A stretch of DNA of 64,000 bases from Halobaculum rubrum. GTDB lineage: Archaea; Halobacteriota; Halobacteria; Halobacteriales; Haloferacaceae. Location of the stretch: positions 434,001 through 498,000 of the forward strand of contig NZ_CP082284.1 of assembly GCF_019880225.1 (NCBI RefSeq), read 5' to 3'. The translations under genes were made by a program, and so were the position numbers. This document shows, one piece after another, positions 1 to 64,000 of this stretch; position 1 is the first letter of the stretch; each line of letters opens with the position of its first letter. A model generated the notes under the pieces. That model worked only from the letters and a program-made list of their open reading frames with translations, was not told the origin of the DNA and searched no databases.

Positions 1-439
1 CTCGCTGACACCCATCGACGAGGAGGCCGCCTCCTCGCGACTCGGGAAGGTCGACGGCAAGACGCAGGTCGCCGGCGGCGACTTCCAGTACACGCTGCAC
101 GACGGGACGACCCTCGTGAGCGACGACGGAAGCTACGCCGGCGGCGACTCGCTCGTCGTCGACAACGAGACAAAGGAGGTCGTCGCGCACTTCCCGTACG
201 AGGAGGGCGCGCTCGTCACCGCCGTCGCCGGCGGACACGCCGGCGAGATCGGCACGATCGACGAGATCACCGTCACCGCCGGCTCCGGCGACAACGCCGT
301 GCGGGTCGCACAGGACGACGGCGGCTTCGAGACGATCGAAGAGTACGTCGTGGTCATCGACGAGAACTTCACGGGCGACGCGGGAACCGCGTCGGAGACC
401 CCGAGCGGCGGGAGCCGCGAGGGAGGTGACGACGAATGA
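1..439 (+). CDS. rps4e: 30S ribosomal protein S4e, C-terminal part (5' end outside window)
   Basis: This is a small-subunit ribosomal protein found in archaea and eukaryotes. The reading frame is open from base 2, so only the last 145 residues are visible. The text resembling [26 protein letters not shown] matches the central S4e domain, and a KOW-like stretch follows (residues reading [12 protein letters not shown]). The acidic, Gly/Ser-rich tail is typical of haloarchaea. Its stop overlaps the L5 start by 4 bases (ATGA), which implies translational coupling in the spc operon. No defect is seen; the missing start is only the window edge. Confidence 0.95.
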
Positions 440-960
440 GCGAGGCTGACGCGGACTTCCACGACATGCGCGAACCGCGCATCGAGAAGGTCGTCGTCCA
501 CATGGGCGTCGGTCAGGGTGGCCGCGAGCTCGCCAACGGCGAGGAGATCCTCGAGGAGATCACCGGACAGGAGACGGTTCGCACGACGGCCAAGCGCGCC
601 ATCGGCGAGTTCGAGATCCGACCCGGCGACCCCATCGGGGCGAAGGTCACCCTGCGCGGCGAGGACGCCGACGAGTTCCTCGAGACCGCGCTGGAGCTGG
701 CCGATCTCTCCGTCTCGCAGTTCGACGACACGGGCAACGTGAGCTTCGGCGTCGCCGAGCACACGGAGTTCCCGAGCCAGGAGTACGACCCGCAGATCGG
801 CATCTACGGGCTCGACGTCACCGTGACGCTCACGCGACCGGGCTACCGCGTCTCACAGCGGAACAAGGTCACTCGGTCGATCCCGAGCGGTCACCGGATG
901 AGCGTCGACGACGCCGTCGCGTTCCTCGAACGCGAGTTCGACCTGGAGGTCACAGCATGA
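436..960 (+). CDS. rpl5: 50S ribosomal protein L5 (uL5)
   Basis: L5 binds 5S rRNA in the large-subunit central protuberance. The 174 residues have normal archaeal L5 length. The early segment [14 protein letters not shown] and the later segment [20 protein letters not shown] are family hallmarks. The gene lies between S4e and S14 as in the archaeal spc operon and overlaps both neighbours by 4 bases (ATGA). No separate promoter is needed or seen. Confidence 0.98.
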
Positions 961-1148
961 GCGACGCAGACACAGAAACGACCGGACCCGAGGAGACGGG
1001 CGAGCACGCCGCAAAGCGCACCGGCCAGGAGGTCTCGTGCCGGCGCTGCGAGCGCAAACAGGGGCTCGTCGGCAAGTACGACATCAACCTCTGTCGCCAG
1101 TGTTTCCGCGAGGTCGCCCGCGACATGGGCTTCCGGAAGTACCGATAA
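957..1148 (+). CDS. rps14: 30S ribosomal protein S14, zinc-binding type (uS14)
   Basis: This 63-residue small-subunit protein binds the 16S rRNA 3' domain. Four cysteines at residues 28, 31, 46 and 49 (CRRC ... CRQC) form the zinc site of the C+ S14 type. An acidic N-terminal extension of about 25 residues precedes the conserved core, as is common in halophiles. It overlaps the L5 stop by 4 bases, and S8 starts 2 bases after it. Confidence 0.98.
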
Positions 1149-1150
1149 CA

Positions 1151-1543
1151 ATGGCAGGTAACGACCCCCTCTCCGACGCTCTCGCCGGACTCGACAACGC
1201 CGAGAACGTCGGTCATCTGGAATACACGGTCCAGCCCGCCTCGAACATCATCGGCTCCACGCTCGAAGTGCTGTACGACAGCGGCTACGTCGACGGCTTC
1301 GAGTTCGTGGACGACGGCCGAGCGGGAACGTTCGAGGTCGAACTGAAAGGCGCGATCAACGAGTGCGGCGCCGTCAAGCCGCGTTACTCCGTGGCCGCGG
1401 ACGGCTACGAGAAGTGGGAGAAGCGGTTCCTCCCCGCGCGTGACTACGGCGCACTCATCGTGACCACGAGTCACGGCGTCATGAGCCACTACGAGGCCCG
1501 CGAACAGGGCATCGGTGGCCAGGTAATCGCATACGTCTACTGA
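1151..1543 (+). CDS. rps8: 30S ribosomal protein S8 (uS8)
   Basis: S8 is a primary 16S rRNA-binding protein of the platform. I chose the ATG at 1151, two bases after the S14 stop, giving 130 residues, the usual archaeal length. The start NDPLSDALAGLDNAE and the C-terminal GALIVTTSHGVMSHYEAR, with the conserved TTSHGVM segment, identify the family. Two bases separate it from L6. The frame is also open further upstream inside S14, but that extension has no S8 homology. Confidence 0.98.
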   Translation: MAGNDPLSDALAGLDNAENVGHLEYTVQPASNIIGSTLEVLYDSGYVDGFEFVDDGRAGTFEVELKGAINECGAVKPRYSVAADGYEKWEKRFLPARDYGALIVTTSHGVMSHYEAREQGIGGQVIAYVY

Positions 1544-1545
1544 CA

Positions 1546-2118
1546 ATGGCAGAACGAACAATCGAACTACCCGAGGACGTCTCCGCCGACCTCGACCACC
1601 TCGATCTCACGATCGAGGGGTCGAACGGCTCGGTGACGCGCCGCCTGTGGTACCCCGACGTGACCGTCTCCGCGGAGAGCGTCGACTCGTCGACGAACGA
1701 AGACGGCGAAGCCGTCGACGCCGTCGTCATCGCGTACCCGGACGACGCCGACCGCAAGACGAACGCGACCGTCGGTACCTTCGCGAGCCACGTGGACAAC
1801 ATGGTCCACGGGGTCACCGAGGGGTGGGAGTACGAGATGGAGATCTTCTACGCTCACTTCCCGATGGACGTGGACGTCGAGGGCGACGAAGTCGTCATCA
1901 CGAACTTCCTCGGGGAAACGGCACCCCGCCGCGCGGCGATCCGCGGCGACACCGACGTACAGATCGACGGCGAGGAGCTCGTCTTGACCGGCCCGTCCAA
2001 GGAGGACGTCGGGCAGACGGCCGCCAGCATCGAACAGCTCACGCGCGTGACCGACAAGGACACGCGCATCTTCCAGGACGGCGTGTACGTCACGCGCACG
2101 CCCACGGGTGATGTCTAA
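1546..2118 (+). CDS. rpl6: 50S ribosomal protein L6 (uL6)
   Basis: L6 binds 23S rRNA near the factor-binding site. The protein has 190 residues and two related L6 domains. The first includes NGSVTRRLWYP, and HVDNMVHGVTEGWEYEME is the archaeal/eukaryotic L6/L9 signature. The second domain carries FLGETAPRRAAIRGDT. The stop codon abuts the L32e start with no gap. Confidence 0.98.
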   Translation: MAERTIELPEDVSADLDHLDLTIEGSNGSVTRRLWYPDVTVSAESVDSSTNEDGEAVDAVVIAYPDDADRKTNATVGTFASHVDNMVHGVTEGWEYEMEIFYAHFPMDVDVEGDEVVITNFLGETAPRRAAIRGDTDVQIDGEELVLTGPSKEDVGQTAASIEQLTRVTDKDTRIFQDGVYVTRTPTGDV

Positions 2119-2823
2119 ATGAGCGACGACATCGAGTCGCTCGAGGACGTCTCCGGCGTCGGCCCGTCGAAGGCCGACGCGCTCCGCGAGGCCGGCTACG
2201 AGACCGTCGAGGACGTGAAGGCGGCCTCGCAGTCGGAGCTCGCGGAGGTCGACGGCGTCGGGAACGCCCTCGCGGCCCGCATCAAGGCGGACGTGGGCGA
2301 GCTCGAGGTCGACGAGGAGGCCGACGCGGAGATCGAAGACGAGGAGCCCGAGGCCGACGAGGAAGAGGCCGAGGACGTCGAGACGGAGCTGCGCCCGCGC
2401 GGTCACGCGGACAAGACGCCCGACCTCGACGACGAGCGCGCCCGCGCGCTCGCCAAGAAGCTCCGCGAGTCCACGCCGCAGTTCAACCGGCAGGACTACC
2501 ACAAGAAAAAGCGGATCCCGACCTCGTGGCGCCGCCCGCGCGGCCAGCTGTCGAAGCAGCGCCGCGGCATGAAGGGCAAGGGCCCGAAGGTCGATGCGGG
2601 CTACCGCTCGCCGACGGCCGCACGGGGCCTGCACCCGAGCGGCTTCGAGGAGGTCCGCGTGTTCAACACGGACGACATCGAGGGCGTCGACCCGGCGACG
2701 CAGGCGGTGCGCATCGCCGCGACCGTCGGCGGTCGCAAGCGCGAGGCCATCGAGGACGAGTGTGAGGACCGCGAGATCCGCGTCCTCAACCCGACCTACG
2801 TGGAAGTGGAGGTTGACCAATGA
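2119..2823 (+). CDS. rpl32e: 50S ribosomal protein L32e (eL32) with N-terminal helix-hairpin-helix extension
   Basis: This is an archaeal/eukaryotic large-subunit protein. The eL32 core lies in the C-terminal 125 or so residues ([21 protein letters not shown] and [20 protein letters not shown]). The first 65 residues form a helix-hairpin-helix pair ([19 protein letters not shown] and [16 protein letters not shown]), then an acidic linker of about 35 residues. This makes 234 residues, against about 130 in eukaryotes. The extension is known from haloarchaeal L32e, so it is not a novel fusion. It overlaps L19e by 4 bases. Confidence 0.97.
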
Positions 2824-3281
2824 GCGACCTGGCAGCACAGCGCCGGCTCGCGGCCGACGAACTCGACGTCGGCAAGAGCCGCGTGTGGCTCAACCCGGAG
2901 GCACAGGACGAGCTCGCGGACGCGATCACGCGTGAGGACATCCGCGAGCAGATCGAACAGGGCAACATCCGCGCCGAAGACGCCAAGGGGAACTCCCGCG
3001 GCCGGGCCCGCGAGCGCGACGAGAAGCGCTCGTACGGCCACCGCACCGGCGCCGGCTCCCGCAAGGGGAAAGCCGGCGGCCGACAGAACTCCAAGGACGA
3101 CTGGATCGCGCGGATCCGCGCCCAGCGCGCACGCCTCAAGGAGCTCCGCGACGACGGGCCCCTGAACAGCACGCAGTACCGCGAGCTGTACAACAAGGCC
3201 TCGGGCGGATCCTTCGAGGACGTGCGACGACTCGACTCGTACATCGTGAACAACTACGACGTAACACTGGAGGACGACTGA
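2820..3281 (+). CDS. rpl19e: 50S ribosomal protein L19e (eL19)
   Basis: This 153-residue large-subunit protein is shared by archaea and eukaryotes. The N-terminal [20 protein letters not shown] and the basic segment [16 protein letters not shown] are diagnostic. It overlaps L32e by 4 bases and L18 by 1 base (TGATG), as expected for tightly coupled operon genes. Confidence 0.98.
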
Positions 3282-3844
3282 TGGCGACCGGACCACGCTA
3301 CAAGGTACCGATGCGTCGCCGCCGGGAAGTCCGGACGGACTACCACCAGAGGTTGCGCCTGCTGAAATCCGGCAAGCCGCGCCTCGTCGCGCGCCTGTCG
3401 AACAAGCACGTCAGGGCGCAGCTGGTTTCCCCCGGCCCCGACGGCGACGAGACACACGCGGCCGCGTCCAGCGAGGACCTCGCGGAGTACGGCTGGGAGG
3501 CCCCGACGGCAAACCTCCCCAGCGCGTACCTGACGGGCTATCTCGCGGGACTGCGGGCGGTCGAGGCGGGCCTCGAGGAGGCCGTCCTCGACATCGGCCT
3601 GAACACCGCCACGCCCGGGAACAAGGCGTTCGCGGTGCAGGAAGGAGCGATCGACGCCGGGCTCGAGATCCCCCACAACGACAGCGTCCTCGCGGACTGG
3701 TCGCGTACTCGCGGCGAGCACATCGCCGAGTACGACGAGCAGCTCGAGGAGCCGCTGTACACCGGGGAGTTCGACGCGGCGGACCTGCCCGAGCACTTCG
3801 ACGAGCTTCGGGAGACCCTGACGGAGGAATTCGACAATGAGTAG
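3281..3844 (+). CDS. rpl18: 50S ribosomal protein L18 (uL18)
   Basis: L18 binds 5S rRNA together with L5. The N-terminus [20 protein letters not shown] and the segment [13 protein letters not shown] are characteristic of archaeal L18/eukaryotic L5-type proteins. The length of 187 residues is normal for haloarchaea. The start shares one base with the L19e stop, and the end overlaps S5 by 8 bases. Confidence 0.98.
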
Positions 3845-4484
3845 AAACGGCGGATGGGAGCCGCGCACGCGGCTCGGCCGGAAGGTACAGGAGGGCGACA
3901 TCACCTCGATGGAGCAGGCGCTCAACTCGGGACTCCCGCTGAAGGAGTACCAGTTGGTCGACCAGCTCATTCCGGACCTGGAGGACGAGGTGCTGGACAT
4001 CAACATGGTCCAGCGCATGACCGACTCCGGGCGTCGGGTGAAGTTCCGCTGTGTCGTCGCCATCGGCAACGGCGACGGCTATCTGGGGTACGCGCAAGGG
4101 CGCGACGACCAGGTCGGCGGCGCGATCCAGAAGGCCATCGAGGTGGCCAAGCTGAACATGATCAAGGTCGACCGCGGCTCGGGCTCGTGGGAGGACTCCG
4201 CCGGCGGAGTCAACTCGCTCACCCGGACGGCGACCGGCAAGGCCGGCTCCGTCGAGGTCGAGATCAAGCCCGCCCCGCAGGGGCTGGGCCTCGCGGCGGC
4301 GCCGACCGTCCGCAACATCCTCGAGCTCGCGGGCATCCAGGACGCCTGGACGTCCTCGACGGGGAACACGCGGACGACGGTCAACCTCGCGAAGGCGACG
4401 TTCAACGCCCTGCGGAACGCCTCCCAGGCGCGCACGCCCGACCGGGCGCGGCGCGTCCAGCGCGAAGCGGAGGGTGAGCACTGA
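3837..4484 (+). CDS. rps5: 30S ribosomal protein S5 (uS5)
   Basis: S5 contributes to decoding accuracy on the small subunit. The 215 residues carry the N-terminal double-stranded-RNA-binding fold ([20 protein letters not shown]) and the C-terminal S5 domain ([19 protein letters not shown]). I chose the ATG at 3837, 8 bases inside the L18 end, because the S5 N-terminus [14 protein letters not shown] begins there. It shares one base with L30. Confidence 0.98.
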
Positions 4485-4942
4485 TGCAGGCGGTCGTCCA
4501 ACTGCGCGGCGAGATCGACATGTCCGCCGCCCAGCGCGACACCCTGCAGATGCTCAACATCCACTCGATCAACCACTGCGCGCTGGTGCCCGAGGAGGAC
4601 ACCTACCGCGGGATGATCGCGAAGGTGAACGACTTCGTCGCCTTCGGCGAGCCCGACGTCGAGACGGTCGCGATGCTGCTCGCGCGTCGCGGCGAGCCCG
4701 ACGAGGGCGACGCGGACATCGACGACGAGTGGGTCGCGGACAACACCGAGTACTCGGACGTCGAGTCGCTGGCCGAGGCACTGGTCGAGGAGGAGACGAC
4801 CCTGCGCGAACAGGGGCTCTCCCCCGTGCTGCGGCTGCACGCTCCGCGCGGCGGTCACGACGGCATCAAGCACCCCGTGAAGGACGGCGGCGCGCTCGGT
4901 CGTCACGACGACATCGACACGCTCCTGGAGGCGATGCGATAA
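4484..4942 (+). CDS. rpl30: 50S ribosomal protein L30 (uL30)
   Basis: This 152-residue large-subunit protein starts AVVQLRGEIDMSAAQRDTLQ and continues LNIHSINHCALVP, the archaeal L30/eukaryotic L7 signature. The C-terminal portion (LRLHAPRGGHDGIKHPV) is the archaeal extension absent from the 60-residue bacterial L30. It shares one base with both neighbours (TGATG-type junctions). Confidence 0.98.
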   Translation: MQAVVQLRGEIDMSAAQRDTLQMLNIHSINHCALVPEEDTYRGMIAKVNDFVAFGEPDVETVAMLLARRGEPDEGDADIDDEWVADNTEYSDVESLAEALVEEETTLREQGLSPVLRLHAPRGGHDGIKHPVKDGGALGRHDDIDTLLEAMR

Positions 4943-5448
4943 TGACGAGCAAGAAACGACGCCAGCGCGGCTCGCGCACCCACGGCGGCGGCTCCCACAA
5001 GAACCGGCGCGGCGCCGGTCACCGGGGCGGCCGCGGGAACGCTGGTCGCAAGAAGCACGAACGGCAGCTGTACGGTCCGCTCGGCAAGTACGGCTTCAAG
5101 CGCCCGCAGGGCGTGCAGGACGAAGTCGTCGAGGTCTCCGTCCAGAAGCTGGACGAGGACGCCGCCCTCCTGGCGGCGGACGACCTCGCCGAGGCGGAGG
5201 GCGACGGCTACGCCCTCGACGCCCGCGACGTGGCCGAGGACGGCCACGAGGTGGACGTCGTGAAGGTACTCGGCGGCGGGCAGGTCCGCGGGGAACTGCA
5301 CGTCACGGCCGACGCGTTCACCGCGGAGGCGCGCCGCCTCATCGAGGAGGCCGGTGGCTCCGCAGAACTGACGGAGCGCGCCGAGCAGGCGCAGGCCGAC
5401 GCCGAGGCGTCCGAGGAGCAGTCCGACGCCGACAGCGACGACGAGTAG
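4942..5448 (+). CDS. rpl15: 50S ribosomal protein L15 (uL15)
   Basis: L15 is a 23S rRNA-binding assembly protein. The basic, Gly-rich N-terminus (TSKKRRQRGSRTHGGGSHKN followed by RGGRGNAG) is diagnostic. The last 40 residues are strongly acidic. I took the ATG at 4942, which shares a base with the L30 stop; 168 residues is normal. A 210-base spacer with its own TATA-like box follows before SecY. Confidence 0.98.
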   Translation: MTSKKRRQRGSRTHGGGSHKNRRGAGHRGGRGNAGRKKHERQLYGPLGKYGFKRPQGVQDEVVEVSVQKLDEDAALLAADDLAEAEGDGYALDARDVAEDGHEVDVVKVLGGGQVRGELHVTADAFTAEARRLIEEAGGSAELTERAEQAQADAEASEEQSDADSDDE

Positions 5449-5624
5449 TCGCCGCCGTCACGACGGACCCCACGGGTTCCGACCACACTTCTTCACACAC
5501 CGCGTCGCGAGCTGCGGGTGCGTCGTCTGGCCGCGAAAACGTGGACCCCGCCCGCGACGATGGAGCCGGTATCAGCCGTCGTCGGCGTCTCGCGGCGCGT
5601 TGTGCCCGCGGACCCAATCGAAGC

Positions 5625-5630
5625 GTTAAG
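5625..5630 (+). promoter_or_regulatory. TATA-like box of secY
   Basis: GTTAAG lies about 31 bases before the secY ATG, inside the 210-base gap after L15. The spacing fits archaeal transcription starting at or just before the ATG, so secY can be transcribed separately from the spc operon as well as by read-through. Nothing else was recognised in 5449-5624. Confidence 0.5.
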
Positions 5631-5658
5631 GTGTGGTGGCCAACCAGATGCACGATAT

Positions 5659-7122
5659 ATGGGTTGGAAAGAGACCGCGGAACCCGTACTCACGCGGATG
5701 CCGACGGTCGAGCGTCCGGAGGGGCACGTCCCCTTCAAGCGGAAGCTCGCCTGGACGGCCGGCATCCTCGTGATGTACTTCTTCCTCACGAATATCACGA
5801 TGTTCGGACTCGCGACGGGCGGGGCCGAGGGCGACTTCTACGGCCGGTTCCGATCGATCCTCGCGGGGTCGCAGGGGTCGATCCTCCAGCTGGGTATCGG
5901 CCCGATCGTCACGGCGTCGATCGTCCTCCAGTTGCTCGGCGGCGCCGACCTGCTCGGCCTCGACACGGACGACCCCCGCGACCAGATCCTGTACCAGGGG
6001 CTCCAGAAGCTGCTGGTGGTCGTGATGATCTGCCTGACGGGCCTGCCGATGGTGTTCGCCGGCAACTACCTGCCGGTCGACGGGCAGCTCGGAACGTCGC
6101 TGGGCATCGGCGCGGGCGGCATGCGGACGCTGCTGTTCGCGCAGATGTTCGTCGGCGGCGTCCTCATCCTGTTCATGGACGAGGTCATCTCCAAGTGGGG
6201 CGTCGGCTCCGGGATCGGCCTGTTCATCATCGCGGGCGTGAGCCAGCAGCTCGTCGCCGGGCTGTTCGCCGTGCCCGCGCTCGGCACCCAGGTGACCGGC
6301 TTCTTCCCCGCGTGGTACGGCATCATCACCGGGGGGATCGAGCTCGACCCGTTCGTCCAGTCGCTGCTGTTCGATCCGGGGAACATCCTCGCGCTGTTCA
6401 CCACGGTGCTCATCTTCGGGATCGTCGTGTACACCGAGTCGGTGCGCGTCGAGATCCCGCTGAGTCACGCCCGCGTGAAGGGCGCCCGCGGTCGCTTCCC
6501 CGTGAAGCTCATCTACGCGTCCGTCCTCCCGATGATCCTCGTTCGCGCGCTGCAGGCGAACGTCCAGTTCCTCGGCCAGATCCTCAACAACTACGTGACT
6601 CTCCCGGCAGTCGTCGGCGTCTACTCGCAGGGCCAGCCCGTGAGCGGGCTGTTCTACTACCTCGCGCCGATCCAGTCGCGCGCCGACTGGATGTGGTTCT
6701 CGGGGGCGTTCACCGTCAGTGCCGAGCCGTGGCAGATCGTCCTCCGAGTGCTCGTCGATCTTACGTTCATGATCGTCGGCGGCGCCATCTTCGCCGTGTT
6801 CTGGGTCGAGACGACCGGCATGGGGCCGGAGTCGACGGCCAAGCAGATCCAGAACTCCGGGATGCAGATCCCCGGCTTCCGGAAGAACCCGCAGGTCATC
6901 GAGAAGGTCATGGAGCGATACATCCCGCAGGTGACCGTCATCGGCGGCGCGCTCGTCGGCCTGCTTGCGGTGCTTGCGAACATGCTCGGCACGCTCGGGG
7001 GCGTCTCCGGGACGGGGCTCCTGCTGACGGTGTCGATCACCTACAAGCTGTACGAGGAGATCGCCGAGGAGCAGCTCATGGAGATGCATCCGATGATGCG
7101 CCAGATGTTCGGCTCGGACTGA
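5659..7122 (+). CDS. secY: Preprotein translocase subunit SecY
   Basis: SecY is the central channel of the Sec translocon in the cytoplasmic membrane. The protein has 487 residues with about ten hydrophobic segments. Markers include GPIVTASIVLQLLGG near the plug/TM2 region and GSGIGLFIIAGVSQQLV in TM5, with the cytosolic RVEIPLSHARVKGARGRFPV loop between TM6 and TM7. I start at the ATG at 5659 (GWKETAEPVLTRMPTV); the open frame extends upstream, but that part is outside the family. SecE and SecG lie elsewhere. Confidence 0.98.
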   Translation: MGWKETAEPVLTRMPTVERPEGHVPFKRKLAWTAGILVMYFFLTNITMFGLATGGAEGDFYGRFRSILAGSQGSILQLGIGPIVTASIVLQLLGGADLLGLDTDDPRDQILYQGLQKLLVVVMICLTGLPMVFAGNYLPVDGQLGTSLGIGAGGMRTLLFAQMFVGGVLILFMDEVISKWGVGSGIGLFIIAGVSQQLVAGLFAVPALGTQVTGFFPAWYGIITGGIELDPFVQSLLFDPGNILALFTTVLIFGIVVYTESVRVEIPLSHARVKGARGRFPVKLIYASVLPMILVRALQANVQFLGQILNNYVTLPAVVGVYSQGQPVSGLFYYLAPIQSRADWMWFSGAFTVSAEPWQIVLRVLVDLTFMIVGGAIFAVFWVETTGMGPESTAKQIQNSGMQIPGFRKNPQVIEKVMERYIPQVTVIGGALVGLLAVLANMLGTLGGVSGTGLLLTVSITYKLYEEIAEEQLMEMHPMMRQMFGSD

Positions 7123-7323
7123 TCGAGATCGACACTCGAGCGGGTCGAGACGGGTCGGTTCCGTTCGGTTCGAGGACGCTGATTTTCACCGTTCGCGGAC
7201 GACCGCGGAGTTCGACGCGATACTGCTCGGAGCCCACCGGTCTTCGTTCGGTTCCGGAACGTGTCGTCGGACCGGGGCCGTGACCGCTACACACTCAAGT
7301 ACCCGCGTCGTCACGACGGAGAC

Positions 7324-8199
7324 ATGCCTCCCTCGTCGTCACCGGCGCTTCCCTCCCTCGCAACGGTCAGTGACCGGTTCCTCGAGGGGGGACACGTCCG
7401 GGTCGAGGAACTCCTCGACGGGACGGTCGTAGGGATCGAACTCGGACGCGAGGGCCGTCTCCGACTCGCGTTTCCCGACACGTCGACCGACGGACGACCG
7501 GACGCCGCGTGGACCGCGGCGGACTCGGCGCCGCCGCGGTACGACTTCGCCGTACGATATCTGGAACGGCGGTTCGATCGGAACGCGTTACGGAGCGCCG
7601 TCGGCGACCCGACAGCGGTGACGGTCTGGGGGATCGCGGTCCACCGCCGACACCGGGGCTACGATTGGGACATCGCTCCGCCGGTGGTCGGGCTCGATAT
7701 CGAGCATCCCGGGACGACGTTGCTGCCGCACGAGCTCGACCGGGCGTTCGACGGGCTCGGCCTCCCGACACCCCCGACGATCGATACGGAGGTACACGTT
7801 CGAGGGCTCTCCGCCGACGGCCTCGAGCCGCCGGAGACGCGCTGGGGCGAGGGGACCGCCCTCGGCGTTCTCTACCGGAAGAAGGGTGGCGGCCTGGCGA
7901 CCACACGCGCGCCGGCGTATCGGGACGCGCCGCCGGAGCCCGAGCCGATCACCGAGTCGGCGGAGACGTACGCCGCGGAGATCGCTTCGCCCGAGACGAT
8001 CGGGTCCGCGGCGACGGGCCTCGAGTCGGACGGGCGGTCGCCGACCGTGACGGCGCTCACCGACCGCGTCATGGACCGGACACTCCGGGATCGGTTCCTA
8101 CAGATCACACACGGCGAGACGACGCTCGCCATCGACACGCTCCGGAGTGCCGTCGCCCGACGGGTGGCGGAGTTCGTCGGCTCGTCAGCGAACGAATAG
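7324..8199 (+). CDS. RNA-ligase-like (nucleotidyltransferase-fold) protein lacking the catalytic lysine
   Basis: Order and spacing of motifs resemble ATP-dependent RNA ligases of the Rnl2 type common in haloarchaea. A HVRVEELLDGTVVGIEL segment sits where motif I (KxDG) belongs, but reads LLDG at residues 30-33, so the adenylated Lys is Leu. The motif III region reads VWGIAVHRRHRGYDWD (residues 101-116), with Ile104 where Glu is expected. The motif IV region reads LGVLYRKK (residues 180-187), with Leu for Glu. All three key residues are therefore lost, while the intervening fold is kept over about 190 residues. The C-terminal 100 residues are an unassigned helical tail. Start: the ATG at 7324 (291 residues) rather than an upstream GTG at 7261. 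A non-catalytic role such as RNA binding is inference. Confidence 0.6.
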   Translation: MPPSSSPALPSLATVSDRFLEGGHVRVEELLDGTVVGIELGREGRLRLAFPDTSTDGRPDAAWTAADSAPPRYDFAVRYLERRFDRNALRSAVGDPTAVTVWGIAVHRRHRGYDWDIAPPVVGLDIEHPGTTLLPHELDRAFDGLGLPTPPTIDTEVHVRGLSADGLEPPETRWGEGTALGVLYRKKGGGLATTRAPAYRDAPPEPEPITESAETYAAEIASPETIGSAATGLESDGRSPTVTALTDRVMDRTLRDRFLQITHGETTLAIDTLRSAVARRVAEFVGSSANE

Positions 8200-8201
8200 C
8201 G

Positions 8202-8942
8202 TCAGCTAGTTGGCTCGTCCGTCTGCTGCGGTGGTTCGCGCTGTACCACGAGGACGGGACCGAGAAACCGGTCGGCGACTTGGTCCGCCGGTAGCCCGAA
8301 CACGAACGTCGCCAGGGAGGGATCGGATTCGCCCATGACGACGGTATCGAACTCCTCGGCCGCCTCGACGATCGCGTCGAGTGCCCCCCGATCGCGGTCG
8401 ACACGCGTCTCGATCCTCGCGGCGTCCATCCCCGAGTCCCGCAGCCGTCCCACCAGTCCATCGAGGAGTGTCTCGACGTCCTCGTCCGTTTCCTCGTCGT
8501 CCGCGACGTGGTACAGCGTCACCGATACATCCGTCTCCCCGAACAGGCCGGCGACGACACGGGCGAGGCGGTCGATGCCCACGGCACCACGGACGGCGAC
8601 GAGGACGTCTTCGACCGGGCCGGTAGCGTTCGGGACGAGCGCGGCCAAACAGTCGTGTTCGGTCGTCGTCCGGTCGATCGTCTTCTGACCGTCGTGGGTG
8701 AACACGAGCCGTCGCTCGACGGTCGCTCCCGCCTCCTCGAGGATCGTTTCGTACTCGTCGAGCCGTTCGATGGCTCGGTCCTCGAACTGCATCTGTGCCT
8801 GTCCCGGTGCCGTTTGCTCCGGGATGACGTGATACCCCAGGAGGATGACGTGGGCGTTCGCGAGAAGGCCGGGAACACCCTCCGGGATCGATTCCCCCTC
8901 GAGCACGCGAATCGGGACGAGTATCGATGGACGGTCCGTCAT
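8202..8942 (-). CDS. Universal stress protein, two tandem UspA domains
   Basis: The 246-residue cytoplasmic protein begins PSILVPIRVLEGESIPEGVP, a UspA beta-strand, with a second UspA-like unit after about residue 115 (VLVAVRGAVGIDRLARVVAG). The end FDTVVMGESDPSLATFVFG and GPVLVVQR matches the usual C-terminal UspA motif region, although the canonical ATP loop GxxGxS is altered. The ATG at 8942 lies two bases after the APC permease stop, so both are one transcript. The pairing with a permease suggests it modulates transport or energy use under stress; this is inference. Confidence 0.8.
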   Translation of the reverse strand: MTDRPSILVPIRVLEGESIPEGVPGLLANAHVILLGYHVIPEQTAPGQAQMQFEDRAIERLDEYETILEEAGATVERRLVFTHDGQKTIDRTTTEHDCLAALVPNATGPVEDVLVAVRGAVGIDRLARVVAGLFGETDVSVTLYHVADDEETDEDVETLLDGLVGRLRDSGMDAARIETRVDRDRGALDAIVEAAEEFDTVVMGESDPSLATFVFGLPADQVADRFLGPVLVVQREPPQQTDEPTS

Positions 8943-8944
8943 GG

Positions 8945-10375
8945 TTAGATGTCCCCCTTGAGCGTGACGTCCCCAGCGTAATAACGGTACCAGAGGTACG
9001 ACACGAGCATCACCACGACGCCGATGCCGATCGACGCGGGCTGCATGAACGCGATCAGGCCGAAGCTGGCGAGGGCACCCACGGCCGGGACCACCGGATA
9101 GCCCGGCACACGATAGCTGGGGGTGTACCACTCGGGATCCCGCCGTCGAAACACGATCAACGCGACACACATCAGTCCGTACATGATCAGATGGAGGAAC
9201 GAGGCGACCTCCGCGAGCAGTTCGACCTGCCCGGTCGCGACGAGAACCAGGATCGGTCCGCCGGCGGAGAGCAACGCGACGTGTGGGGTGCCGTATCGGA
9301 GGTTGACCTCGCTCGCCTTTCTGGGAAGCAGTGCGTCACGGCTGAGTGCATACACCGCCCGCGAGGCACTGAGGATCGACGCGTTCGCGCTCGAGAACGT
9401 CGCCAACAGCCCGGCACCCAGGATCGCGACCGCGCCGGGCAACCCGAGGAAGTCACGCGCCACCTCGACCATGGCCGTTTCACCGAACTGTCCCAGCCGG
9501 TCGGCCCCGAACGCGCTGGTCGCGACGAAGATCGTCACGACGTAAAACACCGTGACGATCAGGACCGACCCGACCATCGCCAGCGGAAGGTTCCGACCCG
9601 GCTGTTTGATCTCGCCCGCGACGGTCGCGACCTGGGCGAACCCCAGATACGACGTGAACACGAGCGCCGCGGTCGTCAACACCGGGAAGTATCCTCGCGA
9701 AAAGAACTGTTCCGGAACGGTTCCACCGCCGAACACACCCACGGCGTCGAGAACACCGTACGAGAGAAAGCCCGTGAGCACCACGAGGAGGATCCCGACC
9801 ACCACGTTCTGGATCTTCGCGGTGTTCTCCGTGCCGCCGATACTCAACGCCGTCAGTGCGGCGCCGAAGAGCAGCCCGATCCCGATGACGGGACTGAACG
9901 GGAGCGCGACACCGAGTTCGCTGAACACGGCGCTCGCGTAGTGACCGAGCCCGACCAGATAGAACGCGGAGGCGAACATCAGCCCCAACCACAGCCCCAG
10001 CCCGACGATCGCGCCGTAGGCGGTTCCCATCCCGCGGGAGATGAAGTAGTACCCGCCGCCGCTCCGGGGCATCGCCGTGGCCAGTTCCGAGGTCGGGAGC
10101 GCCACGAGCAACGCGATCAGCCCGCCGATCGCGAACGAGAGTGTGGCAGCCAGCCCCGCGTTGCTTGCCGCCAGCCCCGGGAACACGAAGATACCCGCGC
10201 CGATCATGGTCCCGATCCCGATCGCGAGCCCGCCGACCAGCCCGATCGTCCGCTCGAGTTCGACGTCGTCGTCGTGGACGGTCGTGTCATCGGTGACGGC
10301 CTCCGGCTCCGCGACGGGCACCTCGCCGGCGACGTTCTCGCCCGCCGGATCGACGTCTCCGGGCTGTTCAGTCAT
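8945..10375 (-). CDS. APC-superfamily amino acid permease
   Basis: This 476-residue membrane protein has about 12 predicted helices after an acidic cytosolic N-terminus of some 40 residues. [22 protein letters not shown] in TM1 is the APC signature, and TM2-TM3 contain [15 protein letters not shown]. It probably moves an amino acid or amine by proton or sodium symport; the substrate cannot be read from sequence. It is first in an operon with the downstream USP gene. A TATA-like box lies about 29 bases before the ATG (10402-10407). Confidence 0.9.
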
Positions 10376-10401
10376 ACGACACGAATTGTTTCAGCCATCA
10401 G

Positions 10402-10407
10402 ATAAAA
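10402..10407 (-). promoter_or_regulatory. TATA-like box of the APC-USP operon
   Basis: On the minus strand the sequence reads TTTTAT about 29 bases upstream of the ATG at 10375, a spacing that predicts a leaderless mRNA. A divergent box (TTATACG at 10553-10559) on the plus strand could serve the PiT gene starting at 10592. Confidence 0.5.
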
Positions 10408-10591
10408 CCGCCGGCCGGTCGGACGGCCGACTCGACAGCCGGGACAGTTCGGGGGGACGCAAACGACCGGTGGCCCGAAATCGCGCCGATCGGCGCTCCA
10501 GTGGTCGGATGTCGACGGCCTGCCCCACGGACTGTGGAGATGAACGGCCATTATACGTGACCGCGAACACGGTGGGCATAGAACCGACTCC

Positions 10592-11851
10592 ATGGTCTCA
10601 ACACTCGTGGTCATCGGACTCCTCGTCGCCGCGTTCGTGGGGTTCAACATCGGCGGCTCGTCGACTGGCGTCGCGTTCGGGCCGGCGGTGGGGAGCAAAC
10701 TGGTCAGAAAGGCGACGGCGGCGGCACTGTTTAGCGTGTTCGCATTTCTCGGAGCGTGGACCGTCGGGCGCAACGTGATCGTGACGATGAGCGAAGGGAT
10801 CGTCCCGGCCGCACAGTTCACCCCGGTGGCCGGCGTCGGCGTCCTGTTTTTCACCGGGCTCTCGCTGCTGGTTTCGAACGTCTACGGCGTCCCCGCCTCG
10901 ACCTCGATGACGGCCGTGGGGGCGATCGTGGGACTCGGGCTCGCGACGGGGTCGCTCAACGAGGCGTTGATGTTCACCATCGTCTCGGCGTGGATCGTGG
11001 CTCCGCTCATCGGACTCGGGATCGGCGCCGTGATCGGCCGGTACGTCTATCCGCAACTCGACGCCCGGCTGTCGTTTACGCGCCTCGAGCGGCAGTTGCT
11101 ACAGATCGACCGCTCGGGCCGGATCCCCGGCCTCCGATTCAACACGAACGCGTCGCCGCGTGACCTCGTCGGGTCGGCGTTGGTGCTCGGGATCGCCTGT
11201 TACATGGGATTCAGCGCGGGCGCCTCGAACGCAGCGAACGCGATCGCCCCGCTCGTGGGCAACGGCGCAGTGAGTATCGACCAGGGCGTGCTCCTCGCCG
11301 TCGCCGCCATCAGCCTCGGCGGGTTCACGATCGCGAGGCGCACCCTCGCGACGGTCGGCGACGGCATCACCGACCTCCCCATTCTGGCGGCCCTGATCGT
11401 CTCCACGGTGGGTGCGACGATCATCACCGTCCTCTCGTATTTCGGCATTCCGGCGAGCCTCGCGGTCAGCACGACCTGCTGCATCATCGGCTTGGGATGG
11501 GGACGGGCGAGTCGCGCGGTCACGCTCGCGGAGCTCGCCACGCCGCCGTCCGAGACGCAGCCGGGACCGGGGCTTACGACCGGTGCGCTCGCAGCGCCGT
11601 CGACCGGAGACGCGGAACCGGCGGGCCCGACTGTCGGCGACCTCGCGGCCGGAGAGACCCCGGAAACGGAACCGGCGGACCAGGGCGACGGGTCGCCGAC
11701 AGTCCCCCCGATCGGCGAGGAGGACATCGAGGAACTGACTGCCGAGACCCTGTTCGACCCGGCGGCGACGACCCGGATCGTCGCGCTCTGGATCATCACG
11801 CCGTCGCTCTCGGTCGTCGGGTCGTACCTTCTGTTCGCTCTGCTGCTGTGA
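10592..11851 (+). CDS. PiT-family inorganic phosphate transporter-like protein, copy 1
   Basis: The 419-residue polytopic protein has the two-fold repeat of the PHO4/PiT family. The first repeat signature is altered (FNIGGSSTGVAFGPAVGSKL instead of the GANDVANS type). The second is closer to canonical (FSAGASNAANAIAPLVGNG) but lacks the Asp. A soluble acidic, Pro/Gly-rich loop of about 80 residues separates the last two helices. A similar but oppositely degenerate paralogue follows. PiT proteins normally couple phosphate to H+ or Na+; whether this copy moves phosphate is uncertain. Start: the ATG at 10592. Confidence 0.8.
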   Translation: MVSTLVVIGLLVAAFVGFNIGGSSTGVAFGPAVGSKLVRKATAAALFSVFAFLGAWTVGRNVIVTMSEGIVPAAQFTPVAGVGVLFFTGLSLLVSNVYGVPASTSMTAVGAIVGLGLATGSLNEALMFTIVSAWIVAPLIGLGIGAVIGRYVYPQLDARLSFTRLERQLLQIDRSGRIPGLRFNTNASPRDLVGSALVLGIACYMGFSAGASNAANAIAPLVGNGAVSIDQGVLLAVAAISLGGFTIARRTLATVGDGITDLPILAALIVSTVGATIITVLSYFGIPASLAVSTTCCIIGLGWGRASRAVTLAELATPPSETQPGPGLTTGALAAPSTGDAEPAGPTVGDLAAGETPETEPADQGDGSPTVPPIGEEDIEELTAETLFDPAATTRIVALWIITPSLSVVGSYLLFALLL

Positions 11852-11952
11852 GGCGATCGCTCCCTCGGTGTCCGCGCCGGGCGAGTCGTTCCGGGAGCCT
11901 GAGACGGGGCTCGGGAACCGGTGCGGATCCGTCGGCTGCTCGTCGGACGAAC

Positions 11953-12017
11953 GTTTAATCACCTCGTCTGTCAAAGTGGTCGACATGGCCGGTATCCCCG
12001 TTCGTGGAGGGCGCTGA
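11953..12017 (+). promoter_or_regulatory. Promoter and 10-codon leaderless micro-ORF before PiT copy 2
   Basis: GTTTAATC (11953-11960) is a good TATA-like box. An ATG 25-32 bases later (11985) opens a 10-codon frame (MAGIPVRGGR) that ends at 12017. The PiT GTG start follows at 12020, with GGAGGG at 12006-12011 as a possible ribosome site. This suggests a translated leader coupled to the main gene. A frameshifted N-terminus is an alternative, but no PiT-like sequence is seen in the micro-ORF. Confidence 0.45.
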
Positions 12018-12019
12018 GC

Positions 12020-13225
12020 GTGGCGGGACTCGTCTTCTGGGCGCTCGTCGTGCTGGCAACGCTCACCAGCCTCGCCACGGCGTGGGCGCTCGGCGCGAAC
12101 AGCAACTCGCCGCCGTTCGCCCCGGCGATCGGTGCCAACGCCGTCTCGACGATGCGGGCGGCCTTTCTCATCGGCATCCTCGCGGCGCTGGGCGCACTCA
12201 CCCAGGGCGGGGCGATCTCCGAGACGGTCGGGGCGGGGCTCATCAACGGCGTCCAGATAACGTCGCTGGCTGCGACGGCGGGCCTGCTGACCGCAACCGG
12301 GTTCATGATATTCGGCGTCTACAGCGGCTACCCGGTGCCGGCGGCGTTCGCGACGACCGGGGCGATGGTCGGCGTCGGACTCTCGCTCGGCGGCGACCCC
12401 GCGGTCGACACGTACCGTCGCATCGCGATCTTCTGGGTGCTCGTCCCCCCCGTTTCGGGCGGGCTCGCCTATCTCACCGCCACCCTCCTCCGACGCGACG
12501 ATATCCCCGAGACCGTCGGGGTCCCGTTGCTCGCGGCGGTCGTCGGCGGCATCGTCGCAAACGTCCAACTGGGGGTCATCCCCTCGCCGCCGGAGGCGAC
12601 CCAGAGCTCCATCGCGGGGTTCATCGCGCGACAGGTCGAGACGCCGACAGTCGCCGGGATCGACCCGCTCGCGGTGCTCGTGACGATCGCGGCCGCCGCG
12701 GCGGGCTTTCGGCTCATCCGTCGCCGGACCCAAGCGTCGACCGAGGACGGCATCCGGACGTTCCTGCTCATCCTCGGGAGCGTCGTCGCCTTCTCCAGCG
12801 GCGGCAGTCAGGTCGGGCTGGCGACCGGCCCGCTCGAGAACCTCTATCGGGCCGAGCTCGGGCTCCCCGGTATCGTCCTGTTGACGTTGGGCGCGACCGG
12901 CATCCTCGCGGGCGCGTGGATGGGTGCGCCCAAGCTGCTCCAGGCGACCTCCCGCGAGTACGCACAGCTGGGTGTCAGGCGCTCTATTGCCGCGCTGGTC
13001 CCCGGATTCATCATCGCACAAGTCGCCATCGCGCTGGGGATCCCCATCTCGTTCAACAACATCATCATCTCCGGCGTCATCGGCGGCGGGCTCGCGGGCG
13101 GTTCGGCCGGCGTCTCTCGCCGGAAGATCGGCGTGACGCTCGCGTTCTGGCTCATCACGCTCACCGCCTCGATCGCGATCGGGTTCGGACTGTACAAGGC
13201 CTTCGCCGCGGTGCTCGGTGGGTAA
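12020..13225 (+). CDS. PiT-family inorganic phosphate transporter-like protein, copy 2
   Basis: This membrane protein has 401 residues and about ten helices. The first repeat carries ALGANSNSPPFAPAIGANAV, near the family signature. The second repeat is degenerate (FSSGGSQVGLATGPLENLY). The Asp of the GAND motif is absent from both. The pattern is the mirror image of the preceding gene, whose first half is the degenerate one. I chose the GTG at 12020 because hydrophobic TM1 starts there (VAGLVFWALVVLATL) and a GGAGGG stretch precedes it. The two genes may act as a heteromeric unit; this is inference. Confidence 0.75.
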   Translation: MAGLVFWALVVLATLTSLATAWALGANSNSPPFAPAIGANAVSTMRAAFLIGILAALGALTQGGAISETVGAGLINGVQITSLAATAGLLTATGFMIFGVYSGYPVPAAFATTGAMVGVGLSLGGDPAVDTYRRIAIFWVLVPPVSGGLAYLTATLLRRDDIPETVGVPLLAAVVGGIVANVQLGVIPSPPEATQSSIAGFIARQVETPTVAGIDPLAVLVTIAAAAAGFRLIRRRTQASTEDGIRTFLLILGSVVAFSSGGSQVGLATGPLENLYRAELGLPGIVLLTLGATGILAGAWMGAPKLLQATSREYAQLGVRRSIAALVPGFIIAQVAIALGIPISFNNIIISGVIGGGLAGGSAGVSRRKIGVTLAFWLITLTASIAIGFGLYKAFAAVLGG

Positions 13226-13236
13226 GCCGAGCCGGA

Positions 13237-13668
13237 TCAGCGGACGACGGTCACCGTCACGGGGGCTTCCCCGACGACGCTCGTCGCCACGGTTCCGAGC
13301 AGCCGGCGGGCGATACCGCTCCGTTCGCCGCCGTGTCCTCCCATCACGACGTGGTCGACGTCGTGGGCGTCGACGTACTCGAGGATGGCCTCGGCCGGAT
13401 CGCCGGTTTCCACCGCCGTGTCGATCGGCCGGTCGACCTCGTCGGCCCGTTCCTTCGCCCGTTCGACGACGCGATCGGCCCGGTCCCGTGCGCGCTCGCG
13501 ACGATCCTCGCCGGGTTCGAGGACCCCACCCTCGCTCATCCCCGCGTCGATCGGCGTCACCACGTTCAGGACTGTCAGCCGACAGTCGAACTGTTCGAGC
13601 GCCTGTCCGAATGCGTCGTCAGCCAGCGGTGACCCGTCGAGCGGGACGAGAACGTGCGATGGCGCCAT
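13237..13668 (-). CDS. Universal stress protein, single UspA domain
   Basis: The 143-residue soluble protein begins SHVLVPLDGSPLADDAFGQA. It ends with the ATP-binding-type motif VMGGHGGERSGIARRLLGTV and PVTVTVVR, matching the GxxGxxG(R/S) loop of nucleotide-binding Usp proteins. It is convergent with the PiT gene, only 11 bases away. I start at the ATG at 13668, as the longer open frame upstream is not homologous. Confidence 0.9.
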   Translation of the reverse strand: MAPSHVLVPLDGSPLADDAFGQALEQFDCRLTVLNVVTPIDAGMSEGGVLEPGEDRRERARDRADRVVERAKERADEVDRPIDTAVETGDPAEAILEYVDAHDVDHVVMGGHGGERSGIARRLLGTVATSVVGEAPVTVTVVR

Positions 13669-14163
13669 AGGACGGCTTGGACCCGCTTGCACATATCGAC
13701 AGTGGTCGTCCGCCACACGAGTGGCGCGGAGACGGTCGGGGACGGACCCGTGCTCGCGCGACGAGAGCGCACCCTCGGGAGTTGTTGTGACAGACGAGAG
13801 TGAATTCCTCGGCGCCGTGAAGAGTTCCGTGAGTTTCCGGGCAGGACGCATACGTCCTCGGTGTGACGGGGGCCACAAGCGGCTCCTACGCGGATCAGTT
13901 CGCCCGACGACGACCGGAGATCGGCGGCGCCGTGTGCTCCTTGGCTTGCAGCGGACAGCCGCAGTGGCGTCCGGTGGGTCACATCGACACCCGTTCGGGG
14001 CCGACTCAGTGTAGGTCCACTGTACTTCGTGTATGGGTGGCGTTCCGGACGGGGACGTTCGGAGCCCAGTCCGTACGGTGGGGCTACGTGCGCCACCGTT
14101 GTGCGTAACAAACCGTCGGCGCGCGGAAGTACCGTTCGTCGGGTTCTCCCGACGCGTACCACG
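13669..14163. other. Intergenic stretch with no recognisable gene
   Basis: About 495 bases lie between the divergent USP (minus) and ferritin-like (plus) genes. Open frames exist on both strands, but they lack acidic composition, known motifs or good starts. One GTG-started frame near 13785 (TDESEFLGAVKSSVSF) begins plausibly but becomes basic and low in complexity. Promoters of both flanking genes must lie here; no clear TATA box was found. Confidence 0.5.
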
Positions 14164-15045
14164 ATGACAGCAAACGACTACGACATGGACGAACGGGTGG
14201 AGAGTATCGAGACGGCGGAGAACAGCGACGACGGCGGGTCCCGCAGGCGGTTCCTCAGTCGCTCGGCGATCGCCGGCGGCGCGCTGTTGACGCTCGGCGG
14301 CGGTGCGGGCCTCTCGCTGGCACAGGAGGACGACGAGGGGGACCCCGAGGAGGCCGAGGGGCCGCTGTTCGACGACGAGGCGGGAACCGACGTGGACGTG
14401 TTGAACTACGCGCTCACGCTCGAGCACCTGGAGAGCGCGTTCTACGGGATGGGGCTCGAGACGTTCGACGCGGGGGACCTCCTCGAGTCGGACGCGACGA
14501 TCGTCTCCACCGAGGCGGACGCGGAGGTGCTGTACGGGAACCTGGAGACGATCGGCGAACAGGAGGCGGCCCACGTCGACCTGCTCACGCAGGTGATCGA
14601 TCTGCTCGGCGGGACGCCCGTCGAGGAGGCGGAGTACGACTTCGGCGTCGAGGACGTCGCCGGGTTCATGTCGCTCGCGTCGACGCTGGAGAACACGGGC
14701 GTCGCCGCGTACGCGGGCGCGGCACCCGCGATCGAGAGCCCGGACCTCCTGCGTACCGCGCTCGGCGTCCACAGCGTCGAGGCCCGGCACGCGGCCGTCG
14801 TGACCGCCGCCGGCGGCGGCGACCCGTACCCGGACGCTGTCGACGACCCGGCCGCTCAGTCGGACGTGCTCGCGGCCGTCGGTCCGCTCATCGCCGAGGA
14901 CGACGAGGAGGAGGAAGACGAGGCCGAGAACGGTGAAGAAGCCGAAGAGGGGGACGACGAGAACGGCACCGAAACTGGAACTCCGAACGGCACTGCGACC
15001 GGGACCCCGAACGGCACTGCGACCGGGACCCCGAACGGGAACTAA
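14164..15045 (+). CDS. Tat-exported ferritin-like domain protein
   Basis: The 293-residue protein has a twin-arginine signal (SRRRFLSRSAIAGGALLTLGG, residues about 25-45), so it is probably exported folded. Residues about 80-230 form a ferritin-like four-helix domain (DVLNYALTLEHLESAFYGMG, IGEQEAAHVDLLTQVI, LENTGVAAYAG, HSVEARHAAVV) with Glu and His at the expected metal-ligand spacing. This resembles the Ferritin_2/desiccation-related family. The tail is Glu/Asp-rich, then has three copies of a TPNGTATG unit (14983-15042), a Thr/Asn linker with possible glycosylation sites. The substrate and role are unknown. Confidence 0.8.
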   Translation: MTANDYDMDERVESIETAENSDDGGSRRRFLSRSAIAGGALLTLGGGAGLSLAQEDDEGDPEEAEGPLFDDEAGTDVDVLNYALTLEHLESAFYGMGLETFDAGDLLESDATIVSTEADAEVLYGNLETIGEQEAAHVDLLTQVIDLLGGTPVEEAEYDFGVEDVAGFMSLASTLENTGVAAYAGAAPAIESPDLLRTALGVHSVEARHAAVVTAAGGGDPYPDAVDDPAAQSDVLAAVGPLIAEDDEEEEDEAENGEEAEEGDDENGTETGTPNGTATGTPNGTATGTPNGN

Positions 15046-15142
15046 CGGGTCGAGCGAGCGCTCCGATCCGACGCGGTACCCGCGGTCCTCCAGTCGCCGG
15101 TTCGGGTGGAGACGCGAGGGAATACCACGGACCGGACTCTCA

Positions 15143-15160
15143 GGCTCGATAATTCGAGCC
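15143..15160. promoter_or_regulatory. 18-bp palindrome upstream of a TATA box
   Basis: GGCTCGA, then TAAT, then TCGAGCC is a perfect inverted repeat with 7-base arms. It ends 7 bases before the TATA-like GATATAC at 15168-15174, which itself lies about 25 bases before the ATG at 15196. The position fits a dimeric regulator acting on the small gene. Confidence 0.5.
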
Positions 15161-15195
15161 GCACTGTGATATACTCGAACGTGCAACGGTTTCGC

Positions 15196-15390
15196 ATGCA
15201 CGCGAGCGACGATCTACCGAAGCTCCGGGAGCCGGACGCCCTCGAGAACCTCCCCGAGTTCGGGCTCCGGTACCTCTTCGACGACGGCTCGGACCCGAGT
15301 TCGGTGACCGTCTACGACCCGGAGCGCCTGGAGACGACGTGGATCACCGTCGACACCGACACGGCCGTGTCGCTGGAGGACGTCCGTTGA
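15196..15390 (+). CDS. Small DUF7511-like protein
   Basis: The 64-residue soluble acidic protein ends VTVYDPERLETTWITVDTDT followed by AVSLEDVR. The same C-terminal pattern (CTLYP ... TTWLSVDADCLVALDDAR) occurs in the protein at 63487-63699, so both belong to one haloarchaeal family that I place as DUF7511-like from memory. The function is unknown. I start at the ATG at 15196 because a TATA-like box lies 25 bases upstream; the longer frame from 15106 is unsupported. The TGA stop lies inside a 21-nt sequence repeated at 28266-28286. Confidence 0.7.
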   Translation: MHASDDLPKLREPDALENLPEFGLRYLFDDGSDPSSVTVYDPERLETTWITVDTDTAVSLEDVR

Positions 15391-15426
15391 TATCCTCCCC
15401 GCGCTAAAGCGCGAGGAGGACGTCCG
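15386..15426. repeat. Palindromic element copy A (21-mer plus hairpin, flanked by a 12-nt direct repeat)
   Basis: Bases 15386-15406 (GTTGATATCC then TCCCCGCGCTA) occur inverted at 28266-28286. A hairpin follows: TCCTCCCCGCGC (15393-15404), loop TAAA, GCGCGAGGAGGA (15409-15420), with one wobble. The 12-mer GGAGGACGTCCG appears at 15375-15386 and again at 15415-15426, so the insert looks duplicated or flanked by direct repeats. The sequence resembles the palindromic ends of haloarchaeal IS200/IS605-type or PATE elements; this identity is from memory. The host gene's stop codon lies within it. Confidence 0.6.
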
Positions 15427-15583
15427 GTAAGTCGACCCCCTGCTCGAATCGATCCGCCGCTCGAACCGTGCCGCGGGCTCGAACTGGCCTGCACAGCCGC
15501 GGACTGATCGCTCCGGCACGTGGAACCGCCACTCACGGCCGCAAGGGGAAGCGTTTACACCGATCTGGTCCGACCGACCGAAT

Positions 15584-15688
15584 ATGACCGACAGACGCAC
15601 CAGCGGCGCGAACGATCCGTCCCGACCGCCCGGTCGTCGCGACAACCTCGCCGAACGCAACACCCCCGACGGAGGTATCGGCCGATGA
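15584..15688 (+). CDS. Small 34-residue ORF coupled to a USP gene
   Basis: A TATA-like GTTTAC at 15553-15558 lies 28 bases before this ATG, the normal leaderless spacing. The product (TDRRTSGANDPSRPPGRRDN and 13 further residues) is basic, Pro/Arg-rich and without known motifs. Its TGA overlaps the next gene's ATG as ATGA. This could be a real small protein or a translated leader for the USP-permease operon. Coding status is not proven. Confidence 0.45.
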   Translation: MTDRRTSGANDPSRPPGRRDNLAERNTPDGGIGR

Positions 15689-16134
15689 GCGACCTGCTCT
15701 CGCGGGTCGTCGTCCCCGTCGCCTCCGACGCGGATGCGTCGGCCACGGCCGCCGCGATCGCCGCCCACGATGCCGAAGTGGGCGACGTGACGCTCGTGTA
15801 CGTCGTCGAAAAGGCCGGCGGCGCCCCCGATAAGGCCGGCGTCGAGCAGCGCGAGGCGGCCGCCCGAGAGGCGTTCGACACCTTCGACGCCGCGCTGCCG
15901 AACGTGACTGTCGACCGCGAGATCGTCTACGACACCGACATCCTCGACGCTATCCTGTCGGTCGCCGCCGACGTTGATGCGACGGCGATCGTGTTCACGC
16001 CGCGCGACGGCGGCCGCTTCGTCCGGATGCTCACCGGCGACATCTCGCTGCGCCTGGTGACCGGCGCCGACCGGCCCGTGGTGAGCCTGCCGCGACCGGT
16101 CGACCACACCGACGAGTCGCCGGTGGACGAATGA
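15685..16134 (+). CDS. Universal stress protein, single UspA domain
   Basis: This 149-residue protein begins LLSRVVVPVASDADASATAA. It has the UspA topology with VTLVYVVEKAGGAPDKAG and ends VVSLPRPV. The glycine-rich nucleotide loop is replaced by TPRDGGRFVRMLTGD, so ATP binding is doubtful. It overlaps the following permease-USP gene by 4 bases (ATGA) and is overlapped by a 34-codon ORF upstream, forming a three-cistron unit. Confidence 0.85.
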   Translation: MSDLLSRVVVPVASDADASATAAAIAAHDAEVGDVTLVYVVEKAGGAPDKAGVEQREAAAREAFDTFDAALPNVTVDREIVYDTDILDAILSVAADVDATAIVFTPRDGGRFVRMLTGDISLRLVTGADRPVVSLPRPVDHTDESPVDE

Positions 16135-18368
16135 GCGGCGACGAGGAACTCGCGAAGGACCTCGGTCCGCTCGCGGCACTGACCATCGGCGTCGGGACCA
16201 TGATCGGCGCGGGGATCTTCGTCCTCCCGGGCGTCGCGATCAGCGAGGCCGGGTCTTTTGCCGTGATCTCGTTCGTGCTCGGCGGCGCCATCGCGATCCT
16301 GACGGCCTTCTCAGCCTCCGAGTTGGGGACGGCGATGCCGGTGTCGGGGGGTGCCTACTACTACGTGAATCAGGCGCTCGGTCCGATGTTCGGCTCCGTC
16401 GCCGGGTGGGCCAACTGGATGGGGCTGGCGTTCGCCTCGGCGTTCTACATGGTCGGGTTCGGCGAGTACGTCGTCAACATCTCCGGCGGGTCGATAGCGA
16501 TCCCGTTCGTCGGGATCGCGATCCCCGTCGGCGTCAAGGCCGTCGCGCTCACGGGCGCGGCGCTGTTCGTCCTGATCAACTACGTCGGCGCCAAGGAGAC
16601 CGGGCGCCTCCAGAACGTGATCGTCGTGCTCCTGGTGATCATTCTGACGGTGTTCACGATCGCGGGCACGCTCCGCGCGGACCCCGCGAACATCGCGGAG
16701 GGGACCGGCTTCGGGCCGATGCTCACGACGACCGGGCTCATCTTCGTCTCCTACCTCGGGTTCGTCCAGATCACCTCCGTCGCCGAGGAGATCAAAGACC
16801 CCGGGCGGAACCTCCCGCGGGCCGTCATCGGCTCGGTTGTCATCGTGACCGTCATCTACGCGCTCGTGCTCATCGTGATGAGCGCCGCCGTCGAGCAGGG
16901 GTTCATCGCGAACATCCCGGACGGCCAGATCGCGGTCGTCGAGGTGGCGCGGATCGTTCTCGGGCCCGCGGGGGCGATCGCGATGCTGATCGGCGGGCTG
17001 CTTGCGACCGCCTCCAGCGCGAACGCATCGATCCTCGCGTCATCGCGGATCAACTTCGCGATGGGCCGGGATCGGCTCGTCTCCCCGGACCTCAACGAGA
17101 TCCACCCGCGGTTCGGAACTCCGTACCGTTCGATCGCCGTCACAGGCCTGCTCATCCTCCTGTTCATCGTCCTCGCGGACGTGAACACGCTCGCGACGCT
17201 CGGGTCGGTGCTCCACCTCGTCATCTACGCGCTGCTCAACGTCGCGCTGATCGTGTTCCGCGAGGCGAACGTCGAGGGGTACGAGCCGAGCTACACCGTG
17301 CCCCTCTACCCGGCCGTACCGGTGCTCGGCGCGATCGTCTCGCTCGCGCTCATCGTCTTCATCGAGCCGACGGTCGTGCTCATCGGCGGCGCCTTCGTCG
17401 CGTTCGCGCTGGTGTGGTACTTCGGCTACGCCCGCTCGCGCACGACCAGCGAGGGCGCGCTCGCGGACTACATCCGCTCGCAGTCCGACGCGATGCCGGA
17501 CGCCGCCGTCGACGCGGCGGACGCAGTCGCCCCCGACGGCGGGGAGTACCGCGTGATGGTGCCGCTGGCGAACCCCGCCACCGAGGGCGCGCTCATCGAA
17601 CTCGCCGCGCGGATCGCCCGGCAGCGCGGCGGAACCGTCGACGCCGTCCACATCGTCTCAGTTCCCGACCAGACCTCTCTGGAGTACGCCGCGGACAACG
17701 TCCGCAAGTTCGACGAGGGGAGCGACGAACTGCTCGAACGTGCACGCCTCGACGCCGAGGAGCTGGGCGTCCCGGTCGAGACGAGCACCATCGTCTCCCA
17801 CCGCTCGTTCGAGGAGGTGTTCGACGCCGCCCGCACTCACGACGCCGACCTCGTCGTGATGGGCTGGGGGCCGGAGGGCCACGGCTCCCCCGGCCGCGTC
17901 GAGGGACGCGTCGACGAGCTCACGCGGGACCTGCCGTGTGACTTCCTCGTCCTCAAGGACCGCGACTTCGACCCCGAGCGCGTGCTCGTCCCGACCGCGG
18001 GCGGCCCGGACTCGGACCTGTCTGCGGAGATCGCGGGCTCCCTACGGGACGCGTACGGCTCGCAGGTCCGGCTGCTCCACGTCAACGACGACGTGGAAGA
18101 GGGCGAGACGTTCCTCGCGAGTTGGGCCGACGAGCACGACCTCGCTGACGCCGAGCAGGTCATCGAGTCCGGCGACGTGGAGGCGGCGATCCGACGCCAA
18201 AGCGAGGACTGCTCGCTGGTCGTCATCGGCGCCACCGAGCGCGGGATGCTCTCGCGGCTGGTCTCGGGGACGCTCGCGCTCGACGTGGTGAACGAGGTGG
18301 ACGCGTCGGTGCTCCTGGCCGAGCGACCCAGCGACCGCGGGATCCTCGACCGGCTGTTCGGCCGCTAG
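16131..18368 (+). CDS. APC permease fused to two C-terminal UspA domains
   Basis: The protein has 745 residues. Residues 1-440 form an APC permease of about 12 helices ([20 protein letters not shown] in TM1; VSGGAYYYVNQALGP). A cytosolic part follows with two UspA domains, one from about residue 470 (YRVMVPLANPATEGALIELA) and one from about 615 (RVLVPTAGGPDSDLSAEIAG), the latter ending with the Usp loop IGATERGMLSRLVSGTLALD. Such fusions are known in haloarchaea and suggest nucleotide-sensing control of transport. The substrate is unknown. It follows a separate USP gene in the same operon. Confidence 0.9.
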   Translation: MSGDEELAKDLGPLAALTIGVGTMIGAGIFVLPGVAISEAGSFAVISFVLGGAIAILTAFSASELGTAMPVSGGAYYYVNQALGPMFGSVAGWANWMGLAFASAFYMVGFGEYVVNISGGSIAIPFVGIAIPVGVKAVALTGAALFVLINYVGAKETGRLQNVIVVLLVIILTVFTIAGTLRADPANIAEGTGFGPMLTTTGLIFVSYLGFVQITSVAEEIKDPGRNLPRAVIGSVVIVTVIYALVLIVMSAAVEQGFIANIPDGQIAVVEVARIVLGPAGAIAMLIGGLLATASSANASILASSRINFAMGRDRLVSPDLNEIHPRFGTPYRSIAVTGLLILLFIVLADVNTLATLGSVLHLVIYALLNVALIVFREANVEGYEPSYTVPLYPAVPVLGAIVSLALIVFIEPTVVLIGGAFVAFALVWYFGYARSRTTSEGALADYIRSQSDAMPDAAVDAADAVAPDGGEYRVMVPLANPATEGALIELAARIARQRGGTVDAVHIVSVPDQTSLEYAADNVRKFDEGSDELLERARLDAEELGVPVETSTIVSHRSFEEVFDAARTHDADLVVMGWGPEGHGSPGRVEGRVDELTRDLPCDFLVLKDRDFDPERVLVPTAGGPDSDLSAEIAGSLRDAYGSQVRLLHVNDDVEEGETFLASWADEHDLADAEQVIESGDVEAAIRRQSEDCSLVVIGATERGMLSRLVSGTLALDVVNEVDASVLLAERPSDRGILDRLFGR

Positions 18369-18409
18369 CCGTCGGCGAGCACCGTCTCCACCGAAGACAA
18401 CTGCGACCC

Positions 18410-18439
18410 CGGACCCGGACCGGCGCGGGTCCGGGTCCG
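18410..18439. terminator. Strong hairpin after the permease-USP gene
   Basis: CGGACCCGGACC, then GGCGCG, then GGTCCGGGTCCG gives a perfect 12-bp stem with a 6-base loop, 42 bases after the stop at 18368. No T-run follows. It could stabilise or end the transcript, or work as a processing site; it separates this operon from the peptidase gene. Confidence 0.5.
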
Positions 18440-18505
18440 ACCCCGATCCCGGCAATCGCTCCGCCGAGGGGCAGCTACTTCCGATGACGCCCGGAGTTGC
18501 GATCG

Positions 18506-20662
18506 ATGACCGACACGGACGCCTCCGGTTCGGGCCACCCTCCCGAGACGCCGCGGCGACCCGTCACCGACGAGCTTCACGGCGAGTCGATCACGGACCC
18601 GTACCGCTGGCTTGAGGGCGACGACGCCGAAGTCAGCGAGTGGACCGACGCACAGAACGAGTACGCCGAGACTGTCCTCGATACCCCGCACCGCGAGGCG
18701 CTGGCCGAGCGGTTCGAGTCGCTCGGGCGCGTCGGCCAGTACGGCCCCGTCACGCCCGCCGGCGACCGCCTGTTTCAGGAGGTGACGCACCCGGACGACG
18801 AACAGCCCGTGCTCTACGCGTACGACGACCCGGACGCCGTCGGCACCGACGAGGGGACCGTCCTCGTCGACCCGAACGAGTGGGCCGGCGACGGGACGGT
18901 CTCGATGGACTGGTTCGTCCCCGGTCCAGAGGGCGCGTGCATCGCGTACGGCGTCGCCGAGGGGGGCGACGAGCAGTACGACGTTCGGATCGTCGACGTG
19001 GCGACCGCCGAGGTCGTCGAGACGGTCGAGGGCGCCGGGCGTACCCAGGAGAACGGGTTCGCGTGGGTGGAGGCGGACGGCGAAGGAACCGACGACCGAG
19101 CAGCCACCCCCCGCGGCTTCTACTACGTCACCACCGGCGCGGCCGGCGACGACGAGAACTCCGACGCCGACGGGGGCGGCCGAGCCGACGGCCAACTCGA
19201 CAAGGCGATCCGCTATCACGAGTTCGGCTCTCACGCGTCCCCCGCCGACGATCACGTCGTCGCCGACGATGTCGGTGAGACCACGTGGCCGACGCTCGCA
19301 ACCGACGGCGACGCGCTGGTCGCCGGCTACGTCGAGGGGTGGGAGCGCTCGGACGTGTACGGCTATCGCGGCGACCCCACCGAGGCCGAGCTTCGATCGG
19401 TGCTCACCGGCGTCGACGCCGTGTTCACGCCGACGATCGACGGCGACCGCGACCGACTGTTGCTCGCGACCGACCACGACGCCGACTTCTCGCGTGTCCT
19501 CGCCGCGCCGCTGGACGCCGCCCTCGCCGGCGAGGCGGGCGAGCCCGGCGCGTACGACGAACTGATCCCCGAGACGGACGCCGTCCTCCGCGGGATCGAA
19601 CTTGCGGACGAGCGGATCCTCGCCCACTATCACCGCGACGCCAGCTCCGAGCTCGCGGTCCTCGACGCCGACGGCGAGCGCGAGCGGACGGTCGAGCTCC
19701 CGGCGTTCCCGACGGTCGCGGGCGTCCACGGCGCCGGCGACGAGCCCGAGGCGTACCTGACGGTCCAGTCGTTCGCCGAGCCGCCCGCGGTCCGCCGCGT
19801 CGACCTCGACGACGGGACGACCGAGACGCTGTGTCGGCAGTCGACCACGGTCGAGTTCGACATCGAGGTGAGCCAGGAGTGGTTCGAGTCGGCCGACGGC
19901 ACCGACGTGCCGGCGTTCGTCGTCCGCCGGAGCGACGTGGCGCCCGACGGCGACAACCCCGTGCTGCTCTCCGGCTACGGCGGCTTCCGGGTGAACCGCA
20001 CGCCGACGTTCGACCGCTTCCGCCTGCCGTTCCTCGCCGCCGGCGGCGTGTTCGTGCTCGCGACGCTGCGCGGGGGCACCGAGTACGGCGAGCCGTGGCA
20101 CGAGGCCGGTCGCCGGGGGAACAAACAGCGCGTGTTCGACGACGCGCTCGCGGTCGCCGACGGCATCGCCGAGGCCGGCTGGGCCGACCCCGACCGCATC
20201 GGCGTCGTCGGCGGCTCCAACGGCGGGCTGCTCGTCGGCGCGCTGATCACCCAGCGGCCCGAGCGCTGGGCGGCCGCGCTGTGTCACGTGCCGCTGCTCG
20301 ATATGCTCCGGTTCCACCGCTTCCTGCTCGGAGCGTCGTGGACGACGGAGTACGGCCACCCCGAGGAGGACCCGGAGGCGTTCGCGTACATCCGCGAGTA
20401 CTCGCCGTACCACAACGCCCCCGAGGCCGACTACCCCGCGACGATGTTCACGACCGCGCTCGGCGACACGCGCGTCCACCCGAGCCACGCGCGAAAGATG
20501 ACCGCGCTCGTTCAGGAGCGCAACACCGGCGACGAGCCGGTGGTCCTCCGTGTCGAGGACGACGCCGGCCACGGCGTCGGCAAGCCAACGTCGATGCAGG
20601 TGCGCGAGAACAGCGAGCGGTGGGGGTTCGTGTTCGAGCGGTTGGGGATGGATACGGTCTAA
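18506..20662 (+). CDS. Prolyl oligopeptidase family serine peptidase (S9A)
   Basis: The 718-residue cytoplasmic enzyme cleaves short peptides, usually after proline. The N-terminal third and middle form a seven-bladed propeller (ITDPYRWLEGDDAEVSEWTD is the S9A entry motif). The C-terminal alpha/beta-hydrolase domain has Ser571 in GVVGGSNGGLLVGA, Asp654 in ALGDTRVHP and His689 in DAGHGVGKP. The length equals typical prolyl oligopeptidases. I start at the ATG at 18506 rather than the in-frame TTG 9 bases earlier. No signal peptide is present. Confidence 0.95.
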   Translation: MTDTDASGSGHPPETPRRPVTDELHGESITDPYRWLEGDDAEVSEWTDAQNEYAETVLDTPHREALAERFESLGRVGQYGPVTPAGDRLFQEVTHPDDEQPVLYAYDDPDAVGTDEGTVLVDPNEWAGDGTVSMDWFVPGPEGACIAYGVAEGGDEQYDVRIVDVATAEVVETVEGAGRTQENGFAWVEADGEGTDDRAATPRGFYYVTTGAAGDDENSDADGGGRADGQLDKAIRYHEFGSHASPADDHVVADDVGETTWPTLATDGDALVAGYVEGWERSDVYGYRGDPTEAELRSVLTGVDAVFTPTIDGDRDRLLLATDHDADFSRVLAAPLDAALAGEAGEPGAYDELIPETDAVLRGIELADERILAHYHRDASSELAVLDADGERERTVELPAFPTVAGVHGAGDEPEAYLTVQSFAEPPAVRRVDLDDGTTETLCRQSTTVEFDIEVSQEWFESADGTDVPAFVVRRSDVAPDGDNPVLLSGYGGFRVNRTPTFDRFRLPFLAAGGVFVLATLRGGTEYGEPWHEAGRRGNKQRVFDDALAVADGIAEAGWADPDRIGVVGGSNGGLLVGALITQRPERWAAALCHVPLLDMLRFHRFLLGASWTTEYGHPEEDPEAFAYIREYSPYHNAPEADYPATMFTTALGDTRVHPSHARKMTALVQERNTGDEPVVLRVEDDAGHGVGKPTSMQVRENSERWGFVFERLGMDTV

Positions 20663-20676
20663 TCCCAGCGAATGTA

Positions 20677-21549
20677 CTATTCGTCGGTGACGATCTCGTA
20701 GTCGCGTAGACGAAAGTCGGCATCGAGCACGTATCGCAGTTCGTCGCCCGCGAGAGAAAACGTACCCTCCACCCTCTGTGGCTCCCACTGAATGTCAGTC
20801 ACCTCGTGATCCAGAATCTCCTGCCAGATGTACTCGTTCCACATGTCGATCCCACGCTCTTCGATGAAGGAATACACCGGCGGCGAAAGTATCAACACGG
20901 CCGCGATGTTCGCGTAGAGGAACCACGCGCATGACTCACATGCGGCGTGTACGTTGACTGGGGTCGAGGTCATACCGACCTCGTCGTAGAATTCCTCGGA
21001 CTCGGCCAATCGAACGGTCGATCTCCCCGTACAGTACGGACAGATACCGTTGAACATGGAAAGGTAATCACGAGTCAGTTTTCTATTGAGAGCGTTCAGA
21101 AGCGTATCAGGTTCCGATTCGTCGATAGCGTTGGGCGCAACAGGGTACCTGAATTCGAGGTCACCACACGAGAGACAGCCGATGTGGCCTCTGGAATCCT
21201 CATACCACGCGTGTCGGGGCTCACCACAGCGGCACGTACCATCGATCTCGAACGGGTCGATCGACAGCGATTCCGACCGCACACGAGCCAGGATCGCCTG
21301 ATACGCCCGGATCCCCGCGAGCGTCAGCGCGTACCCGCCCTCGCGCTCCTCGACGAACTCGTCGACGAGCTTCTGCAGGTGGTAGTTGAACTGCCCGTTA
21401 TCTTCGACCCCCGTCGCCGCCTGTAACTCCGAGAACGCCAGCGTCGCGTACCCGCCCTCCCCGCTGGCCTCGCCGAGCGCCGAAATGATCCCGAGCCGCG
21501 TCTCGTTCGCCAACAACTCGAACGTCCGCCGCGACGCGTCGTCGTCCAT
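20677..21549 (-). CDS. Winged-helix regulator with zinc-ribbon C-terminal region
   Basis: The first 90 residues are an ArsR-like winged helix (TFELLANETRLGIISALGEA; GQFNYHLQKLVDEFVEEREG). Two cysteine clusters follow: CRCGEPRH ... CLSCGD (about residues 117-141) and CPYCTG ... CESC (about 182-225), suggesting two zinc ribbons. The combination matches a haloarchaeal family of HTH proteins with DUF7347/DUF7351-type domains (names from memory). The gene is convergent with the peptidase, 14 bases apart. Its base composition is visibly less GC-rich in the middle than its neighbours, hinting at later acquisition. Confidence 0.8.
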   Translation of the reverse strand: MDDDASRRTFELLANETRLGIISALGEASGEGGYATLAFSELQAATGVEDNGQFNYHLQKLVDEFVEEREGGYALTLAGIRAYQAILARVRSESLSIDPFEIDGTCRCGEPRHAWYEDSRGHIGCLSCGDLEFRYPVAPNAIDESEPDTLLNALNRKLTRDYLSMFNGICPYCTGRSTVRLAESEEFYDEVGMTSTPVNVHAACESCAWFLYANIAAVLILSPPVYSFIEERGIDMWNEYIWQEILDHEVTDIQWEPQRVEGTFSLAGDELRYVLDADFRLRDYEIVTDE

Positions 21550-21837
21550 CTGTCTGTACTGTTACATGGGAACGGATACGTGTTCCGCTCGTCATATCAG
21601 ATCGATCGAGTGTACTGGGATTCACCTCTTGTCCGGCCTCACACACGTAGTGAACGGTGTTTCACCAAGTCGTTAAGTCGCTGTGAGACGATCGATCGTT
21701 TGCGTTGGAACGGAGGACCACAGTGCCTCTGACATGGACTCCCACTCCTCCGTTCCATCCGTCCCGTTCTACGACGTCGCGTCCGACGGCCCCCAGTGCC
21801 CGGAACCAGTAAGTCGCCCCCGAGTGTAGCCGCAGGT
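21550..21837. other. Divergent intergenic region with small palindromes
   Basis: This stretch separates the HTH gene (minus) from the gene starting at 21838. It contains GTGAA-CGGTGT-TTCAC at 21650-21665 and the perfect palindrome ACGATCGATCGT at 21688-21699. GTTAAG at 21672-21677 is a possible TATA box. A 31-codon frame at 21733-21828 has no recognisable features and I do not call it a gene. Confidence 0.4.
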
Positions 21838-22272
21838 ATGACAACCGACGAGTCGGCGCTGGCCCGGGAGCTGCGAGCCGACGGCATCGACGTCGCTGAC
21901 GTTCGTCTCTCGCCGGAGCGCGTCGCCGTCGCCTACACGACGACGCTTCCCGCGGAGCGTCCGGCACACGGCGAGATGGGACGCGTCTGTAACACGGTGA
22001 TCGACCTCGTCGAGGACGGCGATCTCGAACCCCTGCGCGTTGACGCCACCTCGCTGCGCTTCGAGAACGACGTGCAGGCGACGTGGCACGTCGAGGCCGA
22101 ATGGCTCGACGAACTGACGGGCTACCGGATCTCCGAGGAGGAGTTCTCCGCGCGCGTGCTCGACACCGTCGAGACGGACCCCGAAGTCGATCGCGATGCC
22201 GACGCTCCGCACGCGATCGTCGTCGCGGACGACGAGCCCGGCCGGCCGGCCGGCGACGGAGGGAGTCAGTGA
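21838..22272 (+). CDS. Conserved haloarchaeal hypothetical protein
   Basis: This 144-residue acidic soluble protein is not recognised. It contains RLSPERVAVAYTTTLPAERP and ATWHVEAEWLDELTGYRISE, which suggest an alpha/beta fold. There are no membrane segments and no cysteine pairs. A weak TATA-like AGTAAGT lies 24-29 bases upstream. The TGA stop overlaps the GTG start of the hydrolase gene (GTGA), so the two are likely co-translated. Confidence 0.65.
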   Translation: MTTDESALARELRADGIDVADVRLSPERVAVAYTTTLPAERPAHGEMGRVCNTVIDLVEDGDLEPLRVDATSLRFENDVQATWHVEAEWLDELTGYRISEEEFSARVLDTVETDPEVDRDADAPHAIVVADDEPGRPAGDGGSQ

Positions 22273-23216
22273 GCGCCCCGCTGGCGACCCCCGACCGGCC
22301 GCCGGCGCGGCGCGTGCGCGGGGAGCGCCCCTCCCGCGAGCGCTTCGCCACGCGTCGGCTCACGTTCACCGTCGACGGCGACGACTGCGTCGGGACGCTG
22401 TACCGCCCGCGCGACGTAGACGACCCCGACACGGTCGTGCTCGGCCACGGCTTCGCCGCCGAGGCCGACTTCGGGCTCGATCGGCTGGCCGAACACCTCG
22501 CGGACGTGGGCTATGCGGCGTTCGCGTTCGACTACCGCGGCTTCGGCGCCTCCGAGGGCGAGCCGCTGGTGCTCCCGACCCGCCAGATCGTCGACTGGGA
22601 GGCGGCCGTCGACCGCGTCCGCGGCGTCGACGACCTCGGCGACGGGATCGCGCTGTGGGGCGTCTCGCTGGGCGGCGGCCACGTAGTCAGCGTCGCCGCC
22701 GAGCGGTACGACGTTGACGCGGTCGTCGCGCGGACGCCGTTCGCCGACGGCCGGTCGCTGCTGCGGAGCAAGTCGCCGCGATACCTGCTTCGCGCGACCG
22801 CGGCGGGCGTTCGCGACCGTCTCGCCGGACTCGTCGGCCGGAGCCACGAGGCGAAGGTGTACGGTCGCCCCGGAGAGTTCGCGGCGCTGAACGAACCCGG
22901 CGCGCTCGACGGCTACGCCGCGCTGATCCCCCGCGACTCCACGTGGCAGAACGACACTCGCGCGCGGACGCTGCTGGCGCTCCCGCGGTACCGCCCCGTT
23001 ACCGACGCGTCGGCGGTGACGTGTCCGGCCCTCGTCGTCGCCGGCACGGAGGATCGGGTCGTCCCCTACAAGTACGCCGACCGACTGGCCGACGAACTTC
23101 CAGACTCCTCGCTCGTCGCGCTCCCGATGGACCACTTCGACGCCTGGGCCGAGCGGTTCACCGAAGTGCTCGCCCACGAGGTGGCGTTCCTCGACGCCGC
23201 CTTCGAGCGACGGTAG
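22269..23216 (+). CDS. Alpha/beta hydrolase
   Basis: The 315-residue soluble enzyme shows VVLGHGFAAEADFGLDRLAE (oxyanion region), the nucleophile elbow GVSLGGGHVVS (Ser at the centre of GxSxG), and later VAGTEDRVVPYKYADRLADE (Asp) and MDHFDAWAE (His). The fold is the dienelactone hydrolase/acyl-peptidase-like group; the substrate is not deducible. I start at GTG 22269, which overlaps the preceding stop by 4 bases. Confidence 0.85.
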   Translation: MSAPLATPDRPPARRVRGERPSRERFATRRLTFTVDGDDCVGTLYRPRDVDDPDTVVLGHGFAAEADFGLDRLAEHLADVGYAAFAFDYRGFGASEGEPLVLPTRQIVDWEAAVDRVRGVDDLGDGIALWGVSLGGGHVVSVAAERYDVDAVVARTPFADGRSLLRSKSPRYLLRATAAGVRDRLAGLVGRSHEAKVYGRPGEFAALNEPGALDGYAALIPRDSTWQNDTRARTLLALPRYRPVTDASAVTCPALVVAGTEDRVVPYKYADRLADELPDSSLVALPMDHFDAWAERFTEVLAHEVAFLDAAFERR

Positions 23217-23316
23217 GCGACCGATCCGGCCGGGGGGTGGTCGTGCCGGCCGATCGTATCCGAATACCATCCGGTCCGTACTACGTATTTATCTCCACGG
23301 ACGACCTCTACCGGGT

Positions 23317-23811
23317 ATGTTCACGAGATCGCTCGCCCTCGCAGTCGCAACGCTCCTCGTCGTGTCGGTCGCGATCGCGCCCGTCGCCGCACAGCCGGAC
23401 CGCCCATCGTGGTCCGGCGAGGTGTTCACACAGCTCGAGACGGGCTTCGACCTGTACAACGACGCCAGCGGCGGGCTCGATCTCGGTCCGCTGGCGGGTC
23501 AGATCGAGAACAAGCGCGTGAACCTCTACGTGAGCGACGGCGGCGAAACCGCGGTCTACTCGTTCCGGATGACCGGCGACGGGACGGTCGTCGACCTCCG
23601 CGAGTCGGCACACGACGACGCGACGCTCCGGATGGAGACCGACCGCGAAACGATGTCGAACATCGCCGACGCCGAGGGCGGCGAGCAGGCGGCGAACCGC
23701 TTCGCCGACGCGGTCAGGAACGACGACATCGTCATCAAGGGCGAGCGCGGGAACGTCGTCGCACAGGTCACCTGGGGCGTTCTGAACGCGCTCAAGGGCC
23801 TCCTGATCTAG
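23317..23811 (+). CDS. Secreted or lipoprotein-like small protein of unknown function
   Basis: The 164-residue protein has an N-terminal Sec-type signal (RSLALAVATLLVVSVAIAPV, then AAQPD as the probable cleavage site). The mature part is acidic, without cysteines or known motifs, and looks like an SCP2-type fold by its alternation (VNLYVSDGGETAVYSFRMTG; ATLRMETDRETMSNIADAEG; GEQAANRFADAVRNDDIVIK). That assignment is tentative. A TATA-like TATTTAT lies at 23286-23292, giving a leaderless transcript. Confidence 0.65.
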   Translation: MFTRSLALAVATLLVVSVAIAPVAAQPDRPSWSGEVFTQLETGFDLYNDASGGLDLGPLAGQIENKRVNLYVSDGGETAVYSFRMTGDGTVVDLRESAHDDATLRMETDRETMSNIADAEGGEQAANRFADAVRNDDIVIKGERGNVVAQVTWGVLNALKGLLI

Positions 23812-23913
23812 GCAGGTGACGCGCCGACCGAGCAGTCGAGCGCGGCGACCCTCGATCACGGCCGATACCGCGGTTACGGGTAGTTTTTCAGCGGCGCGGG
23901 GCACACGGACGGT

Positions 23914-25140
23914 ATGACTGTCAGCGACGTGGTCGAACTGGAGGGCCACATCATCGACTCCGGCCTCATGGAGCGCGCGTTCACCGTCGTGATGGACCTC
24001 GGCGGCGAGTTCGACATCGAGGAGTTCGAGGTCGGGACGACCAAGACCAAGGAGTCGTACTGTCGGATGCGCGTGATCGCCGACGACGAGGAGAGCTTGA
24101 ACCCGATCCTCCACGAACTGCACCAGTCGGGCGCGACGCTCGCGGCGCCGACGGACGCGACGCTGACGCCGGCGCCCGCGGACAACGTCGTCCCCGACGG
24201 CTTCTACTCGACGACCAACCACCCTACCGACGTTCGGATCGACGGCGAGTGGGTCGGGGTCGACGACATCGAGATGGACTGTGCGATCGTCGTGGACCGC
24301 GGCGGCGACGCGGTCACCGCCGAGACGAAGGTGCTCAACGGCATCGAGGCCGACGATCTCGTCGTCACCGGCGACGCCGGCATCCGGGTGAAGCCGCCCG
24401 AGCGCCCCCGCGACGCGTCGGGGCCGTTCGGCTTCATGCAGGGCGGCGTCTCCGCGGAGCGCCCCTCCGCGTCGCTCATCCGCGACATCGCCGAGGCGAT
24501 CGCCGAGACGAAAGCCCAGGGCGGGAACGTCCTGTGCGTCGCCGGCCCGGCGGTGATCCACGCCGGGGGCGGCCCCGCGCTCGCGCGGCTCGTGCGCGAG
24601 GGATACGTCGACGCCGTCTCAGCGGGCAACGGCTTCGCCGTCCACGACATGGAGCGGTCGATGTACGGCACCAGTCTCGGGATGGACGTGGAGACGATGG
24701 AGCACCCGCGAAAGGGGCACAAACACCACATCTACACGATCAGCGAGGTGATCCGCGCGGGCGGGATCGAGGCCGCCGTCGAGGACGGGCTGATCACGGA
24801 GGGCGTCATGTACGAGTGCGTCGCCAACGACCGCGACTTCGTGCTCGCGGGCTCCATCCGCGACGACGGCCCGCTCCCGGACACGATCACCGACGCCGTC
24901 GAGGCGCAAAACGCCATCCGCGAACAGGCCCGCGACGCCGACTTGGTGCTCATGCTGTCGTCGCTGTTGCACTCCGTCGCCGTGGGGAACTGCCTCCCGT
25001 CGACGACGCGCACCGTCTGCGTCGACATCAACCCCGCCACGGTTACGCAACTGCTCGACCGCGGCTCCGCCCAGGCCGTCGGGATGGTCACCGACGTGGG
25101 GACGTTCGTGCCGATGCTCGCCGAGGAGCTGTTGGAGTAG
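23914..25140 (+). CDS. Archaeal ornithine cyclodeaminase / LOR-SDH-like protein (TIGR00300 family)
   Basis: The 408-residue cytoplasmic protein matches the archaeal TIGR00300 family. The first 100 residues form a LOR/SDH bifunctional-enzyme-type domain (ELEGHIIDSGLMERAFTVVM; FEVGTTKTKESYCRMRV). The rest is NAD-binding-like (GNVLCVAGPAVIHAGGGPAL; MERSMYGTSLGMDVETMEHP; RKGHKHHIYTISEVIRAGGI). Characterised members convert ornithine to proline and ammonia. The gene stands alone with a TATA-like TTTTTC at 23884-23889. Confidence 0.85.
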   Translation: MTVSDVVELEGHIIDSGLMERAFTVVMDLGGEFDIEEFEVGTTKTKESYCRMRVIADDEESLNPILHELHQSGATLAAPTDATLTPAPADNVVPDGFYSTTNHPTDVRIDGEWVGVDDIEMDCAIVVDRGGDAVTAETKVLNGIEADDLVVTGDAGIRVKPPERPRDASGPFGFMQGGVSAERPSASLIRDIAEAIAETKAQGGNVLCVAGPAVIHAGGGPALARLVREGYVDAVSAGNGFAVHDMERSMYGTSLGMDVETMEHPRKGHKHHIYTISEVIRAGGIEAAVEDGLITEGVMYECVANDRDFVLAGSIRDDGPLPDTITDAVEAQNAIREQARDADLVLMLSSLLHSVAVGNCLPSTTRTVCVDINPATVTQLLDRGSAQAVGMVTDVGTFVPMLAEELLE

Positions 25141-25674
25141 TCACCGTTCCTCGGCCCGCTCGTCGGCGAGCAGGCCGAACCGCCTGATGTCGACGTGCTC
25201 GCCGTCGACGAACGCCTCCTCGCGGTGACGCCCCTCCTCGACGAAGCCCACCTTCTCCAACACCCGCGCGGAGGCGGGATTCGTCTCGTAGACGTTGGCG
25301 TACACCTTGTGGAACCGACGCGTCTCGAAGGCGTACGCGCACAGTTCGCGGGCGGCGTCGGTGGCGTAGCCGTTGCCCCAGCTGTCGGGCGCGAACTGGT
25401 ACCCGAGTTCGACGCTGCCGAACGACTCGTTCGGTGCGTTCAGGCCGGCGATCCCGACGGGCTCGCCGTCGACGCACGCGAGGAGGTGCACCCCGCCGTC
25501 GTCGCCCGCCGACTCGATCCACTCGCGCTCGTCGCCTTCGCCCATCGGCGCCGTCATCGCGGTCCCGGCGCGAACCCGCGGATCGTTGACAAGCGACGCG
25601 AGGAACGCGGCGTCTTCCTCCTCGACCGTTCGCAACTCGACCGACTCGCCGCGACGGAACACGGGACCGGGCAT
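25141..25674 (-). CDS. GNAT-family N-acetyltransferase (RimJ/RimL type)
   Basis: The 177-residue enzyme transfers an acetyl group from acetyl-CoA. It begins GESVELRTVEEEDAAFLASL and has the CoA-loop region YQFAPDSWGNGYATDAAREL followed by VYETNPASARVLEKVGFVEE, as in ribosomal-protein and antibiotic acetyltransferases. The target is unknown. It is convergent with the preceding gene, and the stop codons abut. Confidence 0.88.
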   Translation of the reverse strand: MPGPVFRRGESVELRTVEEEDAAFLASLVNDPRVRAGTAMTAPMGEGDEREWIESAGDDGGVHLLACVDGEPVGIAGLNAPNESFGSVELGYQFAPDSWGNGYATDAARELCAYAFETRRFHKVYANVYETNPASARVLEKVGFVEEGRHREEAFVDGEHVDIRRFGLLADERAEER

Positions 25675-25752
25675 ACCGCAGCGATGACCGCGGCGACGCT
25701 TGAATCGTCCGCCACTGTGCGAACGTCCACCACGGACGGTCGAGCCTCGGCC

Positions 25753-26157
25753 CTACACAGTTTCCTGTGGGACGACGCGCAGCGGCAGGTTCGATCCGAG
25801 AAGGAGGTCCTGTGCGACGCTGCCGAAGACGACCTTCGCGGTGGGCGAGCGGTTTCGGACGCCGATGACGAACTCGTCGGCGTCCACGTCGTCGGCGTAC
25901 GCGAGCACGTCCTCGGCCGGCGGGTTGCCACGCACGAACTGGTGTGTTTCGACCGTCACGCCGTCGACACCCTCGAGCGCGTCCGTCACAGCGTCGAGAG
26001 CCTCCTCGCCCTCCCTGACGTCCGCGGCGCTCGACTGGTCGCCGCCGTGCTGGGAGTTGATCGCGTGGACCGCGTCGCCGGCTGCCAGCCGGTCGCGGAG
26101 ATACTCGCACAACACGTCGCTGGTTCGCACCGAGTTCGTCGCGAGGACGTACAACAT
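25753..26157 (-). CDS. Universal stress protein, single UspA domain
   Basis: This 134-residue protein starts LYVLATNSVRTSDVLCEYLR and ends FVIGVRNRSPTAKVVFGSVA then NLPLRVVPQ. The GVRxRSPxxKxxFGS loop is the version seen in many haloarchaeal Usp proteins and probably binds nucleotide. A TATA-like box (GATAAC, 26182-26187 on the plus strand) lies 27 bases upstream. It diverges from the surface protein at 26261 with only 103 bases between the starts. Confidence 0.88.
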   Translation of the reverse strand: MLYVLATNSVRTSDVLCEYLRDRLAAGDAVHAINSQHGGDQSSAADVREGEEALDAVTDALEGVDGVTVETHQFVRGNPPAEDVLAYADDVDADEFVIGVRNRSPTAKVVFGSVAQDLLLGSNLPLRVVPQETV

Positions 26158-26260
26158 GCGCAATGGCGCGACGGCGAGGCTGATAACCCTACCGACGGCG
26201 TGGGAGCGGGCGACCCCACAGCACAAAGGGTTTACGACGCCGCCGTGCAGTGCCGGCCGC

Positions 26261-27268
26261 ATGTCACGAGAACGACGGCTGACCGCGGGTGCGGTCGCCG
26301 TGCTGCTCGTCGCCCTCCTCGGGGTCGCCGCGGGCCCCGGCGTCCTCGCAGACCCGGCCGCGGACGGTCCGGCCCGTCCCGGTTACGTCACCATCGCCGA
26401 GTCGCCGGCGATCGCTCCCGGGGAGGTCGACGGCGCGACGGCGACGCTGACGCTGCACACCCGGATCGGCCACCGCGGCAACCCCACGGACAACGTCTCC
26501 GTACGGTTTCGCGCATACGACGCCGAGTCCGGCCTCCTGACGACCGAGCGGACGGTCGCGTTGGACCAACTGACCGGGGACCGAAGCGTCCCGGTGAACG
26601 CGACGATCGAGGTGCCCCGCGAGGGCGGCTACGTCGTCGAGACGGTCGTCTTCCGCGACGGACAGGTCGTCGACCGCGACCGGACGCGCGTCTCCGGGCT
26701 GGAGGCGCTGGGCACGGCGGTCCGGTTCACCGAGAGCGAGGCGGTCCCGCCGCTGTCGGTGTCGGTCGCGTCCGTCGACCAGGGGGCGAATCGAACCACG
26801 CTGGCGGTCGCGGCGTCGCTGACGAACGGCGGTGCGGCGTCGAGCGAGGACCTGCGCGTCGAGGTCATCGTCCGGCAGGCCGAATCGAACCTCGTCGCCG
26901 GGCGCGAGTCGACGACCGTCGGCGGCATCGGCCCCGGCCGCACCGCCGACGCGACGACCGAGGTGACCGTCCCGAGCGACTACAACTACTACGTCGACGC
27001 GGCGGTGTACCGCGACGGCGTGCTCGTCGACACCGCCCGCTCGGTGGCGAACCTCGACCCGACCGAGACCATCTCGGCGAACGAGACCACCCGCGAGGTG
27101 GAGTTCGAGGTCGGCGACTTCGCCGGCGACGACGGAGCGGCCGACCGAGCGACCGAGGCGGCGGCCCGCACGGAGACCTCGACGGCGACGCCCGGGTTCG
27201 GCCCGGCGCTCGCGGTCGTGGCGCTGGCCGGCGCCGCGCTGCTTGCACGGAGGCGAACTCGACGATGA
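26261..27268 (+). CDS. Secreted surface protein with PGF-CTERM anchor (DUF7490-like)
   Basis: The 335-residue protein has a signal peptide (AGAVAVLLVALLGVAAGPGV). It has two beta-sandwich-like repeats, each with a YYV/GGYVVE(T/A)xVxRDG pattern (EVPREGGYVVETVVFRDGQV; VPSDYNYYVDAAVYRDGVLV). A Thr-rich stretch is followed by the C-terminal signal PGFGPALAVVALAGAALLAR plus Arg residues, the PGF-CTERM signal processed by archaeosortase ArtA and lipid-anchored in haloarchaea. N-glycosylation sequons (NVS, NAT, NRT, NET) are present. TTTA at 26231-26234 is the likely TATA box. Confidence 0.85.
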   Translation: MSRERRLTAGAVAVLLVALLGVAAGPGVLADPAADGPARPGYVTIAESPAIAPGEVDGATATLTLHTRIGHRGNPTDNVSVRFRAYDAESGLLTTERTVALDQLTGDRSVPVNATIEVPREGGYVVETVVFRDGQVVDRDRTRVSGLEALGTAVRFTESEAVPPLSVSVASVDQGANRTTLAVAASLTNGGAASSEDLRVEVIVRQAESNLVAGRESTTVGGIGPGRTADATTEVTVPSDYNYYVDAAVYRDGVLVDTARSVANLDPTETISANETTREVEFEVGDFAGDDGAADRATEAAARTETSTATPGFGPALAVVALAGAALLARRRTRR

Positions 27269-27666
27269 CCGATGACACCGACGACACCACGACGACCGAA
27301 CCGAGTGGAAGCGAGCCGGCGGCGTCGACCCGCGACGCCTCGGCCGGTGCAGACGCCGCCGCGGACCCGCCTTCGGAGGGCCGCGCGGGTGATACGTCGG
27401 CGGGGACGGGCGGCGACGCTCCCGCCAACGACCCCGACGGCGGTCGCTCGCGGGATGTCGTCAGATACGTGAACTACCTCGTGCTCGTCGCGCTGGTCGT
27501 GCTCGCGCTCGTCTCGGGGATCCAGTTCTACGGCGCCGTCTCCCGGACGATCAACCAGTGGGTCACCGCGGAGTACCGCTCGCTGTTCCACGGCGCGTTC
27601 AACCTCGCCGTGTTGCTGATCGCCGCCGCGGCCATCTCCCGGCAGGTCCGTCGGGTCACGTCGTGA
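27265..27666 (+). CDS. Small membrane protein downstream of the PGF-CTERM protein
   Basis: The 133-residue protein has a disordered acidic Asp/Thr/Ala-rich N-terminal half. Two membrane segments follow (YVNYLVLVALVVLALVSGIQ; FNLAVLLIAAAAISRQVRR), separated by a short loop TINQWVTAEYRSLFHGA. It overlaps the preceding stop by 4 bases (ATGA), so it is co-translated with the surface protein and may assist its membrane placement; this is inference. Confidence 0.7.
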   Translation: MTDDTDDTTTTEPSGSEPAASTRDASAGADAAADPPSEGRAGDTSAGTGGDAPANDPDGGRSRDVVRYVNYLVLVALVVLALVSGIQFYGAVSRTINQWVTAEYRSLFHGAFNLAVLLIAAAAISRQVRRVTS

Positions 27667-28265
27667 GCGACTAGCTTCGCACCCAGTTCGGTACAGGACT
27701 CGGCAGAAGAGCCGTACACTTCTTTGGGGCCACCTACACTGGTGTGATGTTCCCTTTCATTCGTGTGTTTCGCGAGCACTCGGTCCGACTGTTCTCGTTC
27801 GAGTCGCTTCGATACGTGCCCGCAGTTCACTTCGACTGAATCCCCAGAAGGCTCTCGAATGGGCTGAACGAGTGTATCTGGGCACGTTCGGGGCAGTATC
27901 GCGCTCGGACCGACCACGTGGGCCAGTTTCGGCACCCGGGGGAGATCGAGCAGCCGGTGGCCCGACTCGCCCGTCCCCCGATCCCGGTGAGCGTCGGTCT
28001 CGGGCGCGACATCGAGGTCGTCGGGGGCCGTCGGCATGTACGAACTGCCGTAGTAGCGACGACCCTCCGCTCCGGTCGCGTACACGTCCCCGTGGACGAC
28101 ATCGTGTGTTTATTCTGTCATTCGCTCGGGGCAGTACGGCGCTCCTCCGAACGCATGACGCTATCGGGTAAAAGGATCTATTTACCAGCGGTCGCGGTCC
28201 GGAATCCGGGAGCGGGTCTGGAAGTCGAAAGGGTACGTTCCCGACGCTCTGGACCCCCTGCCCTG
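27667..28265. other. Decayed, probably mobile-element-derived, non-coding stretch
   Basis: No convincing gene is found in about 600 bases. GC is lower at its left end, and every open frame is short or lacks acidic bias. GGTAAA-AGGATCTA-TTTACC at 28167-28186 is an inverted repeat. The right end is the repeated 21-mer also found at 15386. Together this suggests the remains of an insertion element or its non-autonomous derivative, but no transposase motif survives. Confidence 0.4.
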
Positions 28266-28286
28266 TAGCGCGGGGAGGATATCAAC
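28266..28286 (-). repeat. Palindromic element end copy B (21-mer, inverted relative to copy A)
   Basis: On the minus strand this reads GTTGATATCC then TCCCCGCGCTA, identical over 21 bases to 15386-15406. A weaker hairpin partner (AGGGCAGGGGG) follows on the same strand. The TGA within it is the stop codon of the HTH gene at 28282-28833, just as copy A supplies the stop of the gene at 15196-15390. The two host proteins are unrelated, so the shared DNA is a mobile-element end or a conserved 3' processing/termination signal. Confidence 0.6.
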
Positions 28287-28833
28287 CGCCTAGAAAGTGC
28301 CAGATGTGTCCCCGTTCTTTCGGGGGATCGACTCCGGGGAGCTCGGCCAGCGCCGGCTGAATGGCGTTCCACCATCCCTCCGCAGTCTCGAACCCTGCGG
28401 GGTGGTCCGGGAAGACCTCCTTCAGGAAGTCCGATTTCTTCGCTTCCGGGTATACACGGAGATACTCGTAGGCGGCGACCAGTGCGTCTCGTCTCGCCTG
28501 TAGCGTCTCGCCCGTCCCCGGGAGGTCGACTTCCTCGACGGGTCCGCGGCCGAGTATGTCCTCCCCGTGCGCCTCCCGGTCGCTGTTGTCGATCGGCGTC
28601 CACCAGACCCGGCTTCGAGAACCGACCTTCCGCGTCTCGAGGATCCCCTCCTCGACGAGTTCGTTCAGCTTGTTGTGTGCCGTCCGGCGAGAGCAGTCGA
28701 CCGCGTCCATGACGTCGCTGGCTGTCACCGGACGCGCGAGGTCGTCACGCCGTTCGAACACGTCGTGGACCTCGCTGACGGGGACACGGGAATCGCTCCG
28801 CGACCCGGAGCCGGACCCTGGAGGGACCGCCAT
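28282..28833 (-). CDS. HTH-domain protein with an unassigned C-terminal domain
   Basis: The 183-residue protein has a winged-helix region at about residues 25-80 (VTASDVMDAVDCSRRTAHNK; LNELVEEGILETRKVGSRSR). A C-terminal alpha-helical domain follows (AAYEYLRVYPEAKKSDFLKE; GFETAEGWWNAIQPALAELP) that I do not recognise beyond its recurrence in haloarchaeal accessory DNA. It probably binds DNA. A TATA-like box (AAATACTTTT, 28863-28872 on the minus strand) is about 30-40 bases upstream. Its stop codon lies in the repeated 21-mer, so the C-terminus may have been reset by that element. Confidence 0.7.
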   Translation of the reverse strand: MAVPPGSGSGSRSDSRVPVSEVHDVFERRDDLARPVTASDVMDAVDCSRRTAHNKLNELVEEGILETRKVGSRSRVWWTPIDNSDREAHGEDILGRGPVEEVDLPGTGETLQARRDALVAAYEYLRVYPEAKKSDFLKEVFPDHPAGFETAEGWWNAIQPALAELPGVDPPKERGHIWHFLGG

Positions 28834-28884
28834 CGTACGCTACGTCTGGTCCACGAGCCTCAAAAGTATTTGGTGGCCCGTTCG

Positions 28885-28992
28885 ATGTCCGGACCACGAA
28901 CTACAGACGTGTGTACCTGTGGCTGCTGGCGGCTCCAGGAGACCGTACCCGGTGGGACCGTAAGAGATATGATTGCACGTTGTTCATGCTAG
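28885..28992 (+). CDS. Possible 35-residue cysteine-rich protein
   Basis: The frame MSGPRTTDVCTCGCWRLQ plus 17 residues ending CSC has five cysteines in 35 residues (CTCGC ... CSC), which is unusual by chance in this genome and resembles a minimal metal site. No good ribosome site is seen, and the nearby TATA-like sequence fits the minus-strand gene better. Coding status is uncertain. The remainder of 28834-29067 shows nothing else. Confidence 0.25.
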   Translation: MSGPRTTDVCTCGCWRLQETVPGGTVRDMIARCSC

Positions 28993-29067
28993 ATACGTTC
29001 CAGACTGTCGTCGGACCGTCGCGACGGCAGGCCGGTCCGGCCGGGCCGGAGAGGAGTCTGATCCCAG

Positions 29068-29574
29068 ATGATGACACGATCTGACACGTATGACCGGTTC
29101 GCCGAGAGCGCGGGCGAGTACGGCGTCGAACTGACGCGGACGACCGCCGAATCGCTCCCCGGGACGATCGAATCCGTCATCACGACGCCCGTCGTCGGAG
29201 CCCCGTTACCGTGGGACGACTGTTCGCTTCCGGAACCCGTCCCAACGGATCCCTCCCCTGCCGAACTCGATGCGGCCGTGACCGGCGTCAGCGCCGCGTC
29301 GTTGGCCGTCGCCGACTACGGCAGCGTCGTCCTAGAAGCGACGCCGGGCGGGGGTGAGCCGGTCAGTCTCTTCCCGGACGAGCACGTGGTGGTCCTCCGG
29401 GAGGACGACATCGTCCCGGACATGGAGACGGCGTTCGAGTGGCTCGACGAGCAGTTCCGTGACACCGGCGGGTCGGCGATCGTCGCGACGGGCCCCTCCG
29501 CGACGGCGGACATGGGGTCGCTCGTCAAGGGTGCACACGGACCCAAGGAGGTCCACGCGGTAGTGGTGACATGA
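29068..29574 (+). CDS. lutC: LUD-domain protein LutC
   Basis: The 168-residue protein matches LutC/YkgG of the L-lactate utilisation (LutABC) system. The LUD-domain core is GVSAASLAVADYGSVVLEAT, FPDEHVVVLREDDIVPDMET and TGPSATADMGSLVKGAHGPK, the last being the signature (T(R)DIExxxVxGxHGP type). It overlaps the LutB-LutA gene by 4 bases. Two adjacent ATGs (29068, 29071) are possible starts. Confidence 0.85.
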   Translation: MMTRSDTYDRFAESAGEYGVELTRTTAESLPGTIESVITTPVVGAPLPWDDCSLPEPVPTDPSPAELDAAVTGVSAASLAVADYGSVVLEATPGGGEPVSLFPDEHVVVLREDDIVPDMETAFEWLDEQFRDTGGSAIVATGPSATADMGSLVKGAHGPKEVHAVVVT

Positions 29575-31778
29575 GTTCCGAGAGTCGGGCCGCCAAGGCC
29601 GCCCAGATCCGACACCTCCTGGACACGGAGGGCGACGCCGTCGCCACGAACACCCGCGGGTTCAATCGGGGGCGCTACGACTCGGTCGCCGACCTGGAGG
29701 AGTATCAGGGGCTCAAGGACGAGGCTCGCGCGATCAAGGAGGACGCCATCGAGCGCCTGCCCGAGCTGATCGACGAACTGACCGAGACGATCGAGGAAAA
29801 CGGCGGGACCGTCTACATCGCCGACGACGCCGCCGACGCCAACGAGTACGTCGCCGAGGTCTGTGCCGAGCGGGACGCCGATCGGCTGGTCAAGAGCAAG
29901 TCGATGACGTCCGAGGAGATCGAGGTCAACGAGCATCTCGACCGCGAGGGCGTCGACGTCGTCGAGACCGACCTCGGCGAATGGGTCCTCCAGGTGGCCG
30001 AGGAGGCCCCGAGCCACATCGTCGCGCCCGCGATCCACAAGTCTCGCCAGGATATCGCCGACCTGTTCAACGAGCGCTTCGATCCCGACGAACCGCTCGA
30101 AACCGCCGAGGAGCTCACGATGTTCGCCCGCGAGAAGCTCCTGGCCCGGATCAAAGAGGCGGACGTGGGCATGACGGGCGCCAACTTCCTCGCCGCCGAG
30201 ACGGGGACGATGGCGCTCGTGACCAGCGAGGGCAACGCCCGCAAGACCGTCACGGTCCCGGATACGCACATCGCGGTCGCGGGCGTCGAGAAGGTGATCC
30301 CGACCGTCGAGGACCTTCGGCCGTTCGTCGAGCTGATCGGTCGTTCGGGGACCGGCCAGGACATCACCAGCTACATCTCGCTGTTCACGCCGCCGATCGA
30401 TTCCCCCGCTGTGGACTTCGATGACCCCGACACCCCGATCACCGACGGCGAGATCGATCGGGAGTTCCATCTCGTGCTCATCGACAACGGCCGCCTGTCG
30501 ATGCGCGAGGACGACGACCTCCGGGAGACGCTGTACTGCATCCGGTGTTCGGCCTGTTCGAACACCTGTGCGAACTTCCAGTCGGTCGGCGGCCACGCCT
30601 TCGGCGGTGAGACGTACTCCGGCGGCATCGCCACCGGCTGGGAGGCCGGTATCGAGGGCCTGGACACCGCCGCGGAGTTCAACGACCTCTGTACCGGCTG
30701 CTCGCGCTGTGTCGAGGCCTGTCCCGTGGGGATCGACATCCCCTGGATCAACACCGTCGTCCGCGACCGGATCAACGAGACGGGCGACGACGGGTTCGAC
30801 TTCCTCGTCGACGGGCTGACCCCCGACGCCGAAGACGAGTCGAGCCCCACGCTCCAGAAGCGAGTGTTCGGGAACTTCGAGACGCTGGCGAAACTCGGCA
30901 GCGCGACCGCGCCGGTGTCGAACTGGCTGGGCCGCTCCCGCCCGGTAGGGTGGCTGCTCGAGGAGTCGCTCGGCGTCGATCGTCGCCGGGAGCTCCCCGC
31001 GTTCCGGCGGGAGACCCTCGTCGAATGGGCCGACAGGCGTGACGAGACGACGCCGGCCGACCCGGAGCGCCGCGTCGCGCTGTACCCCGACGTCTACACG
31101 AACTACATGCTCGTCGAGCGCGGGAAAGCCGCCGTCAGGGCGCTGGAAGCGCTGGGCGTGGCGGTCGAGGTACCGGCCGCGCCGGGGACGGGACGGCCCC
31201 CACTCTCCCAGGGGATGATCGACACGGCCCGGGCCAAGGCCGAAGGCGTCGTCGAGGCACTGGAGCCTCACCTCGAACAGGGCCGCGACGTCGTGGTGAT
31301 CGAACCCAGCGACCTCGCCATGTTCGCGACCGACTACGAACGCCTGCTCGAACCCGAGTCGCACCGGCGACTCGCGGACCACAGCTACGAACTGCTGGAG
31401 TACGTGTACGGGCTGTTAGAGAACGGTGGGAGCCCGGACGCGCTCTCGGTCGCCGACGGCGAGGAGCGCGTCGCCTATCACAGCCACTGCCAGCAACGGA
31501 CCATGTCGCTGGAGGCCCACACCGTGGCGGTCTTCGAGGAGTGTGGCTACGACGTGACGACCAGCGACGTGGAGTGTTGTGGCATGGCCGGCAGTTTCGG
31601 CTACAAGACCCAGTACTACGACCTCTCGATGGACGTCGGTGAACCCCTCGCGGGCCAACTCCGCGACGCGGACGCCGACCACGTCGTCGCCAGCGGCACC
31701 TCCTGTACCGACCAGATCGGCGACCTGCTCGGCGTCGAGCCGCCCCACCCGATCGAACTGCTGGATCCGGGACGATAG
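29571..31778 (+). CDS. Fused LutB-LutA iron-sulfur protein of lactate oxidation
   Basis: The 735-residue protein combines two subunits. Residues 1-310 are the LUD domain of LutB (SHIVAPAIHKSRQDIADLFN; GANFLAAETGTMALVTSEGN). Two [4Fe-4S] sites follow: Cys323/326/329/333 and Cys374/377/380/384. The C-terminal 220 residues are LutA-like: HSHCQQRTMSLEAHTVAVFE and Cys669-Cys670 in VECCGMAGSFGYKTQYY form a CCG domain. The first CCG repeat is degenerate (APGTGRPPLSQGMIDTARAK, both cysteines lost). With LutC it would oxidise L-lactate to pyruvate using a membrane acceptor. Confidence 0.88.
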   Translation: MSSESRAAKAAQIRHLLDTEGDAVATNTRGFNRGRYDSVADLEEYQGLKDEARAIKEDAIERLPELIDELTETIEENGGTVYIADDAADANEYVAEVCAERDADRLVKSKSMTSEEIEVNEHLDREGVDVVETDLGEWVLQVAEEAPSHIVAPAIHKSRQDIADLFNERFDPDEPLETAEELTMFAREKLLARIKEADVGMTGANFLAAETGTMALVTSEGNARKTVTVPDTHIAVAGVEKVIPTVEDLRPFVELIGRSGTGQDITSYISLFTPPIDSPAVDFDDPDTPITDGEIDREFHLVLIDNGRLSMREDDDLRETLYCIRCSACSNTCANFQSVGGHAFGGETYSGGIATGWEAGIEGLDTAAEFNDLCTGCSRCVEACPVGIDIPWINTVVRDRINETGDDGFDFLVDGLTPDAEDESSPTLQKRVFGNFETLAKLGSATAPVSNWLGRSRPVGWLLEESLGVDRRRELPAFRRETLVEWADRRDETTPADPERRVALYPDVYTNYMLVERGKAAVRALEALGVAVEVPAAPGTGRPPLSQGMIDTARAKAEGVVEALEPHLEQGRDVVVIEPSDLAMFATDYERLLEPESHRRLADHSYELLEYVYGLLENGGSPDALSVADGEERVAYHSHCQQRTMSLEAHTVAVFEECGYDVTTSDVECCGMAGSFGYKTQYYDLSMDVGEPLAGQLRDADADHVVASGTSCTDQIGDLLGVEPPHPIELLDPGR

Positions 31779-31891
31779 GCGACCGGATCCGCTCGCCGGA
31801 TGAGTGGGGCCCATCGCTCGGTTTCGAACCGACGCTCGAAGGTGGAGGAGTTCGGCGTCGAAGGCTCGCGAGCGGCAGCTCGGGGTCGAGG

Positions 31892-32752
31892 TTAGGCGAC
31901 GACCAGCCAGCCGGCGAACACCGCCAGGCCCCCGAGCGCGGTGCTGGCGACGGCGTGGAGACGGAGCCGGTCCAACAGCGTGTGTGCGTCGCCCTCGTGG
32001 CTCAGCGACTCGTGGACCTCGCTCCCGATCTCACACTCCGGGAGGAAGTCCATCGCGACGTGGAGGAACACGCCGGTGGCGAAGCCGAACACGACGCCCC
32101 GGACCGCGCCCGAGGCGGGCAACGCGAGAAACGACGTGGCGACCGCGGCGACGCCGACGCCGGCCGCCGGCAGCAGGATCGCCGTCCAGTCGCCGCCGCG
32201 ACCGGAGAACCGGCGGACGGCCGCGTAGCCGGCGGGACCCTTGTGCGAGATGATCGACAGCCCAAGCAGCAGCCCCAGGTCCGGCATGTTGCCGTAGATG
32301 ATGCCGATGATCGCGCCGGCGCTCACGGCGTGCGCGGTCAGCTCCGCCAGCGACCGGTCCAGCGGGAGGTCCATGTGCGAGAGGCGGTGGCCGAGCGTGT
32401 GTGCGCCGTAGCCGACGAGCAGCCCGAGCGCGACGCCGAACCCGCCGTAGGCGGCGTGCTGGCCGATCGCCTGCGGCAGGAGGAAGACGGCCGCGCTCGT
32501 GATCATCGCGCCGGCGGCGAGCCCGTATCCCCACACGAGTGTCCCGGCGTGGGTGTCGGCCGTCCGCCCGGCGACCCACCCGGCGGCGGCCATCGCCCCG
32601 AACGCGATCCACGCGATCGCGAACAGCTTCGTCCGCCCCGTCGCGAGCGCGGACGCGGTCGCGGCCACCAGCGCCGCCGTGCTCGCGGCGCCGATCAGCC
32701 GGGTCCGAGCCCTGCGACGACGCTCGGTCCCGTCGGTAGTCAGATCGGCCAT
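31892..32752 (-). CDS. ZIP-family divalent metal transporter
   Basis: The 286-residue membrane protein has eight predicted helices. The TM4-TM5 metal path is visible as LAELTAHAVSAGAIIGIIYG and LSIISHKGPAGYAAV, where His-Lys-Gly-Pro stands in for the HxxPEG of classical ZIPs; a further HVAMDFLPECE follows. It should import Zn, Fe or Mn. A 12-bp palindrome lies between its TATA-like box and ATG, which suggests repression by a metal sensor. Confidence 0.85.
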   Translation of the reverse strand: MADLTTDGTERRRRARTRLIGAASTAALVAATASALATGRTKLFAIAWIAFGAMAAAGWVAGRTADTHAGTLVWGYGLAAGAMITSAAVFLLPQAIGQHAAYGGFGVALGLLVGYGAHTLGHRLSHMDLPLDRSLAELTAHAVSAGAIIGIIYGNMPDLGLLLGLSIISHKGPAGYAAVRRFSGRGGDWTAILLPAAGVGVAAVATSFLALPASGAVRGVVFGFATGVFLHVAMDFLPECEIGSEVHESLSHEGDAHTLLDRLRLHAVASTALGGLAVFAGWLVVA

Positions 32753-32763
32753 ATTACTAACAC

Positions 32764-32780
32764 ACCGATTTCGGTTAATA
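32764..32780 (-). promoter_or_regulatory. Operator-like palindrome and TATA box of the ZIP gene
   Basis: ACCGA-TT-TCGGT (32764-32775) is a perfect inverted repeat starting 12 bases before the ATG at 32752. It abuts a TATA-like TTATTAAC (minus strand, 32773-32780). A repressor bound here would cover the transcription start. A MntR/SirR- or DtxR-type metal regulator is an inference from the controlled gene. Confidence 0.45.
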
Positions 32781-32804
32781 ACGGCTCCGATCGGCGGACA
32801 GGCC

Positions 32805-32852
32805 CCGGAACGGATCCGTTCGGGAACGGAGCCGTTCGGGAACGGAGCCGCT
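32805..32852. repeat. Three tandem 16-bp self-complementary units
   Basis: Units at 32805-32820, 32821-32836 and 32837-32852 share the pattern CGGGAACGGAGCCGTT with a few changes. Each can form GAACGG-AG-CCGTTC-type hairpins. The last unit touches the stop codon of the sulfite-oxidase-like gene, so the row lies just past that gene's 3' end and before the ZIP promoter. A role in transcript ends is plausible. Confidence 0.55.
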
Positions 32853-34408
32853 CAGGGGCGGACCGTCCGGCTCGCGCGTCCGGAGGCGCCTCGGGGATAC
32901 GGGTCACGCTCGGCGGCGGGCTGGACGGTGCCGTCGGCCTCGACGGCGCGGACGACGACCTCGTGTTCGTCGTCGGCCTCGTACTCGTAGCGCCAGCCGC
33001 GCCAGGCGTCCCCGGCCGCGCCGCCGACGGCCTCGGCGTCGTCGGGGTCGGCGTCGGCCGGCGTCGGACCCGGGAGGCGGTCGGTGAGGTCCGCCTCCGA
33101 CCAGGTGTCGCCGCCGTCGGTCGACACCTCGACGGCCGAAACGCCGCGGGTGCCCGCGTACGCGTGGCCGCCGACGGAGACCGTGCCGTCGGCGGTCTCG
33201 ACGTGGTGGAGCTTCGCCACCGTCGAGACGGGGCCGGTGCCGTGCCAGCCGCGCTCCTCCCAGTAGCCCGTCGCCTCCTCCTCGAGGATCTCGATCTCCG
33301 TGAGCCATTTCACGTTGATCTCCCCCCAGTGACCCGGGATCAGCGCTCGGACCGGCGCGCCGTGCTGTCGCGGGAGCGGGCGCCCGTTCATCCCGTACGC
33401 GAGCAGTCCCTCCCTGAGCGCCGACAGCGGGAACTCCTCGTAGTAGTCGTCCGCGGCGCGCAACATGACACAGCAGCTGTCGGGACGAACGCCGGCTTCC
33501 TCGAGCAGGTCGGCGACGGGAATCCCTGTCCACACTGCGGTGTCGGCCTTCCGTCCGTTCACCTTGTCGCCCACGCACCGGAGGGTAACGAAGCGATGCT
33601 CGGCGGATCTGGATTCGACGGCGCCGAGGTCGACTTCGATCTCTTCCTCGACGGCGCCGGTGACCCGGAGCGACCACGTCTCGGGGTCGACCCGCGGGTC
33701 CGCGGCGTTCTTGTCCACCACGTAGAACGACTCCGAGACGAGCGGCTCCGCGCCCGCGAGGTCGAACGAGCGGTCCGCGGCGACGGCGAGCAGTCGCTCG
33801 ACGAGCGGGTCGGGATCGACCGGTTCCGTCCCGTCGGAGTCGTTCCCTCCTCCACCGACTGCCCGCGCAAGCGGCCCGGCGCCCGCAAGTCCCACCGCCG
33901 TCGCCGCGACGCCCGCCGAGCGCAACAGCCCGCGGCGTGCCCGGGACACGTCGCCCGTTCCGGTCGCGACGCCGCCCGCGAGGCCCACGACCGCGGCGCC
34001 GAACGCGCCGCCGACGACGGCGGCGACCGGCGCGACCGACAGCAGGAACGCCGCCAGCGCCTGGAGCGTGCCGACGAGGAAGACGGCCTCCGCCCGTTCC
34101 CTGTCGGCGGTCCGACCGATCCGGCGGGCGAGCCACGCGAGCGCCGCGAACAGCGCCACCGAGAGCCCGGCCGCCCCGGCGACGAGCAAGGGCTGAGCCG
34201 TGCTTCCGAACCCTTGGATCCCGGCCGCCAGCGCCGCGTCGGGAAGCGCGAGCAACACGGTCTGGGCGATGCCGACGACGACCCACCGAGGGGAGAATCC
34301 GACGACGAGGAACGTCCCCGCCGTGACCGCGACGCCGGAGGCGACGGCGACGGCGAGCTCGGCGGCGGGCGTGACGCGACCGGACGAGCGAGCGCGACGG
34401 GCGTCCAT
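32852..34408 (-). CDS. Molybdopterin-dependent oxidoreductase, sulfite-oxidase-like, membrane-anchored
   Basis: The 518-residue protein has about five N-terminal membrane helices (residues 1-170), then an SuoX/YedY-type molybdenum-cofactor domain. Cys278 in VTLRCVGDKVNGRKADTAVW is the Mo-ligand position. HGAPVRALIPGHWGEINVKW and the later GGHAYAGTRGVSAVEVSTDG match the Mo domain and the Ig-like dimerisation domain. The domain probably faces outward and oxidises or reduces a sulfur compound; the substrate is unproven. Start: the ATG at 34408. Confidence 0.88.
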   Translation of the reverse strand: MDARRARSSGRVTPAAELAVAVASGVAVTAGTFLVVGFSPRWVVVGIAQTVLLALPDAALAAGIQGFGSTAQPLLVAGAAGLSVALFAALAWLARRIGRTADRERAEAVFLVGTLQALAAFLLSVAPVAAVVGGAFGAAVVGLAGGVATGTGDVSRARRGLLRSAGVAATAVGLAGAGPLARAVGGGGNDSDGTEPVDPDPLVERLLAVAADRSFDLAGAEPLVSESFYVVDKNAADPRVDPETWSLRVTGAVEEEIEVDLGAVESRSAEHRFVTLRCVGDKVNGRKADTAVWTGIPVADLLEEAGVRPDSCCVMLRAADDYYEEFPLSALREGLLAYGMNGRPLPRQHGAPVRALIPGHWGEINVKWLTEIEILEEEATGYWEERGWHGTGPVSTVAKLHHVETADGTVSVGGHAYAGTRGVSAVEVSTDGGDTWSEADLTDRLPGPTPADADPDDAEAVGGAAGDAWRGWRYEYEADDEHEVVVRAVEADGTVQPAAERDPYPRGASGRASRTVRP

Positions 34409-34524
34409 TCGACTACGCAACGGCTCCCAGAGATAAAACGCGTGCGGCCGTCCCGCTCCGGACCTCGGGACCGAGCCGTCCGAGGTTCCGAACCGCTTTG
34501 TCGGAGGAGCACGAGGTCCGACCG

Positions 34525-34662
34525 ATGAGCCACGGCGAAGAGGCGGTGAAACGGACGCGACCGTGCCCCTACTGCGGGGACTCGATGATGCACCGTCACT
34601 GCGAGTACATCTGTCCCCGGCACGGCGTCGTCTTCGACTGTTCGGACCCGTTCTATGGATGA
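34525..34662 (+). CDS. 45-residue zinc-finger protein (HVO_2523 family)
   Basis: The small frame MSHGEEAVKRTRPCPYCGD and the following 26 residues carry CPYCG and CEYICPRHGVVFDC, a zinc-finger-like arrangement of Cys14/17/26/30 with His residues. Haloferax volcanii has a matching small protein (HVO_2523) directly beside phytoene synthase (HVO_2524), as here, so both sequence and context support it. A hairpin follows directly after the stop. The function is unknown; regulation of the carotenoid genes is a guess. Confidence 0.75.
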   Translation: MSHGEEAVKRTRPCPYCGDSMMHRHCEYICPRHGVVFDCSDPFYG

Positions 34663-34698
34663 TCGCTTCGCCCGCGAGAGTGGCACTCGCGGGAGCGA
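34663..34698 (+). terminator. Stem-loop directly after the zinc-finger gene
   Basis: TCGCT, a 3-base bulge, CCCGCGAG, loop AGTGGCA, CTCGCGGG and AGCGA form a stem of 8 plus 5 base pairs starting one base after the stop codon. It probably ends or trims the short mRNA. Confidence 0.5.
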
Positions 34699-34812
34699 AA
34701 ACCGCAGGCCCGAGCCGGCACCAACTGTTATGGTGTCGGCCGCCGTACGGATCTCTACTCAGATGCGAGGACGGGACAGTGCTACCAGCGCGCGGGCTGC
34801 GCCGGGGCGACG

Positions 34813-35772
34813 ATGGTAGACGACGACCAGATCGCCCGGAGCAAGCGCATCCAACAGCGCACGGGCAAGACCTTCCACTTCGCGACCCGGGTGCTACCCG
34901 AACGGGTGCGCGAGCCGACCTACGTGCTGTACGCGTTCTTCCGAGTCGCCGACGAGATCGTCGACGGCGCGGAGACGGGGCCGCCCGAGGAACAGCGCCG
35001 GGAGCTGGGTCGTCTCCGCGACGCCGCGCTCGGCCGCGAGGAGAGCGACGACGCCGTGCTCTCGGCGTTCGCCGAACTGTGCGACGAGCACGGCATCGCC
35101 GACGAGGACGTCGAGACGTTCATCGACGCGATGCGCTCGGACATCGACACCGACCGCTACGAGACGTACGAGGAACTCGAGGCGTACATGGACGGCTCCG
35201 CCTCGGCGGTGGGTCGAATGATGACGGCGGTGATGGACCCCGACGAGCCCGACGCCGCGCTCCCGCACGCGACGGCGCTGGGCGACGCGTTCCAGCTGTC
35301 GAACTTCCTGCGCGACGTGCGCGAGGACATCGTCGAGCTGGACCGGGTGTATCTCCCGCGGGAGACCCTGCGCGAGTACGGGGTCACCGAGGCGCAGCTC
35401 AAGCGCTTCGAGTTCGACGAGAACGTCGAGGCGGCGATGCGCCACGAACTACGCCGCGCGGAATCGCTGTACAAGGAGGGCGTCGCGGGCATCAAGTACC
35501 TCCCCGAGGACTGCCAGTTCGCCGTGTTGCTGGCGTCGGTGCTGTACGCCGAACACCACGCGCTCATCCGCGAGCGCGGCTTCGACACGCTCTCGGCGAC
35601 GCCGGAGCTGAGCACGTACCGCAAGCTGAAGCTGTTCGTCAAGACGCGTTGGGCGTGGTTCCGGTGTAAGGACCCCGAAACGGTGTTCCGTCGCGTCTCC
35701 TGTGTCCCGTACGGCGACAGCGAGCCGAACCGCTCGGGCGCCGGCCACGGCGACCGGGTTCCCGCGCGCTGA
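34813..35772 (+). CDS. crtB: Phytoene synthase
   Basis: CrtB joins two geranylgeranyl diphosphates into phytoene, the first carotenoid. The 319-residue protein has both Asp-rich motifs: YVLYAFFRVADEIVDGAE (about residue 40) and FLRDVREDIVELDRVYLP (about residue 170). The length is standard. It lies convergent to the crtD-lyeJ-cruF operon, 40 bases from the cruF end, so all four genes serve the bacterioruberin pathway. Confidence 0.95.
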   Translation: MVDDDQIARSKRIQQRTGKTFHFATRVLPERVREPTYVLYAFFRVADEIVDGAETGPPEEQRRELGRLRDAALGREESDDAVLSAFAELCDEHGIADEDVETFIDAMRSDIDTDRYETYEELEAYMDGSASAVGRMMTAVMDPDEPDAALPHATALGDAFQLSNFLRDVREDIVELDRVYLPRETLREYGVTEAQLKRFEFDENVEAAMRHELRRAESLYKEGVAGIKYLPEDCQFAVLLASVLYAEHHALIRERGFDTLSATPELSTYRKLKLFVKTRWAWFRCKDPETVFRRVSCVPYGDSEPNRSGAGHGDRVPAR

Positions 35773-35812
35773 CGGTCGGTCCGTCGCTCGCGGGTCAGCC
35801 ACACCTCGCTCC

Positions 35813-36730
35813 TCAGAACGCTTCCCTGAACAGCGACGCGTCGAACCGATCCGCCCGAGCCAGCCCGACGCCGATGCCGACCGCGACCGCGGCGGCGACG
35901 GAGTTCCAGAACCACAGGTTCACCCCGCCCCACAGCAGCACGAAGCTCACCATGTCGTCCAGCATGAACTCGCAGTCGGCGAGTCGTTCGCGCAGCGCCG
36001 CGCGGTCGAAGGCGGCGTCGAGCACGACGACGGCGACAGTGGCGGAGACGACCCAACCGGCGTAGTTCGAGAGCGGAACGCCGTAGAAGCCCGCCCCCGA
36101 GCGCACGCCGAGCGCGCCCGCGTTCGCGACGCCCTCGTACGCCCAGAAGCCGAGCGCGACGGCGCCCGGATCCAGCACCACGTCCATGACGAGCACGAGC
36201 GCGATCACCGCGAGCAGCCGCACCGCCGCGCGCTCCGCGCGCTCGCCGAGCAGGAGCAGGCTCAGAAGGTACGCGTTCGCCACGAGCGGGAGGAAGAAGA
36301 CCGGCAGCCCCAGGGGGACGCCGCCCAGTTCCGGGCCGAGCGCGACGAGGTACTCGAACTCGCCGTAGGGCCACCCGGTCGTGATCCCCACGTACTCGAT
36401 CCCGTAGGCGTACGCCGACAGCAGCCCGATCCCGGCGAGCTCGCGGCGACCGACCAGGGGCGCGAGTCCGACGACCAGCGGCGAGCGCATCACGAGCGTC
36501 CCCAACAGGATCATGCCGCCGTTGAACGCCAACGGCGAAAGCGGTGTGCCGGCGAACACGCCCTCCGCGCTGGCGACGAGCAACACCGCGCCCACGACGG
36601 GGAACACGACCGAGATGGTGAATCGGTTCTCGCGCACGAGCGCGTCGAGGCGTGCCTCCGCCTCGCGGCGGTCCGCGGGCATCGCCTCTCGAAGGGCGTC
36701 GACGCGTCCGGTTCCGGTCTCTGGGCTCAC
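35813..36730 (-). CDS. cruF: Bisanhydrobacterioruberin hydratase CruF
   Basis: This 305-residue protein has about seven membrane segments and hydrates the C50 carotenoid ends in the last step to bacterioruberin (as shown for Haloarcula japonica CruF). SAYAYGIEYVGITTGWPYGE and YEGVANAGALGVRSGAGFYG (GVPLSNYAGW next) match the family. It starts with GTG at 36730, overlapping the LyeJ stop by 4 bases (GTGA), and is last in the operon. Confidence 0.88.
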   Translation of the reverse strand: MSPETGTGRVDALREAMPADRREAEARLDALVRENRFTISVVFPVVGAVLLVASAEGVFAGTPLSPLAFNGGMILLGTLVMRSPLVVGLAPLVGRRELAGIGLLSAYAYGIEYVGITTGWPYGEFEYLVALGPELGGVPLGLPVFFLPLVANAYLLSLLLLGERAERAAVRLLAVIALVLVMDVVLDPGAVALGFWAYEGVANAGALGVRSGAGFYGVPLSNYAGWVVSATVAVVVLDAAFDRAALRERLADCEFMLDDMVSFVLLWGGVNLWFWNSVAAAVAVGIGVGLARADRFDASLFREAF

Positions 36731-37656
36731 GGCAACACCGCCTCCGGGGGGACGATCCGCGTCAGCGCGCCCATCGTGAGCACGGCGCCGACGACGGTGT
36801 TGATCGCCGGGAACCACCAGTACGCGCGGTCGATCGCGACGCCCGCGAACCGAACGACGCCCACGAGAGCCGGGTACGCGAGCAGCACCGCGCCGATCCG
36901 CGGGTCGACCGCCGCGAACGCGCCCGCGGCGGCGAGCCAACAGGTCGCGCAGTACGCGAGCGTCCGCGACTCCCCGAGGGCGGTCGCGGTCGTCCGGATG
37001 CCGGCCGCGCGGTCCGGCTCGATGTCGGGAATCGCGGAGAACGTGTGCATCCCCATCGCCCACAGCCACGCGCCCGCAAGCGCCGCGGCCGGCGGGGCGG
37101 TTCCGGCGACCATCGCGTACCCGGCGGCGCCCGGAAGGACGTACAGCCCGTTCGACACCGAATCCAGCAGCGGCGTCGTCTTGAACCGCAGCGGCGGCGC
37201 CGAGTACCCCGCCCCGAGCACGAAGAACCCGGCGAGGTACGGCCACGCGACCCGCGGCGTGATCGCGAACGTCACCGCGCCCAGCGCCAGCGACGCGACG
37301 ACGACCGCGGGGACGAGCCGGTCGCCCCCGTAGCGCACCTCCCGACCGTCCTTCTTCGGGTTGTCCTCGTCGACGTCGCGGTCGAACACGTCGTTGACGC
37401 CGTAGAGGAACAGGTTCGCCGGGAGCAGGAAGTAGCCGAACAGGAGGACGTTCTCGGGTGCGAACAGCCCCGGAACGGTCGTCGCGCCGAAGGCGACGCC
37501 GACGCCGATCGGCCCCGCGAGGTACAGCCAGAAGCGCGGGCGCGAGAGCTTCAAAAGGTAGCGTGCGCTCGCGACGGCGCTTGCGGGGCGGTCGGGCGCG
37601 TCGGTGTCCCCCGCGTCGGCGTCGCCCGAGTCGGCGGGGTCGACTGCGGTCGGCAT
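36727..37656 (-). CDS. lyeJ: Lycopene elongase / UbiA-type prenyltransferase LyeJ
   Basis: The 309-residue membrane enzyme adds C5 units to both ends of lycopene. The UbiA-family Mg/diphosphate motif appears as LFLYGVNDVFDRDVDEDNP (NDxxDxxxD), and the second Asp motif as AIPDIEPDRAAGIRTTATAL. Eight or nine helices are predicted. It starts 8 bases after the CrtD stop and is overlapped by CruF, matching the crtD-lyeJ-cruF order of other haloarchaea. Confidence 0.9.
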   Translation of the reverse strand: MPTAVDPADSGDADAGDTDAPDRPASAVASARYLLKLSRPRFWLYLAGPIGVGVAFGATTVPGLFAPENVLLFGYFLLPANLFLYGVNDVFDRDVDEDNPKKDGREVRYGGDRLVPAVVVASLALGAVTFAITPRVAWPYLAGFFVLGAGYSAPPLRFKTTPLLDSVSNGLYVLPGAAGYAMVAGTAPPAAALAGAWLWAMGMHTFSAIPDIEPDRAAGIRTTATALGESRTLAYCATCWLAAAGAFAAVDPRIGAVLLAYPALVGVVRFAGVAIDRAYWWFPAINTVVGAVLTMGALTRIVPPEAVLP

Positions 37657-37664
37657 GGGCGCTG

Positions 37665-39245
37665 TCAGGACGACTCGCCCATCGTCTCGGCCGTGAGCAG
37701 CCCCGAGATGAGACACATCGGGACGCCGATCCCCGGCGTCGTCGTCGACCCGGTGAAGTAGAGCCCGTCGACCTTCGAGGACTCGTGGCCGGGCCGGAAC
37801 GGCGCCGTCTGGCGCAGCGTGTGTGCGAGCCCCAGCGCCGACCCCTTCATCGAGTTGTAGCGCCCCGCGAAGTCGTCGACGCAGAACTCCTCCTCGAAGA
37901 CGATCCGATCGCGCAGGTCGACGCCGGTGTTCTCGGCGATGTCGTCCAGGATCTGCTGTCGGTACCGGCTCCGCAGTTCCGGCGTGTCCTCCAGTCCCGC
38001 CGCGATCGGGACGAGAACGAACAGGTTCGAGTGCCCCTCGGGAGCGACGGTGTCGTCGGTCTTCGAGGGGACACAGAGGTAGTAGGCGGGGTCGTCGGGC
38101 CAGGCGGGGTTCTCGAAGATCTGCTCGAAGTGGCCGTCCCAGTCGGTCGGGAGCACGAGCGTGTGGTGGGCGAGTTCCTCCACGTCACCCTCGACGCCCA
38201 TGTACAGGAGGTACGCCGAGGGCGCGTACGTCCGCGACTCCCAGTACTCGGCGTCGTACTGGCGCTTGCGCGGCGCGAGCAGTTCCTGCTCGGTGTGGGC
38301 GTAGTCGGCGTCGCTGACGACGAGATCCGGGAAGTACGTCTCGCCCGACCCGGTGGAGATCGAACCCTCGGCTGAGGCGCCGCCGTCCGCGGCGGCGGTC
38401 CCGCCGAGCCCGTCCGCGGGGTTCGTGGCCGCCGTCTCAACCTTGAATCCGCCGCGTTGGCCCTTGATCGCGGTGACGGGCGCGTCGATCACGTACTCGA
38501 CCCCCAACTCCGACCCCAACTCGACGATGCCGTCGACGACGGCACCGAGCCCGCCGTCGGGGTAGTAGACGCCGAGGTTGAAGTCGACGTGACTCATGAG
38601 GTTGTACAGCGCCGGCGTGTTGTGCGGCGATCCGCCGAGGAACACCAGCGTGTACTGCATGATCTGCTGGAGCTTCGGGTTGTCGAAGTACTCCTCGACG
38701 TGGTCCTGCATCGTTCCGATCAGCGACAGTCCCCACGAGTAGCGCAGCACGTCGGGGTCGACGAAGTCCGCGAGGTCGTCGCGGTGCTCGTACACGAAGT
38801 GCTCCATCCCGATCTCGTAGTTGCGCTCGGACTTGCGGAGGTAGTCGTCGAAGGCGTCGCCGGCGCCGGCCTCGTACGACTCGAACGTCTCGCGGTTCGC
38901 GTCCAAGTCGGGGACCATGTCGACCCGATCGCCGTCCTTGAAGAAGATCCGGTAATGCGGGTCGAGCCGCGACAGCGAGTAGTACTCCGACGGCTCCCGG
39001 CCGAAGTGGCCGAAGAACGTCTCGAACACGTCGGGCATCAGGTACCACGACGGCCCCATGTCGAAGCGGAAGCCGTCCGCCTCCAGCACGGCAGCGCGGC
39101 CGCCGAGCTGTTCGTTTTTCTCCAGGAGAGTCACGTCGGCGCCGGCGTCGGCCAGATAGCAGGCCGTCGAGAGCCCGCCGAAGCCGCCGCCGATCACGAC
39201 CACGTCCTCGCCAGCCAACGAAGAGCGGTCACGGGGTTCGCGCAT
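37665..39245 (-). CDS. crtD: Carotenoid 3,4-desaturase CrtD (phytoene desaturase family)
   Basis: The 526-residue FAD enzyme opens with the dinucleotide-binding motif DVVVIGGGFGGLSTACYLAD and has EKNEQLGGRA. It ends in the CrtI-type motif YFTGSTTTPGIGVPMCLISG. Its place immediately before lyeJ and cruF makes the late desaturase CrtD more likely than the lycopene-forming CrtI, although sequence alone cannot decide. A clear TATA box (39270-39276) lies about 28 bases upstream, so the operon is leaderless. Confidence 0.88.
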   Translation of the reverse strand: MREPRDRSSLAGEDVVVIGGGFGGLSTACYLADAGADVTLLEKNEQLGGRAAVLEADGFRFDMGPSWYLMPDVFETFFGHFGREPSEYYSLSRLDPHYRIFFKDGDRVDMVPDLDANRETFESYEAGAGDAFDDYLRKSERNYEIGMEHFVYEHRDDLADFVDPDVLRYSWGLSLIGTMQDHVEEYFDNPKLQQIMQYTLVFLGGSPHNTPALYNLMSHVDFNLGVYYPDGGLGAVVDGIVELGSELGVEYVIDAPVTAIKGQRGGFKVETAATNPADGLGGTAAADGGASAEGSISTGSGETYFPDLVVSDADYAHTEQELLAPRKRQYDAEYWESRTYAPSAYLLYMGVEGDVEELAHHTLVLPTDWDGHFEQIFENPAWPDDPAYYLCVPSKTDDTVAPEGHSNLFVLVPIAAGLEDTPELRSRYRQQILDDIAENTGVDLRDRIVFEEEFCVDDFAGRYNSMKGSALGLAHTLRQTAPFRPGHESSKVDGLYFTGSTTTPGIGVPMCLISGLLTAETMGESS

Positions 39246-39269
39246 TAACCGTCTTACGGCGGGGAGGCG

Positions 39270-39276
39270 TATAAAT
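39270..39276 (-). promoter_or_regulatory. TATA box of the crtD-lyeJ-cruF operon
   Basis: The plus strand reads TATAAAT (minus ATTTATA) about 25-31 bases before the crtD ATG at 39245, one of the best TATA boxes in the window. It predicts transcription from, or within a few bases of, the start codon. Confidence 0.65.
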
Positions 39277-39385
39277 ATGGGCGCACGGGCGTCGCCACGA
39301 TCGGCCCCTCGGTCGACCGCGTGCACCCGCCCGACAGATCGCCGCGGCCCGCAACCACTACCTCCCGCCGGCCCTTGGCGATCCC

Positions 39386-40084
39386 ATGGACGGAACTACC
39401 GCGGTCGTCACCGGCGGAACGCGCGGCGTCGGGGGCGCCGTCGCCTCGGCGTTCGTCGAGGCCGGCGCCCACGTCGTCGTCTGCTCGCGCGACGGCGACA
39501 CAGTCGAGGAGACGGTCGAGGAGCTCTCACGCACCGGCGACGCCTCGGGCCTCCGGGCGGACGTGCGCGACGAGTTCGACCTCGAACGCCTCATGGAGCA
39601 CGCCGACCGCGCGGGCGAACGCGACGGGATCGACACCCTCGTCGCCAACGCGGGCGTCAACCACGGGGCGCCCGGCGAGATGCCGCTGGACGACGAGCCG
39701 TACAGCCGCTTCGACGACACGCTCCGCACGAACGTTCGCGGCGTGTTCGCGACGGTGCGGGAGGCCGTCCCGTACCTGACCGACGACGCGCGGGTCCTCG
39801 TCCCCTCGGGGTCGATCGCCCGCGACGCGAAGCCGGGCATGGGCGCGTACGCCGTCTCGAAGGCCGGCGCCGAGGCGGTCGTCCGGCAGGCGCACGCCGA
39901 CCTGGACGCGACGGCGATGACGCTCGATCTGGGACTGGTCGACACAGCGCTCACGGGGAACCAGGGCGGCAGGGGGCCCGAAGAGATCGCGCCGATGTTC
40001 GTGTGGGCGGCGACCGACGCCGCCCCCGACGACCACGGCGGCACGGTCGTCGGACTCAGGGAGTGGAAGTCGGCGACGCGGTAG
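39386..40084 (+). CDS. Short-chain dehydrogenase/reductase
   Basis: The 232-residue soluble NAD(P)-dependent enzyme has TAVVTGGTRGVGGAVASAFV (TGxxxGxG), LVANAGVNHG (NAG), a catalytic Ser in VPSGSIARD and YAVSKAGAEA (YxxxK). CSRDG after the second strand suggests NADP preference. The substrate is unknown. It lies alone between crtD and the DUF106 gene, convergent with the latter. Confidence 0.9.
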   Translation: MDGTTAVVTGGTRGVGGAVASAFVEAGAHVVVCSRDGDTVEETVEELSRTGDASGLRADVRDEFDLERLMEHADRAGERDGIDTLVANAGVNHGAPGEMPLDDEPYSRFDDTLRTNVRGVFATVREAVPYLTDDARVLVPSGSIARDAKPGMGAYAVSKAGAEAVVRQAHADLDATAMTLDLGLVDTALTGNQGGRGPEEIAPMFVWAATDAAPDDHGGTVVGLREWKSATR

Positions 40085-40141
40085 CGAATCGGCCCGAGAG
40101 CGAAGGGAACGAGACGGGCCGTGACGGTGCTGTCGCGCCGG

Positions 40142-41059
40142 TTACGACGTCGACGGCGACATCGAGATGTTGAGTCCCTTCTGGATGATCTGGGTGAACG
40201 CCATCGAGCACAGGAAGTACCAGATGATCCAGGTGGGCATGACGAACAGCGTGTCCGTCCACGTGACCTGGCCCGCGATGGGGAGGACGATCGGCTGGAG
40301 GTCGAGACCGGGCTGTCCCTCGGCGCCGCGGAAGCCGATCTTCCAGTACATCCACAGGAACGCCGGGATCGTCAGCACCATGATCCACACCATCGGGCGG
40401 AACTGCTCTTTGAACATGCCGAGCTGGTCGCCCATCGCCTCCATCTGCTCCTCCTGGATCGCGTCCATCGCCTCGTCGTCGCCGCGCTCTTTCGCCTCCT
40501 TGCGGCGCTCCTGGATGTCCTTCATCCGCTGTTGATAGGCGGCCATCCGGTCCATGTCCATCAGGTTCGCGCGCAGGAGCGTGGAGTACAGCCCGGTGAG
40601 CGTCGCGATAATCATGATGACCGCGTACAGCGGCAACAGGTCCTGCAGTGGGCCAAGCACTACGTCCATCGCCTCGCCGACGACGCTGCGAACCGGTCCG
40701 TACGAGTAGCCGACGAAGAACAACAGCGTCACGACGGCCGCGCCCTTGTCGTAGATGCTCCAGGTCGCCCCCTCTGAGTCGGGGATCTCGACGTCGCTTC
40801 CGCCGCTCGCGCCGTCGTCGTCGTCGGGCGCCTCGAGCCCGGCCTCGATCGCGTCGCGGTCGGCGAGCGCGAAGCCCGCCTCGCCGTCCTCGAGGAGCCC
40901 GCGCTCGATGAGGCGGCCCCACTGCCCGCTCGAGAGGTCCTCCCGGACGTCGATCCACCGGATCTCGCCGTCCTCCGCGCGTTCGAGGACGAGTTCGATC
41001 GCCTCGCGCATCTCGGACTCGGAGGCGAGCTCCCGAGTGCGCTTCTCGATTCGTGCCAT
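40142..41059 (-). CDS. DUF106/EMC3-like membrane insertase
   Basis: The 305-residue protein has an N-terminal cytosolic acidic region of about 90 residues, then three membrane segments. The coiled region MDRMAAYQQRMKDIQERRKE between TM1/2 and TM3 is the Oxa1/YidC/EMC3-superfamily cytosolic hairpin. Archaeal DUF106 proteins are thought to insert membrane proteins with SecYEG, and are classically encoded beside adk and secY. Here it still follows adk, though 33 kb from secY. CTTACG on the minus strand about 28 bases upstream gives it a promoter. Confidence 0.85.
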   Translation of the reverse strand: MARIEKRTRELASESEMREAIELVLERAEDGEIRWIDVREDLSSGQWGRLIERGLLEDGEAGFALADRDAIEAGLEAPDDDDGASGGSDVEIPDSEGATWSIYDKGAAVVTLLFFVGYSYGPVRSVVGEAMDVVLGPLQDLLPLYAVIMIIATLTGLYSTLLRANLMDMDRMAAYQQRMKDIQERRKEAKERGDDEAMDAIQEEQMEAMGDQLGMFKEQFRPMVWIMVLTIPAFLWMYWKIGFRGAEGQPGLDLQPIVLPIAGQVTWTDTLFVMPTWIIWYFLCSMAFTQIIQKGLNISMSPSTS

Positions 41060-41181
41060 TGCCACCGGCTAAGCGACAGCCACGTAAGAAGGTTGTACTC
41101 TCGGCGCGTCGTCAGCGGGGCGTCGCGATCGTCGTTGCGATCGCGGTCGTCGCCGCGAACGCTGGTCCCGCGAACCCGTCG

Positions 41182-41808
41182 TCAGCCCTCGACGACGTCG
41201 CTGAGGCTCTCGAACACGTCGTCGGGCGTCCCTTCGCCGGACACCTCGACGAGCACGCCCTCCTCGCGGTAGTGTCGGACGACCGGCTCGGTGTTCTCGC
41301 GGTAGACGCGCAGGCGCTCGTGGGCCGTCTCCTCGGTGTCGTCCTCGCGCTGAATCAGGTCGCCGCCGCACTCGTCGCACACGCCCGCCTCCTCGGGCTG
41401 GTCGAACTCCACGTGGTAGGTGGCGCCGCACTCGTCGCAGACCCGGCGGCCGGTGAGTCGGGCCAGCAGCTCCTCTTCGGGCACCTCGAAGAAGACCACG
41501 TGATCCAGCTCGGTCTCCTCGCTCAGGAACTCCGCCTGGTCGAGGTTGCGCGGGTAGCCGTCGAGGACGAAGCCGTCGGCGCTCTCCAGGGCGGCGACGA
41601 CGATCTCGTTGACCACGGGGTCGGGGACGAGCTCGCCGGCGTCCATGAACTCGCCGGGCGTGCCGTACTCCGTCTCCATGTCTTTGTTCTGCCGGAGCGC
41701 GTCGCCGGTCGTGATGTGGTCCAGGCCGTACTCGTCGGCGAGTCGCGTCGCCTGGGTACCCTTGCCGGCGCCCGGCGGACCGAGCAGCAGGATTCGATGG
41801 TCTGCCAT
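41182..41808 (-). CDS. adk: Adenylate kinase
   Basis: Adk interconverts AMP, ADP and ATP. The 208-residue protein has the P-loop [15 protein letters not shown], the AMP site [16 protein letters not shown], and a zinc-type LID with [10 protein letters not shown] and CDECGGD. The length and motifs match the long bacterial/haloarchaeal form, not the short archaeal Adk. It probably heads a unit with DUF106, 122 bases downstream. Confidence 0.96.
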
Positions 41809-41977
41809 GTCTGCTCGCTCCGGGGCCACGGTGAAAGGCGTGCTGAATCCGGCGCGGTTCGCGGGGTCGAGTCCTCGCGGCGATCGGCGGGCGTCGGCAG
41901 TCGACGGTGGACGGTCGGCGTCTCGAGCGCCGAACGGGAGCGCCCGGTTTTTACGCCGGTTCGTCGTACGAACGAGC

Positions 41978-42457
41978 ATGACCCGATTCGACGCCGACAC
42001 GCCGGCCGGCCGGCGGAAGCTGTTCGCCGACGCCGTCACGGCCCACCGGGAACGCGGCAGCGCCTTCCTCACGGTCGAGGTGGAGCCCCCGCGCGAGGAG
42101 ATCCAGTTCGGGGAGTCCGACGGCGAGACCGACTTCGAGGAGCCGGCAGACGACGAGGCCCACACCGAGGACGGAGAGACACCCGACGACGAGTCGGCCC
42201 CGCCGTGGATCCAGTTCGCCGAGAAGACGTTCAACCTCGACTGCACCGACGAGGAACTGGCGCGCCTGCACGACCTGCTCGACGACTACCCGGAGTTCCG
42301 GATCGAGGAACGGGAGACGCCCGAGGAGGCCGAGGGGACCAACGTCCGCATCTCGGCGCGGTCGGACGCGAACCGCCTCGCGGGCTTTCTCGACCGCGCG
42401 TTCGCGGCGGTGTACGACCGCCCCGACGACTACCGGGCGTGGGTCGTGCAGGTCTGA
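41978..42457 (+). CDS. Conserved haloarchaeal protein of unknown function
   Basis: The 159-residue soluble acidic protein has an N-terminal [20 protein letters not shown], an acidic disordered insert of about 35 residues, and a C-terminal compact part ([40 protein letters not shown]). I recall such proteins as a DUF7110-like family but cannot confirm. A TATA-like GTTTTTAC at 41947-41954 gives a leaderless start. Confidence 0.65.
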
Positions 42458-42520
42458 GGCGGGAGCGACGCCGACGAGTGCGACACCGAACCGCGACCGC
42501 TCGTTCGACGCCCGTCCCGC

Positions 42521-42772
42521 CTATTCGCGTTCGATGAGGAGGTACAGCACCACCACCGCGGCGGCGCCGAAGACGGAGACGAACAGCCCCGCCAACACCG
42601 TCGCCAGCGCCCACAGTGTCTCGTCGGTTCCGCGACGGGCCTTGGCGTCCTGATACACCCAGTAGGCCATCCCGACGGGGAGCAACAGCGAGAATATCAA
42701 CAGGAGGATGAAGAACACGATCAGCAACTCGATGCCGCCGGGAATACCTCCGAACAGTGGAAGGGGGACCAT
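42521..42772 (-). CDS. Small two-helix membrane protein, copy 1 of 3
   Basis: The 83-residue protein has two membrane segments (ELLIVFFILLLIFSLLLPVG and a second around LAGLFVSVFGAAAVVVLYLL). Between them, AYWVYQDAKARRGTDETLWA resembles the loops of the two following genes. The function is unknown. It is convergent with the gene ending at 42457, and an imperfect GC-rich inverted repeat lies between them. Start: the ATG at 42772. Confidence 0.6.
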   Translation of the reverse strand: MVPLPLFGGIPGGIELLIVFFILLLIFSLLLPVGMAYWVYQDAKARRGTDETLWALATVLAGLFVSVFGAAAVVVLYLLIERE

Positions 42773-42823
42773 ACCCCGGCGATCAGACGCGATCAGCAAA
42801 ACCGCGTCGGTGTCGGCCGTAGC

Positions 42824-43075
42824 TCAATCGCGGATGACGACGACGTAGTACACCGCGAACGCGACGAGGAACCCCACGAGGTTCAACAGCAGCGAGGCGA
42901 GCGCCATCGCGCCGGCCCACAGTTTCGGGGAGTCCGTCCGGCGACTCGTCGCGTCCTGATAGGTGAAGTAGCCGACGACGACGGCGACGATCACGTTCAG
43001 GAGGCCGAGGAACCCGGGATCGATCAGGCCGAACTGGAGCGGGAGCGCCGCCGCGGTCGCGACTGTAAGGTCCAT
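42824..43075 (-). CDS. Small two-helix membrane protein, copy 2 of 3
   Basis: This protein also has 83 residues, with segments around FLGLLNVIVAVVVGYFTYQD and LASLLLNLVGFLVAFAVYYV. GYFTYQDATSRRTDSPKLWA aligns with AYWVYQDAKARRGTDETLWA of the next gene downstream. The order and strand suggest tandem duplication. Start: the ATG at 43075. Confidence 0.6.
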   Translation of the reverse strand: MDLTVATAAALPLQFGLIDPGFLGLLNVIVAVVVGYFTYQDATSRRTDSPKLWAGAMALASLLLNLVGFLVAFAVYYVVVIRD

Positions 43076-43138
43076 GCCACCCGAGGCCGCCCCCGAGGGA
43101 TAACTCCTCCGCCACCGCTCGTCGCGGCTCCTGTGCAC

Positions 43139-43453
43139 TCACTCGTCGCGTTTGGTGTTCTCGTACCGTTCGCCGGCGTCTGGCACCGGATTGTCGCGGC
43201 CGGCGACGACGTACAGCACGGCGAGAACGAACAAGGCTGTCGTGCTGGTGACACCGACGAGGGCAGCGGCGGTCGGCCACGCGCGGGGATCGTCGCTGCG
43301 GAGCCCGGCGTCCCAGCCGACGAGGCCGGCGACGCAGGCTGTCGGAACGAGCCGAACGAGGAGCGTCCACGCGAGGTCGGGGCCGCCCGGGAGAGGCCCG
43401 AACAGGGGTGGGAGCGACGGGATACCTGGAAGGAGGCTCTCGACGGGGACCAC
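43139..43453 (-). CDS. Small two-helix membrane protein, copy 3 of 3 (divergent)
   Basis: The 104-residue protein begins at GTG 43453 (VVPVESLLPGIPSLPPLFG), with segments around WTLLVRLVPTACVAGLVGWD and STTALFVLAVLYVVAGRD. The loop VGWDAGLRSDDPRAWPTAAA matches the YQDAxxRRxDxxxLWA pattern of its two neighbours in spacing. The start is uncertain because the open frame continues upstream. It follows the GNAT gene by 41 bases. Confidence 0.5.
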   Translation of the reverse strand: MVPVESLLPGIPSLPPLFGPLPGGPDLAWTLLVRLVPTACVAGLVGWDAGLRSDDPRAWPTAAALVGVTSTTALFVLAVLYVVAGRDNPVPDAGERYENTKRDE

Positions 43454-43494
43454 GCTCCGAGACTCCTGACGGCGGACGAAAAACGGTTCGGCCG

Positions 43495-44448
43495 TCAGAA
43501 CAGCGACTCGTCGGTGAGGTCCGCGGCGAGCACGAAGTCCGGTTCGTCGGAGACCGCCGTTCGCGTCGCGGCGGCGTCGGACACCCAGCGGACGCCCTCC
43601 GGGATCAAGATTCGGGTGTCGTCGACGCCGCGGGCGGCGGCGTCGCGGGCGATCGCGTCCGTCAGCGCGTCCAGTGCCTCGGTGTGGTCCCACGCGGCGA
43701 CGTGATAGACGCCCCACGTCTCCTCGACGCCCTCCTCGTTCTCGCGGTCGTACGTGTACGCCAGCGCCGACATCGCTCGGGTGCCGCCGTCGACGACGAC
43801 GAACAGGCCGTCGCGGTCGGCCGCGTCCCGGAGATCGGCGCGCGTCAGCTCCGAGCAGGCCCACGACTCCTCGTCGTCCATCGCGAGCCCGCGGAGGTGC
43901 TCGCGCGCGTCGCTGCGGCTCCAGTACGCCCACGCCGCGTCGGGGTCGGCGACCACGTCGAGCGCGGGGTCGGCGTCCGCGTCCGGGTCCGGCTGGAGCC
44001 AGCGGAACTCCGTCCCCGGGTCGAAGCCGACCGAGCGCGACTGGCCCAGCCCGGCGACGTTCCACGAGAACACCATGTTCCGGCAGACGACCGCGCCGCG
44101 GTCGCGCGCCCAGCGGAACGCCGCCCGCGACAGTTCCGGCGACAGATTCCGGCCGCGGTAGTCGGGGTTGACGCGCATCGCCTGCGCCCACGCCTCGGTG
44201 TCCGAGAGCATGACGCACTGGAGGACGCCCGCCACGTCGGCGCCGTCGTCCACGTCGACGACGAGCGTGCGCTGTCGCGGCCCGTCCGTGGCGACCATCT
44301 CGTCGAACACGTCCGGGAGGTAATCGCCGTGTCTGTCGCCCCACGTGTCGCGCGTGAAGCGGACGACGTGTTCGACGTCCGACTCGCGGGCCTGCCGGAT
44401 CGCGAACTCGTGGTCGGGGTCGTCGCGGGCGAGTTCTCGTCCGGTCAT
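43495..44448 (-). CDS. GNAT-family N-acetyltransferase-like protein (two GNAT halves)
   Basis: The 317-residue protein has an N-terminal GNAT domain (FAIRQARESDVEHVVRFTRD; AMRVNPDYRGRNLSPELSRA; WNVAGLGQSRSVGFDPGTEF). A related C-terminal half (LFVVVDGGTRAMSALAYTYD) lacks an obvious CoA loop. Tandem GNAT proteins of this kind are common in haloarchaea; the substrate is unknown. Its ATG overlaps the gatD stop by 4 bases. Confidence 0.8.
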   Translation of the reverse strand: MTGRELARDDPDHEFAIRQARESDVEHVVRFTRDTWGDRHGDYLPDVFDEMVATDGPRQRTLVVDVDDGADVAGVLQCVMLSDTEAWAQAMRVNPDYRGRNLSPELSRAAFRWARDRGAVVCRNMVFSWNVAGLGQSRSVGFDPGTEFRWLQPDPDADADPALDVVADPDAAWAYWSRSDAREHLRGLAMDDEESWACSELTRADLRDAADRDGLFVVVDGGTRAMSALAYTYDRENEEGVEETWGVYHVAAWDHTEALDALTDAIARDAAARGVDDTRILIPEGVRWVSDAAATRTAVSDEPDFVLAADLTDESLF

Positions 44449-45719
44449 CCCCACGGCTTCGACTCCTCGGTCAGTTCGCCAGCCAGGTCGCGTCCCATCG
44501 CGTCCTCGGCGTCGGCGACGTTCGCGAGCGCCCACAGCAGCTTCACCTTCGCCGTGCCGGGGAGGGTGTCGCCCGCCTCGACGACGCCGGCGTCGAGCAG
44601 GTCGCGGCCGGTGTCGTACACGCGGTCACAGACCCGCCCCTCCAGACACTGGCTCGTCATGACGACCGTGGTGCCGTCGTCGACGAGCTCCTCGAACCGC
44701 GGGATCAGGTCGGTGTGAACGTGTCCGAGGCCGGTCCCCTCGATCACGACGCCGGACTTCCCGTCGAGGTAGTCGAGCGCCGCGGGGTCCATGCCGGGCG
44801 TGAACTTCACCAGTTCCACGTCCTCGACGAGGTCGGGCGCGAGCTCGAGGTCCGCGCCGCCGCGGCGGGCGTACGTCTTTCCCTCGCGGTAGGACACGTC
44901 GACGCGGTCCTCGTGAGGGTCGTACTCGACCCGACCCAGCGGCGCGGCGCCGACGGTCTCGAAGGCGTCCCGGCGGGAGGTGTGGTTCTTGCGGACGCGC
45001 GTGCCGCGGTGGAGCGCGCAGTGGTCGTCCGAGGGCGTCCCGTGCATGCAGACCATCACCTCCGCGCAGTCGGACTTGGCGGCCTCGACGGCACAGACGG
45101 CGTTCATCACGTTGTCCGAGGAGGGACGGTCCGCCGAGCGCTGGCTGCCGGTGAACACGACCGGAACCGGCGTGTCGAGCATGAACGACAGCGCCGACGC
45201 GGAGTACTGCATCGTGTCGGTGCCGTGCATGACGACGACGCCGTCGGCGCCCGCCTCGATCTCCTCGCGGACAGCCTCGGCGAGGTCGGTCCATATCTCG
45301 GGGTTCATGTTCTCCGAGAGGATGTTGGCGACGACGCGGCCGCGGTAGTTCGCGCGACCGGCCAGGTCCGGCACGGCGCGGAGGACGTCCTCGGCGTCGA
45401 AGCGGGCGGTGACGGCGCCGGTGCGGTAGTCGACGGTGGAGGCGATGGTTCCGCCGGTGGAGATGAGCGCGACCGTCGGGAGGTCGTCGTCGAACTCGAC
45501 GGCGGAGGCGTGGGCCTCGTCGTCGTCAGCGTCGGCGTCGACGGTTCGGGCGCCGCGCTCCAGCACCTCGACGGCGGCGTCGGCGCGGTCGACGCCGACG
45601 TTGTACCCGCCCTCCAGCTTGAGCACGAGGTGGTCCTCGTCGCTCGACGGCATCAACACGCCCTCGTCGGTGACGCCCGCGCGGTCGACGCGGACGCGGT
45701 CTCCGGGGCTCGGGGTCAT
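44445..45719 (-). CDS. gatD: Glutamyl-tRNA(Gln) amidotransferase subunit D
   Basis: GatD releases ammonia from asparagine/glutamine for GatE to amidate Glu-tRNA(Gln), the archaeal route to Gln-tRNA. The 424-residue protein has a beta-barrel N-domain of about 75 residues, then an L-asparaginase fold. It carries LISTGGTIASTVDYRTGAVT (catalytic Thr, about residues 86-105) and VVMHGTDTMQYSASALSF (second Thr-Asp pair). CLEGRVCDRVYDTGRDLL lies near the end. The length is normal; GatE is not in the window. A GNAT gene overlaps its end. Confidence 0.96.
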   Translation of the reverse strand: MTPSPGDRVRVDRAGVTDEGVLMPSSDEDHLVLKLEGGYNVGVDRADAAVEVLERGARTVDADADDDEAHASAVEFDDDLPTVALISTGGTIASTVDYRTGAVTARFDAEDVLRAVPDLAGRANYRGRVVANILSENMNPEIWTDLAEAVREEIEAGADGVVVMHGTDTMQYSASALSFMLDTPVPVVFTGSQRSADRPSSDNVMNAVCAVEAAKSDCAEVMVCMHGTPSDDHCALHRGTRVRKNHTSRRDAFETVGAAPLGRVEYDPHEDRVDVSYREGKTYARRGGADLELAPDLVEDVELVKFTPGMDPAALDYLDGKSGVVIEGTGLGHVHTDLIPRFEELVDDGTTVVMTSQCLEGRVCDRVYDTGRDLLDAGVVEAGDTLPGTAKVKLLWALANVADAEDAMGRDLAGELTEESKPWG

Positions 45720-45900
45720 ACCCGGGGATAGCGGCCGGGGCGAACTTGAACCTGCCCGTCCGCGATTCGGGGACGGGCTCAAGCGGCGGGGCCGTGGACG
45801 TGCCGTGCGCCGAATTGCCACAGTCTTCGCCCGCGCGGGGCGGTCGCGTCCACCCGGAGCCGGCACAAGAGCCATGAGCGAGCGCCGCCCACGTGGAGGC

Positions 45901-46428
45901 ATGTCGAAGAGTCTGGAGGAACTGCAGGAGCTCGCCGAACGCGACGGCGCCGGCGACCCGTCCACGGACTCGGCAGCGAACCCGTCCGACGGGGACGGCG
46001 ATGTCGAGGGGGCCGACCGCGGGAGCGCCGACGGGGACTCGCGCGCGCTGCTGGGACGGACGCCGTTCTCGGCGAAGGGGTTTCTCCTCACGTTCGCCGT
46101 GCTCCTGACCGGACTGATCGCCGGATCCGCCGTGCCGCTGGTCGGCGGGCTCGCGCGGTACCTCGGGCTGTTCGCCGCCGCGTTCGCCCTCGGGCTGGGT
46201 CGCTCGCGGCGGGCGTATCTCGAGACCGCCGTGGCGGGCGCACTCGCGGCCGGCGGCGCGTTTCTCCTCGGGACGTTGACGACGGGAACGCTGCTCATCG
46301 GGACGAGCCTGCTTGCGGACTACGGGCTCCCGCTCGCGGGCGTCGGCGTCACGGTCGGCGTCCTCCTGTCGGTCGCGGGCGTGTACTTCGGGCGCGACCT
46401 CCGCGACGGCCTGCTGCGAGACATCTGA
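45901..46428 (+). CDS. Four-helix membrane protein of unknown function
   Basis: The 175-residue protein has a soluble acidic first 60 residues and about four hydrophobic segments (FLLTFAVLLTGLIAGSAVPL; LGLFAAAFALGLGRSRR; VAGALAAGGAFLLGTL; GVTVGVLLSVAGVYFGRDL). I chose the ATG at 45901 because GGAGG lies at 45895-45899; an ATG at 45874 is also possible. It diverges from gatD. Confidence 0.65.
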   Translation: MSKSLEELQELAERDGAGDPSTDSAANPSDGDGDVEGADRGSADGDSRALLGRTPFSAKGFLLTFAVLLTGLIAGSAVPLVGGLARYLGLFAAAFALGLGRSRRAYLETAVAGALAAGGAFLLGTLTTGTLLIGTSLLADYGLPLAGVGVTVGVLLSVAGVYFGRDLRDGLLRDI

Positions 46429-46541
46429 GTCCCGTCGTTGTCCCGGCGGCGCTTGTCGGACTGCTCGCGATCGATTGGTGACGGACACGAACGGCGTCCG
46501 TCGGGTGGCGCGACCGGTTCGTCGTCGCGAACGCTCGACGC

Positions 46542-47285
46542 TCACCCGACGAGCTGCCAGCGATCGGACTCGCGCGCGATCAGGTCCGCATCCGCGAGCC
46601 GCCGCAGCCCGTCCTCGACGGCCTCGGGGTCGGCGTCAACCTCGTCGACGACGGCTCGGTGTGAGCCGTCGGTCGACGTGACGGCCGCGAGAAGCTTCGC
46701 ATAAAATCGGGAGTCGGCGTCAACGCCGAGTCGGTCGTTCACCCGGTCGAGGAGGTCGCTCATTCGCCCGTGGACCCACCGCTGTGCGAGCGAGAGCTCG
46801 TTCTCCAGGTCCTGTAGCTCGTCGAACTCGGCGGCCAGTTGGGCCAGATCCCCGCGGTCGTCGTCGACGCCGTCAGCGGCCGCGTCGCCGTTGACACCCG
46901 CGTCAGCGCCGTCGGCACCGCCGCCATCGCGGTCGCCGTCGGCCGACCGAAGCTCCAGGTCGATATGCATGTGGGGGCAGCTGCCCTGGATATCGAGGCT
47001 CGGGTTCGCGGGGTACGCGGACTTCGTGCCGAACCCGTGTCGGGAGACGTTCACCTCCAGGCGCACGTCCCGAGCGATGTGGAAGTACTTCCGCCGTCGG
47101 TCGTCGGTGTGGCTCTCGATGAGGCCCGCGTCCTCCAGTTTCCGCAGGTGGTCGATGACCGCCTTCGGCGACACGCCGAGGTACTCGCTGATCTCGGTGA
47201 CGTAACACGGCTTGTGTGAGAGCAGCCGGAGGATACGCCGGCGGTTCTCGTTTCCGAGGAGATCGAGCAGTACCGCGGAGTCCAT
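46542..47285 (-). CDS. ArsR-type winged-helix transcription regulator
   Basis: The 247-residue protein has an N-terminal ArsR fold (VLLDLLGNENRRRILRLLSH; VTEISEYLGVSPKAVIDHLR; KLEDAGLIESHTDDRRRKYF). A middle part IARDVRLEVNVSRHGFGTKS follows, then an acidic disordered insert, a helical segment and a C-terminal second winged-helix-like region (AVTSTDGSHRAVVDEVDADP). TATTTAAG at 47307-47314 is the likely TATA box and overlaps the stop of the upstream DUF1405 gene. The targets are unknown. Confidence 0.85.
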   Translation of the reverse strand: MDSAVLLDLLGNENRRRILRLLSHKPCYVTEISEYLGVSPKAVIDHLRKLEDAGLIESHTDDRRRKYFHIARDVRLEVNVSRHGFGTKSAYPANPSLDIQGSCPHMHIDLELRSADGDRDGGGADGADAGVNGDAAADGVDDDRGDLAQLAAEFDELQDLENELSLAQRWVHGRMSDLLDRVNDRLGVDADSRFYAKLLAAVTSTDGSHRAVVDEVDADPEAVEDGLRRLADADLIARESDRWQLVG

Positions 47286-47311
47286 ACACGCGAGGTAACT
47301 GCTCGCCGTAT

Positions 47312-48031
47312 TTAAGGGCCGCGTCGCCGGTCGTCGCCATCGCCCGACGGCAGGACGGCGGCCGCGACCGCGACCGCGACGAATGTCGCCGCAATCGACC
47401 CCAGCGCGAGCGTCCAGCCGGGGTCGTACCGAACGGGCGGGTGGTTCGCGAGCGGGAGTCCCAGAAGGTAGCCGTAGTCGAAGAGGTCGTTCGCGAGCGC
47501 CAGCAGCGCGACGCCGCCCAGGATCGACCGCGAGGTGCGCCCGACGCGGGCGATCAACAGCGCCTCCGCGAGGAAGGCGGCGTGCGTGGCGAGGATCCCC
47601 CAGTACGCCCACAGCGAGTCGGCGTCGAAGCCGACGTACAGGTCCGCCGGGAGGTCGGGCCGGACGAACGGAACGTTGAGCGCGATGAACGTCCACAGGC
47701 CCGTCTTGACCAGCCAGACGACCGCCAGCGTCGACAGCACCGACAACAGCGTCGAGCGGGGCACCGACGACAGGCGGTAGCCGGCGAACGGAACCAGCGC
47801 CGCGAGCACGAGCGTCCCGAGCGCGACCGCCGCCGGCGAGTCGCCGTACAGCGGCCACAGGTACGTCGCAACCGCGGGCATCGTCTCCACGTAGTAGCGC
47901 ACGCCGACGAGAAAGGCGAGCGCGTTGACGACGAGGAGCAGCCCGAGCGTGGCGGGCGTCGTGAGGTAGAACTCTGCGAGCGCCTCCGGGACGGGGTTGC
48001 GCGTCCGTTGCGCTTCGGTGTCGTCGACCAC
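47312..48031 (-). CDS. DUF1405 membrane protein, copy 1
   Basis: The 239-residue protein has about six helices. VVNALAFLVGVRYYVETMPA and WTFIALNVPFVRPDLPADLY, then LANDLFDYGYLLGLPLANHP, are DUF1405 features (FDY/DYxxG motif). The function is unknown. A second family member starts divergently 181 bases away, sharing WK/KTGLWT and NDxxDY segments. The stop overlaps the promoter of the ArsR gene. Confidence 0.85.
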   Translation of the reverse strand: MVDDTEAQRTRNPVPEALAEFYLTTPATLGLLLVVNALAFLVGVRYYVETMPAVATYLWPLYGDSPAAVALGTLVLAALVPFAGYRLSSVPRSTLLSVLSTLAVVWLVKTGLWTFIALNVPFVRPDLPADLYVGFDADSLWAYWGILATHAAFLAEALLIARVGRTSRSILGGVALLALANDLFDYGYLLGLPLANHPPVRYDPGWTLALGSIAATFVAVAVAAAVLPSGDGDDRRRGP

Positions 48032-48212
48032 GGTCTCGCCGGAGCTTCGACCGCCGGCGGCTTAATCGGCCATGGTTCCGAGTATGTTTCCACGGGGGCA
48101 ACGCGGCGGCGACGCGGAGCCACCGAGGCGGCGTTACGAGCCCACCCCGAATCCAGGCCGTCACGCACCGCCACGGCTAAGCCGCCGACGCGACACCACA
48201 CGCCACACCCGA

Positions 48213-48971
48213 ATGAGCCTCCTCGCCGACCTGACCGCCGACGACGGTCTCCCCGAACGTCCCGATCTCCCGTGGTACGTCGCGCCGCTCCCCCGCGCGG
48301 TCGAGAACCTCGGCCTCCGGCTCGCGTGGGTCGTCGTCGCCGTCAACCTCGTCGGCACCGCCTTCGGCTTCTGGTACTACGGGGTTCATCCGCTGCCGCT
48401 GTCGGACCCGCTGATCACCTGGCAGCTCGGCGGAACGCCGCCGAGCATGTGGGCGTTCGTCCCCGACTCGCCGGTCGCGACGCTGTTCATCGCGCTCGCG
48501 CTCGGCCTCTGGAAGCTCGGGCGGTCGGACGAGTACGTGAACGCGCTGGCCTTCTTCGGCTGCTGGAAGCTGGGGCTGTGGACGCCGTTCGTCCTCCTTG
48601 CGTTCGCCGACGGCTTCACGGCCGCCAACCCGCTCCCGATGTATCTGTTCCTCCTGTTCTCGCATCTCGCGATGACCGTCGAGGGCTTCCTTCTCTATCG
48701 GATCTCGGGGTTCCCGGTGCGCGCGGTCGCCGTCGCCGTCGCGTGGTACGGCCTCAACGACGTGGTCGACTACTTCATCCCCGTCGCCGGGACGCCCCAC
48801 CACACGCTCATGCCCGGACAGGTGCTCCTCGAGTCGGGGATCGGCTTCACGCACCCGTCGCCGACCCACGAGATCGCCGCCGCCGGCGCGGTCGTCCTCA
48901 CGCTCACGGCGACGTTCCTCGTGCTGGCGACGCGGGTGAAACTGCTCGAAGCGGGGACGCTCCGTCCCTGA
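48213..48971 (+). CDS. DUF1405 membrane protein, copy 2
   Basis: The 252-residue protein has about six helices: VVVAVNLVGTAFGFWYYGVH, WKLGLWTPFVLLAFADGFTA and WYGLNDVVDYFIPVAGTPHH. These align in order with the divergent copy (NALAFLVGVRYY; VKTGLWTFIALNVPF; LANDLFDYGYLLGLP). The NDxxDY motif is shared. The gene precedes the enolase-like gene by 29 bases. Confidence 0.85.
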   Translation: MSLLADLTADDGLPERPDLPWYVAPLPRAVENLGLRLAWVVVAVNLVGTAFGFWYYGVHPLPLSDPLITWQLGGTPPSMWAFVPDSPVATLFIALALGLWKLGRSDEYVNALAFFGCWKLGLWTPFVLLAFADGFTAANPLPMYLFLLFSHLAMTVEGFLLYRISGFPVRAVAVAVAWYGLNDVVDYFIPVAGTPHHTLMPGQVLLESGIGFTHPSPTHEIAAAGAVVLTLTATFLVLATRVKLLEAGTLRP

Positions 48972-49000
48972 TTCCGACATCCAACTGACGGGGAAAGTCT

Positions 49001-50131
49001 ATGCCTCGCGAGGGAGAGACTGCGGCCGTGAGCACACCCACCCTCTACCGCGCGATCGCCGACCTCCCGTTGACGATCGAGTCGGTGGCGCTTCGGCGAC
49101 GCGCCCGCGACACCTCGTCGGGGTTCGAGCGCGTGAGCACGACGTTCAGGCTGCGCGGCGACGGCGAGCTCGGCCGCGGCGAGGACGTGACCTACGACGC
49201 CCCGGACCACGACGCGCTGTTCGCGAACCCCGAGCGCGACCCGCGGACGACCGCCGAGAGCGTGGACTTCGCGGACGCGTTCGTCGGCGACTGGACGTTC
49301 CGGGAGTTCTCGAACCGCCTCGACGACGTGAACCTGTTCCCGAAGGGCGAGCCCGATCGGAAGACCGGCCACCCGTATCGCCGTTGGGCCGTCGAGTCGG
49401 CCGCGACGGACCTGGCGCTGCGACAGTCCGACACCGACCTCGCGAGCATCCTCGGACGCGAGCGCGCCCCCGTCTCGTTCGCGGCGTCGACCCGTCTCGG
49501 GGACGGGGACGGGGATCCCCCCACGGCCGACCGCGTGACGGCCATCGCCGAGCGCGTCCCCGGGATCGGCTTCAAGCTCGACCCGACCGACGACTGGACC
49601 GACGAGGTGGTCGCGGATCTGCCGACCGAACAGGTCCGCGTGCTCGATCTGAAGGGGCTGTACGAGGGGACAGAGGTGGACCAGGAGCCGAGCGCCGAGT
49701 TCTACGAGTGGGTGCTGGAGTCGTTCCCGAACGCCGTCATCGAGGACCCCGCGATCACAGACGAGACGCGCGGCGTCTTCGAGGGGGAGGAGCATCGCGT
49801 CTCGTGGGACTACCCCGTCACCGGCGTCGCGAGCGTCGAGGACCTGCCGTGGGAGCCGGAGTGGCTCAACGTCAAACCCTCGCGGTTCGGGACGCTGGAG
49901 TCGCTGTCGGATACGCTCGAGTGGGCCCGCGAGCGCGACGTGACGATGTACGGCGGCGGGCAGTTCGAGCTAGGCGTCGGCCGCGACCAGCTGCACGCGC
50001 TGGCGTCGGTGTTCTACCCCGACGGCCCGAACGACGTGGCCCCCGGCGCGTTCAACGACCCCGCGGTGCCCGAGCGCCTGCCCGCGACGCCGCTCGCCCC
50101 GTCGGCGGCGCCGCGCGGGTTCGAGTTCTGA
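49001..50131 (+). CDS. Enolase-superfamily protein of unknown specificity
   Basis: The 376-residue soluble protein has an enolase-type N-domain and a barrel with FKLDPTDDWTDEVVADL, QVRVLDLKGLYEGTEVD, FPNAVIEDPAITDETRGVFE and EWLNVKPSRFGTLESL, which place it near dipeptide epimerase/o-succinylbenzoate synthase members. The KxK and metal Asp/Glu/Asp set are only partly evident, so activity is uncertain. I take the ATG at 49001; a GTG at 49028 is an alternative start. Confidence 0.7.
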   Translation: MPREGETAAVSTPTLYRAIADLPLTIESVALRRRARDTSSGFERVSTTFRLRGDGELGRGEDVTYDAPDHDALFANPERDPRTTAESVDFADAFVGDWTFREFSNRLDDVNLFPKGEPDRKTGHPYRRWAVESAATDLALRQSDTDLASILGRERAPVSFAASTRLGDGDGDPPTADRVTAIAERVPGIGFKLDPTDDWTDEVVADLPTEQVRVLDLKGLYEGTEVDQEPSAEFYEWVLESFPNAVIEDPAITDETRGVFEGEEHRVSWDYPVTGVASVEDLPWEPEWLNVKPSRFGTLESLSDTLEWARERDVTMYGGGQFELGVGRDQLHALASVFYPDGPNDVAPGAFNDPAVPERLPATPLAPSAAPRGFEF

Positions 50132-50196
50132 GACGGCGGGCCCTCGGACGGGTCGCATCCGCCCGGACGTCGTGTGCCGAGGGCTCGTTCGTAGTT

Positions 50197-50352
50197 CGAG
50201 ACGGCTCCGCCGTCTCGTCATTACCAGACGCCGGAGGCGTCTGGTCAGCAGTCAGGTCCGTCGGACCTGACGGCATCACGAAAGGCGCTTCGCGCTTTCG
50301 AACGTTCGAGAATCGCACGCGATTTTCGAGCCAATCAGAACGCGAAGCGTTC
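50197..50352. repeat. Row of seven consecutive hairpins between convergent genes
   Basis: Seven inverted repeats occur within 156 bases. CGAGACGGC/GCCGTCTCG at 50197-50217; ACCAGACGCC/GGCGTCTGGT at 50223-50245; GTCAGGTCCG/CGGACCTGAC at 50251-50271; CGAAAGGCGC/GCGCTTTCG at 50279-50300 (one bulge); TCGAACGTTCGA at 50298-50309; TCGAGAATCGC/GCGATTTTCGA at 50306-50329 (one wobble); GAACGC/GCGTTC at 50338-50352. Stems are 6-11 bp, loops 0-3 bases, and arm sequences differ. It sits between stops at 50131 (plus) and 50368 (minus). Confidence 0.8.
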
Positions 50353-50367
50353 CGATGACGACTTCGC

Positions 50368-51303
50368 TCACTCGCCCTCGCTGTCGGCGTGGGCGCGGAC
50401 CCACAGCTCCCCGATCCGGGAGAGGCGGGTCCGGTAGGACTTCCCGTGGGACTCCTGTTCGATGTACCCCTTCCCGCCGGGGCCGAGGCGGTCGACGTTG
50501 TAGATGACCTTCGAGCGGAACGAGTCGGTGTACTCCTCGTTCAGCTCGGCCGCCAGCGCCTTCGCGAGCTCGCTGACCGACTCGAACTCGCCGTCCTCGC
50601 CGAGCTTGTACAGGATCACCTCCTCGAAGGGCTTCACGTTGGAGAAGGACGCGACCGGGAGCTCGATGATGTGTTTGCCGTCGACCTTCTTGGCGCCGAT
50701 GGTCGTCCCGCGCTCGTCGAACTCCGCGAGCAGGTCCGTCGCCGTCGAGAGCCGCTCGCGGACGCGGTCGGCGTCGACCGCGTCGGCCGCGTCGGGGTCG
50801 ACGCCGTCGCCCCCCTCGACGGCCGCCAGCATGGTTCGCAGGAGGTCGCGGTCCGCGCGAAGCTCCTCGGCCAACTCGGTTTCGAGGTACTTCTCGGGCG
50901 CGGTGTAGTAGGTGTGGATGCGGTCGCGGTCGGCCTGCCGCTCCAGCGTGACCGAGTGGGCCGCGGTCGCGAACGCGAACGAGACGGGCCGGGGCATCGA
51001 GGAGACGTTCACCCACACCTCCCGGCCCGCATCGAGCTCCTCGTTGATGAGATCGTACGCCTGCTCGAAGGCGGCGTCGTAGTCGTACACGTCGGCGATC
51101 GGCACGCGCTCGGTCTCGGCCCCGAGCAGGTTCCGAAAGTCCGTCTCCAGTTTCTGCGAGAGGTTCCGGGAGTACTCGACGTTCGCCTCGCTCCCGACGG
51201 CCCCCTCCAGCAGCACGACGCGGTCCACGTCGAACTGATCGCGGACGAGCGGCGCGATGAGTCGGTCGTAGTCGAAGCCGACCGGGACGACGTGCGTCTG
51301 CAT
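50368..51303 (-). CDS. HFX_2341-family (DUF6293) regulator with CARF-like N-terminal domain
   Basis: The 311-residue protein begins QTHVVPVGFDYDRLIAPLVR and continues VDRVVLLEGAVGSEANVEYS and VWVNVSSMPRPVSFAFATAA, a Rossmann-like sensor domain of about 150 residues that resembles CARF domains. The C-terminal part (SELAKALAAELNEEYTDSFR; SYRTRLSRIGELWVRAH) is winged-helix-like. The family is annotated as a haloarchaeal transcription regulator. A nucleotide ligand is inferred from the fold, and no CRISPR genes are near. Start: the ATG at 51303. Confidence 0.75.
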   Translation of the reverse strand: MQTHVVPVGFDYDRLIAPLVRDQFDVDRVVLLEGAVGSEANVEYSRNLSQKLETDFRNLLGAETERVPIADVYDYDAAFEQAYDLINEELDAGREVWVNVSSMPRPVSFAFATAAHSVTLERQADRDRIHTYYTAPEKYLETELAEELRADRDLLRTMLAAVEGGDGVDPDAADAVDADRVRERLSTATDLLAEFDERGTTIGAKKVDGKHIIELPVASFSNVKPFEEVILYKLGEDGEFESVSELAKALAAELNEEYTDSFRSKVIYNVDRLGPGGKGYIEQESHGKSYRTRLSRIGELWVRAHADSEGE

Positions 51304-51349
51304 GATCGGGCGATGGTCGGGTGACGGGAAAAGCGTGCCGTGGCGCGGT

Positions 51350-52828
51350 TCAGTCGGCCCCGACGCCGAACTTCTCGGCGTTCTCCGCGGGCGCGCTCGC
51401 GGTCACCGTCGACACCGCGACCGTCGCGACCAGCGACAGCAGCATGCACCACAGCGCGAAGTCCCACGTGAGGTACGTCGCCGGCAGCGGGAGGAACACG
51501 TGCGCGAGGTACGCGGCCTCGGCGCTCGCGACGCCCCCGATCATCCCCCACTCCGTCGTCCCGCGCCAGTACAGCGCCAGTATCAGGGGGATCGTGAGCT
51601 GTGCGTACCCGCCGAAGGCCGTGTCGCCCAGCGTGACGAGCACGTCCAGGCCCCCGCCGCCGCCGACGAGCAGCGACGCGAGGAACGTCGAGGCCGCGAA
51701 GACGGCGACGCCGACGCGGCCGATCCACCCCTCGCGCTCGTCGCTCGCGTCGGGCGCGACGAACGGCCGGTAGAGGTCGCGCGTGAAGTACGACGACCCC
51801 GACAGCAACATCGAGTCCGAGGAGGACATCATCGCCGCCAGCGCGCCGGCGATCACCAGCGCCGCGAACCACGCGGGCGTGTACTGGGTCAGTAGGAGCG
51901 GGAGGACGTTGCTCCCGTCGGGAACCTCGATCCCGAGGCCGACGGCCCACGATCCGAGCAGGAACGCCGGAACGAACAGCAGGAGGACGAGCACCGGCCA
52001 CAGCGCGAACGAGCGCTTGAGCGTTTCGACGCGGTCGGCCATGAAGAACCGCTGGTTCACCTGCGGGAACGCGGCGACGCCGAAGGCGATGACGACCGCC
52101 TGCGCGATCATCCACTGCGGCGAGTACAGTCCGCCGCCCAGCGCCGCGAACTCGGGGGCGGCGTCGGTCATCCCCGCCGTCAGCGCCGAGACCCCGCCCG
52201 CCGTGGAGGCGATCCACGCGACCGCGAGCCAGATCACGCCGAGCATGAACACGCCCTGCAGCGTGTCCGTCCACGCGACCCCTCGCAGCCCCGACAGGCC
52301 GACGTACGCGATCATGAACACCGTGATCATCGCGGCGCCGGCCCAGTACGGCACCGCGCCGTCGGTCAGTCCCACCAGCGCCTGCCCGGCGCCGATCTGC
52401 TGGAGCATCACGTACGGGAACAGCCACAGGAGGCTCACGCCGGCGACGAGCCCGCGAAGCGCCGTCGAGTCGAAGCGGTCGCCGAGCATCTCCCCGAGGG
52501 TCACGTAGCCGTGCGCCTTCCCGACGAGCCACTGCTTGTACCCGATCGCGTACCACAACAGGGCGAACAGGATGCCGTCCATCAGCCCCATCACGAGGAT
52601 CCACTCCGGGCCGGCCGAGAACGCGAGGTTGGGCCCCCCGAAGAACGTGAACGCCGACAGCAGCGTCGCGAACGTCGTGAACAGCAACACGACGGTCCCG
52701 ACCGAGCGGGAGGCGAGGTAGTAGTCCTCGGCCGTGCGGTCGGTGAGCCGGTACGCAAACACGCCGATCGCGAGCGCGACCAGCAGATAGCCGACGACGA
52801 CGCCCAGCGAGACGCCCAGATCAGCCAC
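51350..52828 (-). CDS. Sodium:solute symporter (SSF family)
   Basis: The 492-residue membrane protein has about 13 helices. LFTTFATLLSAFTFFGGPNL and YAIGYKQWLVGKAHGYVTLG in the first third, and AAMMSSSDSMLLSGSSYFTR (SSF signature region with Na-site Ser residues), identify the SLC5/SSF family. It imports an organic anion, amino acid or vitamin with Na+. It overlaps the DUF3311 gene by 8 bases, a standard pairing for this subgroup. Confidence 0.92.
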   Translation of the reverse strand: MADLGVSLGVVVGYLLVALAIGVFAYRLTDRTAEDYYLASRSVGTVVLLFTTFATLLSAFTFFGGPNLAFSAGPEWILVMGLMDGILFALLWYAIGYKQWLVGKAHGYVTLGEMLGDRFDSTALRGLVAGVSLLWLFPYVMLQQIGAGQALVGLTDGAVPYWAGAAMITVFMIAYVGLSGLRGVAWTDTLQGVFMLGVIWLAVAWIASTAGGVSALTAGMTDAAPEFAALGGGLYSPQWMIAQAVVIAFGVAAFPQVNQRFFMADRVETLKRSFALWPVLVLLLFVPAFLLGSWAVGLGIEVPDGSNVLPLLLTQYTPAWFAALVIAGALAAMMSSSDSMLLSGSSYFTRDLYRPFVAPDASDEREGWIGRVGVAVFAASTFLASLLVGGGGGLDVLVTLGDTAFGGYAQLTIPLILALYWRGTTEWGMIGGVASAEAAYLAHVFLPLPATYLTWDFALWCMLLSLVATVAVSTVTASAPAENAEKFGVGAD

Positions 52829-53069
52829 GCCGGATCACCTCCGCGTCGACGCCGCGGTCCCACGCGCCGCCGCGCGCGAACGCCGCGAACGCCACGCTCG
52901 CAAACGCCATCCAGCCGACGTGCCACCACAGCCACAGCGGCAGCCCCGCCACGACCGTCGCGTCGCCCCAGAGGAACCAGGGGACCGCGAGCGCGACGAG
53001 CAGCGCGAACGCCGCGACCCACAGCATATCGCTTCGAGTTCGCGTCATCACGCGGTGGTAGTCGTTCAT
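52821..53069 (-). CDS. DUF3311 small subunit-like membrane protein
   Basis: The 82-residue protein has two helices (MLWVAAFALLVALAVPWFLW; LPLWLWWHVGWMAFASVAFA) and a C-terminal charged tail. DUF3311 proteins are encoded beside SSF symporters and probably support them. I start at the ATG at 53069, as the frame further upstream is not homologous. It is the first gene of the operon; a perfect 25-bp palindrome lies 39-63 bases upstream. Confidence 0.85.
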   Translation of the reverse strand: MNDYHRVMTRTRSDMLWVAAFALLVALAVPWFLWGDATVVAGLPLWLWWHVGWMAFASVAFAAFARGGAWDRGVDAEVIRRG

Positions 53070-53107
53070 ACACAATGAATGTTGTCGAATTACCTCTCCG
53101 TACGCAC

Positions 53108-53132
53108 TATCGAAGAGAAATTCTCTTCGATA
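53108..53132. promoter_or_regulatory. Perfect 25-bp palindrome upstream of the DUF3311-SSF operon
   Basis: TATCGAAGAGAA, a single A, then TTCTCTTCGATA forms an exact 12-base inverted repeat. Its centre is 51 bases before the DUF3311 ATG on the minus strand, so it is upstream of the expected TATA/BRE region (TAATTC on the minus strand near 53087-53092). On the other side, 53287 starts a plus-strand gene 155 bases away. This is the likely binding site of a dimeric regulator. Confidence 0.6.
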
Positions 53133-53286
53133 CGCCGGTCGGTACTGTCGCGTCCCTTCCGTCCGCGGTCGAGTCGTATCGTGTCGGGAGGGGACCGACT
53201 GGAAGGAGGCAACCGACGGGGGGTCGTCGCCGTCGGCGCGCCCGCTACCCCCGGCTTTATTCGCCGTGCAGCCCTGCGATCCGTCG

Positions 53287-54405
53287 ATGGAATACGTGCA
53301 GGAGCGCGTCGCCACGCTCCACGCGTTCGGCGAGGGGGCACCCGACGCGCCGGCGGACCGGGCGGCCGTCGTCGTGCCGATGACCGAACGCGAGTACGCG
53401 GGGCTCGCGGCCGAGCGCGTGCTCTCGGAGCTTTCGGCGCTCGATCCCGCGAAGGTGATCGTTCCGCTGCGCGCCCCCGCCGACCGCGTCGGCGCCTTCC
53501 GCGAGTGGCTCGACGGCTTCGACCTCCCGCTGGAGACGCTGTGGTGCGACGGCCCCCGCGTGTCGAACCTGCTCGACGACGCCGGACTCGCCGGCGAGCG
53601 CGGGAAAGGGCGGGACGTGTGGCTGGCGCTGGGACGGGCGCTGGAGGAGGAGTACGTCGTCGTCCACGACGCCGACACGAAGTCGTATTCGCGGGAGTAC
53701 GTCCGGCGGCTGCTGTTCCCCCTGGCGAACGGGTTCGACTTCGCGAAGGGGTACTACGCCCGCGTCGAGAACGGGCAGCTGTACGGGCGCCTCTTCCGGC
53801 TGTTCTACACCCCGCTGGTGCGCGCGCTTCGCGATTCGGCCCCCGACTCGGAGTTCCTCGAGTACATGGCGGCGTTCCGCTACGCGCTCGCGGGCGAGTT
53901 CGCCGCGACCGGGGACGTCGTCGCCGCGATGCCGGTCCAGCGCACGTGGGGGCTCGAGGTCGGCACGCTCGCGGCCGCCTACGACGCGGTCGGCGTCGAC
54001 GGCGCCGCGCAGGTCGATCTCGGCAGCTACGAGCACGACCACCGGGCGGTCTCGGGACCGACCGGGCTCTCGGACATGAGCCGGTCGGTCGGCGCCGCGT
54101 TGTTGCGCGCGGCCGAGGAGCACGGTGTCGACCCCGACTACGACGCCTTGCCGGACGCGTACCGCGCGGCCGCCGAGTCGTACGTCGACCGCTACGCCGC
54201 CGACGCCGCGTTCAACGGGCTCTCCTACGATCGGGGCGGCGAGCGCGACCAAGTGCGGACGTACGCCGCGTCGATCGCGCCGCCGGGTCCGGACACGCGG
54301 CTACCCCCGTGGGAGGCGGTCGACCTGTCGCCCGCGGACGTAGCCGCCGCGGCGACGGCGGACGCGCGCGACGCCGCGAACGGCGAAGTGCCCGACGGCG
54401 ACTGA
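53287..54405 (+). CDS. GT-A glycosyltransferase (glucosyl/mannosyl-3-phosphoglycerate synthase-like)
   Basis: The 372-residue soluble enzyme has RAAVVVPMTEREYAGLAAER, DVWLALGRALEEEYVVVHDADT (DxD-type, about residue 120) and FDFAKGYYARVENGQLYGRL, as in glucosyl-3-phosphoglycerate synthases (GT81). Such enzymes make compatible solutes. No synthase partner or phosphatase lies nearby, so the product is inferred. CTTTA at 53255-53259 is a TATA-like box and predicts a leaderless start. Confidence 0.8.
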   Translation: MEYVQERVATLHAFGEGAPDAPADRAAVVVPMTEREYAGLAAERVLSELSALDPAKVIVPLRAPADRVGAFREWLDGFDLPLETLWCDGPRVSNLLDDAGLAGERGKGRDVWLALGRALEEEYVVVHDADTKSYSREYVRRLLFPLANGFDFAKGYYARVENGQLYGRLFRLFYTPLVRALRDSAPDSEFLEYMAAFRYALAGEFAATGDVVAAMPVQRTWGLEVGTLAAAYDAVGVDGAAQVDLGSYEHDHRAVSGPTGLSDMSRSVGAALLRAAEEHGVDPDYDALPDAYRAAAESYVDRYAADAAFNGLSYDRGGERDQVRTYAASIAPPGPDTRLPPWEAVDLSPADVAAAATADARDAANGEVPDGD

Positions 54406-54485
54406 ACGTGTTCGGGTCGACGGCGACAGACCGCCACGTCCGACACGACCGCACGGTTGAAGCCGGACGGGCGACCATACCGAGT

Positions 54486-55085
54486 ATGGACTTCGAGCGC
54501 GCTCGTCGGTACACTCCCGTCGAGGTGACGGACGCCGAGCGACGCGCCGCGGTGCTGGCGCCGGTCGTCGACCGCGGCGGCGCGCCGCACATCCTCTTCA
54601 CGAAGCGGGCCGACCACCTCGGGAGCCACCCCGGCCAGATGAGCTTCCCCGGCGGCGGGGTCGAACCCCAGGACACCGACCTCACCGCGACGGCGCTGCG
54701 GGAGGCGAACGAGGAGATCGGCCTGCGGCCCGAGGAGGCCGACGTCGTCAGCCGTATCGACGACATCCGGACCGTCTCGGAGTACGCGGTCACGCCGTTC
54801 GTCGGCACCGCGCCCGACCGGGCGTACGTCCCCAGCGACGACGAGGTCGCCGAGATCGCGATCCTCCCCGTCTCGGAGCTGACCGCCCGCGAGAACTACG
54901 AGTCCGAGCGCCGCGATCACCCCTACTACGGCGAGATCCGGCTCCACTTCTTCCGTGTCGACGGCTACACCGTCTGGGGGGCGACCGGTCGCATGCTCGT
55001 CCAACTGCTCGAACTCCTCACAGACTGGGAGATGCCGCCGGACGTCGACCGCGTCGTCGGTCCGGACGCCGACCTCCCGGTGTGA
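54486..55085 (+). CDS. NUDIX hydrolase (CoA pyrophosphatase-like)
   Basis: The 199-residue enzyme has APHILFTKRADHLGSHPGQM and SFPGGGVEPQDTDLTATALR followed by EANEEIGL, giving the NUDIX box GxxxxxDxxxxxxALREANEEIGL with the CoA-type GQMSFPGG upstream. It should cut a nucleoside diphosphate-linked metabolite such as CoA. It follows the glycosyltransferase by 80 bases on the same strand. Confidence 0.9.
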   Translation: MDFERARRYTPVEVTDAERRAAVLAPVVDRGGAPHILFTKRADHLGSHPGQMSFPGGGVEPQDTDLTATALREANEEIGLRPEEADVVSRIDDIRTVSEYAVTPFVGTAPDRAYVPSDDEVAEIAILPVSELTARENYESERRDHPYYGEIRLHFFRVDGYTVWGATGRMLVQLLELLTDWEMPPDVDRVVGPDADLPV

Positions 55086-55105
55086 CCGCGGTCGAGTGAC
55101 CCCCC

Positions 55106-55246
55106 TCAGACGTAGCTGAGAACGACGAGCGCGAGGAAGAACAGTCCCAACGCGCCCGCCAGTACGAGGATGGAGACGACGCGGCTCGACTGGACGACGC
55201 TCCGGCCGCCGTCGTCGGTGTCCACGAGGAGGTTGCTGATGTTCAC
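55106..55246 (-). CDS. Tiny one-helix membrane protein, copy 1
   Basis: A 46-residue frame starting at GTG 55246 reads MNISNLLVDTDDGGRSVVQS, then a short link and a C-terminal helix ending LGLFFLALVVLSYV. The end LFFLALVVLSYV mirrors LLFFLVLVVVSYA of the adjacent frame at 55287. Two neighbouring tiny genes with the same topology and tail support real coding. It is convergent with the NUDIX gene, 20 bases away. The function is unknown. Confidence 0.6.
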   Translation of the reverse strand: MNISNLLVDTDDGGRSVVQSSRVVSILVLAGALGLFFLALVVLSYV

Positions 55247-55286
55247 ACGGTCGGTAGGCGGCAGGCGCACAAGTACCCGGCGCCGC

Positions 55287-55451
55287 TCACGCGTAGCTCA
55301 CGACGACGAGTACGAGGAAGAACAGCAGGAGGACGCCCGCGAGCACGGCCGACGCCTTCACCCAGCCGTCGACGCTCCCGAAGCGGTCCGTGATCGAACG
55401 CGCTCCGCTCGCGACGGTCGGACCGCGATCGGCGCCGCCCGCGTCGGACAT
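55287..55451 (-). CDS. Tiny one-helix membrane protein, copy 2
   Basis: The 54-residue protein begins SDAGGADRGPTVASGARSIT and ends in the helix SAVLAGVLLLFFLVLVVVSY plus Ala. The soluble N-terminus faces one side and the C-terminus ends right after the helix. It lies 40 bases upstream of its paralogue on the same strand. Start: the ATG at 55451. Confidence 0.65.
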   Translation of the reverse strand: MSDAGGADRGPTVASGARSITDRFGSVDGWVKASAVLAGVLLLFFLVLVVVSYA

Positions 55452-55755
55452 GCCGCTGTCGTGTTCGTCCGAACGAAAGAATCCTCGGACGGACGGGGTC
55501 GATACTGACGACAACACCACGCTTATTCCCGCGAGCGTGCTCACGTGGAGTATGGCCGCACAGGCGATGGATCGCGTTCCGCGACGGTCCTAGTTCTCTC
55601 TCGACGACACCGCTGCCGCGATCGACTCCGTCGACGCGACGGCAGTCACCTCGTTCGACCGGTCCGACCGGTCCCGCCGATCCGGTAGACTCGGCCGGCG
55701 CGAACGATCTCGCCGAATCGATCGACTTCGCCAACCAAACTCACCGCTCCTACCG
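55452..55755 (+). other. Intergenic region with a promoter and a 13-codon leaderless ORF
   Basis: CTTATT at 55522-55527 resembles a TATA box and lies 25-30 bases before an ATG at 55552. That ATG opens the 13-codon frame MAAQAMDRVPRRS (55552-55593). The DUF7388 gene starts 162 bases later in the same frame. This could be a leader peptide or the first exon-like remnant of a longer gene. No other feature was recognised. Confidence 0.4.
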
Positions 55756-56562
55756 ATGACACTTACCGCATCCGAAGCCGCCGACAGCGTCGCCGCCCGA
55801 ACAGAACTCGACGGGATCGCGCTCAAGCCGACCGAGTGCGACGTGTCCGTCGCCGCCGACCTCCCGGTCGATCTCGTGTGCCTCGACTACGAGGGCCGCG
55901 AGGCGCTGCCGGGCGCCGACGCGCTCGCGGCGCTCGCGGGATCGGTCGATCTCCGGGTGACGACGCCCGTTCGCGCCGACGGGTTCGACCCCCGCGGCGA
56001 CGACTCGCTGGTCGCGACGCTGCCCGACGCCGCCGAGCGCGTGCTCGTGGCGGGCCACGGCGCGTACCTCTCGGATGCAGAGCGCAAGCGCGCGGTCGCG
56101 CCCCGCCTCGGCGACGCGGCGACCGCCGTCCGCGAGGCCGGGGGAACGCCGTGGGTCGGCACCGAGGGGGTAGCGCGGCTCGCGCTCGCGGCGGGCGGGG
56201 TCCAGTACGATCTGCTCTCTCGGTCGACCGAGCGCGACGTCCGGGGCCTGCGGGCGGCGGGCTTCGACGGCGACGTGGCCGTGTACGCGCCCGTGGTCCC
56301 CACGGACGACGAGGACGCCGTCCTCGACGCCGTGGGCGCGTACACGGCGCGCCGCAAGCCCGTCCGCGATGCGCTCCCCGAGGGCGCCGAGACCGACTCC
56401 GGGGCGACGGGGCGCGCCCGAGAAGTGCTCTCGGCGGCGGTGCGCGACTTCGCGCTCGTCGGCGACCCCGAGACGGTCGGCGAGCGCGTACGCGGCCTGA
56501 AGGCCGTCGGCGTCGACCACGTCGTCGGCTACCCTGCCGCCGGCGTCGACACCCTGCGGTAA
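55756..56562 (+). CDS. DUF7388 family protein (luciferase-like fold)
   Basis: The 268-residue soluble protein has an internal region RVLVAGHGAYLSDAERKRAV and a C-terminal ALVGDPETVGERVRGLKAVG followed by VDHVVGYPAAGV. The GDPETVxERVxxLxxxGVDHVV ending is typical of flavin-dependent luciferase-like/F420 oxidoreductases. The N-terminal half is shorter than in those enzymes. I recall the family as DUF7388. A redox role is inferred. Confidence 0.7.
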   Translation: MTLTASEAADSVAARTELDGIALKPTECDVSVAADLPVDLVCLDYEGREALPGADALAALAGSVDLRVTTPVRADGFDPRGDDSLVATLPDAAERVLVAGHGAYLSDAERKRAVAPRLGDAATAVREAGGTPWVGTEGVARLALAAGGVQYDLLSRSTERDVRGLRAAGFDGDVAVYAPVVPTDDEDAVLDAVGAYTARRKPVRDALPEGAETDSGATGRAREVLSAAVRDFALVGDPETVGERVRGLKAVGVDHVVGYPAAGVDTLR

Positions 56563-56625
56563 GCCGCGGCGCAGCCCGCCGGTCCGCACCCGAACGCCTA
56601 CGTCCTCCCGAACGAACCGCCCGGT

Positions 56626-57393
56626 ATGCGACTGCTCCACGAGGAGACGACGACGAGCGCGGGCGAGGCGGTCGACGACGGCGTCGAGGTGGCGATCCTG
56701 CCGACCGGTTCGGTCGAACAGCACGGGCCGGCGCTCCCCTTGGGAACCGACTTCCTCGCGGCCGAGGCCGTCGCGCGGGGGATCGACCGCGACGACGCCG
56801 TGGTGCTGCCGACCGTCCCGGTGGGCGTCTCCGCGCACCACCGCCAGTTCGACGGGACGCTGTGGGCCGAGCCCGAGACGTTCGAGGACTACGTCGGCGA
56901 GATCGCGGCGTCAGTCGCCAGCCACGGCGTCCGAAAGCTCGTGTTCTGCAACGGACACGGCGGGAACAGCGACGCCCTCCGCCGGGCGGCCCGACGGCTC
57001 CGCGGCGATGGGATCGCGTACGCCGCGCCGTGGAACTGGTGGTCGAGCCTCGACGGCCTCGACGAGGACCTGTTCGACCAGTCCGGGATCGGGCACGCCG
57101 ACGCGATGGAGACGAGCATGGTCGCCCACCTCGCGGGCGACCTCGTGCGCGAGGGGCTGCTGGAGGAGGCCGAGGCCGGCGCCGCCGACTCGTGGGGGAA
57201 GTCGGTCCACGGCGCGGCGGTCGGCTTCGACACCGCCGACTTCTCGGAGTCGGGCGCGGTCGGGACGCCGACCGAGGGCACCGCGGAGAAGGGCCGGAAG
57301 CTGTTCGAGCAGGCCACCGATGAACTCGACGCGCTCGTCGGCTGGCTGGCCGAGCAGCCGTTCGACGCGCTCACCCCGGAGCCGCACCGCTGA
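56626..57393 (+). CDS. Creatininase-family amidohydrolase
   Basis: The 255-residue enzyme has VAILPTGSVEQHGPALPLGT with metal-binding Glu and His, VGVSAHHRQFDGTLWAEPET, FCNGHGGNSDALR and HADAMETSMVAHLAGD, the full creatininase/ArfB set. In archaea ArfB deformylates a riboflavin/F420 precursor, so that role is possible; creatinine hydrolysis is less likely. It overlaps the next gene by one base. Confidence 0.88.
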   Translation: MRLLHEETTTSAGEAVDDGVEVAILPTGSVEQHGPALPLGTDFLAAEAVARGIDRDDAVVLPTVPVGVSAHHRQFDGTLWAEPETFEDYVGEIAASVASHGVRKLVFCNGHGGNSDALRRAARRLRGDGIAYAAPWNWWSSLDGLDEDLFDQSGIGHADAMETSMVAHLAGDLVREGLLEEAEAGAADSWGKSVHGAAVGFDTADFSESGAVGTPTEGTAEKGRKLFEQATDELDALVGWLAEQPFDALTPEPHR

Positions 57394-58580
57394 TGGCCGG
57401 GAGCGATCACGGCGCCGGACCCGGCGACGGCATGCGCGTCGCGGTCGTCGGCGGCGGCGCCGTCGGCGTCACCGCGGCGTACGACCTGGCGGTCGCCGGC
57501 GCAGAAGTGACGCTGTTCGAGAAGGGCGCGATAGGCTCGGGCGCCTCGGGCCGCGCCGCCGGGGTCCTCTACGACGCCTACGCCGAGGACGTCGACGCCG
57601 AGATCGGTGCCCGCGCGCTGGAGCGCTTCCGGACCCTCTCGGGCACCGGGGAGTTCGCGTTCACCGACTGTCCGTACGTGATGCTCGCGCGCGAGGGCGA
57701 CGACGACCTCGCGGAGGCGATCCGCGGCGCGGCCGAGCGGATGCGCGTCCACGACCGCGAGGTGGAGACCGTCGACCGCGACGAGTTGGGGGAGCGGTTC
57801 CCGCGCCTCCGCGTCGACGACGTGGACGTCGCGGCCGTCGCGCACAACGCCGGCTGGACCGCCCCCGGGAGCTACGTGACCACGGTCGCCGACCTCGCCG
57901 CGTCCGCGGGCGCCGAGATCCGAACCGACAGCGAGGTCGCGGTGTCGACGGCGCCACCGGGCGTGGCCGTCGCCGACGAGGCCCCCGTGAGGCGGCGGTT
58001 CGACGCCCTCGTCGTCGCCGCGGGCGCGCACACGAAGCGACTGCTCGCTGACGCCGGGATCGCGGTCCCGCTGAAGCCCTACCGCGTGCAGGCGCTCGTC
58101 TCCGGGCGCACGTTCGACGGGCCGATGTGGTACGACGCCTCGGCGGGCGTGTACGCGCGCCCGCACCCCGCGGGCCTGCTCGCCGGCGACGGCACCGTCC
58201 CGGTCGAGGCCGACCCGGACGAGTGGGACCGCGACGCCGACGGCTGGTTCCTCGCGGACGTGAGCGGGACGCTCCGCGACCGGGCGGGCCACGATCCGGA
58301 CGTGGAGCGCGCGTGGGCCGGGCTGTGCACGGCGACACCCGACGGCGACCCCCTGCTCGGCGAGGTCGCGGACGATGTCTTCGTCGCCGCCGGCTGGCAG
58401 GGCCACGGGTTCATGCGCGCGCCGGCGACGGGGGAGGCGATCGCACGGCAGGTGCTCGGCGAGCGCGAGGGCGTTCCGGGGTTCGATCCCGGGCGCTTCG
58501 ACGGCGACGAGGCGTTCGAGATCAGCGAGGGGATGGCCGTCGACACGGACGCGGACGACGGATCGGAGAAGCGGGACTGA
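57393..58580 (+). CDS. FAD-dependent oxidoreductase (DAO family)
   Basis: The 395-residue enzyme shows MRVAVVGGGAVGVTAAYDLA then VTLFEKGAIGSGASGRAAGV, the Rossmann and second DAO motif, and a C-terminal DVFVAAGWQGHGFMRAPATG (FAD-binding). It probably oxidises an amino acid or amine. I start at 57393, where the ATG shares one base with the creatininase stop; an inner ATG at 57432 directly precedes the FAD motif and is also possible. Confidence 0.88.
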   Translation: MAGSDHGAGPGDGMRVAVVGGGAVGVTAAYDLAVAGAEVTLFEKGAIGSGASGRAAGVLYDAYAEDVDAEIGARALERFRTLSGTGEFAFTDCPYVMLAREGDDDLAEAIRGAAERMRVHDREVETVDRDELGERFPRLRVDDVDVAAVAHNAGWTAPGSYVTTVADLAASAGAEIRTDSEVAVSTAPPGVAVADEAPVRRRFDALVVAAGAHTKRLLADAGIAVPLKPYRVQALVSGRTFDGPMWYDASAGVYARPHPAGLLAGDGTVPVEADPDEWDRDADGWFLADVSGTLRDRAGHDPDVERAWAGLCTATPDGDPLLGEVADDVFVAAGWQGHGFMRAPATGEAIARQVLGEREGVPGFDPGRFDGDEAFEISEGMAVDTDADDGSEKRD

Positions 58581-58597
58581 GCGGCGGTCGGGAACGA

Positions 58598-59194
58598 CTA
58601 CTTCTCGTCGGCGTCGTCGGCGTCCGTCTCGGCGTTCGCGTCGGACTCAGCGTCCGCGTCCTCCGCGTCCGCTCCGTCGGCTTCGATGTCCCCGTCCTCC
58701 TCCATGTCCAACTGGACCGGCTCGTCCTCGGTGGCTTCGCCGGCCTCCGCGTCGGCCTCGCCTTCCTCGACGGCGACGGAGTCGCCGGCGGCCTTGGGAA
58801 CGCGAACGCGGAGCGTGCCGTGGTCGGTGAGCGTCGATGTGGCCTCCTCGGGCTCGACGGCGGCGCCCGGGGGAAGCTCCGCGCGGCCGTCGAGCGCGAG
58901 CCCGCGGCCGGGGAAGCGCATGTCGAACCCCTCGTGGAAGTCGCGGAAGCGGTCGATCCGGACCTCGACGGCGCCCTCGTTGAACCGGACCTGCACGTCG
59001 CTCCGCTCGGCGCCCGGAGCGTCGAAGACGACGAGGAACGCGTCCGCCGACTCCAGCACGTCGTACGCGAGCGGCGACTTCTCCTGTACCGCCGCGACGC
59101 CGCGTCCGACACGGTCGAGCACCGTGTTCACGGCGGACTCTCCGACGTCCTTCAGTCGGTCGGCGCCGTCGGCGAACTGGTCTCGTTCGGGCAT
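58598..59194 (-). CDS. Hsp20/alpha-crystallin family protein
   Basis: The 198-residue protein has an alpha-crystallin core of about 90 residues (AFLVVFDAPGAERSDVQVRF; RFRDFHEGFDMRFPGRGLAL; STLTDHGTLRVRVPKA). A long acidic, Asp/Glu/Ala-rich tail of about 60 residues follows. The conserved A-x-x-x-n-G-v-L motif appears as TDHGTLRVRVPK. It is a likely small chaperone; GvpH-type proteins look similar, but no gas-vesicle genes are near. It starts 2 bases after the zinc-ribbon gene. Confidence 0.85.
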   Translation of the reverse strand: MPERDQFADGADRLKDVGESAVNTVLDRVGRGVAAVQEKSPLAYDVLESADAFLVVFDAPGAERSDVQVRFNEGAVEVRIDRFRDFHEGFDMRFPGRGLALDGRAELPPGAAVEPEEATSTLTDHGTLRVRVPKAAGDSVAVEEGEADAEAGEATEDEPVQLDMEEDGDIEADGADAEDADAESDANAETDADDADEK

Positions 59195-59196
59195 GG

Positions 59197-59355
59197 TTAC
59201 AGTTCGATCTCCTCCAGGCAGTCGGTTCCCCCGCACAGCGGGCACGACAGGTCGGCGACCGTGTGGTCGTCGGCGATGTCGTAGGTGTAGTGGTTCTCGA
59301 ACATGTCGAGCTCGCAGTTCTCGCTGGTACACTTGACTTCCTTGGTGGCGGGCAT
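59197..59355 (-). CDS. Small zinc-ribbon protein (DUF7559-like)
   Basis: The 52-residue protein has KCTSENCELDMFENHYTYD and DLSCPLCGGTDCLEEIEL, with Cys pairs at both ends forming a zinc ribbon. It is first in an operon with the Hsp20 gene. CATAAAC at 59379-59385 (minus strand TTTATG) is the TATA-like box, about 27 bases upstream. I recall the family as DUF7559; the function is unknown. Confidence 0.75.
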   Translation of the reverse strand: MPATKEVKCTSENCELDMFENHYTYDIADDHTVADLSCPLCGGTDCLEEIEL

Positions 59356-59502
59356 ACCTCGACTTGGGTCGCACGCGGCATAAACGACGTGGGGCGGGCG
59401 TGGGGTTCCGGTAGCTCGATCCGGCCCCCCAGGGGCCGCCGCGGCTCGGACGGTCGCTCCGAGCCGCCGCCGCTTTTGCACGTCGCACCCGTTCGAACGG
59501 TC

Positions 59503-60381
59503 GTGTCTCGGATTCCCGACGCGAACGCGGTGTACGGCGTCGACCTCAGCGCCGCCGCATCGAACGCGGGCGCCGACACCTGGGTCGCGCGCTGTGTCGT
59601 CGACGGCGACGCGCTCGTCGTCGAGAAGTTGGCGTCCGCCGCCGAGTTCCTCGACCTCGACTCGACCGCCCGCGACGACGTGCTTCCGGCGCTTGCCGCG
59701 CACCTCGGCGGCGTCGACGGCCCCGCAGTCGCGGGGGTCGACGTGCCGTTCAGCCTCCCGGCGTGGGTGCTCGGTGACCGCACGTGGCGCGAGTTCGTGA
59801 CGGCGACGCCTGAGGAGTGGGGCGTGCTCGACGGTGTCGACGGCCCGCGCGACCTGTACGACGCGGTGCGTGAGGCGGCCGACCCCGACGACGGACGCCC
59901 GCTCCGCCGCGCGACCGACGACGCTCACGGCGGACAGGACCCCGCCGGATTCCGGATCAAAACGCAGACCTACTACGGCATCTCCGTGCTGCTCCGGCGA
60001 CTGATCGAGCACGAGGGCGTGTGCGTCCCGCCGGCGTTGCCCGCCTCCACGGTCGACGGCGCCGCCGACTCGCCGCCCCGCCTCGCCGTACTGGAGACGT
60101 ATCCCGCGTCGGTGTTCGACCGCCTCGACGGCGCCGGGAGAACCGGCTACAAGGGGACCCAACGCCGGCACGTCGAGGCGCGCCGTCGGAACGTCGCGGC
60201 GCTCGTCGCCGACGGCGTTGGCTTCGCCGACGACGCCGCCCGCGACTGCGCGGTCGCGACCGACGACGCCCTCGATGCGGTCGCGGCGGCGTACGCCGCC
60301 GCCCGGAACTACAGGACGGCGCTCGATCCGGACGACGACGCGGATGCGCGCGACCGACTGGAAGCGCGGATATTCGCCTGA
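59503..60381 (+). CDS. DUF429-family protein
   Basis: The 292-residue soluble protein begins at GTG 59503 with AVYGVDLSAAASNAGADTWV, then VAGVDVPFSLPAWVLG and DPAGFRIKTQTYYGISVLLR. Next come LAVLETYPASVFDRLDGAGR and TDDALDAVAAAYAAARNY, the RNase H-like DUF429 pattern with acidic residues near both strands. CTTTT at 59473-59477 gives a leaderless start about 28 bases later. Nuclease activity is inferred only. Confidence 0.82.
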   Translation: MSRIPDANAVYGVDLSAAASNAGADTWVARCVVDGDALVVEKLASAAEFLDLDSTARDDVLPALAAHLGGVDGPAVAGVDVPFSLPAWVLGDRTWREFVTATPEEWGVLDGVDGPRDLYDAVREAADPDDGRPLRRATDDAHGGQDPAGFRIKTQTYYGISVLLRRLIEHEGVCVPPALPASTVDGAADSPPRLAVLETYPASVFDRLDGAGRTGYKGTQRRHVEARRRNVAALVADGVGFADDAARDCAVATDDALDAVAAAYAAARNYRTALDPDDDADARDRLEARIFA

Positions 60382-60461
60382 GGCTGCGTTCCGAGTGGAT
60401 ATCGGAGACCCAACACAACACTGAATAGCTCGGCCGTTCGATATCATGCGGGGTGACACCA

Positions 60462-60704
60462 ATGCGCACGAGACGGCGGGAACACGAGCGGGAGCGGCGC
60501 GCCCGGGAGGCGGCCGACCGGGAGGAACGACGGGACGTCGACGCGACGGTGGCGGACCCGCCGCGGACGGTCGACGACCTGCTCGACGTACTGGCCGACG
60601 GCGACGGCGTGACCTACGAGGAGGCCGCGCTCGTCGGGGGGATCGAGGAGGAAGCCGGCGGGTTCGAGGCGGACGGCGACGGGCGGACCCGCGGCGGCTG
60701 GTGA
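60462..60704 (+). CDS. Small acidic-tailed hypothetical protein
   Basis: The 80-residue protein begins RTRRREHERERRAREAADRE (highly charged helix), then TVDDLLDVLADGDGVTYEEA and a Gly-rich acidic end. No family is recognised. An in-frame GTG at 60453 is an alternative start. A competing frame on the same strand (60446-60841) has basic low-complexity sequence and I discount it. Confidence 0.5.
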   Translation: MRTRRREHERERRAREAADREERRDVDATVADPPRTVDDLLDVLADGDGVTYEEAALVGGIEEEAGGFEADGDGRTRGGW

Positions 60705-60865
60705 CTCGGGAGTGCCGCGCCCGCGAGGACGAGCGATCGACGACCTCTGGGGGGTGGACCCGGATCGACGGAGCGCGATCCCGAACGCTCGGGGAGCGTC
60801 TCCGGACTCCCGGGGAACGACCCCGGACCGCACGGCTTTAGCCGCTCGGCCCGCCAGTGACGGCC

Positions 60866-62647
60866 ATGACCGCGCCGGATCCGAACGACCTCTCCGTCAC
60901 GATCGTCGACGGCTACGTGGACGAGCCGGCGCACTTCGGCGTCCCGCCCTACATCTCGACGTACCCGCGCTTCACCGCCGGTGCGCTCGTCGACGCCGGC
61001 GTCCCCGAGTCGAACGTCACCTACCACACCATCGACGAGTTGCGCGACGAGCGTCACAAGTGGGCTGACGTGGCCGACGCCGACCTCATGATCTACGTCG
61101 GCGGGATGACCGTCCCCGGGAAGTACGTCGGCGGGACCCCCGCCGAGCCCGACGAGGTGCGCGAACTCGCGTGGACCGCCGACGGCGTCACCCTGCTTGG
61201 CGGCCCGGTCCGCTTCGGCGTCGGCGACGAGAACGCCGGCGCACAGGAGATGGAGCGCGACGACCTCGACTACGACTTCGTCGCCATGGGCGACGTGGAG
61301 GCGGCCGCCTTCGACATCGTCGAGAGTGGGCTGGAGGGGTTCGGCAACCGCATCCGCGACTACGACGAGGTGTCCCGCTGGTCGACCATGGGCGCGTTCG
61401 TCGTCGAGCAGCACCCCAACCACCCCGACTACCTCATCGCGGAGCTGGAGACCTCCCGCGGGTGCGCCTACCGCTGTTCGTTCTGCACGGAGCCGCTGTA
61501 CGGCGACCCCGACTTCCGGACCGCGCCGGACGTGGTCTCGGAGGTCGACGCGCTCTCCGACCACGGCGTCCGCCACTTCCGGCTCGGGCGACAGGCGGAC
61601 ATCCTCGCGTTCGGCGGCGACGGCGAGGCGCCCAATCCCGACGCGTTGCGGCAGCTGTACGGCGGGATCCGCGAGGTAGCCCCGGACCTACGCACGCTCC
61701 ACCTCGACAACATGAACCCCGTGACGATCACCGACTACCCCGAGCCCTCGCGGGAGGCCATCGAGGTGATCGCGCGGCACAACACCCCCGGCGACACGGC
61801 CGCGTTCGGCCTCGAATCGGCCGACCCCGAGGTCCGCGAGAAGAACAACCTTCTCGTCAGCGCCGAGGAGTGTCTGGAGGCCGTCCGGGTCGTCAACGAG
61901 GCCGGGGGCTGGCGCCCCGGCGAGACCCCGGCCGACGCGCCGAGCTTCGGCGACTCGGCCCCGCGGCGACTTCCCAAGCTCCTGCCCGGGATCAATCTGG
62001 TCCACGGGCTGGAGGGCGAGACCAGCGAGACGTTCGAGCACAACAAGGACTTCCTCGATTCCGTGATGGACGCGGGGCTCATGCTCCGCCGGGTGAACGT
62101 CAGGCAGGTGATGGCGTTCGAGGGCACCGAGATGGCCGAGACGGGCGCGCGCCTCGCCCGCGAGCACAAGAAGGAGTTCCGGGCGTACAAACGCGAGGTG
62201 CGCGAGACGGTCGACCGCCCGATGCTGGAGCGCGTGATGCCCACGGGAACCGTCCTCCCGGACGTGTACCTGGAGTACCACGAGGACGGCACCACCTTCG
62301 GTCGACAGCTCGGCACCTACCCGATCCTCGTCGGCATTCCCGGCGAGCGCGAACTGGGCCGAACCGTCGACGTGGCCGTCGTCGACTGGGGCTACCGCTC
62401 GGTGACGGGCGTGCCGTATCCCCTCGACCTGAACGGCGCCTCGATGGACGAACTGACCGCGATCCCGGGAATCGCCAAGGGAACTGCGGGCGACCTGGTC
62501 GTGAATCGCCCGTACGCGAGCGCCGCCGACGCCGCCGAGATCGCCGGCACCGACGTCGACCTGACCCGCTTCGCCGACGCCGGCGTCCCCGGCGTCGACG
62601 CCGACGCGGAGTACCCCGGAGCGCCGGCGCCGGGGAGCGCGGACTGA
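60866..62647 (+). CDS. Radical SAM protein with C-terminal helix-hairpin-helix
   Basis: The 593-residue enzyme has a B12-binding-like N-terminal region (VTIVDGYVDEPAHFGVPPYI; DLMIYVGGMTVPGKYVGGTP). Then comes the radical SAM core with Cys200-x3-Cys204-x2-Cys207 in SRGCAYRCSFCTEPLYGDPD and GLESADPEVREKNNLLVSAE. A C-terminal HhH motif is GASMDELTAIPGIAKGTAGD. The substrate is unknown, possibly RNA or a modified nucleotide given the HhH. CTTTA at 60836-60840 is the TATA box. It shares one base with the next gene. Confidence 0.85.
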   Translation: MTAPDPNDLSVTIVDGYVDEPAHFGVPPYISTYPRFTAGALVDAGVPESNVTYHTIDELRDERHKWADVADADLMIYVGGMTVPGKYVGGTPAEPDEVRELAWTADGVTLLGGPVRFGVGDENAGAQEMERDDLDYDFVAMGDVEAAAFDIVESGLEGFGNRIRDYDEVSRWSTMGAFVVEQHPNHPDYLIAELETSRGCAYRCSFCTEPLYGDPDFRTAPDVVSEVDALSDHGVRHFRLGRQADILAFGGDGEAPNPDALRQLYGGIREVAPDLRTLHLDNMNPVTITDYPEPSREAIEVIARHNTPGDTAAFGLESADPEVREKNNLLVSAEECLEAVRVVNEAGGWRPGETPADAPSFGDSAPRRLPKLLPGINLVHGLEGETSETFEHNKDFLDSVMDAGLMLRRVNVRQVMAFEGTEMAETGARLAREHKKEFRAYKREVRETVDRPMLERVMPTGTVLPDVYLEYHEDGTTFGRQLGTYPILVGIPGERELGRTVDVAVVDWGYRSVTGVPYPLDLNGASMDELTAIPGIAKGTAGDLVVNRPYASAADAAEIAGTDVDLTRFADAGVPGVDADAEYPGAPAPGSAD

Positions 62648-63456
62648 TGAGCGGGTCACAGGGCGGCGGCGGGGCCGGCACGCACGTCGACCGCTTCTCG
62701 ATCCCCGTCGACACTCGCGCACCGGGCGGGACGACGAACGCGTACGTCGTCGGGACCGACGAGACGCTGCTCGTCGACCCGGCGGCCCGCACCGACACGC
62801 TGGACACCGTCGTCCGCGAGAAGGTCGCCGACCACGTCGCGGTCACGCACACCCACCCGGACCACGTCGGCGCGGTCGCGGCGTACGCCGCCGAGACGGA
62901 CGCGACCGTCTGGGCGCGACGGGGGTACGAGGAGCGCTTCGCCGACGCGACCGGCGTCACCCCCGACCGCACGTTCGTCGCCGGCGACCGCGTCGGTCCG
63001 GCGACGGCCGTCGACCTCCCCGGCCACGCCCCCGACGGGGTCGGGTTCCGGACCCGGAACGGCGTCGTCTGCGGCGACGTGGCCGTCGCCGAGGGGAGCG
63101 TCGTCGTCGCGGCGCCCGAGGGGGACATGCGCGCGTACCTCACGACGCTCCGTCGCCTCCACGCCCGCGATCCGCCCGCGCTGTTTCCCGGGCACGGCCC
63201 CCGGATCGACGACCCGCGGGGCGTGTGCGCCCGACTGATCGACCACCGGCTCGCCCGCGAGCGCGCCGTGCTCGCGGCGGTTCGAGGCGGCGCGGCCGAT
63301 CCGGACGAGGTGCTGGAGGCGGCCTACGAGAAGGACCTCACGGGCGTCAGCGATCTCGCTCGCGCGACGGTGCGAGCGCACGTCGAGAAGTTGGCGCACG
63401 AACGGCGCGTGCGCTGGGAGGCGTCGACGGGGACGGTCGAAGCCGCCGGCGAGTGA
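62647..63456 (+). CDS. Metallo-beta-lactamase-fold hydrolase
   Basis: The 269-residue protein carries HxHxDH as His68-x-His70-x-Asp72-His73 in VAVTHTHPDHVGAVAAY. Later metal ligands are probably LPGHAPDGVGFRTRNGVVCG (His, Asp) and LFPGHGPRI (His), and a winged-helix-like C-terminus (LARATVRAHVEKLAHERRVR) follows, as in LACTB2-type RNases. Its start shares a base with the radical SAM stop (TGATG), so the two act together. Confidence 0.88.
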   Translation: MSGSQGGGGAGTHVDRFSIPVDTRAPGGTTNAYVVGTDETLLVDPAARTDTLDTVVREKVADHVAVTHTHPDHVGAVAAYAAETDATVWARRGYEERFADATGVTPDRTFVAGDRVGPATAVDLPGHAPDGVGFRTRNGVVCGDVAVAEGSVVVAAPEGDMRAYLTTLRRLHARDPPALFPGHGPRIDDPRGVCARLIDHRLARERAVLAAVRGGAADPDEVLEAAYEKDLTGVSDLARATVRAHVEKLAHERRVRWEASTGTVEAAGE

Positions 63457-63486
63457 GTATCGCCGCGGGGGTCGGCGGTTGTCGGC

Positions 63487-63699
63487 TTAGCGGGCGTCGT
63501 CGAGCGCGACGAGGCAGTCGGCGTCGACCGAGAGCCACGTCGTCACGAGATCGGCATCGTCGGCGTCCTCGGGGTACAGCGTACACCGGTCCGGCTCGCC
63601 GTCGTGGCGAACCACCGCCGCTCGGAGGCCCGAGGGGGCCGAGAAGCGGGGGTCGGGCGTGCGCACGTCCTCGGGTGACCGGTCGGATGCGGCCGACAT
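63487..63699 (-). CDS. Small DUF7511-like protein
   Basis: The 70-residue protein has the conserved block CTLYPEDADDADLVTTWLSV then DADCLVALDDAR, shared with the protein at 15196-15390. CTTAAA at 63724-63729 (plus strand; TTTAAG on the minus strand) lies about 27 bases upstream, so the start at ATG 63699 is leaderless. It is convergent with the MBL gene, 30 bases away. The function is unknown. Confidence 0.75.
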   Translation of the reverse strand: MSAASDRSPEDVRTPDPRFSAPSGLRAAVVRHDGEPDRCTLYPEDADDADLVTTWLSVDADCLVALDDAR

Positions 63700-63841
63700 A
63701 CTCGTGTCAAACCGGCGAACATACTTAAACCTCGCTAAGACAGGATCGGGCCGATACCGAGCAGTACCGAGGACTCGAGAGCTGTCAGATCCCGACGGGC
63801 CGCCCGACGACGTTTTGTCCGTGAGGGCCCCACGACGGAAC

Positions 63842-64000
63842 GTGCAGCCGTTAGAGGACGAACTGGAGCGCGCGCGGGCCCTCGAGGTGGACGAGTTGGC
63901 CGACGCCGTGGAGGCGATCGGCTTCGAGTGCACGCGCTGTGGAGCGTGCTGCAAGAGCGAGGCCGACGACCCTCACACCGCGACCGTGTTCCCGGACGAG
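63842..64000 (+). CDS. YkgJ-type cysteine-cluster protein, N-terminal part (cut by window end)
   Basis: From GTG 63842 the frame reads QPLEDELERARALEVDELAD, then FECTRCGACCKSEADDPHTA. CxxCGxCC is the signature of the YkgJ/UPF0153 zinc or iron-sulfur family. About 53 residues are visible; the rest lies outside. The frame has no stop before the edge. A TATA-like GTTTTG is at 63812-63817. Confidence 0.8.
   Translation, partial: MQPLEDELERARALEVDELADAVEAIGFECTRCGACCKSEADDPHTATVFPDE

Follow-up and report, generated by a model that had tools for sequence, protein, structure and literature searches.

What becomes of an RNA ligase that has lost the residues with which it seals? The question is raised by a gene of Halobaculum rubrum at positions 7324-8199 of the window, the 64,000-nucleotide stretch of contig NZ_CP082284.1 (434,001 to 498,000) analysed here, whose product keeps the motif order of an ATP-dependent RNA ligase with the charged residue of each of three signature motifs replaced. 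Rnl2-type ligases, archaeal Rnl3 and a rewired Rnl2 from Diplonema are already described (PMC4606414, PMC12153264, PMC4599027), and the biological roles of the Rnl2-type enzymes are stated as unknown outside kinetoplastids (PMC4599027). For a dead Rnl2-type family we found no description in the searchable literature, a body of text from which most subscription journals are missing.

The predicted fold and its active-site positions

The preliminary description of this DNA had read LLDG at residues 30-33, VWGI at residues 101-104 and LGV at residues 180-182 of the forward-strand open reading frame 7324-8199, and had taken them for motifs I, III and IV without their Lys, Glu and Glu. All three stretches read as claimed and all three residues are indeed replaced; the loss is moreover wider than had been noticed, as the family alignment reveals that the protein also lacks the motif IIIa Phe (Leu124), the motif V Lys (Thr193) and the motif Ia Arg, where motifs Ia, IIIa and V were placed in the haloarchaeal family by alignment and spacing. 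The assignments of motifs I, III and IV are not arbitrary, since the motif I region (ExxDG) contains no gaps in the 150-member family alignment, in whose intact members K, E and E occupy the motif I, III and IV columns. The features are the following:

7324..8199, forward strand: coding sequence of the putative Rnl2-like pseudo-ligase (the window protein, P0001), 291 aa with an ATG start; orthologues of the same length occur in other Halobaculum genomes
7324..7935, forward strand: predicted nucleotidyltransferase (adenylyltransferase) domain, about residues 1-204, aligned by VIA-align to residues 139-337 of the Naegleria RNA ligase
7411..7422, forward strand: motif I position, LLDG, residues 30-33, with Lys changed to Leu30; 48 family members have Lys here, as do those outgroups in which the motif can be read
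7624..7635, forward strand: motif III position, VWGI, residues 101-104, with Glu changed to Ile104; Glu in 44 of 48 Lys-bearing members
7861..7869, forward strand: motif IV position, LGV, residues 180-182, with Glu changed to Leu180; Glu in 39 of 48 Lys-bearing and 0 of 110 Lys-less members
7900..7902, forward strand: motif V position, with Lys changed to Thr193; Lys in 35 of 48 Lys-bearing members
7936..8196, forward strand: predicted C-terminal helical domain, about residues 205-291, with DSSP helices at 213-289 in the AF2 model; Arg255 and Arg274 conserved family-wide

By sequence alone the window protein matches nothing in Pfam, NCBIfam or the PDB, with no PF09414 match above the gathering cut-off in the Pfam search and no match to TIGR01209 (archaeal Rnl3) in the NCBIfam search, so that the claim of RNA-ligase ancestry needed independent support. 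One line of such support is provided by its relatives. A whole-genome search of the class returned a family match in 195 of 391 genomes; the copies most similar to the window protein (50-81% identity) belong to the same genus, among them that of Halobaculum saliterrae, which was also the sole match in an exact peptide pattern scan of the genome contigs, and more distant copies, some featuring EKVDG, FFGEA and AEGVVIRNK, are about 30-36% identical to the window protein. The latter finds Lys-bearing members at E of about 1e-30 to 1e-37 and its nearest mixed-state relatives at 6e-40, and the Lys-bearing members tested score 58-71 bits against PF09414 RNA_ligase, where the cut-off is 27 and Lys-less ones fail. 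Ordinary sequence similarity thus ties the window protein to Rnl2-type ligases through members that pass the Pfam model, and chance resemblance is excluded by these E-values and scores.

The second line is structural. An AlphaFold2 model of the window protein, built on 90 family members, reaches a pLDDT of 93.8 and a pTM of 0.90, and Foldseek places T4 Rnl2 and archaeal RNA ligases at the top of its PDB matches (E about 6e-6). Residues 1-204 of the model superpose by VIA-align on residues 139-337 of the Naegleria RNA ligase with Z 16.2 (185 aligned, rmsd 3.1), and the structure check against Rnl2 (2HVQ) that had been proposed yields Z 14.8-14.9 for T4 Rnl2, with full-length 2hvq aligning to model residues 1-289, though at a high rmsd (251 residues, 6.6 A). 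The model of a Lys-bearing member (pLDDT 90.5) recovers the same leading PDB matches at slightly higher Z; RNA ligases stand well above the DNA ligases lower in the structural listing. The resemblance to RNA ligases is borne out, and the earlier estimate that about 190 residues keep the fold holds as to retention and falls short as to extent, which is essentially that of the whole protein.

Among known systems the closest is the T4 Rnl2/PF09414 family (Naegleria RNL, trypanosome REL1), with which the window protein, according to its model, shares the nucleotidyltransferase fold, the motif order and perhaps the C-terminal helical domain, but from which it differs in having neither the Lys nucleophile, the two Glu, the motif V Lys nor the adenine-stacking Phe, and in being missed by the Pfam model. 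Archaeal Rnl3 (TIGR01209/PF18330; PAB1020, MthRnl), whose structures match the window model at Z of about 11-12.5, has the superfamily fold in common with it but constitutes a separate family, which is absent from the window's genome and not enriched in Lys-less genomes; Rnl3 is a proposed partner of HARP (PMC12153264). Diplonema DpRNL is likewise a relative of Rnl2 whose ATP pocket is unusual, and its authors predict rewired ATP binding in what is still a ligase (PMC4599027), whereas the window protein has lost the whole catalytic set.

Published biochemistry indicates what these losses should mean. The nucleotidyl group is accepted by the motif I Lys, without which steps 1 and 2 both fail (PMC3514331); the window protein would accordingly be expected neither to form ligase-AMP nor to adenylate RNA. 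In T4 Rnl2, ATP is contacted by F119 at the adenine, by E99 and R55 at the ribose and by K227 and K225 at the phosphate (PMC3149579), and since the motif positions that make these contacts are lost in the window protein, little of an ATP site can remain. Retained ATP binding is therefore unlikely, and of the two roles floated at the outset, RNA or nucleotide binding, the second is disfavoured: the Phe that stacks on the adenine is gone, as are the contacts to ribose and phosphate and the two active-site lysines.

Recurrent loss of catalytic residues in the family

To place the window protein among its relatives, we assembled 150 extracted proteins and 8 added ones into an ingroup of 158, plus outgroups. 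As the 150 are the best matches to a Lys-less query, the active-site counts that follow are not frequencies: the motif I Lys is kept in 48 of the 158 members and absent in 110, and reading the motif I Lys, the motif III Glu and the motif IV Glu together gives KEE in 37, KE- in 7, K-E in 2, K-- in 2, -E- in 9 and --- in 101. That no Lys-less member (0/110) keeps the motif IV Glu suggests that this residue was lost before or together with the Lys; nine Lys-less members retain the motif III Glu and some the motif V Lys. The Lys-less proteins come from 29 genera and nearly all have intact, full-length frames.

The preliminary description had asked whether K, E and E are substituted across orthologues and had regarded orthologues with KxDG in the same column as refuting its idea of a pseudoenzyme. 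All close orthologues of the window protein lack the three residues, the motif I Lys being absent from seven of seven Halobaculum copies, but distant members of the same family do keep KxDG in that column. These distant members represent ancestral-like, intact ligases, so that the loss has occurred repeatedly inside the family and the idea is refined, not refuted. An example is HTUR_RS19290 of Haloterrigena turkmenica pHTUR01, which belongs to the same single-copy family, has the same length and fold and is, like other such members, about 30-36% identical to the window protein; unlike the latter, the Lys-bearing haloarchaeal ligases keep KxDG, GE and EGV, evolve more slowly and never share a genome with a Lys-less copy in our sample. 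In public annotation Lys-bearing copies are labelled 'RNA ligase family protein' and the Lys-less Haloferax and Natronomonas copies 'hypothetical protein'; where automated 'RNA ligase' labels are met in haloarchaea, the catalytic residues need checking. At two loci with Lys-less copies (L205, 4112-4834; L206, 4070-4795) the start given in the database lies about 25-40 codons downstream of the one indicated by homology, and these late starts remove or skirt the motif I region.

The direction of change is set by the outgroups, which keep K/E/E wherever the motifs are readable and thereby polarise it as loss: L183 and L184, two Rnl2-like proteins of a different family within the phylum, and L186-L189. 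The latter four represent a second haloarchaeal Rnl2-like paralogue family of about 300-340 aa, found in a few genomes, whose KxDG, AEN and EGV motifs are intact. In a tree built without the active-site columns the ingroup is monophyletic with support of 99, and the best topology implies about 14 irreversible Lys losses (the raw count is 15, one being an outgroup fragment without the motif I region) or 9 unordered changes, under a model of vertical descent. A single Lys-less clade is rejected (dlnL 235.6, p-AU 4e-55, 73 rows). The deep branches are weakly supported, and collapsing forks below 95% leaves only about 3-4 forced losses. Both types occur within each of six genera, for instance as a sister pair in genus g71. 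The broader finding is the recurrence of catalytic-residue loss across the haloarchaea.

A dead paralogue beside an active sister is a common pseudoenzyme arrangement. In a sample of 155 genomes, 48 hold a Lys-bearing copy, 107 a Lys-less one and none both, and the genome of Halobaculum rubrum, which encodes RtcB, features no second family member, no PF09414 match above cut-off and no TIGR01209. The dead protein is hence no surplus copy watching over an active one: the ligase is replaced in place, not by duplication. A regulator of an intact paralogue is ruled out by the same absence of co-occurrence, and a regulator of Rnl3 is unsupported, with Rnl3 in 16 of 48 Lys-bearing, 19 of 107 Lys-less and 86 of 236 remaining genomes.

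The loss is targeted. Across 66 columns conserved to at least 95% in the intact set, Lys-less proteins show a median retention of 0.80 (genus-weighted); it is lowest at K30 (0, since the set is defined by it), at E180 (0) and at E104 (0.11), the next lowest values being those of His196, close to motif V, and of an Arg of the motif Ia region, and it is full at E29, E156, P170 and G181. In the trio formed by the window protein and the two orthologues nearest to it, dN/dS (NG86) is 0.31-0.36, and the same estimate ranges from about 0.13 to 0.55 across Lys-less groups and from 0.08 to 0.30 across Lys-bearing ones. Constraint on the Lys-less proteins, so estimated, is somewhat relaxed and clearly purifying. 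Fold match, losses shared by close orthologues and purifying selection together lend support to the initial proposal of an RNA-ligase-fold pseudoenzyme kept by selection.

Candidate functions of the retained scaffold

Repeated loss, a retained scaffold and purifying dN/dS point to recurrent in-place conversion of ligase to pseudoenzyme and not to the decay of one gene. We propose that the window gene is, with somewhat better than even probability, a catalytically dead but maintained member of a haloarchaeal T4-Rnl2-like family that likely binds RNA ends or nicked duplexes. As sealing has been lost many times and the protein retained, the fold would do something besides sealing; and as the scaffold, E29, E156, K187, R255 and R274 are conserved in dead and live members alike, that function is probably shared, with RNA binding as its simplest candidate. 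The RNA-ligase scaffold would thus have been kept for a second job, already present in the active ancestor, most likely the binding of RNA ends or nicked duplex RNA in the cleft between the nucleotidyltransferase and C-terminal helical domains, by which the RNA would be protected, sequestered or handed over. In lineages no longer needing sealing, the catalytic residues would decay in place while the binding function stays. The wider version of this proposal, to which we give roughly even chances, is that the family's active members also hold the conserved non-ligase function and that catalysis is dispensable, so that many lineages dropped catalytic residues independently and drifted to an RNA-binding protein, with the intermediates (KEE, KE-, -E-, ---) still alive. 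The range of natural forms, from intact through intermediate to dead, is in itself a means of finding the non-sealing function, and Lys-less copies in tractable genera such as Haloferax make knock-outs and pull-downs feasible.

Binding a protein partner is a common fate of pseudoenzymes. A dead ligase fold could accordingly serve as a protein–protein scaffold or inhibitor, engaging not RNA but a protein, for example an enzyme of RNA repair or processing, and such a role would fit the loss of ATP-pocket residues from a protein whose structural residues and some of whose charged ones (E29, E156, R255, K187) stay near-invariant. We nonetheless regard it as rather unlikely: an active family member is excluded as the partner, since the two types never meet in the 155 genomes, Rnl3 is excluded because 88 of 107 Lys-less genomes lack TIGR01209, as does the genome of the window, and no conserved neighbour gene was found at the family loci.

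Ordinary decay, in which the ligase is unneeded and its copies are pseudogenes being lost, has several observations on its side: Lys-less lineages evolve faster, with somewhat higher dN/dS and longer branches, presence is patchy (the 195 of 391 genomes above) and one copy (L197, G009:C1:1482278-1489138) is broken into three parts that lie in different frames; this true pseudogene shows the gene to be dispensable in at least one species. Yet the frames are intact in nearly all of the 110 Lys-less members from 29 genera, dN/dS lies well below 1, the predicted fold is confident and complete and 80% of the intact-set invariant columns are retained in the median. Decay would not spare invariant columns while striking catalytic ones hardest, and as a general account it is largely refuted and improbable.

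Slightly less probable still is an ATP-independent ligase that has given up self-adenylation but retains step 3, the sealing of RNA adenylated by another enzyme. The precedents are the Mth RNA ligase K97A, which loses steps 1 and 2 and keeps step 3, and T4 Rnl2 K35A, which is partly active in step 3 (PMC3514331), and the Lys-less members that keep the motif III Glu or the motif V Lys could be read in this way. Against it, however, all 110 Lys-less members are without the motif IV Glu and the window protein has in addition neither the motif III Glu nor the motif V Lys, and the Mth ligase is inactive in every step when motifs I and V are mutated together (PMC3514331); nor is there an Rnl2- or Rnl3-type enzyme in the genome to supply adenylated ends. 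For the window protein, sealing of pre-adenylated ends would almost certainly be impossible.

Least probable of all, to the point of being very doubtful, is a rewired enzyme using a migrated Lys or other nucleophile for nucleotidyl transfer or a different reaction: Diplonema provides the precedent of an Rnl2 pocket that is rewired and not dead (PMC4599027), and 100 of 102 Lys-less members have a basic residue at position K187, but K187 is equally invariant in intact ligases and so not compensatory, a search of the Lys-less family alignment for a compensatory lysine found no other strongly conserved Lys column, and the replacements vary both at K30 (L, Y, W, H, R, A and others) and at E180.

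Neighbourhoods, mobile elements and viruses

The gene neighbourhoods of the family loci contain no class-wide conserved partner. The secY-proximal position of the window gene is shared only with Halobaculum saliterrae, and as the neighbourhood varies even within Halobaculum, no partner can be named. More local arrangements do occur. In genus g2 about 15-145 bases separate the Lys-less gene from gyrB-gyrA, which follow downstream and point the same way (L033, L037, L063, L108, L111, L131, L134, L141, L147, L148, L150), and in three genera of one family Lys-bearing copies are found between a RIO-type kinase gene and that of tryptophanyl-tRNA synthetase (trpS), again in the same orientation (L021, L035, L041, L045, L050, L054, L074). 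Both adjacencies are genus-level synteny; the RIO kinase and trpS flanks raise the possibility that the active enzyme is linked to tRNA or ribosome maturation.

At about 10 of 150 loci in varied genera, including L206 (Natronomonas pharaonis PL131) and L207 (Haloterrigena turkmenica pHTUR01), the ligase-like gene has a TnpB-family gene no more than a few kb away. TnpB being common in haloarchaea, this proximity is possibly near chance level; circular TnpB-associated RNAs have been reported in archaea (PMC12558985). A viral origin of the gene was also considered and rejected: viral contigs searched with a Haloferax copy gave no match, and a Lys-bearing query recovered distant phage ligases only. 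Among viral proteins, an RNA ligase of Halogranum tailed virus 1 (KC292026.1, 105172-105945) is 28% identical to Lys-bearing haloarchaeal proteins, and a viral route into or out of the family is possible.

Follow-up and report, generated by a model that had tools for sequence, protein, structure and literature searches.

A probable IS200/IS605-type relic that carries the stop codon of a Halobaculum rubrum gene, and TTAC-anchored copies of the target flank

Results

A hairpin and a direct repeat at the end of a DUF7511 gene

The window analysed here, a stretch of 64,000 nucleotides from Halobaculum rubrum, contains a small gene (Table 1) whose product scored 27.6 bits against the DUF7511 family model PF24351 (cut-off 27). 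The gene directly upstream has a repetitive tail (window 14905-15045), in which NGTATGTP-like repeats follow an acidic stretch. The TGA stop codon of the DUF7511 gene (15388-15390) falls within the terminus of a short element, element A, and the minus strand of the locus reads TTAC / CGGACGTCCTCC / TCGCGC-TTTA-GCGCGGGGAGGATATCAA / CGGACGTCCTCC, with CGGACGTCCTCCAGCG as the fuller read beyond the right end. The copied repeat and the insert together occupy 15387-15426, so that element A extends for 40 nt after TTAC.

An initial annotation of this DNA had described a 21-mer at position 15386 that is inverted and identical at 28266-28286, and both positions were borne out (the 21-mer, GTTGATATCCTCCCCGCGCTA, occupies 15386-15406). 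It had also placed a 12-bp hairpin there; on the minus strand 13 contiguous pairs form the stem of the fold (-27.4 kcal/mol as RNA). The 12-nt direct repeat reported on either side is likewise present, as the two copies of GGAGGACGTCCG in the window (Table 1), and the downstream copy, which reads GAGGACGTCCGGTAA, again encodes EDVR followed by TAA. No Rfam family matched the window at the gathering threshold. Inverted 21-mer matches number six in the window, and order-3 Markov simulations gave none in 47 of 60 runs and two to six in the other 13; taken alone, this count is a weak statistic. The weight comes from the family of elements in the genome and from the empty orthologous sites described below.

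Table 1. Features of the element A and element B loci (window coordinates)
Feature	Position	Strand	Basis
DUF7511 gene, 64 aa, ends CGT TGA	15196..15390	+	PF24351 match; sequence; orthologues
Upstream GGAGGACGTCCG; original gene end, the target 3' flank on the minus strand	15375..15386	+	Sequence; orthologues end similarly
Residual right end, 28 nt, IS200/IS605-type: TCGCGC-TTTA-GCGCGGGGAGGATATCAA	15387..15414	-	BLAST to two-ended elements of the same genome; end common to family genomes
Element terminus TCAA; TTGA on the gene strand	15387..15390	-	Sequence; TCAA is the IS608 right cleavage site
Hairpin (subterminal palindrome)	15394..15419	.	Fold
12-nt copy of the 3' flank, CGGACGTCCTCC, between TTAC and element, in place of the left end	15415..15426	-	Sequence
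TTAC target; GTAA on the gene strand; presumed original stop TAA at 15428-15430	15427..15430	-	Sequence; TTAC lies 5' of nearly all single-hairpin copies
Element B, second right-end relic	28266..28286	+	Match to the 21-mer; sequence

Element A has the arrangement of an IS200/IS605-type right end, a subterminal hairpin followed by TCAA, and it lies 3' of a TTAC that is kept on the left, as such insertions do; the same holds for the G143 and G135 copies discussed below. In IS608, TTAC and TCAA are the cleavage sites and AAAG and GAAT the left and right guide words (PMC5934647). The left guide word, which most single-hairpin copies have, is missing from element A, as is GAAT 5' of the hairpin, where CTCC is found; most single-hairpin relatives also have no GAAT. 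Element A shares with PATE elements an IS605-like palindrome and the absence of both a transposase gene and terminal inverted repeats. PATEs are reported not to cause target duplications (Dyall-Smith et al. 2011, PMC3119063), and in this respect element A, with its 12-nt duplication, departs from them. By BLAST its right end matched two-ended elements of the same genome over 31-32 nt at 91%. The broad BLAST output was mostly background, and from it we used only the two relic matches and the ends found at the TnpB and TnpA loci. We read element A as a defective relic, with one hairpin, of an element of the IS200/IS605 type, namely a terminal-only PATE; it is a real insertion of a known kind.

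Element B, the inverted match, has no recognisable left end, and no copy of its flank of at least 6 nt was found within about 690 bp upstream. Its TCAA (28282-28285) provides the in-frame TGA stop of a gene on the minus strand (28282-28833), which ends GGT TGA. The genus offered no usable orthologous locus: five of 11 genomes matched, namely the genome itself and four others over only 32-120 bases.

A family of short elements in haloarchaeal genomes

A hairpin-motif search of the H. rubrum genome (3.06 Mb) found five two-ended elements of ~370 bp and three single-hairpin copies of ~52 bp. In the longer elements the left end reads TTACGGAAGTACGAGGAGAAAGCCCCGTGC and leads into a hairpin arm with GGATGA at its end, and the right end reads GGGAATCCTCGCCCTTTCAGCGCGGGGAGGATGTCAA, with small variants in both; the ~52-bp copies consist of the start of the left end fused to the finish of the right end. 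The two size classes thus resemble PATEs and terminal-only PATEs, respectively. The five ~370-bp elements lie near 86210, 931448, 2426786, 2659494 and 2704492 (G000:C1), with left-end and right-end hairpins ~327 bp apart, which leaves no room for a transposase gene. TTAC, TCAA, AAAG and GAAT are all found in the two-ended relatives. The genome has three TnpB-type matches, two of them above the family cut-off, and both kinds of end flank the gene of a TnpB-type locus. It also has one intact Y1 transposase gene, whose element has a different hairpin.

A pattern consisting of TTAC and the right end matched 99 short copies, which are spread over 53 of the 170 family genomes (0-8 per genome); the reversed pattern, used as a control, matched none. 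A second scan, made without the TTAC requirement on one genome per species, gave 64 single-hairpin copies in 63 loci. TTAC stood exactly 11 nt before GAGAAAGCC in 58 of these and 10 nt before it in one, and was not found within 60 nt in five. The named carriers of the family are haloarchaea. A length of 40 nt after TTAC is shared by eight of the 99 short copies, including element A. This shorter subfamily, mostly AAGGCTAAAACC plus hairpin, occurs in several species (G065, G084, G117, G126 with two, G137 and G148). One further locus (G182:C1:1321945-1322043) is a near-perfect palindrome of two right ends head to head (TTGACATCCTCC...GGAGGATGTCAA).

Orthologous loci without the insert

Among ten other genomes of the genus, nine gave a DUF7511 orthologue and the tenth gave no match. 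All nine orthologues are without the hairpin and have a single gene end, made up of a short conserved tail and one stop codon. Such loci are what the initial annotation had proposed to look for. Since the orthologous sites are empty, element A is an insertion, as had been claimed; the hairpin is absent from these relatives, and further copies exist elsewhere in the genome. The presumed original stop of the locus, GGTAA, was present in none of the nine. The suggestion of a gene end repeated on either side of the insert also stands, the duplicate being a 12-nt copy of the target 3' flank. It could be argued that the repeat arose by chance or was already there, since it is short and includes the palindrome GGACGTCC, and that the hairpin has a function of its own, for example as a terminator. 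The empty sites already contradict this reading: neither the hairpin nor a second copy is present in any orthologue, and the G143 and G135 loci are single-copy when empty. We find it hardly credible.

Insertion into a stop codon that leaves the protein intact

The complement of a TTAC target reads GTAA, and an element that ends in TCAA replaces this GTAA with TTGA. Because the TTAC target is combined with the TCAA end, an in-frame NNG-TAA becomes NNT-TGA. For the DUF7511 gene, the last codons would have changed from CGG TAA to CGT TGA, with arginine encoded in either case. The protein had been thought to be spared by the duplication. Instead, it is intact because the element terminus supplies the in-frame stop, turning G-TAA into T-TGA, and the second EDVR-TAA is not needed. 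The G143 copy also lies on a stop codon (GCG TAA to GCT TGA); in the conserved empty site, this stop codon shares bases with an ATG (GTAATG).

Of the 64 single-hairpin copies, 13 lie on a stop codon, 42 between genes and nine within called genes. The 805 GTAA sites of the same loci comprise 33 on stop codons, 427 between genes and 345 within genes. For stop codons against intergenic sites this gives an odds ratio of 4.0 (p 4e-4), a rough estimate that depends on simple gene calls. A looser rule that uses no gene calls placed 15 of 64 copies on stop codons, compared to 41 of 1,017. Short elements are enriched at stop codons, and selection rather than preference may be the cause.

Copies of the target flank anchored at TTAC

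Most copies have their left end directly after TTAC. At element A this place, next to TTAC, is taken by the repeat, a copy of the target 3' flank. For all 99 short copies, we compared the bases after TTAC with those after TCAA and measured the shared prefix. It was at least 8 nt long in three copies, element A (12 nt), G135 (8 nt) and G143 (8 nt), and in none of 9,702 mismatched pairs. TTAC-anchored duplication is thus not due to chance. A fourth candidate, G066, has a 6-nt match that stems from a flank starting with GGAGAA, as left ends do, and was not counted. An ordinary target-site duplication by a DDE transposase was also rejected: in each of the three cases the copied bases begin immediately after TTAC, and a copy of 8 nt or more is absent from 96 of the 99 elements.

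The sites of G143 and G135 were compared with 24 relatives each, out of 51 genus matches in each search. All 24 are without the hairpin at either site. At the G143 site GGAAGC occurs once before GTAA in 21 relatives and is altered in three, and at the G135 site CGTTCC occurs once after TTAC in all 24; no second copy of the six-base core was found in any of the 24 relatives of either. Since these relatives are empty and single-copy, the second copy arose with the insertion. The empty target of G135 (G135:C34), CTTAC(C/T)CGTTCC, is kept in all 24 relatives (loci L200-L223), which suggests that a conserved motif was used as a target.

The extra bases end exactly at the element 5' end in both, GCTTCC before GGAGATTCGAG in G143 and CCGTTCC before GAAAAAGTGAG in G135, so that both left junctions coincide with the canonical 5' end, which lies 11 nt ahead of the GAGAAAGCC-like block. 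Element A has no left end, and its junction is not at an element 5' end. Microhomology at the junctions amounts to GG (G143), G (G135) and TCC (element A). The extra copies of G135 and G143 both end in TTCC, as would be expected if TnpA had joined the two element ends to two cuts on sister strands, the right end at TTAC and the left end at the near-match TTCC. TTCC precedes none of the 64 copies unselected for TTAC, however, and the copy at element A ends in CTCC. We give this double use of the target little chance.

The patterns used to look for further duplications were strict, the rate is low and the cases number three. No flank copy was found in the 64 copies unselected for TTAC, with a pattern that excludes left ends of the G143 and G135 type, nor in longer elements with displaced left ends (five rows in four of 170 genomes). 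One longer element, L168 (G115:C12:8894-8952), has TTAC and a 13-nt copy of the interior of its own left end (GCGGGGATGAATC) in front of that left end, and is apparently another template-switch scar. Over 391 genomes, displaced left ends gave five rows in four genomes, among which G135 alone (one element, two rows) has a flank copy. Hairpins lacking both guide words were found at eight places in seven of the 391 genomes, with no flank copy in the listed portions of the matched strings; element A itself escapes this pattern, which does not allow T as its first base.

A possible origin in half-finished integration

How might such copies arise? We propose an origin in one-sided integration by TnpA, an account that in our judgement has an even chance of being correct. 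TnpA, a single-strand transposase of the HUH type, would cut the target at TTAC. The right end (TCAA) would be joined to the flank, and joining of the left end would fail. With the intact complementary strand as template, the free 3' end at TTAC could then be lengthened by 6-12 nt of copied flank, and the extended end would be joined to the element 5' end through 1-3 nt of microhomology, as in G143 and G135. At element A, the pre-insertion allele would have been GGAGGACGTCCGGTAA, in single copy. Its left end may have been lost before joining, the extension being joined to the right-end stem through TCC; alternatively, given the length of the 40-nt subfamily, 12 nt of a left end may have been overwritten. 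In this account, element A is a relic inserted antisense into a G-TAA stop.

Half-finished integration would account for the start of the copy at TTAC, its shortness, the usual position of its junction at the element 5' end, and its absence from most elements. The same length of 40 nt after TTAC, as if a 12-nt left end had been overwritten in register, would also suit a PATE insertion of the usual kind, with a duplication that arose later and independently through gene conversion or slippage between empty and occupied alleles and in which transposition enzymes took no part. We regard this as improbable, as the copy begins exactly after TTAC at three independent loci.

The main rival to the TnpA account is cleavage by TnpB and repair. 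After excision of the element, TnpB, guided by an RNA from the right end, would cut the empty site beyond TTAC, and the break would be repaired from an occupied copy of the chromosome (haloarchaea are polyploid). All or part of the element would be copied back and end-joined to a stub that matches the guide, giving TTAC, stub, element and full flank. The copied bases are exactly the expected TnpB target next to the TTAC motif, and TnpB-type genes are present in the genome. ISDra2 TnpB is described as cutting 15-21 bp from the motif, with homing repair proposed (Karvelis et al. 2021, PMC8612924), and stubs of 6-12 nt fit such a cut after trimming. The stubs are shorter than that distance, and the ~48-nt single-hairpin copies, to judge from their length, are without most of the guide-RNA scaffold. 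In addition, both cases that have a left end stop exactly at the element 5' end. This is expected of an end made by a transposase, and we prefer the TnpA account because repair from an occupied copy has no reason to stop there. Homing by TnpB is in our view unlikely, though, with three cases of duplication to judge from, far from negligible.

Discussion

To our knowledge, what is understood of how IS200/IS605 elements transpose comes mostly from work on a small number of bacterial elements, in vitro and in bacterial hosts. With somewhat less than even confidence, we suggest a general rule in two parts. IS200/IS605-type elements would leave TTAC-anchored duplications of 6-12 nt in ~3% of short copies, as traces of single-strand integration that stopped halfway (or of renewed TnpB-guided cutting). 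Antisense insertion into NNG-TAA would be automatically neutral for the protein, and such sites would be occupied above expectation. If this is true, the failure modes of 'peel and paste' transposition can be read from genomes, despite the view that insertion is free of duplication, and natural scars with comparable empty sites would allow tests of the order of end joining in vivo and of any role of TnpB. The stop-codon rule would offer a simple reason why elements settle at gene ends without harm to the protein. It also has a consequence for annotation, since the stop codon is part of the transposon.

Two features, the TTAC-anchored target duplication at three loci and the built-in stop-codon-neutral landing, appear not to have been described. 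A search of the open-access literature by title and abstract start found no paper on target duplication by IS200/IS605 or PATE elements and none on stop-codon-neutral insertion, which is weak evidence of novelty in each case.

Comparison with known systems

REP elements with RAYT transposases resemble the short copies in being tiny hairpins that are apparently spread by Y1-type transposases. REPs are described as usually exceeding 100 copies per genome (PMC2817692), compared to 0-8 for the short copies found here.

As outlined by Karvelis et al. (PMC8612924), the guide region in TnpB/reRNA homing comprises the right end and the flank, and the transposon target site serves as the motif next to the target, an arrangement that is matched here. 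Element A differs in having neither scaffold nor tnpB, and an action of TnpB at this locus is hypothetical. Similarly, the TTAC kept on the left and the right cleavage at TCAA agree with the 'peel and paste' transposition by TnpA described for IS608 and the IS200/IS605 group (PMC5934647), and AAAG and GAAT are found in the two-ended relatives in the same genome. In contrast to IS608, element A has no genes and neither guide word, and it has a flank duplication.

The closest counterparts in form are the PATEs and the terminal-only, 52-bp PATEs of Haloquadratum, as presented in PMC3119063. Element A differs from these in having no left end and a 12-nt target duplication. In common with them are a single palindrome, the lack of terminal inverted repeats and a 5' targeting oligonucleotide, together with an IS605-type origin by deletion of the core, the absence of a transposase gene and, probably, mobilisation in trans.
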